Assembly (NCBI GenBank): GCA_021780815.1
Contig: JAJXYC010000013.1
Span: forward strand, 303,706-367,705
Length of the DNA stretch: 64,000 bases
Direction of reading: 5' to 3'
Source of the DNA: Bacteroidota bacterium
GTDB taxonomy: Bacteria > Bacteroidota > Ignavibacteria > Kapaibacteriales > UBA2268
In this document: piece after piece, positions 1-64,000 of the stretch
How positions within the stretch are numbered: the stretch's first letter is position 1
Layout of the letters: every line of letters starts with the position of its first letter
Translations under genes and position numbers: made by a program
The notes under the pieces: generated by a model
What the model was told of the DNA's origin: nothing
The model's input: the letters and a program-made list of their open reading frames with translations, nothing else
The model's database searches: none

Positions 1-534
1 CTTATGACGGTAATAACTGGATTGATATATCCCCTTGCAATAACCGGATATGCTCAATTGTTCTTTCCCAATAAAGCAAACGGCTCAATGTTATTTATAC
101 ATAACAAAATTGTTGGTTCAGAATTAATAGGACAACAATTCACTAAACCAGAATATTTTTGGGGGCGTCCTTCGGCGATTGGCAATAATCCGATGCCGTC
201 GGGGGGTAGTAATTTGAATCCTGTTGGGGATACTTTGAAAGATCAAATACTTGCAAGAGCAGATACAATCAGGAAATATCACGGAAATATCTCTATTAAT
301 TCAATTCCTAAAGATTTATTATTTGCTTCAGGAAGCGGAGTTGACCCACATATTTCACCTGAAACAGCCTTTTTTCAGGTGGAACGTATAACTAAATACA
401 GACATCTTTCGTTAGAGCAAAAAAATAAACTGAATAAACTTATTCAAACGTTAATAGAACCACCAGATTTTAATATTTTTGGTGAGTATAGAATAAATGT
501 ATTAAAGTTGAATTTGCAATTAGATGGAATTTAA
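1..534 (+). CDS. kdpC: K+-transporting ATPase subunit C (KdpC), 5' partial
   Basis: YFWGRPSA, NPMPSGGSNLNP, DPHISPETAFFQVERI motifs; followed directly by kdpD/kdpE; frame open to window edge. Confidence 0.95.
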   Translation, partial: LMTVITGLIYPLAITGYAQLFFPNKANGSMLFIHNKIVGSELIGQQFTKPEYFWGRPSAIGNNPMPSGGSNLNPVGDTLKDQILARADTIRKYHGNISINSIPKDLLFASGSGVDPHISPETAFFQVERITKYRHLSLEQKNKLNKLIQTLIEPPDFNIFGEYRINVLKLNLQLDGI

Positions 535-535
535 G

Positions 536-3157
536 ATGAAAACACCTGAAGAGATACTCGAAAATATCAATAAAAATGAGGTAAAGAAATCTCGTGGGAA
601 ATTAAAAATCTTTTTTGGGATGTGTGCCGGAGTTGGCAAGACTTATTCTATGTTATTACATGCAAAAGAGCTTTTGAAGAATGGAAATAATGTCTTGGTG
701 GGCTATATTGAAACTCATGGTCGGAAGGAAACATCTGCATTACTTGAAGGTTTGAATATCCTGCCAAGAAAGAAATTAACTTACAAAGGATTTGAATTTG
801 AAGAATTCGATTTAGAAAAAGCTTTAACACTCAAACCAGATTATATTCTTGTTGATGAACTTGCTCATACAAATATTCCGGGTTCAATTCACTCAAAAAG
901 ATACCAAGATGTTCAACAACTTCTTGAAAATGGAATCAATGTTTTGACAACGATTAATATTCAGCATATTGAAAGTCGCAGTAAAACAGTTGAGCAAATT
1001 ACAGGAGTTCCAATACAAGAAACCGTTCCAGATTCTATTATCGAATTGGCTAATGATATAGAAGTAATAGACATTCCGGTTGAGGAGTTATTGAAAAGGC
1101 TTGAAGAAGGAAAAGTTTACGTGCCAGACAAGGCGAAATTAGCTTCACAAAACTTTTTTAAAACCGGGAATATTATTTCTCTAAGAGAAATGGCTTTAAG
1201 ATTTACAGCTGAAAAAGTAGAAGGCGACCTTGTTGATTACATGAGTGAAAGGAATATTGTCGGTCCATGGAAAGCTGGGGATAAGTTAATGGTGGCTGTT
1301 GGTTCAAGTCCTTTTTCGGCTGAACTAATAAGATGGACGCGTAGAATGGCTTATGCTTTGAAATCCCAATGGTACGCAGTATATATAAAAACAAATATTC
1401 AGGAAAGTGATAAGTCAATATCACAATTAGAAAAAAATCTAAGACTTGCCAAAGAACTTGGTGCAGAAGTGATTACATCAACAGATACTGACCTTGTTGA
1501 AGGTTTATTACAAATAGCCAGAAGGCATAATGTAACACAGATAATAATTGGAAAACCTGCTAAATACAATTTTTTGAATTTCATAAAACGGGACAATTAC
1601 GTTGACAGATTGATACAAGAAAGTGGCGAGATTGACATCTATATTGTAAGACCACAACAAGTAAATAAAAAAGTAAAGAAACATAAAATAGTAAATTTTA
1701 CATCTCCATTACGAGAATACTTGATTTCAGCAACAAGTGTTGTTGTTCTATCTTTAATATGTTTCCCATTCAGAGAGTACATAGGCTATCAGTCGGTTGG
1801 TCTTATTTTGCTTTTTAACCTTTTGATAATGCCATTTTATGTTGGAAAGGGAGCCATTCTGTTTTCGGCACTTTTGAATGCACTAATTTGGAATTTCTTT
1901 TTCATCCCTCCAATTTTTACTTTTGAAATTGGCAAACTGCATGATGTTTTGACTTTATTGCTTAATTTAGTTATTGCTATAACATCTGGTCTATTTGCTA
2001 CAAGAATAAGAAAACAGCAAAGATTAGTTCAGCAAAGAGAAAAGAGTACAGTTGCATTACTTAACTTCACCAAAGAATTGTCAAATATCAAAAGCAAATA
2101 TGATGCAATTTCAACCACATTAAAACATATTGATTTGAATTTCAAAGTAAATGCAATATTTATTGATGAAAATGCTGAACATCAAATAAGTTCTCGTGAC
2201 CTTTTCTCCTTTGAACCAAAAGAAATAAGTATTGCTAAATGGTCTTTGGAACAAAATGCCATAGCTGGGAAATTTACTAACAATTTACCAGATGCGATTG
2301 GTCAATATTTTCCAGTTATAACAAACAGAAAGAAAATAGGTATAATTTGTCTTTTACTTAATCAAAAACTATCAATAGAAGAAGAGAATCTTATAAATAA
2401 CATAATAACTCAATTAGCAGGTGTTTATGAAAATGAAGAAACAGCAGAACAGATGAAACAAATACTTATTGAAACTGAATCGAAAAAGCTTTATGACACA
2501 TTATTAGATTCTATATCACATGAGTTCAGAACACCAATTGCAGTAATTTCAGGTTCAGCAACAAGCCTGCTTGAAAACAATATTACAGACAAACCGGAAT
2601 TAGTAAGAAATTTTGCTGATGAAATTTATTTGGCATCAAAGAGATTAAATATACTTGTTGAAAATTTACTTGATATAACGAGGTTAGAATCAGGCAAGCT
2701 GAAGTTGAATAAAGATTTTTATAATATAAATGAAGTAATAGCTGAAGCACTTATACAACTTAAAGATGTCAGACAAAATCATAAACTTATTATGGATTTA
2801 AAAGCAATAAATCCAACTTCAATGATAGATTATGGTTTTATCAGTCAGGCGTTATTTAACATATTGCACAATGCTTTTATCTATACTCAGGAAGGTACAA
2901 CAATTACTATCAAATCTGAAATATTAGATAAAAATATTAAAATTTCTATTTCTGACAATGGGGAAGGTTTAGATAAAGAAAGTATAAACAGACTTTTTGA
3001 AAAATTTTATAGACCACCGGGAACTAAAGCAGGTGGGACAGGTTTGGGGCTTTCTATTGCAAAAGGTTTTATCGAAGCTAATGGGGGTACTGTTTCGGTA
3101 AGAAGTAATGAACCGAATGGCTTGATTTTTGATATAGTTTTACCCTTATATGAGTAA
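536..3157 (+). CDS. kdpD: Osmosensitive K+ channel histidine kinase KdpD
   Basis: GKLKIFFGMCAGVGKTYSML N-terminal domain, Usp domain, SHEFRTPIAVI H-box, GTGLGLSIAKG; ORF track start at 524 but MKTPEEI at 536 more likely. Confidence 0.95.
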   Translation: MKTPEEILENINKNEVKKSRGKLKIFFGMCAGVGKTYSMLLHAKELLKNGNNVLVGYIETHGRKETSALLEGLNILPRKKLTYKGFEFEEFDLEKALTLKPDYILVDELAHTNIPGSIHSKRYQDVQQLLENGINVLTTINIQHIESRSKTVEQITGVPIQETVPDSIIELANDIEVIDIPVEELLKRLEEGKVYVPDKAKLASQNFFKTGNIISLREMALRFTAEKVEGDLVDYMSERNIVGPWKAGDKLMVAVGSSPFSAELIRWTRRMAYALKSQWYAVYIKTNIQESDKSISQLEKNLRLAKELGAEVITSTDTDLVEGLLQIARRHNVTQIIIGKPAKYNFLNFIKRDNYVDRLIQESGEIDIYIVRPQQVNKKVKKHKIVNFTSPLREYLISATSVVVLSLICFPFREYIGYQSVGLILLFNLLIMPFYVGKGAILFSALLNALIWNFFFIPPIFTFEIGKLHDVLTLLLNLVIAITSGLFATRIRKQQRLVQQREKSTVALLNFTKELSNIKSKYDAISTTLKHIDLNFKVNAIFIDENAEHQISSRDLFSFEPKEISIAKWSLEQNAIAGKFTNNLPDAIGQYFPVITNRKKIGIICLLLNQKLSIEEENLINNIITQLAGVYENEETAEQMKQILIETESKKLYDTLLDSISHEFRTPIAVISGSATSLLENNITDKPELVRNFADEIYLASKRLNILVENLLDITRLESGKLKLNKDFYNINEVIAEALIQLKDVRQNHKLIMDLKAINPTSMIDYGFISQALFNILHNAFIYTQEGTTITIKSEILDKNIKISISDNGEGLDKESINRLFEKFYRPPGTKAGGTGLGLSIAKGFIEANGGTVSVRSNEPNGLIFDIVLPLYE

Positions 3158-3845
3158 TAAAACTAAAATATTGGTGATAGATGACGAGCCTCAAATAAGG
3201 AATCTTCTGAAACTGACTTTAGAAGCAAACAATTTTGAGATTGTTACTACTGACACCGGAAAAAGCGGTGTTCAATTGGCTGCTTCATTGAAACCCGAAC
3301 TTATTCTATTGGACTTGAATTTACCTGATGAAGATGGATTGAGTGTTTTAAAGCAAATAAGAGAATGGAGTTCGGTACAAGTTATTATTCTTTCTGTAAG
3401 AAATTCTGAAACTGATAAGATTCATTTACTTGATTCAGGTGCTGATGACTACATCACTAAACCATTTCATTCAGGTGAACTGTTAGCACGAATACGAGTG
3501 GCATTAAGGCATAAGGAAGTGGTGCAAGACATGCCAGTTCAAACTATCGGGGAACTTGAAATAAATTATACTTCCAGAACTGTAAAAAAGTGTGGTAGGC
3601 TTATAAATCTCACATCAACAGAATATGCAATACTGAAACTTCTTTCAACTAACTCAGATAAAGTCCTTACTCACAAGCAAATCCTTGAAAGTATATGGGG
3701 AAACCCATTTTCTGATGAAACTCAATACATCAGAGTTTTCATCGGTCAAATCAGAAAGAAGATTGAAGATGACCCTGCAAAACCAATATATTTAAAAACA
3801 ATCACAGGGGTTGGATACTTGCTTTCATTAGAAAGTGGTAAGTAG
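3150..3845 (+). CDS. kdpE: KdpE-type response regulator (OmpR family)
   Basis: Receiver domain (VIDDEPQI, LLDLNLPDEDG, ADDYITKPF) plus winged-helix DNA-binding domain; overlaps kdpD. Confidence 0.93.
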   Translation: MSNKTKILVIDDEPQIRNLLKLTLEANNFEIVTTDTGKSGVQLAASLKPELILLDLNLPDEDGLSVLKQIREWSSVQVIILSVRNSETDKIHLLDSGADDYITKPFHSGELLARIRVALRHKEVVQDMPVQTIGELEINYTSRTVKKCGRLINLTSTEYAILKLLSTNSDKVLTHKQILESIWGNPFSDETQYIRVFIGQIRKKIEDDPAKPIYLKTITGVGYLLSLESGK

Positions 3846-4360
3846 AATCATTAATTTCCTGTCCAAATAATCCAATCTTGACTTTTGGATTAAATTCGCT
3901 TATTTTTTCTTTTGCAACAGTGAGCATCCCTCCGGTACCACAGGCAGGGGTCATAGACAGTAGTAATTTTGACTTTCTTTAAAAGATTATCTTTATCTTT
4001 TGAAATTAGCAAATTCACCATTAAATGAATAATCTCACGAGGGGTGAAGTGTTCTCAGGGATTTTCATTCGTTGATTCGCTGAATTTTCTTATCAGTTCC
4101 TCAAAAACATAACCCATATCATAATCTGTTACCTTATCAGTGTGAAAGTCTATGGTAGATTCAGAAAATTTTTTAGTAGTTAAGTAAAGTAAATTTTTTT
4201 CGACAATGTTTTGAATTTCAATTCTAAACTTAAATTTGTCAATTATTTTCTGTATGTTTTCAGAAAAACCATTTAAATATGAAATGAAATTTGATTTAAT
4301 GCTTGAAGGATTGTCAAGTAATTTTTTTATCGAGAAATTAGAGTCGTTATAGAATTTCAC
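3845..4360 (-). pseudogene. Type I restriction-modification methyltransferase (HsdM) remnant
   Basis: Minus strand reads ...[36 protein letters not shown]...YDP(frameshift)ACGTGGMLTVAKEKISEFNPKVKIGLFGQEIND; one nonsense codon, one 1-nt frameshift, no C-terminus. Confidence 0.85.
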
Positions 4361-4411
4361 ACCATAAATGTCCCACGAAAATCTAATTATCTTTATTTTT
4401 CAACTATTTAG

Positions 4412-4485
4412 TACCGAGGGAGGGATTTGAACCCCCGACACATGGATTATGATTCCATTGCTCTAACCAACTGAGCTACCCCGGC
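4412..4485 (-). tRNA. tRNA with CAT anticodon (Met elongator or Ile2)
   Basis: Cloverleaf: GCCGGGG acceptor, AGCTCAGTTGGTTAGAGC D arm, ATGGA-ATCATAA-TCCAT anticodon arm, GGGGGTTCAAATCCCTC T arm. Confidence 0.9.
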
Positions 4486-4538
4486 GTATTGAATTCCAAA
4501 TTTTAAGAACTTATAAGAAATACAAAATTACGAAAAAA

Positions 4539-5132
4539 TTATGAACTTTCCAAAATTTTCTTAATTTCATCTCTCAATTTTGCTGCGGCTTCATAATTTT
4601 CATCTTTTATAGCTTTATCTAATTGAGATTGCAGTACATCTAATCTCTTGTTACCACTGGAATGAACAGGTTGTTGTTCTGCTTTAGGAACTGGTTGTTG
4701 AAAATTTTGAAATGTGCCTTCTGGTTCATTTTGAATAGGAGTAACGCCTGCTTCTTCCATAATTTCCGCATTAACAAAAATTGGAGTGTTTGTACGAACA
4801 GCAATTGCAATTGCATCACTTGGTCTGCAATCAATTTGAATGCCTTCGTTTTCAAAAATTAATTTTGCATGAAATGTACCTTCATCGAGATTGTCAATAA
4901 AAACTTCATTCAATTGGTATCCAAACGTATCAAATATAATTTTAAATAAATCATGAGTAAGTGGTCTTGGGGGTTCTACTCCTTCTAATTCAAAGGCAAT
5001 AGATTGTGCTTCAAAAGCACCAATAATAATTGGTAAGCGATTATTGCCTTCTAATTCTTTTAAAATTAAAGCAAATGCATTATTACCGGGTGTTGCAGAT
5101 ATTCCTAATATTACTACTTGTACTTTATCCAT
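4539..5132 (-). CDS. Bifunctional nuclease (BFN) family protein with C-terminal UVR-like domain
   Basis: LPIIIGAFEAQSIAFELEG, DCRPSDAIAIAVRTNTPIFV; C-term LDKAIKDENYEAAAKLRDEIK. Confidence 0.9.
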   Translation of the reverse strand: MDKVQVVILGISATPGNNAFALILKELEGNNRLPIIIGAFEAQSIAFELEGVEPPRPLTHDLFKIIFDTFGYQLNEVFIDNLDEGTFHAKLIFENEGIQIDCRPSDAIAIAVRTNTPIFVNAEIMEEAGVTPIQNEPEGTFQNFQQPVPKAEQQPVHSSGNKRLDVLQSQLDKAIKDENYEAAAKLRDEIKKILESS

Positions 5133-5258
5133 TTCTTTCTTTCTTTTTTCTTTTAGACGTTTTAAAACAAATTTTAAGATATTTAATAAATTAATTTGTT
5201 TATGTTAAAATTTAAATAAAATTGTTTGGTTTTATCCGATTATAAGGTAAATAAAAAT

Positions 5259-6569
5259 TTAACTTATAATGCCTCTTCGTTTTAATTTATGTAATATTCT
5301 TCTAACGATTATTTTGCTTGAACCGGCAGATTGGAAGATATAATCCTTTGCTTTTATTCCTGTTTCTAATCTTAATGAAGTGTTAATACACATTTGTTTT
5401 ATCCATCTTTCCAAATTGTTTGCATTTTTAACAGATGCTAGAACGCTCATTTGTTTTAAAATTTGAGCATCAGTGGATTTAGTAAGATTTGGACCAGTTG
5501 CAATTGGTAAACCATAGCCTGCCGCTTCAGTAACACTATGAACCCCTTCGCCGAAGGCACCGCCTATATATGCAAAATTACCAACACCATATAGCCTCAA
5601 CAAATAACCTATTGAATCAACTACTATGTCGCTATCTTTGATTTGTTCAGATAATATATGGCAACTTTGTGTTTTTAAATGACTTGCAAGTTTGCTAAAA
5701 AGGACGTAATTACCTAATTTATTAGTTAATCGTTCAATATTTTCTTTTGTTGGTTCATGGAGGACGTAAATTGTTCTCAATTTGACATTTAAATCCTTTT
5801 TTACTTTTTGAATTGCAGGAATAAGAATGTCTTCGTCTTGCTCCCAGATACTTCCTGCTACTAAAATTAATTCATTTTCATCAAATAATAATTTAGGAAT
5901 TATTGGAAAATTTCCTGATTCTTTTACAAATTTACAAATTCTATCAAAGCGTGTATCAGAAAGTGTATGGACATTGTATCGCAAGCCTAGCTTAACAAAA
6001 TAATTTGAGTGACTTTCACCAATTGTAAAGATTCTATTGAATAAGTGCATATTTGATTTAATGAATCTACGTGCAATAAAAGAATGTGCAAAAAATTTGT
6101 TTGAAGGTTTGGTAGCATTTATTAAATAAATAGGAATATGTTGAGCTTTTAGTTCAAGGAGATGATTTCTCCAAATTTCATAACGGACAAAAACAGCAAA
6201 ATTGGGGCGGATTAAATTGATGAATTGCTTTGCCCATTGTTTTTTATCAAGCGGGATATAGCAAATTCTATCTATTAATTTATAATTTTGTTGCGAATTA
6301 AATCCAGAAGGTGAGAAAAAAGAAGCAATGATAAAAATATCGGGCAATTCTTTTTTTAATAGTTCAATTACAGGCTTTGCTTGCTCAAATTCACCCATAG
6401 AAGCCGCATGGAACCAAATTCGTATTTTATTATCGGGTAAATCTTTTAAATTTTCCCAAGATTTAAATACGTTTGATTCTCTTATCAATAATTTTTTGTT
6501 ATATTTTTTTAAATATTTTACAAAAAGAAGAGCTATTGGTAAAAATATATAATTATAAAAAAAGTCCAT
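5259..6569 (-). CDS. waaA: 3-deoxy-D-manno-octulosonic acid transferase
   Basis: WFHAASMGEFEQAKPVIELL, FVRYEIWRNHLLEL, IGGAFGEGVHSVTEAAGYGLPI. Confidence 0.9.
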   Translation of the reverse strand: MDFFYNYIFLPIALLFVKYLKKYNKKLLIRESNVFKSWENLKDLPDNKIRIWFHAASMGEFEQAKPVIELLKKELPDIFIIASFFSPSGFNSQQNYKLIDRICYIPLDKKQWAKQFINLIRPNFAVFVRYEIWRNHLLELKAQHIPIYLINATKPSNKFFAHSFIARRFIKSNMHLFNRIFTIGESHSNYFVKLGLRYNVHTLSDTRFDRICKFVKESGNFPIIPKLLFDENELILVAGSIWEQDEDILIPAIQKVKKDLNVKLRTIYVLHEPTKENIERLTNKLGNYVLFSKLASHLKTQSCHILSEQIKDSDIVVDSIGYLLRLYGVGNFAYIGGAFGEGVHSVTEAAGYGLPIATGPNLTKSTDAQILKQMSVLASVKNANNLERWIKQMCINTSLRLETGIKAKDYIFQSAGSSKIIVRRILHKLKRRGIIS

Positions 6570-6582
6570 TAAAACAATTCAA

Positions 6583-7365
6583 TTATTTGCCGCAGAAATT
6601 AGGATTACGTTTTTCTAAAAATGCTAATGTTCCTTCTTGAAAATCCTGTGTTCCACAGATATCGCCAAAACGGGAAGATTCATAGGTAAGACCTTCTTGT
6701 AAATCTAAATTTTGACTTGCATTAACGCATTCAACAGCGGCAGAAACAGCAAGAGGTGCTTTTGTTAGAACGAGTTCAACAAATTCAATAGTTTTTGGTA
6801 GTAATTCTTCATTTGGAAAAACATTATTTACTAGACCAATTGACTTTGCGTATTGTGCATCAATAGTTTTTGCAGAAATTATTAATTCAAGAGCTTTTGC
6901 TTTACCAACAATTTTTGGTAACCTTTGTGTAGCGCCATAACCGGGTATAATGCCAAGATTTACCTCTGGTTGTCCCATTTTAGCTTTTTCACTTGCGAAG
7001 CGAATATGACAAGATAAAGCAAGCTCCAAACCACCACCAAGTGCAAACCCATTTATTGCTGCAATTACAGGAATTCGTAATTGTTCCAAACGTAACATAA
7101 CTTTTGAGCCAAATTCTGAAAATTGCTTTCCTGAACGCACATTTGAGGAATTGAGCTCTTTAATATCGGCGCCTGCGGCGAAAGCTTTATCGCCACTTCC
7201 CGTTAATATTAAAGCATTTATGTTTTCGTCAAGTTCTATTTCTTTAATCAAAGTATCAAGCTCCGTAAATAATTGAAAATTAAGAGCATTTAACTTATCA
7301 GGGCGATTTAAAGTAATTATTCCATAATTACTTCTTTTTTCAAATATTATTGTTTGATAGTCCAT
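6583..7365 (-). CDS. Enoyl-CoA hydratase/isomerase (crotonase family)
   Basis: AFAAGADIKEL, GFALGGGLELALSCHIRFASEKAKMGQPEVNLGIIPGYGATQRL. Confidence 0.92.
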   Translation of the reverse strand: MDYQTIIFEKRSNYGIITLNRPDKLNALNFQLFTELDTLIKEIELDENINALILTGSGDKAFAAGADIKELNSSNVRSGKQFSEFGSKVMLRLEQLRIPVIAAINGFALGGGLELALSCHIRFASEKAKMGQPEVNLGIIPGYGATQRLPKIVGKAKALELIISAKTIDAQYAKSIGLVNNVFPNEELLPKTIEFVELVLTKAPLAVSAAVECVNASQNLDLQEGLTYESSRFGDICGTQDFQEGTLAFLEKRNPNFCGK

Positions 7366-7408
7366 TTATTTTTTCTTATTAATTTTACAAAAAACAAAAT
7401 TACAAAAT

Positions 7409-8803
7409 TTGAAAATGCAATATAAAGAAAAATTTAATTTTACTGCCAAGTTTTTATTAATTATTTTTTTTTCGTTTTTAATAATAACAAATAATTCAGA
7501 AGCAAAACATAAGAAGAAAAAGAAAAGACATAAAATTGTCAGGATTGTAAATATTAATATTAAAAAATCTCAATTGCTCAAAGAACAACAAATTGCAGAT
7601 GGGCTTGAATATAAACAAATCTTAATGGGAAATGGGAAGTGTTGGTTTAACGTGCATATTGCAGAGTTTGATTTACATAATTCCAAATTAAAATTGTTTA
7701 TATCAAAGGCGGGTGAAAACATTAACGATTTAGAAAGCTTGCCTACTTATGTCAATGATTACAATTCAACACATCAAGACAGCATCTTAATAAGTGTTAA
7801 TGGGAATTTTTGGCGGGCATATTCTAACAGCCCAATTGGTCCAACAATCATAGATGGTGAAGTTCTCGAAATAAATAAGCATAAAAATTGGAGCAGTTTT
7901 TTTGTTGATTCCGCCGATGTTCCATTTATTGATAATTTTGGCATTTCAGGGTCGTTTGTTTTAAATAATAGAAAATACAATATTAATTTTATTGATAAAA
8001 GATATGATTCATCAGGGATTAGTTATTATAATCATTTTGCTGGCGATACAATTCCCTTTATTCGTACAACGGCAACAGCAAGAGCATTAGAATCAGCATA
8101 TAATCAATGGCAAATAGAACTTTCAGATATGGGCGAAGATTCCACTGAAAATCCCTTTGATACAGTTTCTTTTATGAATACATTTAAAGCAAGTGAAAGG
8201 GAAAAATCAATCGAACAAAATCTTCCAAAAGTTCTCGTGAAATTGTTAGAACCACAGGCGATTAATAAAACGTTTTGTGGAATTGTTTCTAAAATAAAAC
8301 ATTCAGCAATTGAATGTCCTAAAAACTGTGTGGTAGTATCATTTGGTAAAGATTTACCTGATGATGTATTGCCAAAAATCAATGATACGTTGAAATTTAC
8401 TTTTGAAACGAATTCTGAACAAGACCATCGCTTTGTTTTGGGTGTGTCAGGTACGCCGAGAATTGTTCGTAAAGGTAATGCAAAACAAGAGGCAAAAGAA
8501 GAAGGAAACTTCGGAAAAAGATTTATATATTATCAATTACCCAGAACACTCTTAGGTTATAATGCAAATAAAACAAAGATGTATTTTATTACTATCGAAG
8601 GGACAAATTCAAAATTAAAGCAATATGGAGCTAATTTGAACGATTTATCAAAAATAGCAAAGTATTTGAAACTTTATGATGCGATGAATCTAGATGGCGG
8701 CGGTTCTTCAACTTTTATTTTTGAAGGGAAAAATTTAATGCGTAAATATGACCCAACTTCGTCAAGAAAAATTTCTATAATAGTTGGAGTTAAGAAAAAG
8801 TAA
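7409..8803 (+). CDS. Phosphodiester glycosidase (NAGPA-like) family secreted protein
   Basis: Signal peptide; C-terminal LYDAMNLDGGGSSTFIFEGKNLMRKYDPTSSRKISIIVGV. Confidence 0.8.
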   Translation: MKMQYKEKFNFTAKFLLIIFFSFLIITNNSEAKHKKKKKRHKIVRIVNINIKKSQLLKEQQIADGLEYKQILMGNGKCWFNVHIAEFDLHNSKLKLFISKAGENINDLESLPTYVNDYNSTHQDSILISVNGNFWRAYSNSPIGPTIIDGEVLEINKHKNWSSFFVDSADVPFIDNFGISGSFVLNNRKYNINFIDKRYDSSGISYYNHFAGDTIPFIRTTATARALESAYNQWQIELSDMGEDSTENPFDTVSFMNTFKASEREKSIEQNLPKVLVKLLEPQAINKTFCGIVSKIKHSAIECPKNCVVVSFGKDLPDDVLPKINDTLKFTFETNSEQDHRFVLGVSGTPRIVRKGNAKQEAKEEGNFGKRFIYYQLPRTLLGYNANKTKMYFITIEGTNSKLKQYGANLNDLSKIAKYLKLYDAMNLDGGGSSTFIFEGKNLMRKYDPTSSRKISIIVGVKKK

Positions 8804-8805
8804 TT

Positions 8806-10074
8806 TTAATAAAGCAAATAATTTTTACGTAGTTTTAGAAACTCAATCAAACCATTTGTTGTTTCTTTCATAATTTCTTCTTTGCCTCCTTTGTTAAAAA
8901 GAAGTTCAAAAATATGTTCATTACCTGTTGCTTTGTTAAACATTTGTTTTTTTGATTGTTCAATTTTTTCTAGATTAAAATATTGAGGATAAATTGAGCG
9001 TAATTTTAAAAGCAGTTCTATTCCATTGGTAAATGGAGTGAAATCATTAGTTTTTTCAAAACGCAGTAAAAACCCTTTACAAAGTAAATTTGCATATTTC
9101 CCATAAACTGGAACAAATTCAGTTTGTAGTAGTTTAACACCATTAAATTCTAAATTTTCGAAAGTAGAAAAAAAGTCGTTATCAAAATCGGGAGTGCCAA
9201 AGTATTGGAATGGTAAATTTGTTCCAATTCCAACACTAAACAAGCCAAGTTCACCAATCCAGCCAAGCATTGCTGCACCACGAATGGCATCAACTGATGG
9301 TATGTTTGGCGAAGTTGGGACCCAATTTAAACCAGTATCTTCCCACTGCATCCATCTTTGCCAGCCTTCCATTTTTATAATTTTTAATTTAATCTCGTAA
9401 TTTTTTACTTTATTTTCATTAATCCAATCTTCATCTTTCATCATCAAAGCAAGTTCGCCTATTGTTAATCCGGGCAAATAGGGGACTGGGATTAATCCAA
9501 TAAATGATCGCAAATTTAAATTTAATATATTCCCATCAACAGAAACTCCACCGAGTGGATTTGGTCTATCTAATATTATTATTTCTTTATCTAATTCTGT
9601 CGCCGATTGCATTAAATAATATAAAGAACTTATAAAAGTATATGCTCTAACTCCAATATCTTGTATATCAACAACTATAACATCAAATTTATCGGATAAA
9701 GTAGCAGGTATTTTCTTCCCACCTCCATAAAGTGAAATTACTGGAATATTCCAATAATAACTATTTTCAACTTTTTCGCCGGCAGATTTATTCCCATAAA
9801 GTCCGTGTTCTGGTGTTAATATCATCGTAAGAGTACAAACTTTTGAGTTTGCTAAAATTTCTAATGTTAAATTGCCTTTGCTATCTCGTCCTGAAAAATT
9901 TGTGAAAAGGGCTACTCGTTTTCCGGAAATTTCACTAAAATTGTGTTCAACTAATACATCAATTCCCAATTTAATTTTAACATCAGAACTTGAATAAAGG
10001 AAATTTGCTCGCAAAAAAATAATAAAAACTATTAAAATATATTTTCTATAAGATTTTTTTCTTGTTTTTGTCAT
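8806..10074 (-). CDS. DUF1343 family (NamZ-like exo-beta-N-acetylmuramidase) secreted protein
   Basis: GIDVLVEHNFSEISGKRVALFTN, LTPEHGLYG, IQDIGVRAYTFISSL, DRPNPLGG motifs. Confidence 0.9.
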   Translation of the reverse strand: MTKTRKKSYRKYILIVFIIFLRANFLYSSSDVKIKLGIDVLVEHNFSEISGKRVALFTNFSGRDSKGNLTLEILANSKVCTLTMILTPEHGLYGNKSAGEKVENSYYWNIPVISLYGGGKKIPATLSDKFDVIVVDIQDIGVRAYTFISSLYYLMQSATELDKEIIILDRPNPLGGVSVDGNILNLNLRSFIGLIPVPYLPGLTIGELALMMKDEDWINENKVKNYEIKLKIIKMEGWQRWMQWEDTGLNWVPTSPNIPSVDAIRGAAMLGWIGELGLFSVGIGTNLPFQYFGTPDFDNDFFSTFENLEFNGVKLLQTEFVPVYGKYANLLCKGFLLRFEKTNDFTPFTNGIELLLKLRSIYPQYFNLEKIEQSKKQMFNKATGNEHIFELLFNKGGKEEIMKETTNGLIEFLKLRKNYLLY

Positions 10075-10140
10075 TTAAATTTTTTTTAAAAAACAAAATT
10101 ACTTAATTTTGAATAATTAATAATTTGAATTGGGGGATAT

Positions 10141-11457
10141 ATTAAAAAGACATTTTTTTCGCTTTTATTTTTTCTCTTCTTTATTAATTTATTTGCTCAA
10201 GATTATTTAGAAGTAAAACCTCAAAAAGGTGAGGGATTAATCACGTTATTAAAAAAGTATGGACTTCCTGTGGATTCTGATTACATAAGGTTATTCTTGA
10301 AATTAAACGACAAGAAAGTTGATAAAAATAATCAGATTTTTACACATTTAAAATACAAAATGCCTATTTTGCTTTTAACATTTGATGGAACAACTATTCG
10401 TTCAAGCTTATCAATTGACGATTATGATTTAGCAAAAAAAATTCAAGATTATAATGTATTATCTGTTTCGAAAAAATTAAAAAAACAATCGTACCAAATA
10501 GACCATACATTATGGGTTCCATTTAGTTATTTAGAAAATATAAAAAATAAAGACAAATTTGTCCAAAAGAAAGAGCAAGACAAATTAGAAGGCAAAACAA
10601 AAACTGTGGAAGCAAAAGAGAAAGTAAAATTAAATGGAAAACGCAACTACAAATTTAATACTAAATTATTTGGTCCATCTTATAAGAAAGTAAAGCATTT
10701 AGATGACTTACTAACGGGTTGTGTTTTTTATTTAGACCCAGGTCATGGCGGACCAGACCCTGGGGCAATTGGATATAAAGATGGAAAAGAATTGACAGAA
10801 GATGAATATGCTTATGATGTAACTTTAAGGCTAGCTCATAATCTTTTAGAGCATAATGCCACAGTTTTTATGGTAGTTATTGATTCAACAGATGGGATTC
10901 GGGATGAACAATATTTAAAAAACAATACTGATGAGTATTTTGGGACGGGTAAGTTAATCACTGGTGACCAAAAGGAAAGATTGCAAGGACGAATCGATTA
11001 TATTAACTCACTAACATCTAAATTTCCAGAAAAAAAGCAAAGGTTAATTGTAATTCACGTTGATTCTCGTGAAACTGAACAAAGAATAGATGTATTTTTT
11101 TACCATAAACCGGGTGATAGTTTAAGTAAAAAATATGCAGAAACTTTAATGGAAACATTAGAAAAGAAATATAATAATTCACAGCCTGGACGTGGTTATT
11201 CAGGAAATGTTACAGATAGAAATTTGTATATGCTTCGGCGCTCACCTGTTATTTCGGTTTATATAGAACTTGGCAATTTACAGAATCCGCAAGACCAACT
11301 AAGATTTATTAATAAAAATAACCGACAAGCAATTGCTAATTGGCTCTGTGAAGGAATTCTGCATAATGAAAGGCATATTTCAATATCCAAAAGAAGTAAA
11401 TTAGTATTAAAACAGCCTATAAAAGCAAAAAAAAATACTAAAAGAGTTAAAAAGTAG
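10141..11457 (+). CDS. N-acetylmuramoyl-L-alanine amidase (Amidase_3), probable ATT start
   Basis: YLDPGHGGPDPGAIGYKDG, VIHVDS, YIELGNLQNPQD; in-frame signal peptide KKTFFSLLFFLFFINLFAQ lies upstream of the first ATG at 10270. Confidence 0.82.
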   Translation: MKKTFFSLLFFLFFINLFAQDYLEVKPQKGEGLITLLKKYGLPVDSDYIRLFLKLNDKKVDKNNQIFTHLKYKMPILLLTFDGTTIRSSLSIDDYDLAKKIQDYNVLSVSKKLKKQSYQIDHTLWVPFSYLENIKNKDKFVQKKEQDKLEGKTKTVEAKEKVKLNGKRNYKFNTKLFGPSYKKVKHLDDLLTGCVFYLDPGHGGPDPGAIGYKDGKELTEDEYAYDVTLRLAHNLLEHNATVFMVVIDSTDGIRDEQYLKNNTDEYFGTGKLITGDQKERLQGRIDYINSLTSKFPEKKQRLIVIHVDSRETEQRIDVFFYHKPGDSLSKKYAETLMETLEKKYNNSQPGRGYSGNVTDRNLYMLRRSPVISVYIELGNLQNPQDQLRFINKNNRQAIANWLCEGILHNERHISISKRSKLVLKQPIKAKKNTKRVKK

Positions 11458-11465
11458 CACGGTGA

Positions 11466-12215
11466 CTACTTTTTAACTTTACCTTGATTTGCAACAGATT
11501 GAATTGCTTTCTTTATTTTATCTCCATCGCCGATATAATAATGTCTTATTGGATTTAAGTTATCGTCTAATTCATAAACAAGCGGCATTCCTGTTGGTAT
11601 GTTGAGATTGACAATTTCCTTGTCGGGTATATTGTCCAGATATTTAATCAATGCTCTAATACTATTGCCGTGAGCAACTAATAATACTTTTTTCCCATCT
11701 TTAATTTGTGGAACAATTGCGTCGTTCCAAAAAGGTAGAACACGTTTAACAGTATCTTTTAAACATTCTGTTAATGGTAAAATTTTGGAATCAAGATTTT
11801 TATATTTTTCTTCATATCCGGGAAAACGAGTATCATTTCTATCGAGAGCGGGTGGTGGAACGTCATAACTTCGTCTAAAAATTAGAACTTGCTCTTCACC
11901 AATTTTTTCAGCGGTTTCTGCTTTGTTTAATCCTTGCAAATCACCATAATGCCGTTCGTTCAATCGCCAATGTTTAACAACTGGAATCCAGTGTAAATCA
12001 AGTTCTTCAAGGACACAGTTAAGTGTTTTAATTGCTCTTTTTAAAACTGAAGTAAAAGCGATGTCAAAAGTGAAGTTTTCACCTTTTAATAGTTTGCCAG
12101 CATCAATGGCTTCTTGTACACCTTCATTAGTCAAATCCACATCAGTCCAACCTGTGAAGCGATTTTCTATATTCCATTGGCTGACACCGTGCCTTAAAAA
12201 TACAATCTTATACAT
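11466..12215 (-). CDS. gpmA: 2,3-bisphosphoglycerate-dependent phosphoglycerate mutase
   Basis: [65 protein letters not shown]. Confidence 0.96.
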
Positions 12216-12237
12216 TTTTTCTCCAAGTTTTTATTTT

Positions 12238-13788
12238 TTATAAAATATTTATTGGCAAATTCAAAACTTCTTCCAATAATTCTTTACGACGTTTTGCTCC
12301 CCAAATTTCAATATCAATATCAATTTTAATATTGGCAGGGAGTAATTTTATTTCAATTTCATTATTATTTTCATTAACAGTAATAATCAAATCTTGAACG
12401 TATTGTTTTTGTCTTCGGTCAATTCCTTCTGCAATACGTAAAATTCCAGACAAAACTTTAACAATATATTGTTGGGTATTATTTAATTTTGAGAATTCAA
12501 TATGTTTCTTTTTAGGAAGACTTTTGCGGTGGAAACGAGCAATATTAGCAATTAATTCGGCTTCATCATTAGTAAATCCGGGTAAATCACTATGTGTGAT
12601 TATGTAATAGCTATGTTTATGATGTTGGTCATGTGAAATCCAATAGCCAATATCATGCAAAAGTGCGGCACATTCTAATATTTCTCGCTCATACTCTCCT
12701 AATCGGTGATAACTTGATAATTTATCAAATAATTTTAATGAGAATTCAACTATTTGTTTGGCATGTGCATTATAAATCCCATATCTTATTGCTAAATTTT
12801 TAATTGTTTCAAATCGTAAAGTTGTCAGGTGATGTAGTTCTTCAATAGATTTGAGTTTTTCATAAGTATCAAAAACAATTCCCTCTCTCAAAGCATAAGG
12901 AGAAATTGAAATTTCTTTAATTTCTAGTTCTTTTAAAAATACTTCTAAAATTAACGAACCAGCCAGTAAAATATCGCTTCTTTTTGGGTCTACCCCAGGA
13001 ATTTTAGCAATTTCATCAACATTCTTTGCTTTGGTAATTTGTTTAATAACTTCCAAAATATCTTTGGCGGAAAGTGTATAACCATTTAATAAATCGGGAA
13101 TTGCTTGTTTGTTCCTCAATAATGCCATAGTCGATAGTGAAACGATGGTTCCAGAAGTACCAACAACTTTGTTAAAACCAATGTCTTTGATTTGATTTAG
13201 TATTGGAGACCATTCACCCAATATAAATTCCCTAATTTCGGTGACAGTTTCTTTTGTATAAATTCCAGATTCACAAAATTGTTTTGTAAGCCGTATAGCA
13301 CCAATTTTTTCACTATTAACAAAATCAATAATTTCACCTGTTCCAATAATTGTTTCTGTGCTGCCACCACCAATATCAATTACCAGCGATTTATTTTGGT
13401 ATAATGGTAATGCGTGAATTACCCCTAAATAAATTAAACGCCCTTCTTCAATTCCTGAAACAACTTCAATTTCAACATCAATTTCATTTTTAACTTTTTT
13501 AGTAAAAGCATCTTTATTTAAAGCTTCTCTAACAGCACTTGTGGCAACAGCCCGAATAATGGCATTATGACTTTCTGCAATTTTTGAAAAGCGGTGCATT
13601 GTCTCAAGACCTCTATTGATAGCGTCTTCTTGGAGATATTTCATATCTTTTCCTGATGAACCTAAACGAACCATCTCTTTTTCTCGTGAAATGATGTTTA
13701 ATACTCCTTTCTCATTAACTATTGCTATAACCATATGAAATGAATTTGTTCCTACATCTATTGCGGCGATTATTGGGGCTTTTTCCAT
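12238..13788 (-). CDS. Ppx/GppA phosphatase family (exopolyphosphatase) with HD domain
   Basis: AAIDVGTNSFHMVIA, VIDIGGGSTETIIG, ECAALLHDIGYWISHDQHHKHSYYII. Confidence 0.93.
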   Translation of the reverse strand: MEKAPIIAAIDVGTNSFHMVIAIVNEKGVLNIISREKEMVRLGSSGKDMKYLQEDAINRGLETMHRFSKIAESHNAIIRAVATSAVREALNKDAFTKKVKNEIDVEIEVVSGIEEGRLIYLGVIHALPLYQNKSLVIDIGGGSTETIIGTGEIIDFVNSEKIGAIRLTKQFCESGIYTKETVTEIREFILGEWSPILNQIKDIGFNKVVGTSGTIVSLSTMALLRNKQAIPDLLNGYTLSAKDILEVIKQITKAKNVDEIAKIPGVDPKRSDILLAGSLILEVFLKELEIKEISISPYALREGIVFDTYEKLKSIEELHHLTTLRFETIKNLAIRYGIYNAHAKQIVEFSLKLFDKLSSYHRLGEYEREILECAALLHDIGYWISHDQHHKHSYYIITHSDLPGFTNDEAELIANIARFHRKSLPKKKHIEFSKLNNTQQYIVKVLSGILRIAEGIDRRQKQYVQDLIITVNENNNEIEIKLLPANIKIDIDIEIWGAKRRKELLEEVLNLPINIL

Positions 13789-13942
13789 AAGTAACTTATT
13801 CTTTTTTGCAAATTAATTTCGTTTTGTTAATTAATTTTATTTTTTGAGTTAATTTTGCTTTATTTTATTATTAGGACGATTACTAATTAAAATTATAATA
13901 ATTGCTTTATAGAAATATTAATAAAAATAAATTTTTTTAGTT

Positions 13943-14635
13943 ATGGGCAAAGAAAAGAGTAAAAGTAAACAGTATGTTATAGGTGATGTTCATGGTTGCC
14001 TTTTAACATTAGAATCTCTTTTGTTAAAAAAATGTAAAATAAAAAAAGATGATGAAGTTTATTTTTTAGGGGATTATATTGATAGAGGTAAAAGAATTAA
14101 GCAAACTTTAGATTTTTTAATTAGTTTGAAAGAACAAAAATATAAAGTTCATTTCTTATTAGGAAATCACGAGGATGCGTTTCTTTCAGCATTAAATGAT
14201 TATAATTATTTTGAAAATTGGAAAAAAATTGGCGGTGCCGATACTTTGAAATCGTTTAAAATCAATTATCCTCCTGAAATACCTGCGAAATATTTGGATT
14301 TTTTTGCAAGTTGCAAACCTTTCTTTTTGCTTGATAAATTTGTATTAACCCACGGTGGGTTAAATACCAAAATTGATGACCCATTTTCTGATTATTATTC
14401 TATGCTTTGGACACGTGCTGAAAAGATTAATAAAAAAAAGATTGGGAATAGGAAATTGATTGTTGGACATACTCCAAAATCATTGCAAAATATTAAAGAA
14501 TCGCTTAAAAAAAATATAATTTATCTCGATGGTGGTTGTGTTTACAAAGATTATAATCCAAATTTTGGAAATTTAGTTGCTCTTGAAATAAATTCAATGG
14601 AACTGTTTATACAAAAATATATTGATTCAAAATAA
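13943..14635 (+). CDS. Metallophosphoesterase / serine-threonine protein phosphatase
   Basis: YVIGDVHGCLLTLESLL, FLGDYIDRGKR, FLLGNHEDAF, IVGHTP. Confidence 0.9.
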   Translation: MGKEKSKSKQYVIGDVHGCLLTLESLLLKKCKIKKDDEVYFLGDYIDRGKRIKQTLDFLISLKEQKYKVHFLLGNHEDAFLSALNDYNYFENWKKIGGADTLKSFKINYPPEIPAKYLDFFASCKPFFLLDKFVLTHGGLNTKIDDPFSDYYSMLWTRAEKINKKKIGNRKLIVGHTPKSLQNIKESLKKNIIYLDGGCVYKDYNPNFGNLVALEINSMELFIQKYIDSK

Positions 14636-14675
14636 GCAATGTATATTTGTTCCATATTTATTGCAATTCAAAAGA

Positions 14676-16067
14676 TTATTTAATGCTTTCTTTTGGTTTA
14701 TTGTTAAGTAAGAAAAGAGATACAGCCGACAAAACACCTAATAAGATAAATGGTAACCAAATTAGTTCTGGTGAGTATTGATTAAACAATTTTTTTGTTA
14801 TTTCTACTTGCGAATCGCCTGTAATCTGTTGTATTTTGTTTATAGATTGGTTTAAATCAATTTTCTGTGTATAATGTAAGACTTCAAATAAATACCTTTT
14901 TGCTAATGTTGCTTTTTCTCCAAAAGCATTGTAAAGATATCCGCCTAATAAGCCACCACCAGCAAGTCCAATTGCCCAAGAAATATTTAAATAACTTAAA
15001 AATGTAGATTCTAAATTTCTCGGGGCTAATATTCCTAAATATTCGGTAAATTTCGGATTAGCAATCATCTCGCCAAATGTGTAAATTACAAATCCCAGCA
15101 TTACAATAGAGCCAACATAAAAGAAACCACAAAATCCTAAACCAATTGAGGCGATTAATACTCCAAAACTAATTACTTTTGTTATTCGAAATTTATGAAA
15201 AATTATTGCAATTGGTGTAACAAATAAAACAATAAGACCTGTATTTAAATTATATAGCCATTCAAAAGCAATCATTTTGCCAGTTGGTGTTGTCATCAAC
15301 ATACTTTCAGGTAAATGTAACCATTTTGCAACTGAGCTTGTATCTACCCAATCGTAAATATAGTTTGGCAAAGTTTCGTAAAATTGCATATAAACAATTG
15401 TAAACCCTGACATAAAAAGCAAGAATTTGATTAATTCTGAACTAAATAAATTTTTAAAGAATATTCCGAAATGAATATTGTTAAATTTTATTTTCTTATT
15501 TTCTTTGTACAATGAAATGAAAATAAAATTCAAAGAAAATAGAACTGCACTGCCCCAAAATAGTAGAGACCAATTGTAACTTTTCAATAAAATGGAAATA
15601 GGGGGTGCTAAAAAGACTGAAAGATTTACAAGCATTACATATAATCCCCAGCCGAATGAAGAAATTTCGTCGTTTAATTCACCGGCTATTGAACCTTGAA
15701 TAATCGGTTTAAAACTGCCAAGACCAAATCCAAGAGTTAAGGTAGCAAGGAAAAAGGGGAGAAAGTCTTTTGAAACACTCATAAAAATGAAACCCAAAAT
15801 TATTATAATAAAAGACAGACGTAAAATAATCTTTCGCCCAAATTTATCAGCAATATATCCTGAAAAAAGCGGAGTTAAATTTTGCACTAATGCCCACCAG
15901 AAGTAGATAAACCCTTTTTCTATATGAGACCAATGTAAGCCACCTGCTACATCTTTTTGTGCAATATAAATTGGCATTTGCAAAAGTACAGACCAATAGG
16001 CTAATCGTTCTACCATTTGCATTAAATTTAATATCCAATAATTACGGGAAAATTTTGAAAATATCAC
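14676..16067 (-). CDS. MFS transporter
   Basis: 12-TM pattern; GYIADKFGRKIILR; C-terminal hydrophobic segments. Confidence 0.85.
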   Translation of the reverse strand: MIFSKFSRNYWILNLMQMVERLAYWSVLLQMPIYIAQKDVAGGLHWSHIEKGFIYFWWALVQNLTPLFSGYIADKFGRKIILRLSFIIIILGFIFMSVSKDFLPFFLATLTLGFGLGSFKPIIQGSIAGELNDEISSFGWGLYVMLVNLSVFLAPPISILLKSYNWSLLFWGSAVLFSLNFIFISLYKENKKIKFNNIHFGIFFKNLFSSELIKFLLFMSGFTIVYMQFYETLPNYIYDWVDTSSVAKWLHLPESMLMTTPTGKMIAFEWLYNLNTGLIVLFVTPIAIIFHKFRITKVISFGVLIASIGLGFCGFFYVGSIVMLGFVIYTFGEMIANPKFTEYLGILAPRNLESTFLSYLNISWAIGLAGGGLLGGYLYNAFGEKATLAKRYLFEVLHYTQKIDLNQSINKIQQITGDSQVEITKKLFNQYSPELIWLPFILLGVLSAVSLFLLNNKPKESIK

Positions 16068-16110
16068 AGAATTTCTATAGAAAAAAACAAAATTAAGAAA
16101 TATTTATGTG

Positions 16111-16338
16111 TTATGAAAAATATGCAACTTCAAAATATATATACTCGGTCTGATATATAAAAAGCACATCCCAGTTGACATTACCGTTTTGGTCTGCGAT
16201 TTGCCCTTTATTCTCTATAAATTCGAGTTTCGATGCTTTTAATATCTTCGATGCTTTTTCAATTTGGTCCATTTCACCAAATGCTTTCGAAAAAAGAAGA
16301 ATTGCTGTTAAAGCAAAAAGTAAAGTAAATTTTTTCAT
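16111..16338 (-). pseudogene. Truncated secreted SBBP/gliding-type beta-propeller N-terminus
   Basis: Signal peptide then LEFIENKGQIADQNGNVNWDVLFIYQT, typical of large secreted proteins, but the ORF stops at 75 aa. Confidence 0.5.
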
Positions 16339-16959
16339 TTTATTTTTTTCCTAAATATATTTTAAATAACTAAATTGTTTCATAATTTTTTAATTAAAGC
16401 CAAATTAATACTAATTAAAATATCACGAAAATTAATTATTATTAATAAATGGACAAAAGTAATATTTTTTAAAAACTTATAAATATAATTTCAGTAAAAT
16501 TAGATTCTCTGTTATTAATACATTATTAATTTAAATAAGAAATTTATTATATATATAAATTTTCAAGGCAAAAAAAATATTAGCAAATTTACAAAAAAAA
16601 TAAATTAACAATCAAATATTTTGAATATTTTTTTCAAAATATCTACCATAGCTCTTTCATTCATACCAAGTTCTCTTGCTATTTATTAAATGGATATTCT
16701 TTGAATTAATTTTGACAAATTTTCAATAAAATTTTATAAGATTGTATTAGAGGAATGCTACAAGTAATTTAGACGGATATTGCACGATAATTTTACTTTT
16801 TCCGTTCTCCATCGAAGAATAATTGTCATTCATATAGAAAATAATTCTTGAAAAATAGAAATTACATTCTATAAAAACTTAAATAAATTAAAAGACTAAT
16901 TAAAATTACTAATAATTGTAGGGGTGAAAAATTAAGTGAATAATTAAGAATTGTAGATG

Positions 16960-17033
16960 TGGACCCGGAGGGACTTGAACCCCCGACCGACGGATTATGA
17001 GTCCGTTGCTCTGACCAACTGAGCTACAGGTCC
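16960..17033 (-). tRNA. tRNA with CAT anticodon (second; Ile2 or Met)
   Basis: GGACCTG..CGGGTCC acceptor, ACGGA-CTCATAA-TCCGT anticodon arm, GGGGGTTCAAGTCCCTC. Confidence 0.92.
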
Positions 17034-17110
17034 TTGCTTTTCTGCCTTGATTTTTTCAAGACTACAAAATTACTAACTTTTTTTTTAATAGCAAAATTTT
17101 ATTTTATCGA

Positions 17111-18397
17111 TTAGGCTTTCGCTATTTCTTTTACTGCATTAATAAATCTATCTAAATCTTGTAAACGAGTATAAACATTAGGAGTTACACGTATTCCAGA
17201 AATATTTTCCCATTCAATAGCCACTGTATGAATTTTGTACTTATCAAATAAAGCATTTGCGACGTCGCCGGGTTTTGTCCCATCTATTGAAAAAAGAGCT
17301 AATCCACAAGAATATTCAGGTTTTAACGATGTGTGTAATTTGACTTTTGGAAATTCTAAAATACGTTCAGCCCAATAATTTTTTAAAAATCTTAATCTTT
17401 CTTCTTTACGTTTAGCACCAATAATTTGATGGAAATTTATTGCTTCTCCTATTGCTTGTTCAGTGGCAAAATTACGAGTTCCTTGTGCTTCAAATTTACG
17501 GATATCATCACTTTTAGGTTCAGGATTTGGGAAAAGTGGATAAATATTTTTAATTTTGTCTTTTTTTACATAAAGCATACCCGAACCAAAAGGAGCGCAA
17601 AGCCATTTATGCAAGCTTGTTCCCAAATAATCGCAATCTAAATCAGAGATTTTATAATCTAAATGCACAAAAGTATGAGCGGCATCAACCATAACATCAA
17701 TTCCTTGTGAATGTGCCGCATCTGCGATTTTGCGTGCTGGCAGTATTTGACCATTCCAATTTATTATGTGTGTAATGTTGACTAGTTTTGTTCTGTTTGT
17801 AAATTGTTCTTGAAAAGCTTTGACGATTGTATCGTCATCTTCAATCGGCAAATTTAAATTTATCCATTTTAAGACTATACCGTCTCGTTCTTCCCTTTGT
17901 TTAAAGGCATTAATGACGTTTGGATAATCTTGTTTCGTTAAAACAACTTCATCACCACGTTTAAAGTTAAGTCCAAAAATTACATTATCTAAGGCTTCGG
18001 TGGTATTACGATTTATGGCTATTTCATCTGGCAAAACTCCTGCTAAATCAGCAAGTCTTTGGCGAAGTGGTTCTCGTCCTTGGTCGAGTATTCGCCACAT
18101 AAAATATGATGGTCCTTCATTGCTTAATTCATAATATTTTTCAAAGGCGTCTTGAACAATTTTCGGTTGAGGACTTACTCCGCCATTATTTAAATTAAGA
18201 ATATTCGGATTGACTGTATAACAAGAATGAACCCAATTCCAAAAATCCTCATCTGTTGTATTAAGACTCGACGAAAGTGTATATTCTTTTTGATTTTGGA
18301 TTGTCTTGTTTTCGGCGAAAACATTACCTTTAACGAAAGGTAATGCACCAGCAAGTAAACCTAACGATTTTACAAAATTCCTTCTTTCTATTGGCAT
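17111..18397 (-). CDS. Aminotransferase class V-fold PLP enzyme, signal-bearing (RR/Tat-like N-terminus)
   Basis: MPIERRNFVKSLGLLAG start; NRNTTEALDNVIFGL, VDAAHTFVHLDYKISDLDCDYLGTSLHKWLCAPFGSGMLYV. Confidence 0.9.
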   Translation of the reverse strand: MPIERRNFVKSLGLLAGALPFVKGNVFAENKTIQNQKEYTLSSSLNTTDEDFWNWVHSCYTVNPNILNLNNGGVSPQPKIVQDAFEKYYELSNEGPSYFMWRILDQGREPLRQRLADLAGVLPDEIAINRNTTEALDNVIFGLNFKRGDEVVLTKQDYPNVINAFKQREERDGIVLKWINLNLPIEDDDTIVKAFQEQFTNRTKLVNITHIINWNGQILPARKIADAAHSQGIDVMVDAAHTFVHLDYKISDLDCDYLGTSLHKWLCAPFGSGMLYVKKDKIKNIYPLFPNPEPKSDDIRKFEAQGTRNFATEQAIGEAINFHQIIGAKRKEERLRFLKNYWAERILEFPKVKLHTSLKPEYSCGLALFSIDGTKPGDVANALFDKYKIHTVAIEWENISGIRVTPNVYTRLQDLDRFINAVKEIAKA

Positions 18398-18614
18398 AAA
18401 CTCTTTTTCCTTTATTGCTTTTTGATTTTTCAAATTTAAGGAAAATAAAAATAAGATAATATTTTTCAACTGATATTTTTTTACTTTTCCAACTATAAAT
18501 TTAATTTTAAAACTCTGTAAAATTAAATCTATCAATAATTGTCTATCAAATATTGATAATATTTTTCTATAAATTAAATCGAAAAAAAAGCATTTATTAA
18601 AAACTTAAAGTTTA

Positions 18615-19832
18615 TTAGTATTTAATAAATTTAAGAGGTTTGGTTAAAGAATTTATTTTGATATAATAAACGCCAATTTTCAAATTGGATATATCAATAT
18701 TATTGTTAATTATTCCTTCACTGACTTTAATGCCGATACTATTGTAAATTTCGTATTTCCAAGTATTTTGGGGAAGATTATGGAAATTCAAGGTTAAGCT
18801 TGTAGGATTAGGGAATATGCTAATTTCATTGGAGTAAGAATTATTTTGAATAGATGAAGGTCTGGCATATCTTATTTCATCAATTCTTTGCCGAACTTTT
18901 TCTTTCCACAAAGTAACATCACAAGAATCTCCATATCCCCATGTATTAGACGGGTCGATTACTTTTCCGTTTGATACAGGCAGTAAATCATAGTGAAAGT
19001 TTTGTTTGTAATAGTTATTTAAATAATACCGTTCGAAAGTGCCATAATAAGTGAAGACATCGGAAGTATCCACATGACCTGGACCACCACATATACCATA
19101 AACACTACAAAAAACGATATATTCATCAAAAGGATATGCATAAACATTACCATAGATATCATCTTGTTGGTTTTGCATATTGAATTGAAAACATTCTCCT
19201 GGTTTAGCAATTTTTTTCCTTGGGAGTGTTTCTTTAAAACTTGAAGTGTCATTGTAAGTTATATCCTTGCAATTTGGAATTATCTTACCTTTAATTGTAT
19301 CAAGTATTTCTGATGTTACAATGATATAATGATTATCGGTTATAAATTTATCAAGAACTTTTACTTGGAAAATATAATCGTTATCTAAAAGTGCATAATC
19401 TAAAAAAGGGGTGGTTGATTTGCCTTTAACTGCATATATCAATGGGAAATAACTCGAACCAGGGGGGAAAGAATAAGTTCTTGCTTTATTACTCCAAAGA
19501 TAAAACATAAATAGAATTGGGTCATAATCAATAATATTATAAAAATCTGCCATGATTTTTCTTAAAGAATCTGTAAATCCATTTTGTGAATCAAGAAACT
19601 TTTGAAATTCTTTATGATTAGTTGTTTGTGATAAATTATCAAATCTTAAATAAGCATCTTTTACATATTGAGGCATATCTTCAACATCAACTGGCGGAAC
19701 TTGATAATCTAATAATTTATAATCCCTATAAGATAATTGGGTTCTTGTCGTATCGCAAGGTGGTTTTTGCGAGTATAACTCAATTACTCCAAAAAAAGTT
19801 AACAACAACAATATAATATAATCCTTTTTCAT
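18615..19832 (-). CDS. Secreted hypothetical protein with T9SS C-terminal sorting domain
   Basis: Signal peptide; C-term EISIFPNPTSLTLNFHNLP...GIYYIKI-type sorting domain. Confidence 0.75.
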   Translation of the reverse strand: MKKDYIILLLLTFFGVIELYSQKPPCDTTRTQLSYRDYKLLDYQVPPVDVEDMPQYVKDAYLRFDNLSQTTNHKEFQKFLDSQNGFTDSLRKIMADFYNIIDYDPILFMFYLWSNKARTYSFPPGSSYFPLIYAVKGKSTTPFLDYALLDNDYIFQVKVLDKFITDNHYIIVTSEILDTIKGKIIPNCKDITYNDTSSFKETLPRKKIAKPGECFQFNMQNQQDDIYGNVYAYPFDEYIVFCSVYGICGGPGHVDTSDVFTYYGTFERYYLNNYYKQNFHYDLLPVSNGKVIDPSNTWGYGDSCDVTLWKEKVRQRIDEIRYARPSSIQNNSYSNEISIFPNPTSLTLNFHNLPQNTWKYEIYNSIGIKVSEGIINNNIDISNLKIGVYYIKINSLTKPLKFIKY

Positions 19833-19841
19833 TTTATCAAG

Positions 19842-21089
19842 TTATTTTTGAATTAAAAATTTACCTTTAAATATTTGAGTATTTAGGACAATTTGAAAAT
19901 AATAAGTGCCATATGCAAGATTCAAGTTATCAACAACAACACTATTTTCTCCCACGTAGATTTCTTGAATGTTTGTCTTACTAATTATTTTTCCAGAAAC
20001 ATCGGTAATAAGAATAACAGCATTTGAATAAATATCATTTGCATTAAACTGGAAAGTAATCTTTCCAGTGGTTGGATTTGGAAAAACTATTACATCTTTT
20101 GAATTTTTATTGTTTTCATTTACACTATTAATTTCAGGACAGTACAATGAAATAAAGGCACATTTTTCTTCATCAGAGATTTCTGCATATTCAAGCGGAT
20201 TATGTAAATCTGGATTTAAAGAATACAAACTTCCAGATGAACAATCGTTGCCATTTAAATCACGACCTTCAACAAAACCATATAATTGTCCTAATTCATA
20301 AGCTAATACTGTTCTAAGATTCGGTGATGATGGTACTTTATCGCCCCAATAATTATAATCCCAATTATCCACTATTGAGTGTGAAACATAAAATGATCTA
20401 TATGTATTTGTAGGTTCTGGGTTGTTTATATCACGTCTCGTATATTCAGGTGTATTATTCAAGTAAATACGTAAACCATTACATTTTATTTCGCAACTAT
20501 CAATGGTTTCTACATCTTCAACATTACGTCCTTCATCAATATCATTTTTATCTAATAATTGACTTAATTCTACTGAATTCGTCCCATATTGATGATATGG
20601 GTCAGAAAATATTTGATAATTTAAATTTTTATATTGTCTATTAATATCAACAAAGCTTACTTTAACGGTGCACCCGCAAGAATTATCGTCCCAACCGCAA
20701 ATACACTTCCACATTTTTTCAGCTTGTTTCATATCATCAAATAAATCATCAGGATTATATATATTACCTGAACTGCAGACCCCTCCACCACAAATGCTAC
20801 TTTGTATTATTGTGTTTGGTCCAGGATTTTCGGTATCAATTTCTAAACATAAAGGAAGAGCATTTGAATTTAATTTCAGTAAAGTGAACGGGTATAAATG
20901 CGTATAAAAAGGTGAACCATCAAAATTAGCTGGGTCAATGGCACAAAATGTACGAATTTTATTATCATTACAACAGAACTGATACAATCGGGACTGATTA
21001 CTACAATTAATTTTCTCACCACAAGCAAAAACATCTTTCATTTGAAAAAATAAAAACATAGCTAAGAGTAAAAAGATAATTTTTTTCAT
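19842..21089 (-). CDS. Secreted metalloprotease-like protein with T9SS sorting domain (zinc motif apparently degenerate)
   Basis: VLAYELGQLYGF in place of HExxH; C-term VIVFPNPTTGKITFQF...GKFLIQK. Confidence 0.65.
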   Translation of the reverse strand: MKKIIFLLLAMFLFFQMKDVFACGEKINCSNQSRLYQFCCNDNKIRTFCAIDPANFDGSPFYTHLYPFTLLKLNSNALPLCLEIDTENPGPNTIIQSSICGGGVCSSGNIYNPDDLFDDMKQAEKMWKCICGWDDNSCGCTVKVSFVDINRQYKNLNYQIFSDPYHQYGTNSVELSQLLDKNDIDEGRNVEDVETIDSCEIKCNGLRIYLNNTPEYTRRDINNPEPTNTYRSFYVSHSIVDNWDYNYWGDKVPSSPNLRTVLAYELGQLYGFVEGRDLNGNDCSSGSLYSLNPDLHNPLEYAEISDEEKCAFISLYCPEINSVNENNKNSKDVIVFPNPTTGKITFQFNANDIYSNAVILITDVSGKIISKTNIQEIYVGENSVVVDNLNLAYGTYYFQIVLNTQIFKGKFLIQK

Positions 21090-21103
21090 AACTTTTTCCC
21101 CTT

Positions 21104-22069
21104 TTAGTAGTTTAAAATTTCATTTATTCTTTGTCTAAGTTTATTTTTCCATTCAATTACAGAAATATTTTTCCCAAATCCGAATGAATCTGAATTGTCA
21201 TTTATATTGCCATTTTTGATCGGGAAAAACAAAAAACTTTTATATTCGGGCCAAGCAGGTCTAAATTCAAAATAAGATTTTTCTTTATTATAACAAATCA
21301 CAAAACCATCTAAGAACACAATATATTCACCATCAATTTTAATTATTGGAGTTCCATCGTCATCCCAAAGTCCACCTGACCATCCGGGTGTATAATCAAA
21401 AACAAAAGCTGAATCAGGTAAAATTGATTGTTGAATTGATTTATTATTAGATTTTGAATTGTTTATAATTCCTCCTTGATTAGCAGGAAAATGCATTAAT
21501 GGAATTCGTTTTCCTTTTATAGTATCAAGTATCTGGCATTTTATTTGATAAAAACTACTTATAGGAAAAGGTCTTGAAGAATCACTTTCATCAATGATAC
21601 CCTTCACTTTAACGTGTAGTATATAGTTTGAACGCATAAGAGGATAATCAATTTTAGAATAGGGAGATAGTTTTTTTACTGTTGTTTCTATATAGTCTTT
21701 TAGGCTCATTCCAATTGATACTGATTGGATATGAGGGTCATTATAAATGCGAGATTCTTGATACCTTACAGGGTCAAAATCTACCATTTTATAAAAATAT
21801 TTCATTATTGTTTTGAGAGTATCATTAAAAGTTTGTCTTTCTAAAAATAGTTTAGCCGCATAATCATTACTATAATAACTTATGCTATCCAAAGCGACGT
21901 ATGCTAATAATACATCATACGGCATTTCCATAGAATATGGAGGATATTGTTTCAAGTAATCAAACTCATAAGCTAAATAAGGGTAACTGCTATCGCAAGG
22001 GACTGTTTGACTTGTTAATTTAGGAACACTAAATAAAAAAAGAAAAAATATAAATAATACTTTATTCAT
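21104..22069 (-). CDS. Secreted hypothetical protein, diverged paralogue of 18615-19832
   Basis: Shared PCD(S/T) start, DTLKTIMKYFYKMVDFDPV vs DSLRKIMADFYNIIDYDPI, IKCQILDTIKGKRIP vs VTSEILDTIKGKIIP, KLRQRINEI vs KVRQRIDEI. Confidence 0.6.
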   Translation of the reverse strand: MNKVLFIFFLFLFSVPKLTSQTVPCDSSYPYLAYEFDYLKQYPPYSMEMPYDVLLAYVALDSISYYSNDYAAKLFLERQTFNDTLKTIMKYFYKMVDFDPVRYQESRIYNDPHIQSVSIGMSLKDYIETTVKKLSPYSKIDYPLMRSNYILHVKVKGIIDESDSSRPFPISSFYQIKCQILDTIKGKRIPLMHFPANQGGIINNSKSNNKSIQQSILPDSAFVFDYTPGWSGGLWDDDGTPIIKIDGEYIVFLDGFVICYNKEKSYFEFRPAWPEYKSFLFFPIKNGNINDNSDSFGFGKNISVIEWKNKLRQRINEILNY

Positions 22070-22218
22070 TTTGCTACTCCTTTATTTTTTTGTTTGTTAA
22101 ATTTCTTTACCACAAAGGTAAGTAAAAAAAATGAGAAATGCAAATTTTTTTTTACAAAAAACAAAAATAAATGCACTTTTATGAAAATATTTTAATAAAA
22201 AATCAAGATTTCATAACT

Positions 22219-23577
22219 TTACCATTGATAACTTATATTAAAGAATGGAATTTGATTTTGCAAATATTTATTTGTTTCTCGAACATTATTTGTAAGTGCT
22301 AAAGGATTAAAATTGAAGTCTAATTTTCCTGTGCTATTTGATTCTTTGAACATATTGCTTTTAACAATAGAGTTGTAAGTGATATCGAAACCTAACTCAG
22401 CTGCCAAAGTAACAATCAAAGGAATAAAACGGACGTCGTTATCATTTGAATGTTGGAAAGCAATTAGGCTAATTCCTGTTCCAATTAAACCGCCACCAAG
22501 AGCGCCGAGTGCTAAATAATTACCTTGTGCATCAGAAAAATTAACATCACTAACCAGGTAATTCCCTCGCAAACCACCAAAAGTCGCACCAAGGACCATA
22601 ATTCCAACAGCAGTTTGAGCATCTTGTGTTTTCAAAACAGCAAGCAAAGCAGCCGTTTCTGCCGTAGCCAAAAGTGTAGATGTAGAAAATACTTCAGCAT
22701 CGCCAGGAGCATAATCGTATTTATTGCTTAAAGTATTCCCTAATAATGCACCACCCATTGAACCAAGCAAGAAGCTACCAGATATTTGATTATTTGTCAT
22801 ATTATCACCAATTAATGTGTATGATATACCTGCTAAATATGGTGCTCCTAATAAAGACATATCCACAATTGCATTAGCTTTGCCTTCAGTAATTTTATTT
22901 TCTTTTGCGTAATAATAGCCGCCTAAGATGCCAGAAACACTGGTTAATGTTGGCAAAATATATTGGTCATTTAATTCAAAGGAAATGTGAGCCAAATCAT
23001 TCAAGCAATAACCTATACCTAAACCTACTGCACCAGATCCAACGGCCAAATTTGACATTCCATAAGTTACTTCGATATTTTTCGTAAGATAAAACGGGAC
23101 GAAAAATCCTGCTCCTATTGTAAACAAATCAATTGCTCCCGATACATTTGCATTTGCATTTGAAATGCTTGCTAAACTGATGCCATAGTAAATGGACAAT
23201 AAAGTAGTCCCTGTAATCAAATAGACTCTACCGTCTTGGTTTAAATTTAATTTAATATTGTTATGTGCAAGTTGAAAAGCAATTTTTTTTCTTAAGCTAT
23301 TAAGTTGGCTTTGAGAATAGTTCAGTTGTTTTCGCATCAAATTGTTTCGTTCATAATAAATAATTTCTAATATGTAACTTGAATCGGTTTTTTGAAATAG
23401 TTTAGCTTCATTGAAACCATTTATTTCGGGGAAAAGATTTAGTAATTTTTCAAGTTCAATATCAACTATAAAAATATTATTTGTAGAATCAATTGGTATT
23501 TGACGTTCTTGTGAATATAAAAAAAAGGGGATTGTTAATAAAAAAACTAGTACAAAATAAATTAATTTCTTTTGCAT
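22219..23577 (-). CDS. Hypothetical Gly/Ala-rich membrane-associated protein
   Basis: Signal peptide MQKKLIYFVLVFLLTIPFFLYSQ; repeated GGALLG/GGLIG segments. Confidence 0.55.
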   Translation of the reverse strand: MQKKLIYFVLVFLLTIPFFLYSQERQIPIDSTNNIFIVDIELEKLLNLFPEINGFNEAKLFQKTDSSYILEIIYYERNNLMRKQLNYSQSQLNSLRKKIAFQLAHNNIKLNLNQDGRVYLITGTTLLSIYYGISLASISNANANVSGAIDLFTIGAGFFVPFYLTKNIEVTYGMSNLAVGSGAVGLGIGYCLNDLAHISFELNDQYILPTLTSVSGILGGYYYAKENKITEGKANAIVDMSLLGAPYLAGISYTLIGDNMTNNQISGSFLLGSMGGALLGNTLSNKYDYAPGDAEVFSTSTLLATAETAALLAVLKTQDAQTAVGIMVLGATFGGLRGNYLVSDVNFSDAQGNYLALGALGGGLIGTGISLIAFQHSNDNDVRFIPLIVTLAAELGFDITYNSIVKSNMFKESNSTGKLDFNFNPLALTNNVRETNKYLQNQIPFFNISYQW

Positions 23578-23699
23578 TTTACCCTCGTTTATTTTTTTAC
23601 AAAAATAAACAATAATCAAAAAAAACAATAAATAATCAAAAAAAAATATTCTATACATTTAGAATATTTTTTTGATATTTTTAAATTATAAGATTTTTC

Positions 23700-25496
23700 T
23701 TAATGTCTCTTCTTTTTAGATTTTAATTTTTCAATACTTTTTCTTCTATCGTGGTAATTTGAGATTTGATTGCTTTCGTAAAAATTTTTGTTATCGTTTT
23801 TTGTTTCAAATTGCTTTTTTTGAATTTTCACAAGTTCAACAATAAGACGTTCATTTTTGTAACTTGCTCTTTCAAATGCTTCTAATACTTGCGAAGTAAA
23901 CTCACTGTCAATTTCGAAAAAAGAAAACTTTTTCATTATTTCAATTTGTCCAATTTCTATATTTTTCGCTTTCATTCTTTCATTAATTAAGCCTATTAAT
24001 TTAACAGGATTTATCGCTTGATTGGAACCAATATTAATATAGAATCTAGAAAAACTTAAATTACTTCTTCTATTTTTATAGCCTTCGTTTTTATCGCTTC
24101 TATTGTTTTTATCATTCCTCCCGTTGTCTTTATTTTTTGTATCTTTTTTTCTATTATTTTCTTTATGGACAGTAACATTAAGGTCCGAAGAATTTTTGTA
24201 ATAATTAAGGAAGCTATTAAATTCAACCCAAACAAATTTTTTGACAATTTCTTCTTTGCTTAAATCGTTGAATTTGCTAAGAATATCAGGAAGAAAAGGT
24301 TTGATTTGCTCTTCATCTACTTCAACTTTGTCAAATTTATCAATTAAATTAAATAATCTTTTTTCACAAATAGCACGACCATCGGGTACTAGCTCGTGGG
24401 TAAAAGGTTTCCCTATTTTTTGTTCAAGAATTTTAATTTGATGACCTGCACGAGAGTGGACAATAGAAATGGAAATGCCACTTTTACCTGCTCTTCCTGT
24501 TCTCCCGCTTCGGTGAATATATATATCAGGATCATCAGGTAAATTGTAATTAATTATGTGGCTTAAGTCATTCACATCAAGTCCTCTTGCTGCAACATCA
24601 GTTGCGACTAATAACTGCAAATATTTATCACGGAATCTATTCATTACAATATCTCTTTGAGCTTGCGACAAGTCTCCATGCAAAGCATCTGCATTGTAAC
24701 CATCATTAATTAATTTATCAGATATTTCCTTAGTTTCATTTCTTGTTCTACAAAAGATAATGCCATAAATATCTGGATTAATGTCCGCTATCCTTTTTAA
24801 AGTTTCGTATCTATCGTCAGCATGTACCATATAATAATTATGTATAACATTATCAGCACCTTGATTCATTTTTCCCGAAGTAATTTCGGCAGGATCCGAC
24901 ATATATTTCTTTGTAATGGTCCTAATTGGTTCAGGCATAGTGGCAGAAAAAAGCATCGTTTGTTTTTTAGCAGGAGTTGTGGCAAGGATACCGTCTAATT
25001 CATCTTTAAAACCCATAGATAACATTTCATCAGCTTCGTCAAGCACTACCCATCGAATATTACTAACATTCAACTTCTTTGATTTTATTAAATCTAATGC
25101 TCTACCGGGTGTTCCAACAACAATTTGAGAGCCTTTTCTCAATTTACCAGCTTGCGTTTCGACAGGGGCACCTCCATAAACAGCAGTAACATTCAATCCT
25201 TTCATATATTTTGAAAATGAAGAAATATCTTTTGCAATCTGCATACATAATTCACGAGTTGGGCAAAGAATTAGAACTTGTGTTTGAAGAGAATTAACAT
25301 CCAATAATTGTATTAAAGGAATTCCATAAGCAGCCGTTTTGCCTGTTCCTGTTTGTGCTAACGCTATTAAATCTCTGCTTGATGTTAGTAAATGTGGTAT
25401 TGTTTCGGCTTGGATAGGAGTTGGTTCTTCAAAGCCTAAATCTTCCAAAGCTCTTTTAATTTCGAGGTTTAACTCTAATGAATTGAATATACTCAT
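23700..25496 (-). CDS. DEAD-box ATP-dependent RNA helicase with DbpA-like RNA-binding domain
   Basis: ALAQTGTGKTAAYGIP, VLDEADEMLSMGF, SATMP, HRSGRTGRAGKSG; DbpA-like C-term. Confidence 0.95.
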   Translation of the reverse strand: MSIFNSLELNLEIKRALEDLGFEEPTPIQAETIPHLLTSSRDLIALAQTGTGKTAAYGIPLIQLLDVNSLQTQVLILCPTRELCMQIAKDISSFSKYMKGLNVTAVYGGAPVETQAGKLRKGSQIVVGTPGRALDLIKSKKLNVSNIRWVVLDEADEMLSMGFKDELDGILATTPAKKQTMLFSATMPEPIRTITKKYMSDPAEITSGKMNQGADNVIHNYYMVHADDRYETLKRIADINPDIYGIIFCRTRNETKEISDKLINDGYNADALHGDLSQAQRDIVMNRFRDKYLQLLVATDVAARGLDVNDLSHIINYNLPDDPDIYIHRSGRTGRAGKSGISISIVHSRAGHQIKILEQKIGKPFTHELVPDGRAICEKRLFNLIDKFDKVEVDEEQIKPFLPDILSKFNDLSKEEIVKKFVWVEFNSFLNYYKNSSDLNVTVHKENNRKKDTKNKDNGRNDKNNRSDKNEGYKNRRSNLSFSRFYINIGSNQAINPVKLIGLINERMKAKNIEIGQIEIMKKFSFFEIDSEFTSQVLEAFERASYKNERLIVELVKIQKKQFETKNDNKNFYESNQISNYHDRRKSIEKLKSKKKRH

Positions 25497-25799
25497 AAAT
25501 TTTCCTGATATTTTATCTTGTGCGGATTTATTTGCACTTTTTTGTTTCTTAATAGAAAGGAATTTACAAAATTAATCATTTTTTTTGTAACTATGTATAA
25601 AACAGATAAAATAAATCAAAATAGGGTATTTTTTTTTGACAAATCGGGCAAATTAAACCATAGACAACAAAAAATTTATTCGTGGGATTAAATGAATTTA
25701 TGTTATATACAAAAAATTATTTTAATCATTTCTTTTTGTTCAATTTTCATTGATGTTTTCAAAATTTTAAATTTTTTAATAGTTAAGTATTAATTTAGG

Positions 25800-26822
25800 T
25801 TATTCGAAATTTTCTGAGTCTAAATTTATTTTTGTAATTTTAATTTTATTAACTTTTGTACATTTCATAATTTTTTGGTCAAAAATTACTATATTTTTAC
25901 CTTCTTTATGAAGTGAACTTTGAAATTTTAAGCCATAAACACCTGTTATTTCTTTTATGAATTCACAGATAAATTGTGTTGGGACATAATCAATTTCAGA
26001 ATCATATCTTCGAATGGGTTTTGACAAATCTTTGCTTATTTCTTGTTTTAATAATGTTGATTTAATAATACGATTTATTAAGCCAGGAGAATATAAATTT
26101 GGTGTTTCTGTAAAGTCTGAAATACTTATTTTATCTTGAATATTATTTAATTTAAAAGTACCAACTGACACCTCATCTAAATATGTTGCTCGTATTTCAT
26201 AAAGTGGTGTGTCTTTATTATCACATAAATATAAATAAGGAATTCCAAGAGGATTTGCTCTACCTGCTGTTGTTATTTCTTTTGGAGGACAAAACATTTC
26301 AGTGGGTTTAAATTTTGCTAAATTATGATTCGAATGTACTCTTGCTCTATAAAATCTATCCTTGTTATTTATTTGAATTTGGCTTGAAAAAAAGCTATCC
26401 CATCCTAAGTCTTCAACAATAAATGCAATTTCAGTTAAATACCTTTTTTCCCATTTTAATTTGTATTTCAAAGTATTCCAATAACTAACATTTTCGATGA
26501 TGTCATCGTTAAAATCAACAAGTACTTCAGCATTTTGAAAATTTTTACTAATTTTTCCAATTGAATAATTTAAAATTTTTATTCCTATATCATTTCCCTC
26601 GAACAAATTCCAATTATTTTGAATTATGGATATTAAGCTTTTTCCATCCGTTTTTAATTTGAAGTTGCTTAATAATTCATTAAAAAAATCAAATATTTCT
26701 TCAATATTAATCACTTCAATATCTGTGGAGTTGCAAAAACTACATTTCCCAATATTATTTTGGGATAATATAAAATTATTAATTTCTTCATCAGCAAAAC
26801 AATTTGTACAAACAAATTTCAT
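25800..26822 (-). CDS. RES-domain protein (NAD+ phosphorylase family) with N-terminal zinc ribbon/HEPN-like region
   Basis: CTNCF..CSFC ribbon; FYRARVHSNHNLAKFKPTEMFCPPKEITTAGRANPLGIPYLYLCDNKDTPLYEIRATYLDEVSVGTFKL. Confidence 0.85.
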   Translation of the reverse strand: MKFVCTNCFADEEINNFILSQNNIGKCSFCNSTDIEVINIEEIFDFFNELLSNFKLKTDGKSLISIIQNNWNLFEGNDIGIKILNYSIGKISKNFQNAEVLVDFNDDIIENVSYWNTLKYKLKWEKRYLTEIAFIVEDLGWDSFFSSQIQINNKDRFYRARVHSNHNLAKFKPTEMFCPPKEITTAGRANPLGIPYLYLCDNKDTPLYEIRATYLDEVSVGTFKLNNIQDKISISDFTETPNLYSPGLINRIIKSTLLKQEISKDLSKPIRRYDSEIDYVPTQFICEFIKEITGVYGLKFQSSLHKEGKNIVIFDQKIMKCTKVNKIKITKINLDSENFE

Positions 26823-27757
26823 ATTGAATCCAAAAATTTACTAATTATTAATAAGTGGTTTTTTATCGAGATTTTTTTTATAGTACCTAAACCTGGATAG
26901 CGAGCTTCATTTAAGTAATTTTTCAATTCATCTATTGCTGAATTTCTAAATCCGTTTGTCTCACAAAATTGAATAGCTTTTTGAGCGGCTTCAGCAAATT
27001 TACCTTGGACATTAGAATTGGTGTCGTTAGACTCTGATGTGAAATGTCGAATCCATATTTCATTGTTAGAAGCAGCATTTATATAGGTCAAATGTATCAC
27101 AACTGCCCTTGGTAGCATTCCTCCTTCAATAAATTCTTTTGGTAAAATAGTAAAGTCTGAAAACCCATTATAATTTTCTGCTTTATAATATAAATGTTCT
27201 TCTGAGAATTTATGTGCTTGAATTTCTAAAAAATCTGCATTCTTTTGTTGCTTTTCAAAAATATCATCTAATCTAATGTAGAATTTATTATATCCCTTCA
27301 ATTTACGGTCTAAGTTTCTGTTTTTATTAGGGTCAAGAAGCATAATTTTAGTTACATTTGTATTATCATATAATTGTTTTAGATTATTTTCATCTGTAAA
27401 ATTATCAAAACATATTATTAAACACTCCGAAAGATGATATTCCTTAATTTTTGAAATTATATAATCAAAATTATCTTTGTAATGAAAAGAAGGTAGATAA
27501 TGGCAATTTTCCAAATTTTTAAGATAATCAAGAAATAATTCAGTATCACCAGAAAATTCGCCCTCAAGAGGATTCACAATAAGGAAGGGTTTAAAATTAT
27601 TTTCTTGGAACACTTTATGTGCTAAATTTAGATTACTGAAACTCTCTTTAACTGGTTCCAAAACAGGTATGATTTTGTTTTGTAACACCTTTTCTAAAAC
27701 AAGTTCTCTCAGTGCTATTAATTCGAACTGTCTTGCTCTCAAATATGGAAAATACAT
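26819..27757 (-). CDS. sce7725 / Beta-protein-like family protein
   Basis: MYFPYLRARQFELIALRELV..KIIPVLEPVKE..LIVNPLEGEF; partner of an sce7726-like gene; overlaps the RES gene by 4 nt. Confidence 0.75.
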   Translation of the reverse strand: MYFPYLRARQFELIALRELVLEKVLQNKIIPVLEPVKESFSNLNLAHKVFQENNFKPFLIVNPLEGEFSGDTELFLDYLKNLENCHYLPSFHYKDNFDYIISKIKEYHLSECLIICFDNFTDENNLKQLYDNTNVTKIMLLDPNKNRNLDRKLKGYNKFYIRLDDIFEKQQKNADFLEIQAHKFSEEHLYYKAENYNGFSDFTILPKEFIEGGMLPRAVVIHLTYINAASNNEIWIRHFTSESNDTNSNVQGKFAEAAQKAIQFCETNGFRNSAIDELKNYLNEARYPGLGTIKKISIKNHLLIISKFLDSI

Positions 27758-27759
27758 AT

Positions 27760-28623
27760 TTATAACCTTTTATTTTGTAATTTCGAAATTAAGAAATCTT
27801 TTTCTAAATTATTAAAATTTAATGAAAGTGAAATTTGATTAAATTCACTATTGGATTTATTAAAAAAAATATTGTTTTTTTTGCGGTTTTTCATAAATTT
27901 GATAAAGATATTGTTTAAATCTTCATGAGGAATTTGAGATAGTTTTTCTTTACAAATTTTAAACTGGTTGAAAGAATTCATTTCAGGTAAAAATTGAAAA
28001 TAATCTTTGACAATTCCTATATACTCTTTAGTATGAAGAACATTCATTAATATATCAACATCAACAACATTATTAAATTTTGAAGACTTTTCTAATTGAA
28101 ATTCCTTATTTTTATAGTCATGAGAGATTATCCCAATATCATTATCTAATTTACTGTATTTATGTAAATATTCTTTTGGGACAATTATATATACTTCATT
28201 AAATAATTTTTTATATTCATTTAATTGGTTTGATAGCCGAAATTCATTGTCTAAAATTGTTTTTATCTCAAAAGCTTTTGAGACCCCATTAAACATTGAT
28301 AGGTCAGCTATAGCTTTACCTAATCGAAATTCATTAAAAATTAATGAAAAAGACTTTCCTATTTCATGTCTTAACCAATTGTTTAAAAATTCATTTTTAA
28401 TAATATATTCATTTGGATAATTTTCTTCTAATAATTTATAAACTTTTTTTAAAATATCTAAATATGTTCTTTCTCGAAAATGATTAATTAAATTATATCT
28501 TGATAATTTTATATTAATTGACTTAAAATCGTCTTTAAACCAACGAAGAACTTCACTTCTACTAAAAAGAGTTGAAAAATCTCTTAATAGATTGTTTGAA
28601 ATATGCTTTTGTAATGCTTCCAT
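27760..28623 (-). CDS. sce7726-like family protein, putative PD-(D/E)xK nuclease
   Basis: YIIKNEFLNNWLRHEIG..FNEFRLGKAIADLSMFNGVSKAFEIKTILDNEFRLSNQLNEYKKLFNEVYIIVP (IADL...FEIKT core). Confidence 0.75.
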   Translation of the reverse strand: MEALQKHISNNLLRDFSTLFSRSEVLRWFKDDFKSINIKLSRYNLINHFRERTYLDILKKVYKLLEENYPNEYIIKNEFLNNWLRHEIGKSFSLIFNEFRLGKAIADLSMFNGVSKAFEIKTILDNEFRLSNQLNEYKKLFNEVYIIVPKEYLHKYSKLDNDIGIISHDYKNKEFQLEKSSKFNNVVDVDILMNVLHTKEYIGIVKDYFQFLPEMNSFNQFKICKEKLSQIPHEDLNNIFIKFMKNRKKNNIFFNKSNSEFNQISLSLNFNNLEKDFLISKLQNKRL

Positions 28624-29098
28624 TATGAATATAAATACTTTCTTCTCCGGTAATTTTATTATTTATTTATTGTTTTTTATTTTCAAGTTTACAAATTTAA
28701 CAAATTTAACTTATTTATTTTAAATAAATTGACCTTTTTTTATTTTTTCTTTATTACAATTCTTGCGTAAGTATAGAATTCGTCCTTTTTAGAAGTTTTT
28801 ACGCTATGTAAATTTTTGTTAAGTGATTCCTTTTTTTTAATTTTTTTTGCAAATGAATAAATGCAAAATAATAAAAAAAAGATAAATAATATTTTTAAAT
28901 AAGTAAAAAAAATTTAAATAAGTAAAAAAAACAAAAATTTTGCATTAGATGCAACTTTTTACTTGTTTTTTACAAAATGTTTGTTCTATACAAATAAAAG
29001 TGTGGAAAATTTTATTGGAAATAATAAACTTTTTTTTAATAATTTCGTAATGCCTTATAACAAGCAATTTATATGACATTTTTAATTATGGAGTTAAT

Positions 29099-31546
29099 AT
29101 GAAAAAGGTTTTATTCCTTATTTTTTGTGTAGTGCTAACTACTCATTTGCAAGCACAACATAGTTTTTTGACATATTACGAGTTATCTCCCGTGTTGCAA
29201 ACGTCTCCCGATGCATTCAAATTTGGTTTGTATGGGTATCAAAATCCAGCAGTAACGTCTTATTTACAAGGTGCCGATATGCAATTTTCATATTGGAATA
29301 AAGATGTAAATGGGAATCGCCCTTGGGGATTGTTTTTTGGTGACCAAGGTTCGGGATTTGGTTTAATACGTTCAGGAGATGCTTCTCATTACGTGGTGGA
29401 TTATCGTTATTCAGTGGCAATTCTTAACGCAGATAAAATAGCACTTGGTATTAACTATGGTTTTGTAGGTGGAGATAAAGCATATTTTAATCGGAGCAAC
29501 ACATTAGGTTGGGGAGTGTTGATACGTCCTAATCAATATCTATCGATAGGTGGGATGCAAACTTATGCGTTAGATAGGCATGATATTGAAAATGTTGCAG
29601 ATATTGCGGTGCGTCCTTTTGGGGATAAATACCCTCTGGCGTTTTTTGCAGATGCTTCAATGTTTAATAATCAAAGTATAGACCAAGCACTTTGGGGTGC
29701 AGGTATAAGCTGGGAATTAGTAGATGGCATTCGTATAAATTCGAGATATTTTTCTAATCAATCATTTTCAGTAGGTTTAGATGTAAGTTTTGGTAATATG
29801 GGAGTTTCTTTAAATCAATTGATGGATAAAAATGGCAATACAGGTAATGGGGCAGCTTCAATCCGTATTGGTGCCTTGGATAGAACAATTTTTAAAGATT
29901 TAACTCCGCAAAGGAATTATATGAAACTTGATTTGAGTGGTGAAATAAAGTATCAGCGTAACATATTATTTGATAAATCATTGACTTTGTATAACACAAT
30001 TCAACAAATTCATAAAGCGAAAAAAGATAAATCAATTAGTGGTATAGTAGTGAATTTTACAAATACAAGTGCCAATAAAGAGTTACTTTGGGAAATTCGT
30101 AAAGAGTTAGAAGATTTTAAATCAAATGGCAAAAGTGTAATAATTTTTGTGGATAGATTAGGAATTGATGGTTATGAATTTGCATCGGTTGCCGACAAAA
30201 TTATAATGGATGACCTTGGTACAATATCATTAGAAGGATATATATTAGGGCGTAGTTATTACAAAAAAATGTTAGATAACATTCATATCGGATTTGATGA
30301 AATACGGCTTTTCAAATATAAATCAGCGTATGAAAATTTTGCACGTCAAACAATGAGTGAGGCAGATAAAGAGCAACGTCAAGCATTAGTAGATGATTGG
30401 TATAATGTTGTTAAAAAGGATATAATGACCTCACGAGGTATTTCGGAAGACACATTTAACAATCTTGTAAACGGAACATTCCTTTATTCAGCTAAAGAAG
30501 CAAAATCTAATAAATTAATAGATACAACAGGTCGTTGGTTAGATTGCTCAAAAATCATTTCAAATTACGATAATAAAATAGTGTTGGTTGATGCAAAAAT
30601 GGTATTAGGCCAACCTAAGCCAATAGATGATAAATGGGGTTATACACCAAAGAAAATAGCAATAATTTATGCAATAGGCGAATGTGCTATGGATGCTGGA
30701 ATTAAAGCAAGAACATTAGTAAAAGATTTAACATGGGCAATAAATAGTTCAAACATATCTGCGATTGTTTTGCGAGTTGATTCACCCGGTGGCGATGCTC
30801 TTGCATCAGATTATATTGCCGAAGTAATGCGGCAAAATAAGGGGAAAAAACCTATAATTGTTTCACAAGGAGCTGTTGCTGGTTCGGGTGGTTATTGGCT
30901 GTCAATGTATGCTGATACAATTGTTGCCTCTCCGCTAACTATTACAGGTTCAATTGGTGTTATTTCAAGTTGGATTTATGATAAAGGATTAAAAGATTCA
31001 ATTGGTATTGGTACTGATTTTGTTAAAGTTGGGAAGTTTGCAGATTTAGGTTATTCTTATCAGTTTCCTTTAATTGGAATTGGTTTGCCTACGAGAGACT
31101 TATATGACAATGAAAGAAAAATTATTGAAAATTATATAGATGAATCATACCAAGCATTTACTCAAAAAGTTTCAGAAGGTAGAAAGATGCCTATTGAAAA
31201 AGTAAAAGAAGTTGCACAAGGTAGAATTTGGAGTGGGGTAGAAGGTAAAGAAAAACAATTGGTTGATGTACTTGGCAATTTGCAAGATGCGATTAATATA
31301 GCTTGTCAAAAAGCAGGAATAAAAAAAGATGAATCTTACGATGTTGTAGAACTTCCTAAACAAAATCTTTTTGACTTAAATCTTTCATTTCTGAATTTAT
31401 TTGGCGTTCATACAGATTTATTTAATCCAAACAAAGATTATTTAAAAGAGTATTTAGAAGAATCTTTAAAAATGCGTATTGCGAACAATGGTAAAGCAAT
31501 GTTTGTTGTTCCAATTGATTATTATGATTCTGTTGTATGGGAATAA
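29099..31546 (+). CDS. sppA: Signal peptide peptidase SppA (67K type, S49 family)
   Basis: KKIAIIYAIGECAMD, VLRVDSPGGDALASDYI, VSQGAVAGSGGYWLSMYAD, TGSIGVIS. Confidence 0.92.
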   Translation: MKKVLFLIFCVVLTTHLQAQHSFLTYYELSPVLQTSPDAFKFGLYGYQNPAVTSYLQGADMQFSYWNKDVNGNRPWGLFFGDQGSGFGLIRSGDASHYVVDYRYSVAILNADKIALGINYGFVGGDKAYFNRSNTLGWGVLIRPNQYLSIGGMQTYALDRHDIENVADIAVRPFGDKYPLAFFADASMFNNQSIDQALWGAGISWELVDGIRINSRYFSNQSFSVGLDVSFGNMGVSLNQLMDKNGNTGNGAASIRIGALDRTIFKDLTPQRNYMKLDLSGEIKYQRNILFDKSLTLYNTIQQIHKAKKDKSISGIVVNFTNTSANKELLWEIRKELEDFKSNGKSVIIFVDRLGIDGYEFASVADKIIMDDLGTISLEGYILGRSYYKKMLDNIHIGFDEIRLFKYKSAYENFARQTMSEADKEQRQALVDDWYNVVKKDIMTSRGISEDTFNNLVNGTFLYSAKEAKSNKLIDTTGRWLDCSKIISNYDNKIVLVDAKMVLGQPKPIDDKWGYTPKKIAIIYAIGECAMDAGIKARTLVKDLTWAINSSNISAIVLRVDSPGGDALASDYIAEVMRQNKGKKPIIVSQGAVAGSGGYWLSMYADTIVASPLTITGSIGVISSWIYDKGLKDSIGIGTDFVKVGKFADLGYSYQFPLIGIGLPTRDLYDNERKIIENYIDESYQAFTQKVSEGRKMPIEKVKEVAQGRIWSGVEGKEKQLVDVLGNLQDAINIACQKAGIKKDESYDVVELPKQNLFDLNLSFLNLFGVHTDLFNPNKDYLKEYLEESLKMRIANNGKAMFVVPIDYYDSVVWE

Positions 31547-31668
31547 AATTAATTGATTTATATATATAAAATATAAAGTTCTAGATTGTAATTATAAATA
31601 AGACAATTAATGCTTTTTTTTTCGTAATTTTAATTTTACTAAACAACAAATTTTTAAAAATTAAATAA

Positions 31669-33063
<1,395 letters not shown>

Positions 33064-33102
33064 TTTTTTTGTTATTTTTTGTTATTTTTAAAATAAAATA
33101 AA

Positions 33103-33150
33103 ATGCCATTCTTTAAATCACAGAAGTGTATTCAAAGAATGGTATTTTTT
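33103..33150. terminator. Hairpin plus T-run downstream of the lyase gene
   Basis: gccattcttt ... aaagaatggt followed by attttttt. Confidence 0.65.
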
Positions 33151-33198
33151 TGTAAGACTACTTTCACGAAATAGACTTTATTTCTAACGACCAATTTT

Positions 33199-34272
33199 TT
33201 AATTTATTGCACTTTCAATTATTCCACCGCCAACTAAATCCTCATCTTCATATAAAACTACACTTTGACCGGGTGCAACTGAATCGGTAGGTTCAAGAAA
33301 TTCTACAACTAATTTTCCAGAATTATTAATAAAACAAACGGCATCTTTGCCTTTATCATTATATCTAATTTTTACAAAGAATTGTTGTTTTTTAGATAAA
33401 GTATCATATTTAATTAAATTTACAGAGTTAGCAACTAATCCTTTGCTATTAATATCTGTACGCAAACCAACTTCAATAGTATTTGTTTCAGGGATTATTT
33501 TTTTTACATATAAAGGTTCGGGATTTGAGACTCCTAATCCATGCCTTTGACCAATGGTATAAAATGGATATCCTTTGTGTTTTCCAACAATTTTACCATT
33601 AAAAATAATATAACCTTCTGGAATTGTGCTTAAAAATTCATTTTTTTCTTCTAAAATAAAATCTTTGTAATCATTTGCGGGGATGAAACATACATCTTGT
33701 GATTCCATTTTATTATGAATCTCGAATTTAAATTCCTTAGCAATTTGGCGAGTGTCATCTTTCGTTAAATTGCTAATAGGGAACATAGCTCTTGCTATTT
33801 GCTCTTCTTTCAATCCCCAAAGTACATAAGATTGGTCTTTTCTTTTGTTGTAGCTACGAGAGATTAGGTGTCTGTTTAATTGTTTATCAAACCTTGAATT
33901 GACATAATGACCTGTTGCTATCCAATAAGCGTCTAATGAATTTGCTAATTCAAGCAATTTGCCAAATTTTATTAAAGGATTACATTTTGTACAAGGATTT
34001 GGAGTGCGTCCTTGCAAATATTCATCTACAAAATAATCTATTATTTCTTTTTTGAAATATTCGGAATAATCAACAAAGTAATGCTCAATTCCAATCTGGT
34101 TGCATATTTTTTTTGCATCAAACTCAGAATAACAATAACAATGAGGCTTATCATTTAATTGTGTGCCAAAAGTAACACCAATCGGAGTGAAACCTTGCTT
34201 TTGTATTAATGCCGCAGCTACCGAGGAATCTACTCCACCGGACATTGCTACTAACACTTTTGATTTATTCAT
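33199..34272 (-). CDS. mnmA: tRNA-specific 2-thiouridylase MnmA
   Basis: VAMSGGVDSSVAAALI, GRTPNPCTKCNPLIKFG, ATGHYV, SQDVCFIP, GQRHGLGV. Confidence 0.97.
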   Translation of the reverse strand: MNKSKVLVAMSGGVDSSVAAALIQKQGFTPIGVTFGTQLNDKPHCYCYSEFDAKKICNQIGIEHYFVDYSEYFKKEIIDYFVDEYLQGRTPNPCTKCNPLIKFGKLLELANSLDAYWIATGHYVNSRFDKQLNRHLISRSYNKRKDQSYVLWGLKEEQIARAMFPISNLTKDDTRQIAKEFKFEIHNKMESQDVCFIPANDYKDFILEEKNEFLSTIPEGYIIFNGKIVGKHKGYPFYTIGQRHGLGVSNPEPLYVKKIIPETNTIEVGLRTDINSKGLVANSVNLIKYDTLSKKQQFFVKIRYNDKGKDAVCFINNSGKLVVEFLEPTDSVAPGQSVVLYEDEDLVGGGIIESAIN

Positions 34273-34456
34273 AATGTGTTATTCTTCTTTGTGTATTTAG
34301 TTTTTGCTAAAAAGATTTTTAACGTATATATTTTAAAAAAATTATAGTTTAAACTCTACTATCATTAATTTAATGACCAAATTACTTTAATATAATATTA
34401 AATTGAGTAGGGTAAAAAAACAAATGGAATAAACAAAAATTTATTTGATTATTAGG

Positions 34457-34507
34457 GACAAAACGACATTTTTGACGACAAAACGACATTTTTGATGACA
34501 TTATGTC
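34457..34507. repeat. 20-bp tandem repeat (2 copies) plus GACATTATGTC palindrome
   Basis: gacaaaacgacatttttga(c/t) twice, then gacattatgtc. Confidence 0.8.
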
Positions 34508-34608
34508 GCTAAATAAAAATGAAGAAGCTTAAATATAAGATTCTTCATTTTTTATTTGAAAGAGCGTAAAACAAAGTATTGGATTTGTTGTTTTACGATA
34601 TATATAGT

Positions 34609-35277
34609 TTAATTTTCATTCACCGAATAATAAAGTTCCTCTAATCTTTGGCGAAGATGTAGAACTGCATATCTTTTCCTTGCAAGCAAAGTATTGATAT
34701 TTACTCCTGTCTCTTCTGCCATTTCACGGAAAGAAACACCTTCAAACTCATTTCTAATGAAAACGTCTCGTTGTTCTTGGGGAAGTTCGGATAAACTTTC
34801 TTGTACATAATCCCAAATTGTTTTGCGGAGCAAATCAGTTTCAGGAGTATTATACAAATCGCTAACGAAGTTTTCAAATGGGTCTAATCCATCATCAACT
34901 TGCTCTGCTGTTTGCATTTCAGAAAAAGTTTCGGCTCTTTTTTTCCGATAAGTATCAATAATTCTGTTTCGAACTGCTGTGAATATCCACGATGAAACAT
35001 TTTCAATAGGTTTTTGTATATGAACTGCCGCAGTTAACAAGTTTGCAAAAACATCTTGGAGAATATCTTCGGCTTCTTCTTGTGAACGTACTCTTTGGCG
35101 AATAAATCCTAAAAATTTCTTTCTATCATTACGAAAGAGATTTTCAATTTGCATTACTAATTCCATATTTCCCCCATTTTGGTTTTCGTTAAATATTGAA
35201 GAATTTCCATAAACAACAATATCCTGTTCTTTTGGAACTTCCTTGTTTTCAAGACTATTTAATGATTTTCTAATCAT
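34609..35277 (-). CDS. ECF-type RNA polymerase sigma factor
   Basis: RQRVRSQEEAEDILQDVFANLL, SWIFTAVRNRIIDTYRKKR, LPQEQRDVFIRNEFEGVSFREMAEETGVNINTLLARKRYAV. Confidence 0.93.
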   Translation of the reverse strand: MIRKSLNSLENKEVPKEQDIVVYGNSSIFNENQNGGNMELVMQIENLFRNDRKKFLGFIRQRVRSQEEAEDILQDVFANLLTAAVHIQKPIENVSSWIFTAVRNRIIDTYRKKRAETFSEMQTAEQVDDGLDPFENFVSDLYNTPETDLLRKTIWDYVQESLSELPQEQRDVFIRNEFEGVSFREMAEETGVNINTLLARKRYAVLHLRQRLEELYYSVNEN

Positions 35278-35452
35278 ATAATTTATTTATTTTGTTATTT
35301 GGGTAGAAATTATTTGCTGATTTTCTCCTTTCATTTTTTGCATTTTACAAATTTAGTTATTTTTTATATAATATAGACAAAATTTTTTAAAAAAAGTTAC
35401 AAATCTATGTCAATTTGTCAAATAATTCTACTTTGAAAACTTATAGAAATAA

Positions 35453-36088
35453 TTATGCCATCTTTATCAAATCTAATATAAACCCAGCATTAGAGAGTAA
35501 TTCCTCTACTTGTCCATTATTTTCTATTACAAAATCTGCCAAGTTCTTTTTCACTTCTGTGGAAATTTGTTCTCTATTCCTAATACGAATTTCTTCCTCG
35601 GAAAGTTGCATCCTTTTAGATGTTCTTTGTATCCTTAAATCTTCCTTTGCATCAATTACTATTATATAATCAAAGCCCTCTTCTAAATTTGCTTCGTAAA
35701 TTAACGCACTTTCCACAAAGATAATTGTGTTCCCTTTATTAATTAAAATTTCAATTTCTTTTATCATCTCTTCAATTACTGCTGGATGAACTATTTTATT
35801 TAATTTTTCTAATTGATTCTGCGACGTTGAATTAAATACTTTATCAGATAGTAATTTAGAGTTCAACTTGTTATTAATATAAATTTCATTGCCAAATTCT
35901 TGTTTTAACAAATTTATTACATTAGAATTTGTTCCCATAATATTCTTCGCTAAATTGTCGGTACGAATTACTGGAAACCCTTTTTGTTCATAATAATTTG
36001 CCACAGTTGATTTACCAGAGCCAATCCCGCCAGTTATTGCGCATATTTTTACTTGGCTATTTTCAATATGTTGAAAACTTTTTTTCAT
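35453..36088 (-). CDS. coaE: Dephospho-CoA kinase
   Basis: ICAITGGIGSGKSTVANYYEQKGFPVIRTDNLAK, IVHPAVIEEM, VESALIYE. Confidence 0.95.
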   Translation of the reverse strand: MKKSFQHIENSQVKICAITGGIGSGKSTVANYYEQKGFPVIRTDNLAKNIMGTNSNVINLLKQEFGNEIYINNKLNSKLLSDKVFNSTSQNQLEKLNKIVHPAVIEEMIKEIEILINKGNTIIFVESALIYEANLEEGFDYIIVIDAKEDLRIQRTSKRMQLSEEEIRIRNREQISTEVKKNLADFVIENNGQVEELLSNAGFILDLIKMA

Positions 36089-36164
36089 AAATTGTAAAAT
36101 TAATATTGCAAATTAAGAAAAATTTCGTAATTTTGAATTCTTGTTATTTGAAAAAGTAAAAAAA

Positions 36165-36236
36165 GATCCTATCGACTAATGGTTAGGTCACCAGCCTTTC
36201 ACGCTGGCAATAGGGGTTCGAATCCCCTTAGGATCA
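36165..36236 (+). tRNA. tRNA-Glu (TTC)
   Basis: GATCCTA...TAGGATC acceptor, CCAGC-CTTTCAC-GCTGG anticodon arm. Confidence 0.95.
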
Positions 36237-36415
36237 CAACACACGTTTACACCACTTTACAAAATAATAAAATAGATCTTATTACTGAACCTGAATTTGT
36301 AGATGTTTCTAAAACAAAATTATTATAATTTCTTGCCTACAGAGTTTAAAACTATTACATCTAATGAATTAAGAAAAAAAATGTTTATTAGATTTCTTTA
36401 TTTAAATTTGTCTTT

Positions 36416-36510
36416 CGGCATTTGTATGGGCGAATGATATTTGTTAATTGGTATTTGTTGGGGCGAAAAATCTTTCGCCCGTACATTATTTGCCCGTAAT
36501 TCCGGCGTAG
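36416..36510. repeat. REP-like repeat cluster downstream of the hipT-like gene
   Basis: cggcatttgtatgggcgaatgatatttgttaattggtatttgttggggcgaaaaatctttcgcccgtacatta; same unit as at 38.1 and 38.5 kb. Confidence 0.9.
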
Positions 36511-36511
36511 G

Positions 36512-37456
36512 TTACATTTCCATTCTTGTCAATCTTTCGTTAATAAGTTTTTTATATACTTGCTTCATTTCCGGGCTGACAAAGCTTATATCAATAAAAT
36601 CCATCCAATGCTGTTTGGCATTTTGCATCTTTTTGAAAATATTTTCCTGCTGTTTACTATTTAAACCACTTTTGCTAAATGCTTCTTTAAAATCTATAGG
36701 TCTGATATTTTTCTTTTTACCGTTAAGGGTTAATGCTAAATCCTCATCATCGGACGGATTGACAAGAGCAGTTGCAACCAAATCATAAGCAGGAGCTAAT
36801 ACATAACCCTGAACAGGATGCTTAATAAGCGAAAAGTTTTTCAAATGCATATCTGCATTACCAGTAAGGAATGAAAATACTATTAGCTCATAGAATGTTA
36901 CCACATCTAACATAGGATTAGATGAAAACTTTTTGATTGTTTTCGCTATTTGCTCGTATGAACCTTGGTATTTGTCCTCGGTAAGTCGTTCCGTAAGCTG
37001 ACACATATCTTCTAAGTGCAATTTATTATTTTTTACCCTATCAATTCTTTTTGTAATATATGCTAATTTCCCAGATTGTAAACTGATAAGGCTGTGTGAA
37101 ACAGTCTTAATATTTGCAATTGCTGCCAAGTGCATTGTTAAATCTTCTATTTCAGGTAATTGTGGGGATAATTCGGTGGGAGGTTTAAGGATGTATTCTC
37201 CCCACAATCCTACAATTGTAAATCGTTTTGGGTCATTTTTAAGTTCTTCTGATGCAAGATGCAAAGAAATCTTTGGTTGAACGCCCGTAACTGCAATACT
37301 TTTTCTTATAACCTGATTTGCAAATTCCTCAATATGAGATTCGCTAAAAGGCAACAGTGGTGGTGTTGATTGTCCAAAAATCTTTTTACTGCATTTTTTA
37401 TGGAAAGACCCTTCGTTAAGTTCAAGAGGTTGATAACAGTATAAACAACGTTCCAT
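36512..37456 (-). CDS. HipA/HipT-like serine-threonine kinase toxin (C-terminal kinase part of split HipA)
   Basis: N-term Cys motif CLYC..CSKKIFG; SIAVTGVQPKISL, GEYILKPP, SFLTGNADMHLKNFSLI, APAYDLVAT. Confidence 0.9.
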   Translation of the reverse strand: MERCLYCYQPLELNEGSFHKKCSKKIFGQSTPPLLPFSESHIEEFANQVIRKSIAVTGVQPKISLHLASEELKNDPKRFTIVGLWGEYILKPPTELSPQLPEIEDLTMHLAAIANIKTVSHSLISLQSGKLAYITKRIDRVKNNKLHLEDMCQLTERLTEDKYQGSYEQIAKTIKKFSSNPMLDVVTFYELIVFSFLTGNADMHLKNFSLIKHPVQGYVLAPAYDLVATALVNPSDDEDLALTLNGKKKNIRPIDFKEAFSKSGLNSKQQENIFKKMQNAKQHWMDFIDISFVSPEMKQVYKKLINERLTRMEM

Positions 37457-37785
37457 TATGTATCCTCCTCATTTGTCGGAAATATGCTTACTGCTCCTAT
37501 ACAATCTTTGCAGCATACCATAAGCAACCCCATACGATCACGGCTATTAAGTTTCCAGTTCTTTTGGGCAATATCTAACAACCACCCTTCGGGAATCAAA
37601 CCGTCAAAAAATGGGAAAAGTGTTTTGCTACTAAATGTTCCTTTTTGTAACGGTAGTGTTAGGCTCACCGGTTCGGGATTTTCACTTGACAGATATTTTT
37701 TATCGTAAAAAAAATGATATCCCTCATCGTTCTGAATTAGCCACCCGGCTGTTTCATCATACATCTTGACTTCTACTTTTCTCAT
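37456..37785 (-). CDS. HipS-like protein (HipA N-terminal subdomain 1)
   Basis: PEPVSLTLPLQKGTFSSKTLFPFFDGLIPEGWLLDIAQKNWKLNSRDRMGLLMVCCKDCIGAVSI; 1-nt overlap with the kinase gene. Confidence 0.9.
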   Translation of the reverse strand: MRKVEVKMYDETAGWLIQNDEGYHFFYDKKYLSSENPEPVSLTLPLQKGTFSSKTLFPFFDGLIPEGWLLDIAQKNWKLNSRDRMGLLMVCCKDCIGAVSIFPTNEEDT

Positions 37786-37788
37786 ATT

Positions 37789-37995
37789 CTACAAATCCTT
37801 TCGATTCAATGGAACGGCAGCAATTTCAAAGCCGAACAGTTTAAGTAATTGATTCACTTTATCGAGCCTTAAGGTTTGCTTACCTTGTTCCAACTCACGT
37901 ATAAAGCGTAATCCAACACCAGCCTTCTCGGCAAGATCTTGTTGGGTAAGACTGTTTATACGTCTTTTCTCTTTTACAAATTCACTTAATGTCAT
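37789..37995 (-). CDS. HipB-like HTH antitoxin/regulator (XRE family)
   Basis: EFVKEKRRINSLTQQDLAEKAGVGLRFIRELEQGKQTLRLDKVNQLLKLFG; first gene of hip operon. Confidence 0.92.
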   Translation of the reverse strand: MTLSEFVKEKRRINSLTQQDLAEKAGVGLRFIRELEQGKQTLRLDKVNQLLKLFGFEIAAVPLNRKDL

Positions 37996-37999
37996 TTTT

Positions 38000-38098
38000 T
38001 ATACCTTTTAGGGTACAAAAATAATAAATCTAATTGAATTATACCCGTTATGGTGCAAAATAATTTACAATCAACCATTTTATACCTTTTAGGGTATA
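38000..38098. promoter_or_regulatory. Three TATACC-N6-GGTATA-type operators upstream of hipB
   Basis: TATACCTTTTAGGGTA (38000), TATACCCGTTATGGTGCA (38040), TATACCTTTTAGGGTATA (38081); spacing 40 and 41 bp. Confidence 0.8.
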
Positions 38099-38116
38099 TT
38101 TTATTTTATTTGTCCC

Positions 38117-38255
38117 TACGTTATTCGGTATTTGTTGGGGCGACTGATATTTGTTAATTGGTATTTGTAGGGGCGAATGATATTTGTTAATTGGTATTTG
38201 TTGGGGCGAAAAATCTTTCGCCCCTACGTTAATTGCCCGTACGTTATTTCATATA
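38117..38255. repeat. REP-like repeat array between hip operators and RAYT 3' end
   Basis: Three ggtatttgt(t/a)ggggcga units, ending in hairpin GGGGCGAAA-AATC-TTTCGCCCC. Confidence 0.9.
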
Positions 38256-39020
38256 ATTTTTATCCAATTCCCATTTTAACGGGTTATTGATAATATATTC
38301 ACGAATTACGTTTAATGCCTGTTCATCCTGTATAATATGTTCATAATAATTGCGTTGCCAGATATTATATATATCGGTATTTTGGCGAAACCATTTGGTA
38401 ATGCCAATTTTAAATCCACGGACGATGGAACCAATGGAACGGGACGGGGATTGAAATGATTCCGGTATTTGTTGGGGCGAATGATATTTGTTAATTGGTA
38501 TTTGTTGGGGCGAATGATATTTGTTAATTGGTATTTGTTGGGGCGAATGATATTTGTTAATTGGTATTTGTTGGGGCGAATGATATTTGTTAATTGGTAT
38601 TTGTTGGGGCGAAAAATCTTTCGCCCCTACGTTAATCGCCCGTACGTTATTCGGTATTTGTTGGGGCGACTGATTATTGTTAATTGGTATTTGTTGGGGC
38701 GAAAAATCTTTCGCCCCTACGTTAATCGCCCGTACGTTAATTGCCCCTACGTTAATGATAATGATTCCGTGAATATGATTTGGCATTATTACAAATTCAT
38801 CCAACGTTACACGGGGAAAATGATTTGGTATTTCCATCCAACATTTCCGGGCAAATTCCCCTGCATCATTCAATACCATTTTCCCATCAACCACATTGCC
38901 AAACAAACATGTCCGGTTTTGTGTACAAATCGTGATAAAATACGCACCGGGTTGGGAATAATCATATTCACGCAAACGGATGGAACGACGGTGGTGAATA
39001 TCGGGATTGTATTTTTTCAT
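38244..39020 (-). CDS. REP-associated tyrosine transposase (RAYT/TnpA_REP, Y1 HUH)
   Basis: RRSIRLREYDYSQPGAYFITICTQNR, FVIMPNHIHGIIII (HxH), C-term IYNIWQRNYYEHIIQDEQALNVIREYIINNPLKW. Confidence 0.9.
   Translation of the reverse strand: MKKYNPDIHHRRSIRLREYDYSQPGAYFITICTQNRTCLFGNVVDGKMVLNDAGEFARKCWMEIPNHFPRVTLDEFVIMPNHIHGIIIINVGAINVRAINVGAKDFSPQQIPINNNQSPQQIPNNVRAINVGAKDFSPQQIPINKYHSPQQIPINKYHSPQQIPINKYHSPQQIPINKYHSPQQIPESFQSPSRSIGSIVRGFKIGITKWFRQNTDIYNIWQRNYYEHIIQDEQALNVIREYIINNPLKWELDKNYMK
38463..38755. repeat. 33-bp tandem repeats and REP hairpins inside the RAYT coding sequence
   Basis: ggtatttgttggggcgaatgatatttgttaatt x4, then two hairpin-bearing units; encodes HSPQQIPINKY repeats. 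Confidence 0.95.
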
Positions 39021-42000
39021 TTATTTTTCTTCAATTATTTTTATTTCTTCATCAGTTAAATCATAAAGTTTATAAACGAGCATATCAATTTCTCTTTCTT
39101 CGGCGGTTGTATCAGCATCGGGTGCTGAGCCAGTCGAAGCATTTTCTTTCTTATCAAGAATAATTTCTACTAAATCAATGAAAGGTTGCTGTTCTTCAAG
39201 AGTAATTTGAGAAAATTTTGGAATAAATAGACCTTTTACATTGTCTGAATTGCCAGCATTACCTCCAACGGCTTTTCCTATAACTAAATTCATTAACCAT
39301 TTAATTAATTTTGAATTTAAAATACCACATAAATATTTTAAATTATTACCAACAATAAAATGCATACTGTCCTGTATTAATTTATTTTCAGGTACAAATG
39401 AAAATACTTTCTCACTGGCTATTCTATTCCACACTATTTTTTCCTTTTCAAATTCTTCGAGATAAGCACAATTCCTTAAATTTGTCCAATGGTCGCCTTT
39501 GTCTTGTCTTTCAATCAATTTATTTTCATATTTCTTTAAATGATTATAAATTGCAGGGTAATTATTGACAATATCAATTCTTGGGATATTCTTTTCTTTG
39601 ATACCATTATGAGAATTAATCAACCATAAATCAGCAAATTCTGCCTTATATCTTTTAATATCACGACCACGAAGAATTGGCTTAATAATTTCGGCAGATT
39701 TAGGGTCTTGGGCAATTAATTCATCTTTCTTTTTTCCATCAATAATAAATGCCTCGTTAAAACCAGTTTTAATTCCATAATAAATATTTATGTCCCAATC
39801 TTTGAGAGGAGTGCCAATTCTTTCAATCTTCTCTTTAATTCTCATTTCAATGTCATTGGAAATAGTCCAAGCATCTTTATTAAGATTTTTAAGGATAACA
39901 CCTTCTTGCTCGAGAATTTTATAAAAATTAATATTAGATTTTAAATTATCCTTAATAGTAACCGCTCGCAAATTATTAGAATTATTGCTTTTACTAATTA
40001 ATAAAATATTGGTATCGACAGTAGCTTTTTCGAAAACACCAGGACCCAAATCAATTAAGATAAGAGGATTATATTTTAAAAAGAAATCCCGCAATTTTTC
40101 GCCATATCCGGCACGCATCCATTTATTGGAAGTAATAAAAGCTAAAATACCATTTTGTCGAAGCAAAGTGATACCTCTTTCGTAGAAAAGAGTATAAATA
40201 TCACCAGTTTTAGAGAAAGTTTGATAATTCATTTTATCGAACATTTTAGCCAATTTACCGCCATCTTTCTGCAATTGAATATAAGGCGGATTGCCCATAA
40301 CGAGGTCAAAGCCAAGAAAATTGCCAAAGTCGTCTAAAATTTCAGGGAATTCAAATTCCCACTCAAAAGCAGTTTTATCAAATTTAAGTTCTTTAATATG
40401 TTTTATTTCTTCTTCGATTTTATTTATCTTTTCAAGGAGATTTTTTCTTTGGTTTTCTTGCGATTTTCTTTGCTGAGAATTCATTTCTGTTAGCAGTTGT
40501 TCAGGGACCACAAATTTTTGATGAAATTCCGCTTTAAATGAAGTTAATTTAAATTCGAGTTCAGATGTGGAGATAATAAACCCTTTAATGTTATTTTTAT
40601 CATTTTCAATTTTTACTAATAATTCTTTTTTCTTATCTTTATTCGTAGTATTTTTATATAGTCTAACGTGTTCTTTATAATTCTTTATTGTTTCTTTATC
40701 CCGATAAGTTAAAGAATTTGCACCGAGAGAGGAGTAGCTAACAAGCGAGTTACCGTCTTTAATGTTAATATCAATGTTGGGCAAGGTTTCCAGCAAATTA
40801 TTTTCGTTGTAAAAAGTATTTTTTAAAAGTTCAATCCAAAGTCGGAGCCTTGTAATTTGTGTAGATTTTGTATTTATGTCTACGCCAAATATACAATTTT
40901 CAATTAAGTTTACCTTTTCGTAAAAAATTGACTTTTGGATGTAAGCCGAGAGCAGATTTTTAGGAATATATTCAAATAAATTGCCCTCCTGATCAGTCAA
41001 AATGAGTTCATCGTTTTCGATATGCACATTAATTGGTAAAATTTTACCATTTTCGTCAGCTAAAATTCCCAAATCCGACTTGCAAGCAATCAATTCATTC
41101 AAACAAGAAACTAAAAAATGACCTGAACCAACGGCTGGGTCGCAAATAGATATTGAATTCACTAATGAATTATATTCTTTAACGTTTACTTTATTTTTAT
41201 TTGAAAAAATAAAATTGGAAATATCGTCGAAATCATTGCAATTCCAGTTGTATTTTTCGTTAAATTTTTGTAAAACTACTTGGCGAATTGTTTCTTTTGC
41301 AATAAACATTGAAATAAAACCCGGTGTAAAGAACGAACCATCCTTATAACCATTGATTTTTTCGAAAATTAATCCAAGAACGGAGGCATTTATAAGCGTT
41401 TTGTTCTTTTCACGAATTTTTTCTTTACTTATATTTGAAAAATCATAGGCATCCAAAAAATCAAAAAGATATTCCAAAGTATTCTTTTTCCCAGCGATAT
41501 TTTTCCCGTTATCATCTTTAAGAACTGTGTTCGGGTAAATTGGAATTGTATATCTATCTTTAAGTTGATTTATTTTTAAAATTTTCTTTTCAAATTCAGT
41601 TTTATCGAATAAAGAACTATTCAAATAAGGGATATTTGCAAACTTTGTTTTAATATCATCATTTCTTTCATCAATCGGGACAGCCAGCACATCAAAGAAA
41701 AGCTCGTTGAGTTCGTCATAATCTTTTATATTTTCTTTTGTTAAAAATTTATAATTTATGTCGCCATTATGATAACCAATTAATTGACCTTCGAGCAATT
41801 TCAGGAATAATATTCTATTTAACCAAGTAATAACAAGTTCAAGAGCAATACTAAAAATTGCTTCTTCTTTGTTTGTATCGGTCAAATTATTTTGTATTAT
41901 ATAATCATCTATTTCTTCTTCACTTTCGCTATAAATCATTTCAATAGTATTTTCGATGACGGTGCCACGAATTCTTTTTGAAGGCGGTAAACGATTAATA

Positions 42001-42872
42001 ACTTTTTTGCCATTTTCTGTTTGTTCTTCCAATCCAAGAATATAAAGCAATTCATCGTAAAAATCTTTATTTAAAGAATTGCTGTCATTAGCAAAAGGAA
42101 CACCCAGCAAAGTAACGGGGGATAAAAGCTTATAAAGTTCAATAAGTTTATCCCTTTGAATATCAGGCAAATCAATTTGAGAGATGTCAATTTGTTGAAA
42201 TTCATTAAGCGAAAAATCTTTTAGAGAAAAGTGTACAAAATCGATATCATCATTTGAATTTTTGAGGAATTCAGCGGCAATCTCATTATAAAAAAGATTT
42301 GTCCTTGCTGAATCAAAACCACCTCTATGCCAAGTTTTGAAGTCATTTACTAATTTATTATTCCGAGCAAACAATCGCTCAAAATCGTGAGAATTAAAAA
42401 TATACCAATCAATTAAATTTGTAATAATCAAATATTTAACCGAATGATTGTTCTTTATTATTTTTTCACGCAAATAATAAAGCATTAATTCAAAAAATGA
42501 TTTTTTGTAAAAATTATTAGCAGTAACCATTTCGTTAGTATTATCGGGCTTTTTGACTTCAATGATGACAGCAATAGGTGAATCGGAGGAATTTCCAGTA
42601 TGAATGGCGAGGTCGATTTGCTCGTTTGTGTTTATATTATAGTTTTGCCCATAGTTTAAATTCATCGTCGAATTAAGAAAATCACGCAGTAAATTCTTAT
42701 TATGTTCTTCAGTTTCGTTCGAATTGATTTTTTGGTTTAATTCAATTAAATACTTAACAAAGTTTTCAAAAGATTTCTTTTCAGCAGGGAGTTTATTAAA
42801 TAATGGATTGATAAACGAGTTAAATTTCTTATTAATAAAATTCATAATCTTTTCTAAATGATAAAAAAGCAA
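39021..42872 (-). CDS. Type IIG restriction-modification enzyme (Eco57I-like, fused nuclease-N6 methyltransferase)
   Basis: N-term nuclease core IDLAIHTG..IAVIIEVKKP; DPAVGSGHFLVSCL, FDLVMGNPPYIQLQ; C-term EREIDMLVYKLYDLTDEEIKIIEEK. Confidence 0.92.
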   Translation of the reverse strand: MLFYHLEKIMNFINKKFNSFINPLFNKLPAEKKSFENFVKYLIELNQKINSNETEEHNKNLLRDFLNSTMNLNYGQNYNINTNEQIDLAIHTGNSSDSPIAVIIEVKKPDNTNEMVTANNFYKKSFFELMLYYLREKIIKNNHSVKYLIITNLIDWYIFNSHDFERLFARNNKLVNDFKTWHRGGFDSARTNLFYNEIAAEFLKNSNDDIDFVHFSLKDFSLNEFQQIDISQIDLPDIQRDKLIELYKLLSPVTLLGVPFANDSNSLNKDFYDELLYILGLEEQTENGKKVINRLPPSKRIRGTVIENTIEMIYSESEEEIDDYIIQNNLTDTNKEEAIFSIALELVITWLNRILFLKLLEGQLIGYHNGDINYKFLTKENIKDYDELNELFFDVLAVPIDERNDDIKTKFANIPYLNSSLFDKTEFEKKILKINQLKDRYTIPIYPNTVLKDDNGKNIAGKKNTLEYLFDFLDAYDFSNISKEKIREKNKTLINASVLGLIFEKINGYKDGSFFTPGFISMFIAKETIRQVVLQKFNEKYNWNCNDFDDISNFIFSNKNKVNVKEYNSLVNSISICDPAVGSGHFLVSCLNELIACKSDLGILADENGKILPINVHIENDELILTDQEGNLFEYIPKNLLSAYIQKSIFYEKVNLIENCIFGVDINTKSTQITRLRLWIELLKNTFYNENNLLETLPNIDINIKDGNSLVSYSSLGANSLTYRDKETIKNYKEHVRLYKNTTNKDKKKELLVKIENDKNNIKGFIISTSELEFKLTSFKAEFHQKFVVPEQLLTEMNSQQRKSQENQRKNLLEKINKIEEEIKHIKELKFDKTAFEWEFEFPEILDDFGNFLGFDLVMGNPPYIQLQKDGGKLAKMFDKMNYQTFSKTGDIYTLFYERGITLLRQNGILAFITSNKWMRAGYGEKLRDFFLKYNPLILIDLGPGVFEKATVDTNILLISKSNNSNNLRAVTIKDNLKSNINFYKILEQEGVILKNLNKDAWTISNDIEMRIKEKIERIGTPLKDWDINIYYGIKTGFNEAFIIDGKKKDELIAQDPKSAEIIKPILRGRDIKRYKAEFADLWLINSHNGIKEKNIPRIDIVNNYPAIYNHLKKYENKLIERQDKGDHWTNLRNCAYLEEFEKEKIVWNRIASEKVFSFVPENKLIQDSMHFIVGNNLKYLCGILNSKLIKWLMNLVIGKAVGGNAGNSDNVKGLFIPKFSQITLEEQQPFIDLVEIILDKKENASTGSAPDADTTAEEREIDMLVYKLYDLTDEEIKIIEEK

Positions 42873-43118
42873 ATTACAAATAAATTCGGAAATTTACAAA
42901 AATTTTGTTTTATTTTCTTGATTCATTTTAAATAAATTTAAAAATTATTGAAGATTTATTGAATAAAATTGAAAGAACAAATTATTTTAAGTTATAAAAA
43001 TTTTTAATATCTTTATTTTTAAATCTATAAAATAATTTTAGATGAGGCGCAATAATATTTTACAAATTTATAAATTATGTAAAATCAATCAATTATAAGA
43101 GTAAAAAATAGTGTAAAT

Positions 43119-43145
43119 GCTATTCTGAACGATGTTCAGAATAGC
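43119..43145. other. Perfect 12-bp inverted repeat, 3-nt spacer
   Basis: GCTATTCTGAAC-GAT-GTTCAGAATAGC. Confidence 0.9.
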
Positions 43146-43218
43146 AACACAGCAAGAAAACTTATCGGAAGCTTTAGAACTTTTTAAATAGTTTTTTTAT
43201 ATAGGGTATCAAAAAACT

Positions 43219-44478
43219 TCATATGATGAACTTATAACCAATTGCATCAACAGCAGATTTAATTTTATTTAAATCAAAGTTACCTTTAATTGCCGCTGAA
43301 TTTTCGGCAAGAGATACTTTTACATCTTCTACTCCTTCAACACTGCGTATTGCTCGTTCTACATTCATTACACAATGAGAGCAACTCATACCTTCTACTT
43401 TAAATTTTTGCATTTGTGGAACTCCTTTTTTGAATTTTTCTTTAATTTTAATAGATAATTTATTGTAATATGAAAAAGATAATAGCGAAATAAAAATAAG
43501 GGCTAGAATATATTGCCAAAAAGAAAAAGAATTATTATGAATATGATTATGAATCATAAAAGTATGAGGATTAATATTAAAAATTGCATGGATCCAATTA
43601 AGTAGATAACCAAAAAATAAAGTCATGATAACAACAATAAATAAATACAATGAAAGTGACTTTTTACCTAAAATTTTAGATAAAATTGTAATAGAAGCGG
43701 CATTACTAACAGGACCAGCAACCAAAAAAGCATATGCTACACCGGGAGAAAGCCCTTTCATCATCAAGGTTACAGCAATAGGAATTGAAGCAGTAGCACA
43801 CACATACATTGGTATGCCAAACAAGATAATTAGCAGCATTGATAAAAATTCGCTTTGAAAAGCGGCTTCAGAAAAGAAATTATTTGGAATAACAGTAGCA
43901 ATAAGTCCTGCAATAATTAACCCAATGAGAAATTGAGTAGAAATATCGTTAATAAATTCTCCAAAAGCGTATTTGATTGATTTTTGTATTTTTTTGTAGA
44001 AGTTATCATGTAGTTCAATTTCTTGAAATTCAAATTTCACATCTTTAATTGTCTCATTAATAATATTTTTATTTTTATTAAAAAACAAAAAAACACTCCC
44101 ACCTAGAACACCCATAATTAAAGCGGCAATAGGTCTGAAAACAGCAAAAACAGGACCTAACATTCCATAAGTTGCGATAATACTATCTACTCCTGTTTGA
44201 GGAGTAGAAATTAGAAAAGCAATCACTGCGGGTTTTGAAGCACCATTTTTTGATAAATAAACACTAGTTGGAACAACTCCACAAGAACATAAAGGCAAAG
44301 GAACTCCAAAAAGTGCAGATTTGATTATTGATTTTAAATTGTTCCCGCCAATATGATTTGAAATTAAATCTTTGTTAAAAAACATATTTAACAAAGCCAC
44401 AAATGTCATACCTAAAAGTAGGTATTGAGACATTTCTATAATTAAAAACCATATATTATCAAAGAAATTCGTTATCAT
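43219..44478 (-). CDS. SO_0444-type permease (Cu/Zn efflux) with C-terminal HMA domain
   Basis: LPLCSCGVVPTSVYLSKNGASKPAVIAFLISTPQTGVDSI; C-term FKVEGMSCSHCVMNVERAIRSVEGVEDV. Confidence 0.9.
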   Translation of the reverse strand: MITNFFDNIWFLIIEMSQYLLLGMTFVALLNMFFNKDLISNHIGGNNLKSIIKSALFGVPLPLCSCGVVPTSVYLSKNGASKPAVIAFLISTPQTGVDSIIATYGMLGPVFAVFRPIAALIMGVLGGSVFLFFNKNKNIINETIKDVKFEFQEIELHDNFYKKIQKSIKYAFGEFINDISTQFLIGLIIAGLIATVIPNNFFSEAAFQSEFLSMLLIILFGIPMYVCATASIPIAVTLMMKGLSPGVAYAFLVAGPVSNAASITILSKILGKKSLSLYLFIVVIMTLFFGYLLNWIHAIFNINPHTFMIHNHIHNNSFSFWQYILALIFISLLSFSYYNKLSIKIKEKFKKGVPQMQKFKVEGMSCSHCVMNVERAIRSVEGVEDVKVSLAENSAAIKGNFDLNKIKSAVDAIGYKFII

Positions 44479-44631
44479 TTTTTCTTTATTAAATTTTGCA
44501 AATATACGATTATACAATGAAAATATTTTAATTAATTTAGTATAGTTAAATATTGATTTTTAATGAAATTTAAGTAAATCAACTTTATTGTAAAAATTTT
44601 AATAATTTTGAAAAATTATTTATACAAAATT

Positions 44632-47600
44632 ATGCAAGAAATAATTGGAATTTCCTTAGGTTCAGCAAATATATCCTTTGTATTGGCAAAATTGACTTTG
44701 CAGAACAAAATAAATTATAGTTTAATTGGTAAATATGCTCATAATGGGAATCCGAAATTAATTTTTGAGACAAAATTAAAAGAAATCAATGCTTCAAATT
44801 TACCAGTAGTAGTAACAGGACGGAAATTTAGGAACTTAATTAATTTGCCAAATATATCAGAAGCCGAAGCGACAGAAGCGGGTTATTCATTGTTAAAACA
44901 AAAGTATGATGAAATTGAAACTATAGCATCGTTAGGTGCAGAATCTTTCATAGTTTATAAAATTGATAAATTAGGTTTTATAAATTCAGTTGAAACTAAG
45001 AATCAATGTGCTTCTGGAACAGGTGACTTTTTTTTGCAACAGATACGGAGAATGGATTTAACCATTGAAAATGCAGTAAGTATATCCAAAAATTGTGAGC
45101 CACATCGTGTTTCGGGGCGTTGTTCTGTTTTTGCCAAATCTGATTGTACGCATGCCCTAAACAAAGGTGTGCCTAAAAGCGAAGTTGTTGCAGGTTTATC
45201 AATGATGATTGCCGATAAAGTTAAAGAATTGTTGAGTAAAGGAAATCCTGGGAAGGTTCTTGTAATTGGTGGAGTAACTCATAATTCAGTCGTTTTAGAT
45301 TTTTTGAAAAAAGATTATCAAATAGTTGTTCCAGACGAAGCAGATTATTTTGAAGCACTTGGTGCGGCTACGTGGGGATTAAAACATAAAATTCTTTATA
45401 CTATTGATTATAGTAAGTTATTTAAAGATAATAAGTTTTCTTTTTCTTTTCATAAGCCATTAAAAAATTATGAAAATAAAGTTCAATTTAAGCAAATTCA
45501 CAAAAGTAAAGCAAAAATAGAAGATGAATTAATTTTAGGACTTGATGTAGGTTCCACAACAACGAAAGCAGTATTAGTCAATAGAGCAACTTATGAAATA
45601 GTTGCAGATGCTTATCTTTATACGCACGGAGACCCAATAGCAGCAGCAAAAAAATGTTATATAAAAATTAAAAATCAAATACCAATAGGGACTAAAATTG
45701 TTGGGATAGGTACAACAGGTTCGGGTAGGCATATAGCAGGATTGCACGCTCAAACTCCTGCAATTTTCAATGAAATTATTGCTCATGCTTCAGCGGCTGT
45801 TTATTTCGACCCCGAAGTAGATACAATTTTTGAAATAGGTGGACAAGACGCAAAATATACTTATTTAGTAAACAAAGTGCCAGCTGATTATGCTATGAAT
45901 GAAGCTTGTTCAGCAGGTACAGGGTCGTTTATTGAAGAATCAGCGTATGAAACATTAAATGTTAAAGTTCAAGAAATCGAAGGTATTGCAATGCAGTCTA
46001 CTAATCCACCAAATTTTTCGGACCAATGTGCCGCTTTTATAAGTAGTGATATTAAAACTGCTATGCAAGAAGGCATTTCAAAAGAAGATGTGGTGGCAGG
46101 GCTTGTATATTCAATTTGTTTGAATTATGTTAATAGAGTTAAAGGTAATCGTCAAGTTGGAAAGAAAATATTTATGCAAGGCGGTGTTTGTTACAATAAA
46201 GCAATACCAATTGCAATGGCGGCTTTAACGGACAAAGAAATTATTGTACCGCCAGAACCCGGTTTAATGGGAGCTTTTGGTGTTGCTTTGGAAGTAATTG
46301 AAAAGCAGAAATTGGGATTACTTAATCAAATGGAAGTTGATTTAAGTGAATTAATTCTACGAGAAGTAACTTATTTAAAGCCATTTGTTTGTAAAGGTGG
46401 GAAAGAACATTGTGACATCGCTTGTGAAATTAATTTAGTTTCAATTAATGGCAAAAAATATCCATTTGGTGGTGCATGCAATAAATATTATAATTTACTT
46501 CAAAATCAAAAGTTTGATGCTCAAAAATATGATTTTGTAAAGATAAGAGAAGATGTCATATTTCATAAATATGCAAAAAATATTAATTTCCCTGATAATA
46601 CAAAAACAATCGGAATTAATTTTTCTTTTCATACCCACACACTTTATCCGTTATATTATAATTTTTTTACACAATTAGGTTTTCGTGTTATATTATCTGA
46701 CCAATTTGATGAACGTGGATACGAAAGGGAATTAACCTCGTTCTGCTATCCTGCACAATTATCATTAGGATTGTTTCAAAATTTAATTGAAAAGCACCCT
46801 GATTATTTTTTTGTACCCAATATATATGAAATGTATGTTTATGGTTCAGAAAATGAAAGATTGGATTTTAATTCAACTTGTGTTTTCGTTCAAGGTGAAC
46901 CATTTTTTCTTAAACAAGCGTATAAAGATTATAAAATTGAAAATAAAATAATCTCGCCAAAGTTAAACTTTGCAAAAGGTTGGGAGTCACAAGAAAATAT
47001 TTTTGTAGAAGTTGCTAAACAAATAGGTATTGATGATGAAATTAAAGCCAAGGAAGCATATAAATTTGCTGTGCAGCAATTACTTTTATCTCAAAGGGAA
47101 TTAGTAGAAATTGGCAAGGAAGTTTTAAAGAAGATTGAAAAAGAAGATGCGTATGGTGTCGTTTTATTAGGAAGGACATATAATTCATTTAATGAAATTG
47201 CAAATAAAGGAATACCGCAAAAATTTGCCTCTCGAGGTATTTACATTATACCTTACGATATGCTCGATTATAGATTTGAAGAGATTGACGATGCAATGTA
47301 TTGGGAAGGTGGTAAAAAAATTCTCAAATCAGCAAAAATTATTTCCAAAAATCCAAAATTGTTTGCAACTTATATCTCAAACTTTTCTTGTGGTCCTGAT
47401 TCTTTAATAATTACTACTTTTCGTGAATTAATGGGGACAAAACCTAATTTAACATTAGAGTTAGATAGTCATTCTGCCGATGCTGGAATAAATACAAGAG
47501 TTGATGCTTTCTTAGATATTGTAGAAAATTACCTTAAAATATCCAATAATATAACAAATAACGAACAAAAATTTAAAATTGCAGAATTAAAATCTGTGAA

Positions 47601-49002
47601 AGGTGTTGGATTTTTTGTTACTCCAGAAGGAAAAGAAATTCCGATTAGTAGCAAAGAGGTACAAATATTAATTCCTTCAATGGGTGATATAGCAGCTCCA
47701 TTATTTGCATCGGCATTAAGAAGTTTAGGTTTTAATGCCATAGCACTACCAGAAGCCGATACGGAGACGCTGAAAATAGGACGTTCTATTGCTTCTGGGA
47801 AAGAATGCTTACCTTTACTTATTTTAGCTGGAAGTTTAATTAAATGGGTTGAAAATGAATGGGATGGGGAAAAATATATTGCTTTCTTTAATATCCAAGG
47901 GGCGGGAAATTGTAGATTAGGACAATACCCAGTTTTTTTAAGGCATGTTATTCGTAAAAAGAGATGGACAAAAGTTGCCCAAATGACATTAATGAATGAA
48001 GATGGATTTGCAGGGTTTGGCGAAGATTTTGCAGTAAGAGGAATTCAATCTATTCTTGCAAGCGATGTATTAGATGATGTGCGTTCTGCAATCCTTGCTA
48101 ATGCTTTAAATCCTGATGACGGACTTGCTTTTTTCAATACGCAAATGGAAGAATTAAATAAAGTTATGGAAACAAATCCAAAAAGATTTTTAGATGCTTT
48201 AAAATTTGTAGCACAGGCAATAAATGAGAAAGTTCCTTCAAAAATTAATATTCACGATTCCAAATATATTGGTTTAATGGGTGAAATATTTGTAAGGCGA
48301 GATGGATTTTCTCATAAATGGTTAAACAAGGCATTGGCTAAAAGAGGATTTGTAACGAAAGATTCTTATATCTCTGAATGGGTATTTTATGTGGATTATT
48401 TACTTGAAAAACAGCTACTCGAGCCTGAACAATCTTTACGAAATAAATTAGAGAGAAAGATAAGAAACACTTATATGCGAAGAATTGAAAAGAAAATCAA
48501 AAAAATACTTGTCAAATCTGGATATTATGAGTACAAAGGCAATCATATTGCCGAAATGGTTGAAAATGCAAAACATATTTTACCTCTTGATTATAAAGGT
48601 GAGCCAGGCATTGTGTTAGGAGCAACTTTAACCCATGGGCTATCTGATTATGCTGGTATAATTAATGTTGGACCTTTTGGCTGTATGCCGACTAGAATTA
48701 CCGAAGCTGTAACTGTGCCTGAATTAAATATTGATAGTAAAATCAGAGCTATGAACAATACAAAACCAAATTTCCAACTATCAGAAATTTGGAATGGTGC
48801 AGCACGTATTCCTTTTTTAACTATTGAGACTGATGGAAATGTTTATCCTCAGATTATAGAAGCAAAGTTAGAAGCGTTTTTGTTGCAATCTGAACGAGCA
48901 GCTAAATTAATTAAAATTGCTCAAATGTCCAAAGTAGGACAAGTCTCATTGCATCAAAATAGCGGAAACTCTTTCGAAATGAAATCAATAGAAAAGAATT
49001 AA
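44632..49002 (+). CDS. Acyl-CoA dehydratase activase (two BadF/BadG-type ASKHA domains plus DUF2229)
   Basis: CASGTGDFFLQQIRRM and CSAGTGSFIEESAYETL activase motifs, LGLDVGSTTTKAVLVN. Confidence 0.92.
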   Translation: MQEIIGISLGSANISFVLAKLTLQNKINYSLIGKYAHNGNPKLIFETKLKEINASNLPVVVTGRKFRNLINLPNISEAEATEAGYSLLKQKYDEIETIASLGAESFIVYKIDKLGFINSVETKNQCASGTGDFFLQQIRRMDLTIENAVSISKNCEPHRVSGRCSVFAKSDCTHALNKGVPKSEVVAGLSMMIADKVKELLSKGNPGKVLVIGGVTHNSVVLDFLKKDYQIVVPDEADYFEALGAATWGLKHKILYTIDYSKLFKDNKFSFSFHKPLKNYENKVQFKQIHKSKAKIEDELILGLDVGSTTTKAVLVNRATYEIVADAYLYTHGDPIAAAKKCYIKIKNQIPIGTKIVGIGTTGSGRHIAGLHAQTPAIFNEIIAHASAAVYFDPEVDTIFEIGGQDAKYTYLVNKVPADYAMNEACSAGTGSFIEESAYETLNVKVQEIEGIAMQSTNPPNFSDQCAAFISSDIKTAMQEGISKEDVVAGLVYSICLNYVNRVKGNRQVGKKIFMQGGVCYNKAIPIAMAALTDKEIIVPPEPGLMGAFGVALEVIEKQKLGLLNQMEVDLSELILREVTYLKPFVCKGGKEHCDIACEINLVSINGKKYPFGGACNKYYNLLQNQKFDAQKYDFVKIREDVIFHKYAKNINFPDNTKTIGINFSFHTHTLYPLYYNFFTQLGFRVILSDQFDERGYERELTSFCYPAQLSLGLFQNLIEKHPDYFFVPNIYEMYVYGSENERLDFNSTCVFVQGEPFFLKQAYKDYKIENKIISPKLNFAKGWESQENIFVEVAKQIGIDDEIKAKEAYKFAVQQLLLSQRELVEIGKEVLKKIEKEDAYGVVLLGRTYNSFNEIANKGIPQKFASRGIYIIPYDMLDYRFEEIDDAMYWEGGKKILKSAKIISKNPKLFATYISNFSCGPDSLIITTFRELMGTKPNLTLELDSHSADAGINTRVDAFLDIVENYLKISNNITNNEQKFKIAELKSVKGVGFFVTPEGKEIPISSKEVQILIPSMGDIAAPLFASALRSLGFNAIALPEADTETLKIGRSIASGKECLPLLILAGSLIKWVENEWDGEKYIAFFNIQGAGNCRLGQYPVFLRHVIRKKRWTKVAQMTLMNEDGFAGFGEDFAVRGIQSILASDVLDDVRSAILANALNPDDGLAFFNTQMEELNKVMETNPKRFLDALKFVAQAINEKVPSKINIHDSKYIGLMGEIFVRRDGFSHKWLNKALAKRGFVTKDSYISEWVFYVDYLLEKQLLEPEQSLRNKLERKIRNTYMRRIEKKIKKILVKSGYYEYKGNHIAEMVENAKHILPLDYKGEPGIVLGATLTHGLSDYAGIINVGPFGCMPTRITEAVTVPELNIDSKIRAMNNTKPNFQLSEIWNGAARIPFLTIETDGNVYPQIIEAKLEAFLLQSERAAKLIKIAQMSKVGQVSLHQNSGNSFEMKSIEKN

Positions 49003-49228
49003 CTTATAATTAGAATTTTTTACTTTTTTTTGTTTTTATAATTTAATAAATATTTCATAGAAAACTAAAAATAATTTTGTTAATTTATAAACTTTATTTA
49101 TTTTTGCAAAATAATTGTTGATGGTTATAAAACAAATAATAATTAAATAATTTGTGGAGTCCAGAAACCACACACAAAAAACGGGGCGTATTCTGAAAAG
49201 CCAAACGAGTAGGGGAAAGGGAGTTACT

Positions 49229-49594
49229 ATGAACTGGTATTTGTACGTATTAAGCCACTATGCTGATTTTACTGGCAGAGCAAGAAGAAAGGAATATTGG
49301 ATGTTTTTTTTATTCAATATTATTTTTGCGGCGATTGCGGTGATTTTAGACAACATACTTGGTATAGCAAAATTGGGAATTGGTCCTATTTATATACTGT
49401 ATATTTTAGCAATGTTGATACCGAGCCTATCTGTTGGAGTTAGGCGGCTCCATGATGTTGGAAAATCTGGTTGGATGTTGTTAATTGCCTTTATTCCAAT
49501 CATTGGTTCAATATGGCTACTTGTCTTGATGTTGCTTGATAGCAAAATGGGAGAAAATCAGTATGGACCTAATCCAAAAGAATTAGCACAATAA
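49229..49594 (+). CDS. DUF805 family inner membrane protein
   Basis: MNWYLYVLSHYADFTGRARRKEYWMF, PSLSVGVRRLHDVGKSGWMLLI. Confidence 0.92.
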   Translation: MNWYLYVLSHYADFTGRARRKEYWMFFLFNIIFAAIAVILDNILGIAKLGIGPIYILYILAMLIPSLSVGVRRLHDVGKSGWMLLIAFIPIIGSIWLLVLMLLDSKMGENQYGPNPKELAQ

Positions 49595-49612
49595 ATAAAA
49601 ATTTTTTTACTT

Positions 49613-49659
49613 ACTGCGTTAAGAAATTAGTACTGTCCTAATTAGTTTTTTAACGCAGT
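49613..49659 (+). terminator. Long hairpin downstream of DUF805 gene
   Basis: ACTGCGTTAA...AATTAG-tactgtc-CTAATT...TTAACGCAGT nested inverted repeats. Confidence 0.55.
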
Positions 49660-49965
49660 TTCTCATTTGAGATTGTTTACCGGTCTGAAGACTCAAGGTG
49701 AAATATTAGTTATTTGCACTTACCTTGAAAAAGTGGAAATAAAACATTAATAAAAACAGTTAAGATTGTAAAAATATAAAAGCAATAAAAAAAGCAGGAA
49801 TTAAATTTAAAAACCCGACAGGACTTGCCTTTGAAAGGGAGCAAGTTGGAGGAAATAAATTGCAAGAAATGGAAAAAATAATTTAGTATAGATACTGAAA
49901 TAATTGGCACATAACACAGCAATATAAAATATAAATAAAATTTATAATACATTGATTATGAACAT

Positions 49966-49996
49966 AATAAATCCCTCTTTAAAGGAGGGATTTATT
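49966..49996 (-). terminator. Terminator of the decarboxylase operon
   Basis: AATAAATCCCTC-tttaaag-GAGGGATTTATT, just downstream of the beta-subunit stop. Confidence 0.75.
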
Positions 49997-50009
49997 AAAA
50001 AAAATTAAT

Positions 50010-51176
50010 TTAATGACCTAAAATTGCAATTAATACACCTGCAGCGACGGCTGTACCGATTACACCTGCAACATTAGGACCCATAGCATGCATTAAAAGA
50101 TAATTATCAGGGTTATACTCTTGACCGACATTATGGCTTACTCTTGCCGCCATTGGTACAGCCGAAACACCTGCTGAACCGATTAATGGATTTATCTTGC
50201 CGCCAGTCAATTTATACATCATTTTACCAAGTAGTAATCCTCCAACAGTTGAAAATCCAAAAGCAAATACACCTAAAACTATAATTTTTATAGTTTCAAG
50301 TCGTAAAAATGAATCGGCGGTCATTGTCAAACCAACTGAAACACCAAGAAAGAACGTGATGATGTTAATTAATTCATTTTGTGCCATATTAGTCAATCTT
50401 TCAACAACTCCGGATTCACGCATCAAATTACCACCCATTAACATTGCTAAAAGAGGTGCCGCTGGTGGAACTATTAAAGTTCCAAAAAGAATTACAAGAA
50501 TTGGGAAAATAATTTTTACTTTACGAGAAACTTGTTTTGAAGGTGGCATTACAACTTCCCGTTCCTTCTTTGTTGTAAGTAGTCTCATTATTGGTGGTTG
50601 AATCAGCGGAACTAATGCCATATAAGAATATGCGGCAACGGCAATCGCACCGAGCAAATGCGGTGCTAATTTCAAAGTTAAATAAATGGCAGTAGGACCA
50701 TCAGCACCTCCTATTATGCCTATTGCTGCTGCTTCGTTTAAATTAAATCCAAGCATAACAGCCAATATAAGTGCTGCAAAAACACCAAATTGTGCTGCTG
50801 CACCTAATAAGAAAGTCTTTGGATTTGCTAGAAGAGGACCAAAGTCTGTCATTGCTCCAATTCCGAGAAAAATAAGCGGCGGGAAAATTTCCAGAGTTAC
50901 ACCTTTCGAAAGCCAGTAAAACAATCCACCTGTTGATTGAAATTCAGGCAAGTTATTTACCATTTGAACAACAGGCAAATCTAACAAGCCATTTCCAGGT
51001 AAATTTGTTAAAAAAGCACCTAATCCAATAGGCAAAAGCAACAATGGTTCGAAATTCTTTTTAATTGCTAAATACATCAAAAGCAAAGCAATAGCCATCA
51101 TTAGAATTTGTCCCCAAGTTAAACTCCAAAAGCCCATTCCGTGCATGAATTTATTGAAAAAATCAATTATATTCAT
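50010..51176 (-). CDS. Sodium-pumping decarboxylase beta subunit (OadB/MmdB family)
   Basis: [72 protein letters not shown]. Confidence 0.95.
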
Positions 51177-51184
51177 TTTCTCCT

Positions 51185-51595
51185 CTATTCGAATTCAAGT
51201 AACTTTTGACCACTTTCTACTAACATTCCCGTTGAAACAAGAATAGTTTTAACTTTACCATCAACAGGTGCAAAAATATTGGTCTTCATTTTCATTGCTT
51301 CTAATTCAATTATAATTTGTCCTTTTTTTACAACATCTCCTGGTGTAGTTTTTATTGTCATAATTTTGCCGTTCATTGGTGAACGTAATACATTATCAGT
51401 CATCGTAGTTGTAGGTTGAGTTGTTGACCGGGTGTACGATGGATATGGAGCGGTTACTGTTTCCCCACTTGTTTTGCCCATTTGTGGAACTATTTCTTTC
51501 AAATTCTCTAAAGTTTCTTCTTCTTCTATTAATTCAACTTCAACTTCATAAGTTGCACCATTTACTGTTACTAATAATTTTTTCATATTATACAT
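51185..51595 (-). CDS. Biotin carboxyl carrier subunit of the decarboxylase
   Basis: [41 protein letters not shown] (EAMKM biotinylation motif). Confidence 0.93.
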
Positions 51596-51608
51596 CCTTT
51601 ATTTTCAA

Positions 51609-51965
51609 TTATTTATTAATTTTTATGTGGTGTGAATCAATCAACGATAAACGTCCAATTCTGGACCATGATGTATCGTCAGGTTCCGTTAAAAATCGAA
51701 TTGATTTAACTCTAACTTTTGTTTGCAAAGTAGCAAAAACCGATGCTGCAATTACCGCAATTATTTCGGGATCTATTTCATCTGTTACAGTTGTGCTTTT
51801 CTTTGTGGGTTCATTTCTAAGTTTCTTTGCAACTTTTCTTTTATTGAAATACGAACTGATTTTCCCTATAACTACGATTAAAATATAGAAGAAGAATAAA
51901 GATGCGAAGACTCCAGTTAAGCCGATAAAAAGCAAATTAACAGATTCTAATAATGATGGACTCAT
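51609..51965 (-). CDS. OadG-like (gamma/delta) small membrane subunit
   Basis: Single N-terminal TM; LLFIGLTGVFASLFFFYILIVVIGKIS; conserved position. Confidence 0.75.
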   Translation of the reverse strand: MSPSLLESVNLLFIGLTGVFASLFFFYILIVVIGKISSYFNKRKVAKKLRNEPTKKSTTVTDEIDPEIIAVIAASVFATLQTKVRVKSIRFLTEPDDTSWSRIGRLSLIDSHHIKINK

Positions 51966-51968
51966 AAA

Positions 51969-52136
51969 TTACTCCTTATCTTTTTTGAACTTAGTTTTGC
52001 TGCTCGTTGGTCTAGAAAATTTATTAATTACACCTTTGCTATAGCTTTCGTAACTACTTTCTTTTTTATCGGTAATATCTTCGATTTCAATTTCATATTC
52101 TTTATTTTTAATTTTCATAAACATTTTGTAAAACAT
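51969..52136 (-). CDS. 55-aa ORF inside the decarboxylase operon (absent from ORF track)
   Basis: MFYKMFMKIKNKEYEIEIEDITDKKESSYESYSKGVINKFSRPTSSKTKFKKDKE; abuts OadG start. Confidence 0.6.
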   Translation of the reverse strand: MFYKMFMKIKNKEYEIEIEDITDKKESSYESYSKGVINKFSRPTSSKTKFKKDKE

Positions 52137-52148
52137 AAAAATCTCCTG

Positions 52149-53702
52149 TTACATTGGAATTAAACCATGTTTTTTCTGCGGTCTTAGTTCAGTTTTATTT
52201 TTCAATGATTCCAAACAAATTGAAAGATATTGTCTTGTTTGTGCTGGTTCAATTACATCATCAATTAAACCAGATTTAGCAGCTGGATAAGGTGATGCAA
52301 AACTGTCTTTGTATTTTTCGATAAGTTCTTTTTTAAATTCTTCGGGGTTCTCTGCTTTTTTAATTTTATCTTTAAAAAGGACAGAAATAGCACCTTCTGC
52401 ACCCATAACTGCGATTTCTGCTGTGGGCCAAGATGCAACTCTATCTGCTCCGAGACTTCTTGCGTTCATTGCTAAATATGCGCCACCATAAGCTTTTCGA
52501 ACAACGATTGAGATTTTAGGGACAGTGCAAGCAGAAAATGAAAATAACATTTTTGCACCGTGTCGAATTATTCCTCCAAATTCTTGTTCAACACCTGGTA
52601 GAAAGCCGGGCACGTCAACGAAAGTAATTATTGGAATATTAAAGGCATTACAAAATCTCACAAATCTCGAACTTTTGTCTGATGCATCAATATCAATTGA
52701 ACCAAATTTTTGCATTGGTTGATTTGCCACTACTCCAACAGATCGACCATTCAACCTCGCAAATGTACAAATAATATTAGGAGCAAAATGGCTTTGAACT
52801 TCTAAAATTGAATCAGTGTCAAAAACTTTTTTGATTATTTCCATCATATCATAAGGTTCACGTGGGTCATCAGGGACCATTGTGTTTAATTTCAAATCTT
52901 CTGAAACATCAAGTTTGCCTGTGCCGTAATATGGTGCTGTTTCGGTATTGTTTGAGGGCAAATAGCTTAATAACTTACGTGTAAGTTGCATAGCATCAAT
53001 ATCATTTTCTGCAATAAAATGGACATTACCGCTATAAGTGGCTTGAGCAACAGCGCCGCCCAGTTCTTCTGCAGAAATAATTTCACCTGTTGCTTCTTTG
53101 ATTACTTGAGGACCAGCAATAAACATTTTGCCCGTTCCTTTAACCATTATAATAAAATCCATCAATGCAGGCGAGTATGCGGCACCACCAGCGCATGGTC
53201 CGGCTATAATTGCTATTTGTGGAACGACACCCGAAAGCAAAGTGTTATGGTAGAAAATTTCGCCATATCCGTTTAGTGAATCAATAGGTTCTTGTATTCT
53301 TGCTCCTCCGCTATCATTTATTGAAATAAAAGGAGTACCATTTTTTAATGCTTTTTTCATCATTTCACAAAATTTCCAAGCATGCATTTTTCCAACACTA
53401 CCGCCCATAGAAGTAAAATCTTGGGAAACAGCAAAAACTAATCTGCCATTAATCGCACCAAGAGAGGAAACAATTCCATCTCCGGGAATTGTTTTTCTTT
53501 CTAATTCCGCAGAACTACCAATATTTTCAACCAAGGAATAAATTTCTTGGTAAAAACCATCATCATAAAGTGCGGATAATCTTTCTCGTGATGAGAGTTT
53601 TCCTTCTTGGTGTTGCTTTTCAATTTTATCTGCACCACCACCAAGAGTAAATTTTTCTTTTCTCTGCTTCAAATCTTCAATTTTTTCGTTTACAGTTTGC
53701 AT
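52149..53702 (-). CDS. Acyl-CoA carboxylase/methylmalonyl-CoA decarboxylase alpha (carboxyltransferase) subunit
   Basis: GGGADKIEKQHQEGKLSSRERLSALYDDG, INDSGGARIQE, FVDVPGFLPGVEQEFGGIIRHGAKM. Confidence 0.93.
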   Translation of the reverse strand: MQTVNEKIEDLKQRKEKFTLGGGADKIEKQHQEGKLSSRERLSALYDDGFYQEIYSLVENIGSSAELERKTIPGDGIVSSLGAINGRLVFAVSQDFTSMGGSVGKMHAWKFCEMMKKALKNGTPFISINDSGGARIQEPIDSLNGYGEIFYHNTLLSGVVPQIAIIAGPCAGGAAYSPALMDFIIMVKGTGKMFIAGPQVIKEATGEIISAEELGGAVAQATYSGNVHFIAENDIDAMQLTRKLLSYLPSNNTETAPYYGTGKLDVSEDLKLNTMVPDDPREPYDMMEIIKKVFDTDSILEVQSHFAPNIICTFARLNGRSVGVVANQPMQKFGSIDIDASDKSSRFVRFCNAFNIPIITFVDVPGFLPGVEQEFGGIIRHGAKMLFSFSACTVPKISIVVRKAYGGAYLAMNARSLGADRVASWPTAEIAVMGAEGAISVLFKDKIKKAENPEEFKKELIEKYKDSFASPYPAAKSGLIDDVIEPAQTRQYLSICLESLKNKTELRPQKKHGLIPM

Positions 53703-54429
53703 ATCTAATTATTTTATTTTAATATTTAATGTATATGTTTTTTTTAAAGATAAAATTTTATTTTTGTACAAAATAATAATTCAAAATTAAGCAATTTATA
53801 TGATTTAACTAAATTATTTTTTTTTAATTATTCTTGATTTCAAAAACAATTTATTCTTATAAAATTCAATAAGATAAATAACAAAAGAAAATGAAATATT
53901 TTGTTTAAATAAATTAATATTCTTTAGTCAAATTATTTTTTTGATTTATTATCTTTCTATTTTTTCCCTTTTGGCATTTTGAACAAAGCGAAGAATCTAC
54001 GAGATGTACCTTAATTCCGAAGAGGGACACATCTATTTAAAAATTAATTGTAACTTTTTTTATTTGATATCGTCATATATCATATTAATTTATTAAATTT
54101 TAGAAAGCATTATTATAGAAGTAAAAGAAGTTTGATAGAAAACAATGACTAATGACAACGAAATGAGTGATTGAAAATATAGAAGAAAGTCCAAAGATAG
54201 TGTATCGTTACCAATACTGATCTTATGGGGGAGTCTATGAGTTATGACTACCTCAGAGGTAGGAGCAAAGCGGGAATCCCAATTTATTGGGATAGAAGAA
54301 CGAATATATTTTGGTAAATAAAATAAAATCAGTAATTTAGTGTTTTATAATAGATAAAATAAAAAATTAGTTGAAATGGGAAAATCAACAGCAAGAAAGT
54401 TAATATGATAATTAAAACAATATGCCAAG

Positions 54430-56853
54430 ATGAAAAAAATAATTGGTTTTATACTTTTGGTACTAACAATTTCAATCGTCAAATCTCAAACTTTTGACCA
54501 AATTATTGCCAAGAAAATACTTTTACCGAATGGTTGGGGAATTACTCCAATTGGTAAAAGTATTAAATTAGGTGATTTGCCTTTAAACGTAGCAATTTCC
54601 CATAATAAAGAATTTGCCGCAGTTACAAATAATGGACAAAGTTATCAATCAATTGAATTAATTGATTTAAAAAGCAAGGAAATAACAGACAGTGTATCTA
54701 TTAATAAATCATGGTTAGGAGTTGCTTTCTCGTCAGATGGGAAATATTTATTTGCTTCTGGTGGTAATGACAATTGGATATTAAAATATAAAATTTTAAA
54801 TAAGAAATTAGTCCTATCTGATTCAATTATTCTTGGTGCAAAATTGCCAAATAAAATTTCACCAACTGGGATTGCATTAACAAAGGATTTAACAAAACTT
54901 TATGTAGTTACAAAGGAAAATAATTCGCTTTACATAGTGGACTTAAAATTAAAAAAAGTATTAAAGCAATTACATCTTGGTGGAGAAGGTTATCAATGCT
55001 TGCTTTCACCTAATGAAAACGAACTTTATGTTTCATGTTGGGGATGTAATCAAGTTCAGATATTTGATACAAAACAAATGGAATTATCGCATTCAATTAA
55101 TGTTGGAGACCATCCTAACGATATGTGCTTAACAAATGATGGTAAGTTCTTATTTGTTGCAAATTCGTTGGATAATAGTTGTTCAGTAATTGATGTAAAG
55201 CAGAAAACTGTTGTAGAAACTCTTGAAGCGGCACTTTTTCCCGATTCGCCAAGCGGTTCAACTTCTAATAGTGTTGCTTTGAGTGATAATAATAAAAGAT
55301 TGTATATCGCAAATGCAGATAATAACTGTTTGGCGGTTTTTGATGTTAGCAATCCGACACATTCTAAAAGCCTTGGTTATATTCCAACAGGCTGGTATCC
55401 TACCTGTGTAAGAGTTGTTGGCAATACAATATTTGTGGCAAATGGTAAAGGATTTTCTTCAATGGCAAACCCAGGGGGTCCAAATCCAGCGAATAAGCAG
55501 GAAGAAGTTGAATACCAAAAAGGTAGTAAAGATAAACAACCTACTGTTCAATATATAGCTTCATTATTTACAGGTACTATGAGTATTATACCTGAACCTA
55601 ATGCAAAGATGTTGGAAATTTTAAAAAAAGTGGTTTACCAAAATGTGCCATATAGAAAAGAACAATTGCAAATTGCTGACGGAGAAAACAATAATCCAAT
55701 TCCAAACAGAGTTGGGAGCAGTTCACCAATTAAATATGTTTTTTATATTATTAAAGAGAATAGAACTTATGACCAAGTATTAGGAGATATTCCGGAAGGT
55801 AATGGTGATACAAGTCTTGTATTATTTGGTAAAAAATACACTCCTAATCAACATTTTCTTGCAAATGAATTTGTATTGCTGGACAATTTTTATTGCGATG
55901 CAGAAGTAAGTGCAGATGGTCATAACTGGTCAATGGGGGCTTATGCCAATGATTATTTAGAAAAAACTTGGCCTACGAGTTATGGTGGACGAGGTGGTGA
56001 TTATGAAGCCGAAGGACGAAGGAAAATTGCAAATAACAAGTATTTCTTATGGGACTTATGTGAAAAATACGGAGTAAGCTATCGCTCATATGGTGAATTT
56101 ATAGATAAACAAAAGCCCAATATCCCTTCTTTAAATGGTCATTTTTGCCATTATTTTGCTGGTTGGGATTTATCTATAAAAGATACTTCTCGCTTTTATC
56201 AATGGAAAAGAGACTTTGATTCATTGCTAAACAAAAATGCGGTTCCTCGTTTTAATGTAATTCGTTATAGCAATGACCATACAGCAGGTCTTAGAAAAGG
56301 AGTACCGACACCTTTTGCTTATGTTGCGGATAATGATTTAGCCGTTGGCTTGTTCGTTGAGCATTTAAGTCATACTCCCATTTGGAAAGAAAGTGTCGTA
56401 TTTATTTTAGAAGACGATGCACAAAATGGACCTGATCACGTAGATGCTCACAGAAGTACTGCCTATATTATTGGTCCTTATGTTAAAAGGAATTTTGTTG
56501 ACCATACGATTTATACAACTTCTTCTGTTTTACGAACTATGGAATTGATTCTAGGACTTCCGCCTATGAGCCAATACGATGCGGCGGCAACTCCTTTGTG
56601 GAGAAGCTTTACTTACAATGCAGACACTTCTGATTACAATGCAATAAAAAGTAATGTTGATTTAAATGAATTGAATACGTCAATGAATTATTGGCAAAAG
56701 AAGTCTGAAACTTTTGATTTTTCACAAGAAGATAAAGTCCCAGATTATGAATTTAGTAAAGTAATTTGGTTTGCAGTCAAAGGTGCGTCAGAGCCTTTTC
56801 CACCATTGAAAAAAGTCGCTTTTGTAACAGAAAAAGAAAAAGGTGACGATTAA
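54430..56853 (+). CDS. YVTN beta-propeller plus phosphoesterase-family protein
   Basis: Repeated YVxxxxNN..V.D; KYVFYIIKENRTYDQVLGD, DNFYCDAEVSADGHNWSMGAYANDYLEK, ILEDDAQNGPDHVDAHRS. Confidence 0.88.
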   Translation: MKKIIGFILLVLTISIVKSQTFDQIIAKKILLPNGWGITPIGKSIKLGDLPLNVAISHNKEFAAVTNNGQSYQSIELIDLKSKEITDSVSINKSWLGVAFSSDGKYLFASGGNDNWILKYKILNKKLVLSDSIILGAKLPNKISPTGIALTKDLTKLYVVTKENNSLYIVDLKLKKVLKQLHLGGEGYQCLLSPNENELYVSCWGCNQVQIFDTKQMELSHSINVGDHPNDMCLTNDGKFLFVANSLDNSCSVIDVKQKTVVETLEAALFPDSPSGSTSNSVALSDNNKRLYIANADNNCLAVFDVSNPTHSKSLGYIPTGWYPTCVRVVGNTIFVANGKGFSSMANPGGPNPANKQEEVEYQKGSKDKQPTVQYIASLFTGTMSIIPEPNAKMLEILKKVVYQNVPYRKEQLQIADGENNNPIPNRVGSSSPIKYVFYIIKENRTYDQVLGDIPEGNGDTSLVLFGKKYTPNQHFLANEFVLLDNFYCDAEVSADGHNWSMGAYANDYLEKTWPTSYGGRGGDYEAEGRRKIANNKYFLWDLCEKYGVSYRSYGEFIDKQKPNIPSLNGHFCHYFAGWDLSIKDTSRFYQWKRDFDSLLNKNAVPRFNVIRYSNDHTAGLRKGVPTPFAYVADNDLAVGLFVEHLSHTPIWKESVVFILEDDAQNGPDHVDAHRSTAYIIGPYVKRNFVDHTIYTTSSVLRTMELILGLPPMSQYDAAATPLWRSFTYNADTSDYNAIKSNVDLNELNTSMNYWQKKSETFDFSQEDKVPDYEFSKVIWFAVKGASEPFPPLKKVAFVTEKEKGDD

Positions 56854-56885
56854 TATTGTTGATTCCCGAATTAATTAAAAATATT

Positions 56886-59800
56886 TCATAAGTAATTCTT
56901 TAAAATTTCTTCTTTTTGCTTTTCTATATCTTTTATTGAATTTTCAAGTTTAGAAATTTCTGATTCGATTTTCAAGATTTCATCGACAATTTTATGTTGA
57001 TTTTCTAAAGAATGGATTGATAATTTAATGTCATTTACAAGATTCCTATTTAAACCAGGGACACCAATACCTTTACCTTTTGCAATAGCTTCTAAATCCA
57101 TTTCAAGTAAAATAAAATATAAATACTTAATTAGAATTTTAGATTTTTCAAATTTGACAAAAAATGTTGTGTCAATTGGATAACAATTTTGCTCAACAAA
57201 ATTAACTTTACCGGCTGATCCTTTTCTACCAACTATTATACATGGTGACTCAATTAGAAATTCGTTATGAAAACCATCAATTCCATTCGAACCATAAACA
57301 GGATATTGACCTAAAATCCTTTTGTTTTTTGCCAAACTTTTACCATACTCTAAAGTTGCAATATCTGAAAATTTAACATTTATAGTTCTATTATCCGAGT
57401 TAAACAAAAACGGAATTGATAATTTCATTTCCTCAATCTTTGTTTTCGCTTCTTTCTCTTTATTTTCTATTTCTTCAATTTCTTTTACAATTTTTTCTTG
57501 AATTCCTATGGGAGGAACAGGGATTAATAAATTCCTTAAAATAGATAGAGACACAAAATATCTATTGCTACCTTTTTGCTCGTAATCAATTTGTTCCTTT
57601 ACCAAATGGAAATTTAAAACCTCTTTTAAATACTTATTAATTAGAAGATTGTTATTTGTAAATTTAAATAATGCAACATTTTTAATAGCAAAGGGTTCAT
57701 CAGTATCAACAATTACTGGACTTCCAACTGTTCCTATCATAGCAAATAATATATCCCCTTTTTCAACTAAAGATCTTTTATTTATTTCAAAGAAATCTTT
57801 TTCTGAAATATATTTGATATCTGATAAATCTAATTTACTGCTTGTAATATTCTTTGAAGTAACTAAAGGAAAACCTTTTTGAACAAACTTTGGGCTTTCA
57901 TGTGTACCGTCTCTAACATCACAAATATCCCCAAGTTTTAAAAATTGAAATGCTGATGTTAATTTAAAGTTTTTTTTTACTGAAATATTGATGCTTTTTT
58001 CAGACTGAACTTTTTTGAAATCCATTAAATCAATCAGATTCTGCTCAGATACGTTTTCTGAAATGGTTGAATCAATATTAACTTGATTTTTCAAAAAAGC
58101 ATTGTAAATGTAAAAATTAGATTTATCGGAGCTTAAAGAAATATCTTCGTTATATAATTTTGTTGTCAATTTGCCTTCGGAATCACGGAACATTTTAATT
58201 CCTTCATGACCTCGCCTGTTACTAAATTCGTATCCAAGAAAATCTTTTTCTGCCTGACCTGAACCGACCTTAACAATCACAGTTTTTTGTGTGTAAGTTA
58301 AGAAAAAGTAAAGCATTTTATCTTTTTCTTTTTCAAAGGTTTTTTCATAAAATCGCTTTTCAAGTTCTTTCTTTTGTTCTTCTAATGTCTTTGCTTTGAA
58401 AGCGGTTTTGCTTTTCAGGTCTTTAATTTCTGTAAGTGAATTGAACCAAGAGCGATAATCTTTATAAAGCTCTTCTAATTGAATTGTTTCGTTTGGATTT
58501 TTATTTACATAACTTATATAATCAGATAGACTAATATCGTTGTAAACAAAATTGACAAAAATTGAAAAAGCATTTTCAATTCCTGAAACTGTGGCTTCTT
58601 TCGGGTTTTGGAAAAAACTGTCGATTCTTTGTTTAATATTTTTCCATTCTGTATTTTTTCTTCTCTCAAGAAACATTGTTATTGTATTTGTTCCGGTTGC
58701 CATGAAAGTATTTGAGCCAAATTCAGTAATTGCAATTATATTAAAATATTTGAGAATTATCTCCCTTGCATCAGTATAAATTCCTGAATTACTTAAAATT
58801 GAACTTGGTAAAATAATACCTGCCCATCCACCCGACTTTAATAATTGTTTAGTTCTTTCGATGAAAAGACATTCAATTTCTGAGCTGTTATCTGTTAATC
58901 TATCAAAAAGTTCAAATGATTCATTGCCTTTTTTCAATGTATTTTTAAAGGCTGCAACAGAGTAAGGAGGATTGGCAACTAAAATGTCGAATTGGCTGTT
59001 ATCCTTAGCATCGTCGGGCGATACTTCTTTTAATAATCCCTGATAATCAGAACTTGACTTAAATCCATCAAGCCCGTCAGCATGAATAACGTTAGCCATG
59101 CCATCACCATTAAGAAAACAGCTTACTTTTGCTGTTTTTACAAGACGGTAATCCGCTTCAATTCCATAAATATAATCATCAGCCCAATCAAATGAATTTG
59201 TTTTCCAACTTGAAAACTTCTTTTTAATTGATTCTTTTTGTTTCTTAATATCGAAATTATCTATGATATTTTGAATTTCATCCATTGCCTCGGTTAAGAA
59301 ATGTCCACTTCCTGCTGCAAAATCAATTATATAAGGCAAAATATCATCTTCTGAATTTTTGATTTTCTTTTGAATTAGTTCCTTAATTGGAATACTTGAA
59401 ACAATAAATTTGGCAATAGGAACAGGAGTGAAAAATTGACCTGCTTCTTGTTTCAATCCTGTGTTTAAAAGTAATTCAAAAAAATCACCAAGAAATTGTT
59501 GTTTGTGTGAATATCTAATTTGATAATCTTCCAATAATTTTACTACTTCCTTAACAACAATAGCATTATCATTAAATGACTTATCATCAAAGACCTCTTT
59601 AAATGCAAATTCGTTGTTTTTTCTTAATCTTAGTTTATGAAATAAATCTTTGATACCTTGTTTTTCTTCAGTAGAAACACCATAAAGTTTATCGTCAATT
59701 TCCTGGTCTGTAAAATCCGTAACTTTTTTATGAAGATATTTATCCATGCCGAATTTGTATAAATCATTAAGCCTTAATTGGAGATCGTCTTCTGTATCTT

Positions 59801-60644
59801 CATCAAACCATTGAAATTTTAATTCCTTGTCTTCTTCTACATCTTCATCTACTATTTTACAAAGAAAAAGATTAAATATTTTATTAAAAGCATTTGGTTT
59901 GTCTGAAACAATATTATGCCTCAAAATCTCTGCAAATTGATTAAAAATGCGTCCGCTGTCTTCTTCTGTTAATTCCTTCAACCTGCCTCTTGTCAGAGCC
60001 TTTATTTCAATATCGTAGGGGTTTGCCCACGATTCAAATATTCCGTTATCTTTAAAATTCTTATTCCAATGTTCGTAAATCTCTTTTTGATTGTTTAATT
60101 CTTTCCATTGTGGATCAACTTTGATAATATCGTTTTTAAATTCAATTTCAGTATTTAGTTTCGAAGCGTACAGACAAAGATATTGTGCAGCTTTATCCTG
60201 CTGGAAATAAGAAAATAACTGACCTCCGTCTCTAAGCATTTTCTTTTTTTCTTTTTCGTATTCATCACCCCAAGTCTTACATTCGATCATAAGAAAAGTT
60301 TTTTTTTCATTGTCCGAAACTAAAATATCAAGTTTTCCCTTTTCTTTTCTTCCCATGGGCCACTTATGTTCAAGAGATAAATTTTCGGGTTTGTATCCTT
60401 TTTCGATTAATCTATTTACACATTCAAGAACTACAAAATTTTCGCTGTTTTCGAAATTACAAGTTGTTTCATCTCCCTTTTGAATCAAATTACCATAATC
60501 AATTCTTTCAGTTTCAAAGATGACTTTAATAGCATAATTCGAATGATTCTGATATACTTTTATGTATTCCTCGTGGCTTCCTTCCACAGGTTTGAAGCCC
60601 AAAACTTTTATTAGTTCCTTTATTTCTGATTTGCTAATCGCCAT
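56886..60644 (-). CDS. Fused restriction nuclease / N6-adenine methyltransferase / HsdS-like specificity protein (type IIG-like)
   Basis: KLDILVSDNEKKTFLMIECKTWG; DFAAGSGHFLTEAM; FDILVANPPYSV; two HsdS-like TRDs (LGDICDVRDGTHESPKFVQKGFPLV; VYGSNGIDGFHNEFLIESPCIIVGRKGSAGKV). Confidence 0.92.
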   Translation of the reverse strand: MAISKSEIKELIKVLGFKPVEGSHEEYIKVYQNHSNYAIKVIFETERIDYGNLIQKGDETTCNFENSENFVVLECVNRLIEKGYKPENLSLEHKWPMGRKEKGKLDILVSDNEKKTFLMIECKTWGDEYEKEKKKMLRDGGQLFSYFQQDKAAQYLCLYASKLNTEIEFKNDIIKVDPQWKELNNQKEIYEHWNKNFKDNGIFESWANPYDIEIKALTRGRLKELTEEDSGRIFNQFAEILRHNIVSDKPNAFNKIFNLFLCKIVDEDVEEDKELKFQWFDEDTEDDLQLRLNDLYKFGMDKYLHKKVTDFTDQEIDDKLYGVSTEEKQGIKDLFHKLRLRKNNEFAFKEVFDDKSFNDNAIVVKEVVKLLEDYQIRYSHKQQFLGDFFELLLNTGLKQEAGQFFTPVPIAKFIVSSIPIKELIQKKIKNSEDDILPYIIDFAAGSGHFLTEAMDEIQNIIDNFDIKKQKESIKKKFSSWKTNSFDWADDYIYGIEADYRLVKTAKVSCFLNGDGMANVIHADGLDGFKSSSDYQGLLKEVSPDDAKDNSQFDILVANPPYSVAAFKNTLKKGNESFELFDRLTDNSSEIECLFIERTKQLLKSGGWAGIILPSSILSNSGIYTDAREIILKYFNIIAITEFGSNTFMATGTNTITMFLERRKNTEWKNIKQRIDSFFQNPKEATVSGIENAFSIFVNFVYNDISLSDYISYVNKNPNETIQLEELYKDYRSWFNSLTEIKDLKSKTAFKAKTLEEQKKELEKRFYEKTFEKEKDKMLYFFLTYTQKTVIVKVGSGQAEKDFLGYEFSNRRGHEGIKMFRDSEGKLTTKLYNEDISLSSDKSNFYIYNAFLKNQVNIDSTISENVSEQNLIDLMDFKKVQSEKSINISVKKNFKLTSAFQFLKLGDICDVRDGTHESPKFVQKGFPLVTSKNITSSKLDLSDIKYISEKDFFEINKRSLVEKGDILFAMIGTVGSPVIVDTDEPFAIKNVALFKFTNNNLLINKYLKEVLNFHLVKEQIDYEQKGSNRYFVSLSILRNLLIPVPPIGIQEKIVKEIEEIENKEKEAKTKIEEMKLSIPFLFNSDNRTINVKFSDIATLEYGKSLAKNKRILGQYPVYGSNGIDGFHNEFLIESPCIIVGRKGSAGKVNFVEQNCYPIDTTFFVKFEKSKILIKYLYFILLEMDLEAIAKGKGIGVPGLNRNLVNDIKLSIHSLENQHKIVDEILKIESEISKLENSIKDIEKQKEEILKNYL

Positions 60645-60833
60645 TTTTCAATCTTTTCAAAGTAAAAAAAATCCTAAAATTAGGATAACAAGCAAAATTC
60701 AAGCCAGAAACAAAAAATGTAAAATTACATGCACTGAGTACATGTATTGAGTGCTTTTAGCAGTGCAAGGGATTCCTTTAAGTTTGCGATGGTGGTTGAA
60801 CGAAAAAGGAAATTTCTAATGTTAAAATATTGA

Positions 60834-60988
60834 TGGAAGGAAGTTTTCAGAACAGGAGAGCAAACAGATGCAAACGGAAATACGAAAAACTGGACTGAAA
60901 GCGACCTTGAAACGATTGTTGCCAAATACAACAATCAATTGCTTGATGCAAGGCACGATGCACCCGTTGTAATCGGACATCCATTAAT
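60834..60988 (+). pseudogene. Mu-like prophage protein I (protease/scaffold) fragment
   Basis: WKEVFRTGEQTDANGNTKNWTESDLETIVAKYNNQLLDARHDAPVVIGHP then frameshift. Confidence 0.7.
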
Positions 60989-61426
60989 AATTCCCCTGCT
61001 TATGCTTGCAAAATTGACCACCCATCATGGTCGATAAGCAGAGAACGGAAACCGAATATTAAACCGTATCAACTTAAAGAAAGTCTTCGTGAAATACGCA
61101 GAAGATTGTCTAAAACCTATATTGAAAACAAGAATTACGACTGGATTATAACGCATTACGACAGTCCAAATTCATTTTTCTACCTTGACCCGCCATACTG
61201 GGGATGTGAAAATTATTATGGCAAAGGCATCTTCGATCAGAACGACTTCAGTAAATTGAGTGGATTGTTGAAAGATGTTAAAGGAAAGTTCATAATGTCT
61301 ATTAACGATGTAGAGGAGATACGAAACTTGTTTCAAGACTTTAGGATAGAAGAAGTAAAGACAAGATATTCCGTTGCAAGAGGTTCTACAAACGAGGTGA
61401 GGGAACTATTGATAATGAATTTTTAA
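60986..61426 (+). pseudogene. Phage D12-class adenine methyltransferase (Dam) fragment fused to Mu-I tail
   Basis: NNSPAYACKIDHPSWSISRERKPNIKPYQLKESLREIRRRLSKTYIENKNYDWIITHYDSPNSFFYLDPPYWGCENYYGKGIF...; lacks N-terminal SAM-binding half. Confidence 0.75.
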
Positions 61427-61497
61427 GAGTGGAATAAACCGCCAAAAAGATATAGCAGATTATTGGAATATTGCCGATAGTCTGCTGTATTTGTAAG

Positions 61498-61571
61498 AAA
61501 ATAACTTGGTAACGGAAAAGGGTTATAATTTCACAAAATAACTTGGTAACAGAGCAAAATAACTTGGTAAT
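61498..61571. repeat. Three 16-bp direct repeats AAAATAACTTGGTAA(C/T)
   Basis: Copies at 61498, 61535 and 61556. Confidence 0.9.
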
Positions 61572-61657
61572 AAATAATATACGGAATTGAATTACTAAAT
61601 AAAAAATATCCAGAAAGCGATTTTGAACCTTGCAATATTCCATATAGCAGAAGAGCA

Positions 61658-62167
61658 ATGATCTATGTTGATTTAATTCAAAATAAACCTGATGAAGAGA
61701 GATTTTACATCAGAAATGAATGTGGGGAATTAATTCACTCTCAACCTGCGATTGTAAAGAAAGAAAAAGAGACTTCCAAAAAAGTTGAAAAAGTTGAAGT
61801 AGCAAAAGCCGAAATACCTAAAATAGTTTATGATATTTACACTCAAGAGGAAGAAATAAAAAAAAAAGAAGCAGAACAATTACCTTGTGCTGGACCTCCT
61901 TGTTATTGGTGGATACAATATGGAGTAGCTAATAGTAAAGAAGAGTATGAAATAATGCTAAAAGTGTTGTATAATTTAGGTATAACGGATGTATCAAGAG
62001 ACAAAAATATTAAAGACCAATGGGTTTTAATATCTGCACCGGCAACAAATAAGGAAGTTCTTGAAATTAGGCTTGCTGAATACAAAGAAAAATTTGAAAA
62101 CAAATTAAAAGGACTTTTCGAAGATTGGAAATTAAATGCTAAAATTGTCCCAATTAATCAAAAATAA
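61658..62167 (+). CDS. Hypothetical protein, probably 5'-truncated
   Basis: Coding-like frame extends upstream of the ATG (IYGIELLNKKYPESDFEPCNIPYSRRAMIYVDL) to a stop at the repeat. Confidence 0.5.
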   Translation: MIYVDLIQNKPDEERFYIRNECGELIHSQPAIVKKEKETSKKVEKVEVAKAEIPKIVYDIYTQEEEIKKKEAEQLPCAGPPCYWWIQYGVANSKEEYEIMLKVLYNLGITDVSRDKNIKDQWVLISAPATNKEVLEIRLAEYKEKFENKLKGLFEDWKLNAKIVPINQK

Positions 62168-62252
62168 AATGATAAGACAAAGATTATTACTATAGGACAT
62201 TGTAAGTTTAATGGTTTAACAATTAGAGATTTCTAATAGTACTTATAAAAAT

Positions 62253-62290
62253 ACCCCGAAGGTTAATAAGAATGCTTTTGGGGTTTATTT
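62253..62290 (+). terminator. Hairpin plus T-rich tract upstream of rpsO
   Basis: ACCCCGAA...TTTTGGGGTttatttttttt. Confidence 0.6.
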
Positions 62291-62390
62291 TTTTAATTTT
62301 ATGTTTTATACAAACAATAATTTCTAATAATTTTTGTTAATTTAAAATTATTTGTTAATTTTGTAAATTATTTCAATTAGGTTTTTTAAT

Positions 62391-62657
62391 ATGATAACTA
62401 AACAAAGAAAAGCAACACTTGTTGAAAAATTTGGGGATACTCCTAAAGATTCGGGGAAATCAGAAGTTCAAATTGCAATATTGTCTGAAAGAATTGCTGA
62501 TTTAACAAAACATTTAGAAAAACATCCAAAAGATTTTCACACGCGTCGTGGAATGATTATGCTTGTAAGTAAGCGACGTAAACTTTTGAATTATTTGATG
62601 TCCCGCAATATAAATGCTTATCGTCAAATTCTAAAAGATTTATCACTCAGAAAATAA
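62391..62657 (+). CDS. rpsO: 30S ribosomal protein S15
   Basis: GDTPKDSGKSEVQIAILSERIADLTKHLEKHPKDFHTRRGMIMLVSKRRKLLNYL. Confidence 0.98.
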   Translation: MITKQRKATLVEKFGDTPKDSGKSEVQIAILSERIADLTKHLEKHPKDFHTRRGMIMLVSKRRKLLNYLMSRNINAYRQILKDLSLRK

Positions 62658-62678
62658 ACACAAATATTTTTTAACATA

Positions 62679-62710
62679 AAAAAACTGCTTTTATTTAAAG
62701 CAGTTTTTTT
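62679..62710. terminator. Bidirectional terminator between rpsO and the convergent propeller gene
   Basis: aaaaaactgcttt-tattt-aaagcagttttttt. Confidence 0.8.
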
Positions 62711-62725
62711 ATTCATAGTTCTAAC

Positions 62726-63736
62726 TTATTTATTATCTAGTACCAGAACTCCAAAAGTTTGTTCTTTCTTGCCATCTTTTTCTTGCGTATCTATAATTGT
62801 TGAAGTAAAAATTAAATGATTAACTTTATCTAAAGCCATTGTTCTGGCTCCTTCCATTGTTTTTATATTGTTCACTACTTTGTAATTATCTTTTGTTTCT
62901 TCTTTGATTACTGTAATTGTTCCTTCTCTGTTTGAGAAAAATACAAGTTTTTGTGAATTATCAAATGCACTTGCATCAACTCCTGCTCCGATTGGTAATG
63001 ATTGAATTACTTTTCCACTTAAAGCATCTACTACTACCATTAATTTGTTCCTTCCACCGATAAATAACCTATTGTTTGCAATATCCATAGCCATTGCAGA
63101 AGGATTTTCGCATGGTGCAAGTTTCCAATGTGAAAGTACCTTTAAATCTTTCGGGTCAAAGCAGACAACTTCACTTTTATCCTCAAGATTTACATACATT
63201 TTGCCTTTTTCATTTGAACAAGAAAACTCAGGGCTCCCTCCAAGTTCAACAGTGCCTATTACTTTATTAGTTTTGGCATCAATAGCAGTTGCATTACTGC
63301 TTCCACCATTGAATGTAAATATTCTTTTGGTGTAAGGCTCATAAACAATTGCATCAGGTTTTTTTTCGTTTAATTTGATGGTTTGAATTATTTTCAAAGT
63401 AGATAAATCAAAAACTGTTACTGTATTATTACCGCCGTTACTTATAAACCCCTTGTTTAAATCTGATACAATGGCTATTCCGTGAACACCACTTAAATCA
63501 TCAATTTTGCCAATAGATTTTAATGTTTTAATATTAATAATGTGAACTGATGTAGAATTTGAAACATAAAGTTTTTGAGCCTTTTCATCAATTGATAGAT
63601 AGTCATATCTTGGTTGTTCACTTAAACTAATTTTTTTTACTATTTTGTAATTGCTGTTTTGCGATAAAGCCGCATTTGCAGTAAGAAAAAAACTTATCGT
63701 AGTTAATACTAGTACGGATGTAAGTAATTTTTTCAT
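62726..63736 (-). CDS. YVTN-family beta-propeller secreted protein
   Basis: Signal peptide; repeated YVSNS..VHIINIKT / GNNTVTVFDLSTLKIIQTI. Confidence 0.85.
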   Translation of the reverse strand: MKKLLTSVLVLTTISFFLTANAALSQNSNYKIVKKISLSEQPRYDYLSIDEKAQKLYVSNSTSVHIINIKTLKSIGKIDDLSGVHGIAIVSDLNKGFISNGGNNTVTVFDLSTLKIIQTIKLNEKKPDAIVYEPYTKRIFTFNGGSSNATAIDAKTNKVIGTVELGGSPEFSCSNEKGKMYVNLEDKSEVVCFDPKDLKVLSHWKLAPCENPSAMAMDIANNRLFIGGRNKLMVVVDALSGKVIQSLPIGAGVDASAFDNSQKLVFFSNREGTITVIKEETKDNYKVVNNIKTMEGARTMALDKVNHLIFTSTIIDTQEKDGKKEQTFGVLVLDNK

Positions 63737-63980
63737 TTTTATATCTTCTTTTTATATTAAAAAAATGTTAAATATTGATAATTATTTATTTAAAGACGTT
63801 AAAGTTAAATTTAATTATTTTTATTAGAAAATATATTTCAGTGAAAAATTCGTGTAACAAATCCAAATATTTAATTATTTTTGTTAAATAATGTTTATTT
63901 TTCCAAAAAAAATTCTTAAATTTACTTTGATAAAATTGCAAAAGTTGTGAATATTTTTAAAAAATATTAGAGGTAATATT

Positions 63981-64000
63981 ATGAAAAAACTTACACTTAT
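63981..64000 (+). CDS. Start of a truncated CDS at window edge (MKKLTL...)
   Basis: ATG after AGAGGTAATATT; signal-peptide-like start. Confidence 0.4.

Follow-up and report, generated by a model that had tools for sequence, protein, structure and literature searches.

Two anti-phage systems that contain a beta protein have been described. The gop-beta-cII genes of satellite phage P4 confer protection against phages lambda and P1; Gop is toxic in the absence of its suppressor, beta (Rousset 2022, PMC9122126). PD-lambda-2 includes a P4-beta-like third protein and defends by abortive infection; its defence requires this protein, although neutralisation of the toxin does not depend on it (Vassallo 2022, PMC9519451). 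Among RES toxins, a known member depletes NAD and NADP, and the active-site residues of NatT are R23, R82, Y93, S184 and N193 (PMC11535050). A 2013 paper by Anantharaman et al. (PMC3710099) presents HEPN/RES-NTD1 as a domain located ahead of HEPN or RES domains, and describes its fusion to RES with an extra zinc-ribbon. HEPN/RES-NTD1 is itself not HEPN.

The locus analysed here consists of an sce7726 gene, an sce7725 gene and a RES gene (the trio), and lies in a 64,000-nucleotide stretch of Bacteroidota DNA (the window, in its full length). The trio is probably a three-component, gop-beta-cII-like abortive-infection (toxin-antitoxin-like) anti-phage system in which a RES effector replaces Gop. 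This reading is based on the two proven beta-based anti-phage systems (one with beta and cII), from the intact RES catalytic residues and from the finding that RES never occurs without its partners. In the literature searched, outside which most subscription journals and preprints fell, no published description of the trio as a system was found, only gene listings; the three genes are listed for an IME of P. aeruginosa PA_HN002 (PMC9394441).

Layout and domain content of the locus

The features of the locus, with coordinates in the window, are as follows:

23700-25496, minus strand: DEAD-box helicase gene flanking the trio
25800..26822, minus strand: gene 3, RES protein (340 aa), with a C4 zinc-ribbon, a HEPN/RES-NTD1-like helical domain and a RES domain
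25857..26351, minus strand: RES domain (residues 158-322), PF08808
26196..26261, minus strand: R188-x9-Y198-x10-E209 active-site signature of the RES protein (GRANPxGxPYLY...E), from the alignment
26733..26810, minus strand: C5-C8-C27-C30 zinc-ribbon of the RES protein, the four Cys invariant in 51/51 members
26819..27757, minus strand: gene 2, sce7725 (P4 beta-like, 312 aa), from the ORF call and NCBIfam NF033831
27760..28623, minus strand: gene 1, sce7726 (P4 cII family, 287 aa), from the ORF call and NCBIfam NF033832
28261..28305, minus strand: D107-x11-E119-I-K121 motif of the sce7726 PD-(D/E)xK-like core (plus E72, Q133 and Y137), from the alignment
29099-31546, plus strand: sppA-like gene flanking the trio

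These ORF coordinates agree with the arrangement given in an earlier note on this DNA: three minus-strand genes between the helicase and sppA genes, with a spacing of 2 nt between sce7726 and sce7725 and an overlap of 4 nt between sce7725 and RES. The same note had found no adjacent Xre antitoxin, and this was confirmed: only sce7726 and sce7725 stand beside RES in the operon, without an Xre family match. A standard RES-Xre pair was rejected for want of an Xre partner in the operon. The source genome (2.63 Mb, 20 contigs) has a single RES gene and a single sce7726 gene, both in the trio. The GC content of the trio is 24.7% vs 30.3% for the window, which places it within the lowest 2% of equal-sized window stretches. 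Beyond the DEAD-box helicase gene, the minus-strand genes at 19842-23658 include one whose product is probably secreted and has a sorting-like tail at its C terminus, as judged by eye.

Gene 1 had been assigned to sce7726 with a PD-(D/E)xK-like core, and both parts of the assignment hold. The window protein scored 140 bits against NF033832 (cut-off 70) and is of the long form, in which a helical extension at the N terminus is added to the PD-(D/E)xK-like core. E72, D107, E119, K121, Q133 and Y137 are invariant in all 58 aligned members (I120 in 57 of the 58). The AlphaFold model (pLDDT 92) has the alpha-beta-beta-beta-alpha-beta element order of PD-(D/E)xK, D107 being located within strand 104-111 and E119/K121 ending strand 115-120. 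Foldseek comparison of the model with the PDB gave SPO1766 (3dnx) as the top match (E 2.4e-4); AF2093 and EcoT38I ranked lower, with weak E values, and we take all three to have the PD-(D/E)xK fold. As modelled, sce7726 is a PD-(D/E)xK-type protein.

The sce7725 protein of gene 2 scored 310 bits against NF033831 (cut-off 60). TIM barrels were the best PDB matches of its AlphaFold model (pLDDT 89), and this fold is predicted for sce7725; the model also matched a protein of a Gordonia phage (TM 0.68, by query). Its invariant polar residues (E34, N62, D201, H222, H238, K253, K294, K295 and others) suggest a binding or catalytic site. Against PF14350 (Beta), the window protein reached 16.8 bits, below the cut-off of 27, and it had no PADLOC beta match. 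Profile-profile comparison with Beta_protein gave Prob 88.9 and E 2.4e-6 over the N-terminal 103 columns. The sce7725 profile matched P4 beta weakly, with the N termini in register (a three-sequence search gave E 4.8e-7), and PF14350 was found by 33/59 sce7725 proteins at E up to 0.1 (best 3e-4). From the roughly 103 N-terminal columns and the predicted fold, sce7725 is likely a distant relative of P4 beta, so the Beta-like label that the gene had been given stands.

A separate sce7725 gene was observed on the Enterococcus faecium plasmid p114-2 (L200, 5108-7513): it has no RES gene after it, a GNAT acetyltransferase gene follows, and the ORF upstream did not match the sce7726 profile.

For gene 3, the claimed zinc ribbon and RES domain were both recovered. 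The RES domain scored 40.3 bits against Pfam PF08808 (cut-off 23.2), which all 51 family members match, and R159, R161, R188, N190, G193, Y198, E209, S302 and N310 are invariant throughout these 51. In the alignment, R, Y and E are spaced as in ParT, a RES toxin of solved structure (R-x9-Y-x10-E), and the conserved residue set parallels the active-site set of NatT (correspondence by eye). No meaningful matches came from searching the sequences of solved structures with the three profiles (RES, sce7726 and sce7725), so the active site of RES is assigned from Pfam, the spacing of the motif and the published residues. The helical region had been called HEPN-like, and this has to be corrected: it is HEPN/RES-NTD1 (PF18870, in 22/51 members; the window protein is weak and below the cut-off), not HEPN. 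A HEPN RNase with an R-x4-6-H motif was considered for gene 3 and rejected, as there was no HEPN family match.

Comparison with gop-beta-cII, PD-lambda-2 and RES systems

The sce7726 family HMM scored 105 bits against P4 cII. The PADLOC 'cll' model scored 376 bits on P4 cII, so the label 'cll' stands for cII; it scored 48 bits on the window sce7726 and matched 58/58 long sce7726 proteins. By sequence, sce7726 is of the same family as P4 cII.

Two forms of sce7726 were distinguished: a long form (~270-330 aa) with the N-terminal helical part, which accompanies sce7725 and RES, and a short form (~190-230 aa), which does not. In the genome samples, RES was present in 21/24 loci scoring above 170 bits against the long-form model (the exceptions being L038, L039 and the broken L182) and in 0/27 lower-scoring loci. 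Short-form genes lie tail to tail with genes for PF14350 Beta proteins, and beta-cII pairs for which no third gene was detected are frequent in this family. The genes in the P4 record are arranged like these loci: gop and beta are accompanied by a cII gene that converges on beta and is annotated 'sce7726 family protein'.

Several individual loci were recorded besides. In L039 (9666-10556), a solo long-form sce7726, 47% identical to that of the window and without sce7725 or RES, is in line with two large genes, possibly of restriction-modification. In L047 (8934-9491), sce7726 is directly preceded by an antitoxin-like gene with a Panacea/SocA domain, and a Beta gene converges on it from the opposite side. 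Peptidase_M78 (ImmA/IrrE) genes adjoin Beta-type genes near short-form sce7726 in L176 (6201-6743), L177 (2997-3494) and L045 (8003-8662), and these loci resemble PD-lambda-2 plus cII.

Trio and gop-beta-cII (named 'Rst_gop_beta_cll' in DefenseFinder) have several properties in common: sce7726 belongs with cII in one family, sce7725 appears to be a distant relative of beta, and both consist of three genes on mobile elements with the killer, or presumed killer, adjoining the beta gene. They differ in the killer, which in P4 is the 133-aa Gop with predicted membrane segments (by eye) and in the trio would be a RES protein; in the extra N-terminal helical part of the trio sce7726; in orientation, the trio being one same-strand operon and P4 cII lying tail to tail with beta; and in order (cII-beta-killer in the trio, killer-beta-cII in P4). 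No gop gene is present in the trio, its third gene being RES, so the trio is a gop-beta-cII variant and not a strict member.

With PD-lambda-2, the trio would share abortive infection, a toxin-antitoxin-like core and a beta-family protein on which defence depends. The toxic parts of PD-lambda-2, in contrast, are HigB-like and Xre-peptidase proteins, with no RES, and its beta is not an antitoxin; no HigB-like or Xre-peptidase partner was found among the three trio genes. The PD-lambda-2 C models match PF14350 beta proteins (P4 beta, L171), not the window sce7725. The earlier note had named the families of a nuclease-like, Beta-like and RES trio correctly, but had missed the kinship of the two partners to cII and, probably, beta of the validated gop-beta-cII system (PMC9122126), and the presence of a beta protein in PD-lambda-2 (PMC9519451).

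The RES-Xre systems (ParST, MbcTA, NatRT, GndRX) have in common with the trio a RES domain with conserved R/R/Y/E/S/N active-site residues. Unlike them, the trio has no Xre/MbcA/ParS antitoxin but two obligate partners of other families, and its RES protein adds a zinc-ribbon and HEPN/RES-NTD1 (340 aa vs 145-186 aa for solved RES chains). The domain architecture of gene 3 is that of the zinc-ribbon - HEPN/RES-NTD1 - RES proteins of PMC3710099, the accessible parts of which do not give partner genes or a mechanism.

Conservation, mobility and genomic context

The three genes co-occur well beyond chance, which had been set beforehand as a check on the earlier claim. Order and strand were identical in 117/117 intact trios (redundant loci included), with only sce7726 and sce7725 beside RES. 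Pairwise protein distances of the three genes were correlated at r = 0.92-0.94 (50 non-redundant loci) vs at most 0.25 in permutations. Twenty-four of 399 sampled Bacteroidota genomes had sce7726, and 12 of these (that of the window and 11 others) carried the trio, with gene order and strand unchanged. With one genome per species, 391 sce7725 relatives were obtained; among the best 80 of the 391, RES was present in 77 and sce7726 in 77, and four of the six gaps were contig ends. The sce7726-sce7725-RES trio is a real conserved unit.

The RES family profile gave full-length matches (at least 214 bits, with no scores between 150 and 214 bits in the 748 genomes) in 12/399 Bacteroidota genomes and in 8/349 genomes of another phylum, to which Lachnospiraceae belong. 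All 20 of these genomes have RES within the trio and never without both partners, although distant solo RES proteins would score below the 150-214 gap, the profile having been built from trio members. That RES is never alone fits a killer that needs its keepers.

The converse does not hold: long-form sce7726-sce7725 pairs without RES exist, mainly in viral contigs (L212, L230-L234, L236), which shows that the pair also serves some purpose where RES is absent. The persistence of these pairs, the frequency of beta-cII pairs without a detected third gene among short forms, and the invariance of all PD-(D/E)xK catalytic residues together with the Q-x3-Y motif would also fit a two-armed restriction and suicide system, in which sce7726 is an effector in its own right that cuts DNA or RNA, with RES as a second, back-up effector. 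We consider this arrangement unlikely, as RES always comes with both partners, which points to a controlling role of the pair, and as the killer of P4 is Gop (PMC9122126).

The distribution of the trio is patchy and extends over several phyla. The sce7725 relatives from the scan of one genome per species belong to Bacteroidota, Lachnospiraceae and other Clostridia, Fibrobacter, Cloacimonadota, Calditrichaceae, Chlorobiota and a betaproteobacterium. The trio was present in 19/5,426 E. coli genomes. Nine E. coli loci were inspected, and the setting of each is a mobile element or an island; relaxase or integrase genes accompany most of them, and several are near the fim operon. Named defence-type genes occur within ~10 kb in eight of the nine: Kiwa-like, Pycsar/TIR/caspase, retron-like RT, SIR2, type I RM, BREX, AbiE and HerA/kinase genes. 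The ninth (EC2641) has only a broken (truncated) type I RM gene, and its trio is interrupted by an IS; in E. coli UTME-9, RES is frameshifted. The defence-island setting that had been anticipated is seen in E. coli, while the window locus itself is set among housekeeping genes. PADLOC matched 285 models in trio neighbourhoods vs 58 in control neighbourhoods (120 proteins each), which is weak support as many of the models are redundant.

A four-gene E. coli cassette (caspase, TIR, cyclase-like and Pycsar-effector-like) recurs immediately upstream of the trio (L206:10784-13515, L277:5785-8516, L278:5786-8517 and L280:5785-8516).

The trio was also found on plasmids, in an ICE of Salmonella enterica subsp. 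houtenae and in viral contigs. Viral-contig searches with the RES protein alone (single-sequence patterns) gave no relatives, and those with the beta-like (sce7725) alignment gave 27 loci. Among loci of different genera of Flavobacteriia, between the trio of Chryseobacterium and those of Avrilella and Sinomicrobium, a 3.17-kb block has ~96% DNA identity and ends near the trio edges. Carriage on plasmids and on ICE-like and integrative mobilizable elements would suit an addiction or stability module of mobile elements, that is, a non-Xre RES toxin-antitoxin with phage protection only incidental; so would the fact that RES is never seen alone and the occurrence of several loci with a broken RES and intact partners (e.g. 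L184, L207). Such a module seems quite improbable as the main role, since both experimentally studied beta-containing relatives are anti-phage (PMC9122126, PMC9519451) and the trio lies repeatedly among defence systems in E. coli.

Within the family to which the window genome belongs, this genome alone has the trio (1/55), and 54/54 relatives lack it. The sppA neighbourhood varies even within the genus, among close relatives, so it offers no empty-site comparison for insertion of the trio. The window trio was probably acquired horizontally. Its flanking genes are housekeeping genes, and the site is not a defence island; this setting is the point in favour of an NAD+ regulator that serves stress response or housekeeping and has no relation to phages. 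We regard such a regulator as highly improbable, given the patchy distribution, absence from the family relatives, horizontal transfer, low GC and defence-island context elsewhere.

Proposed mode of action

For the favoured gop-beta-cII-like reading, we propose the following sequence of events. The RES protein would be the killer, its RES domain degrading NAD+ by phosphorolysis or hydrolysis, and its zinc-ribbon and HEPN/RES-NTD1 would form a docking or gating part. In the uninfected cell, RES would be restrained by the beta-like, predicted TIM-barrel sce7725, which is probably complexed with the cII-like sce7726 at this stage. The latter may act as a nucleic-acid-facing sensor or trigger. Phage infection, the presumed trigger, would disturb the beta/cII complex and release RES; NAD+ would then fall, and the cell would stop before the phage multiplies. 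The least certain step is which partner restrains RES and which senses the phage. As the beta of PD-lambda-2 is not an antitoxin (PMC9519451), the brake on RES could be sce7726 or both partners.

More tentatively, beta and cII could be a general infection-sensing control module used with unrelated killers: Gop in P4, HigB/Xre-peptidase-type proteins in PD-lambda-2 and RES here. This broader proposal is possible, and we hold it with less than even confidence. It suggests one control pair wired to chemically unrelated ways of halting the cell, and if it is true, the RES-less pairs of viral contigs might be stripped-down versions or phage-borne antidotes against RES-armed hosts. The favoured reading of the trio would add RES enzymes to the NAD+-degrading anti-phage effectors, and would provide an explanation and an E. 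coli test bed for the widespread 'function unknown' families sce7725 and sce7726 and the accompanying RES proteins, in several phyla.

Finally, in two of the RES-less loci (L230 and L231), the pair is followed by a two-gene unit, an ATPase and a second protein, that resembles PARIS by eye.
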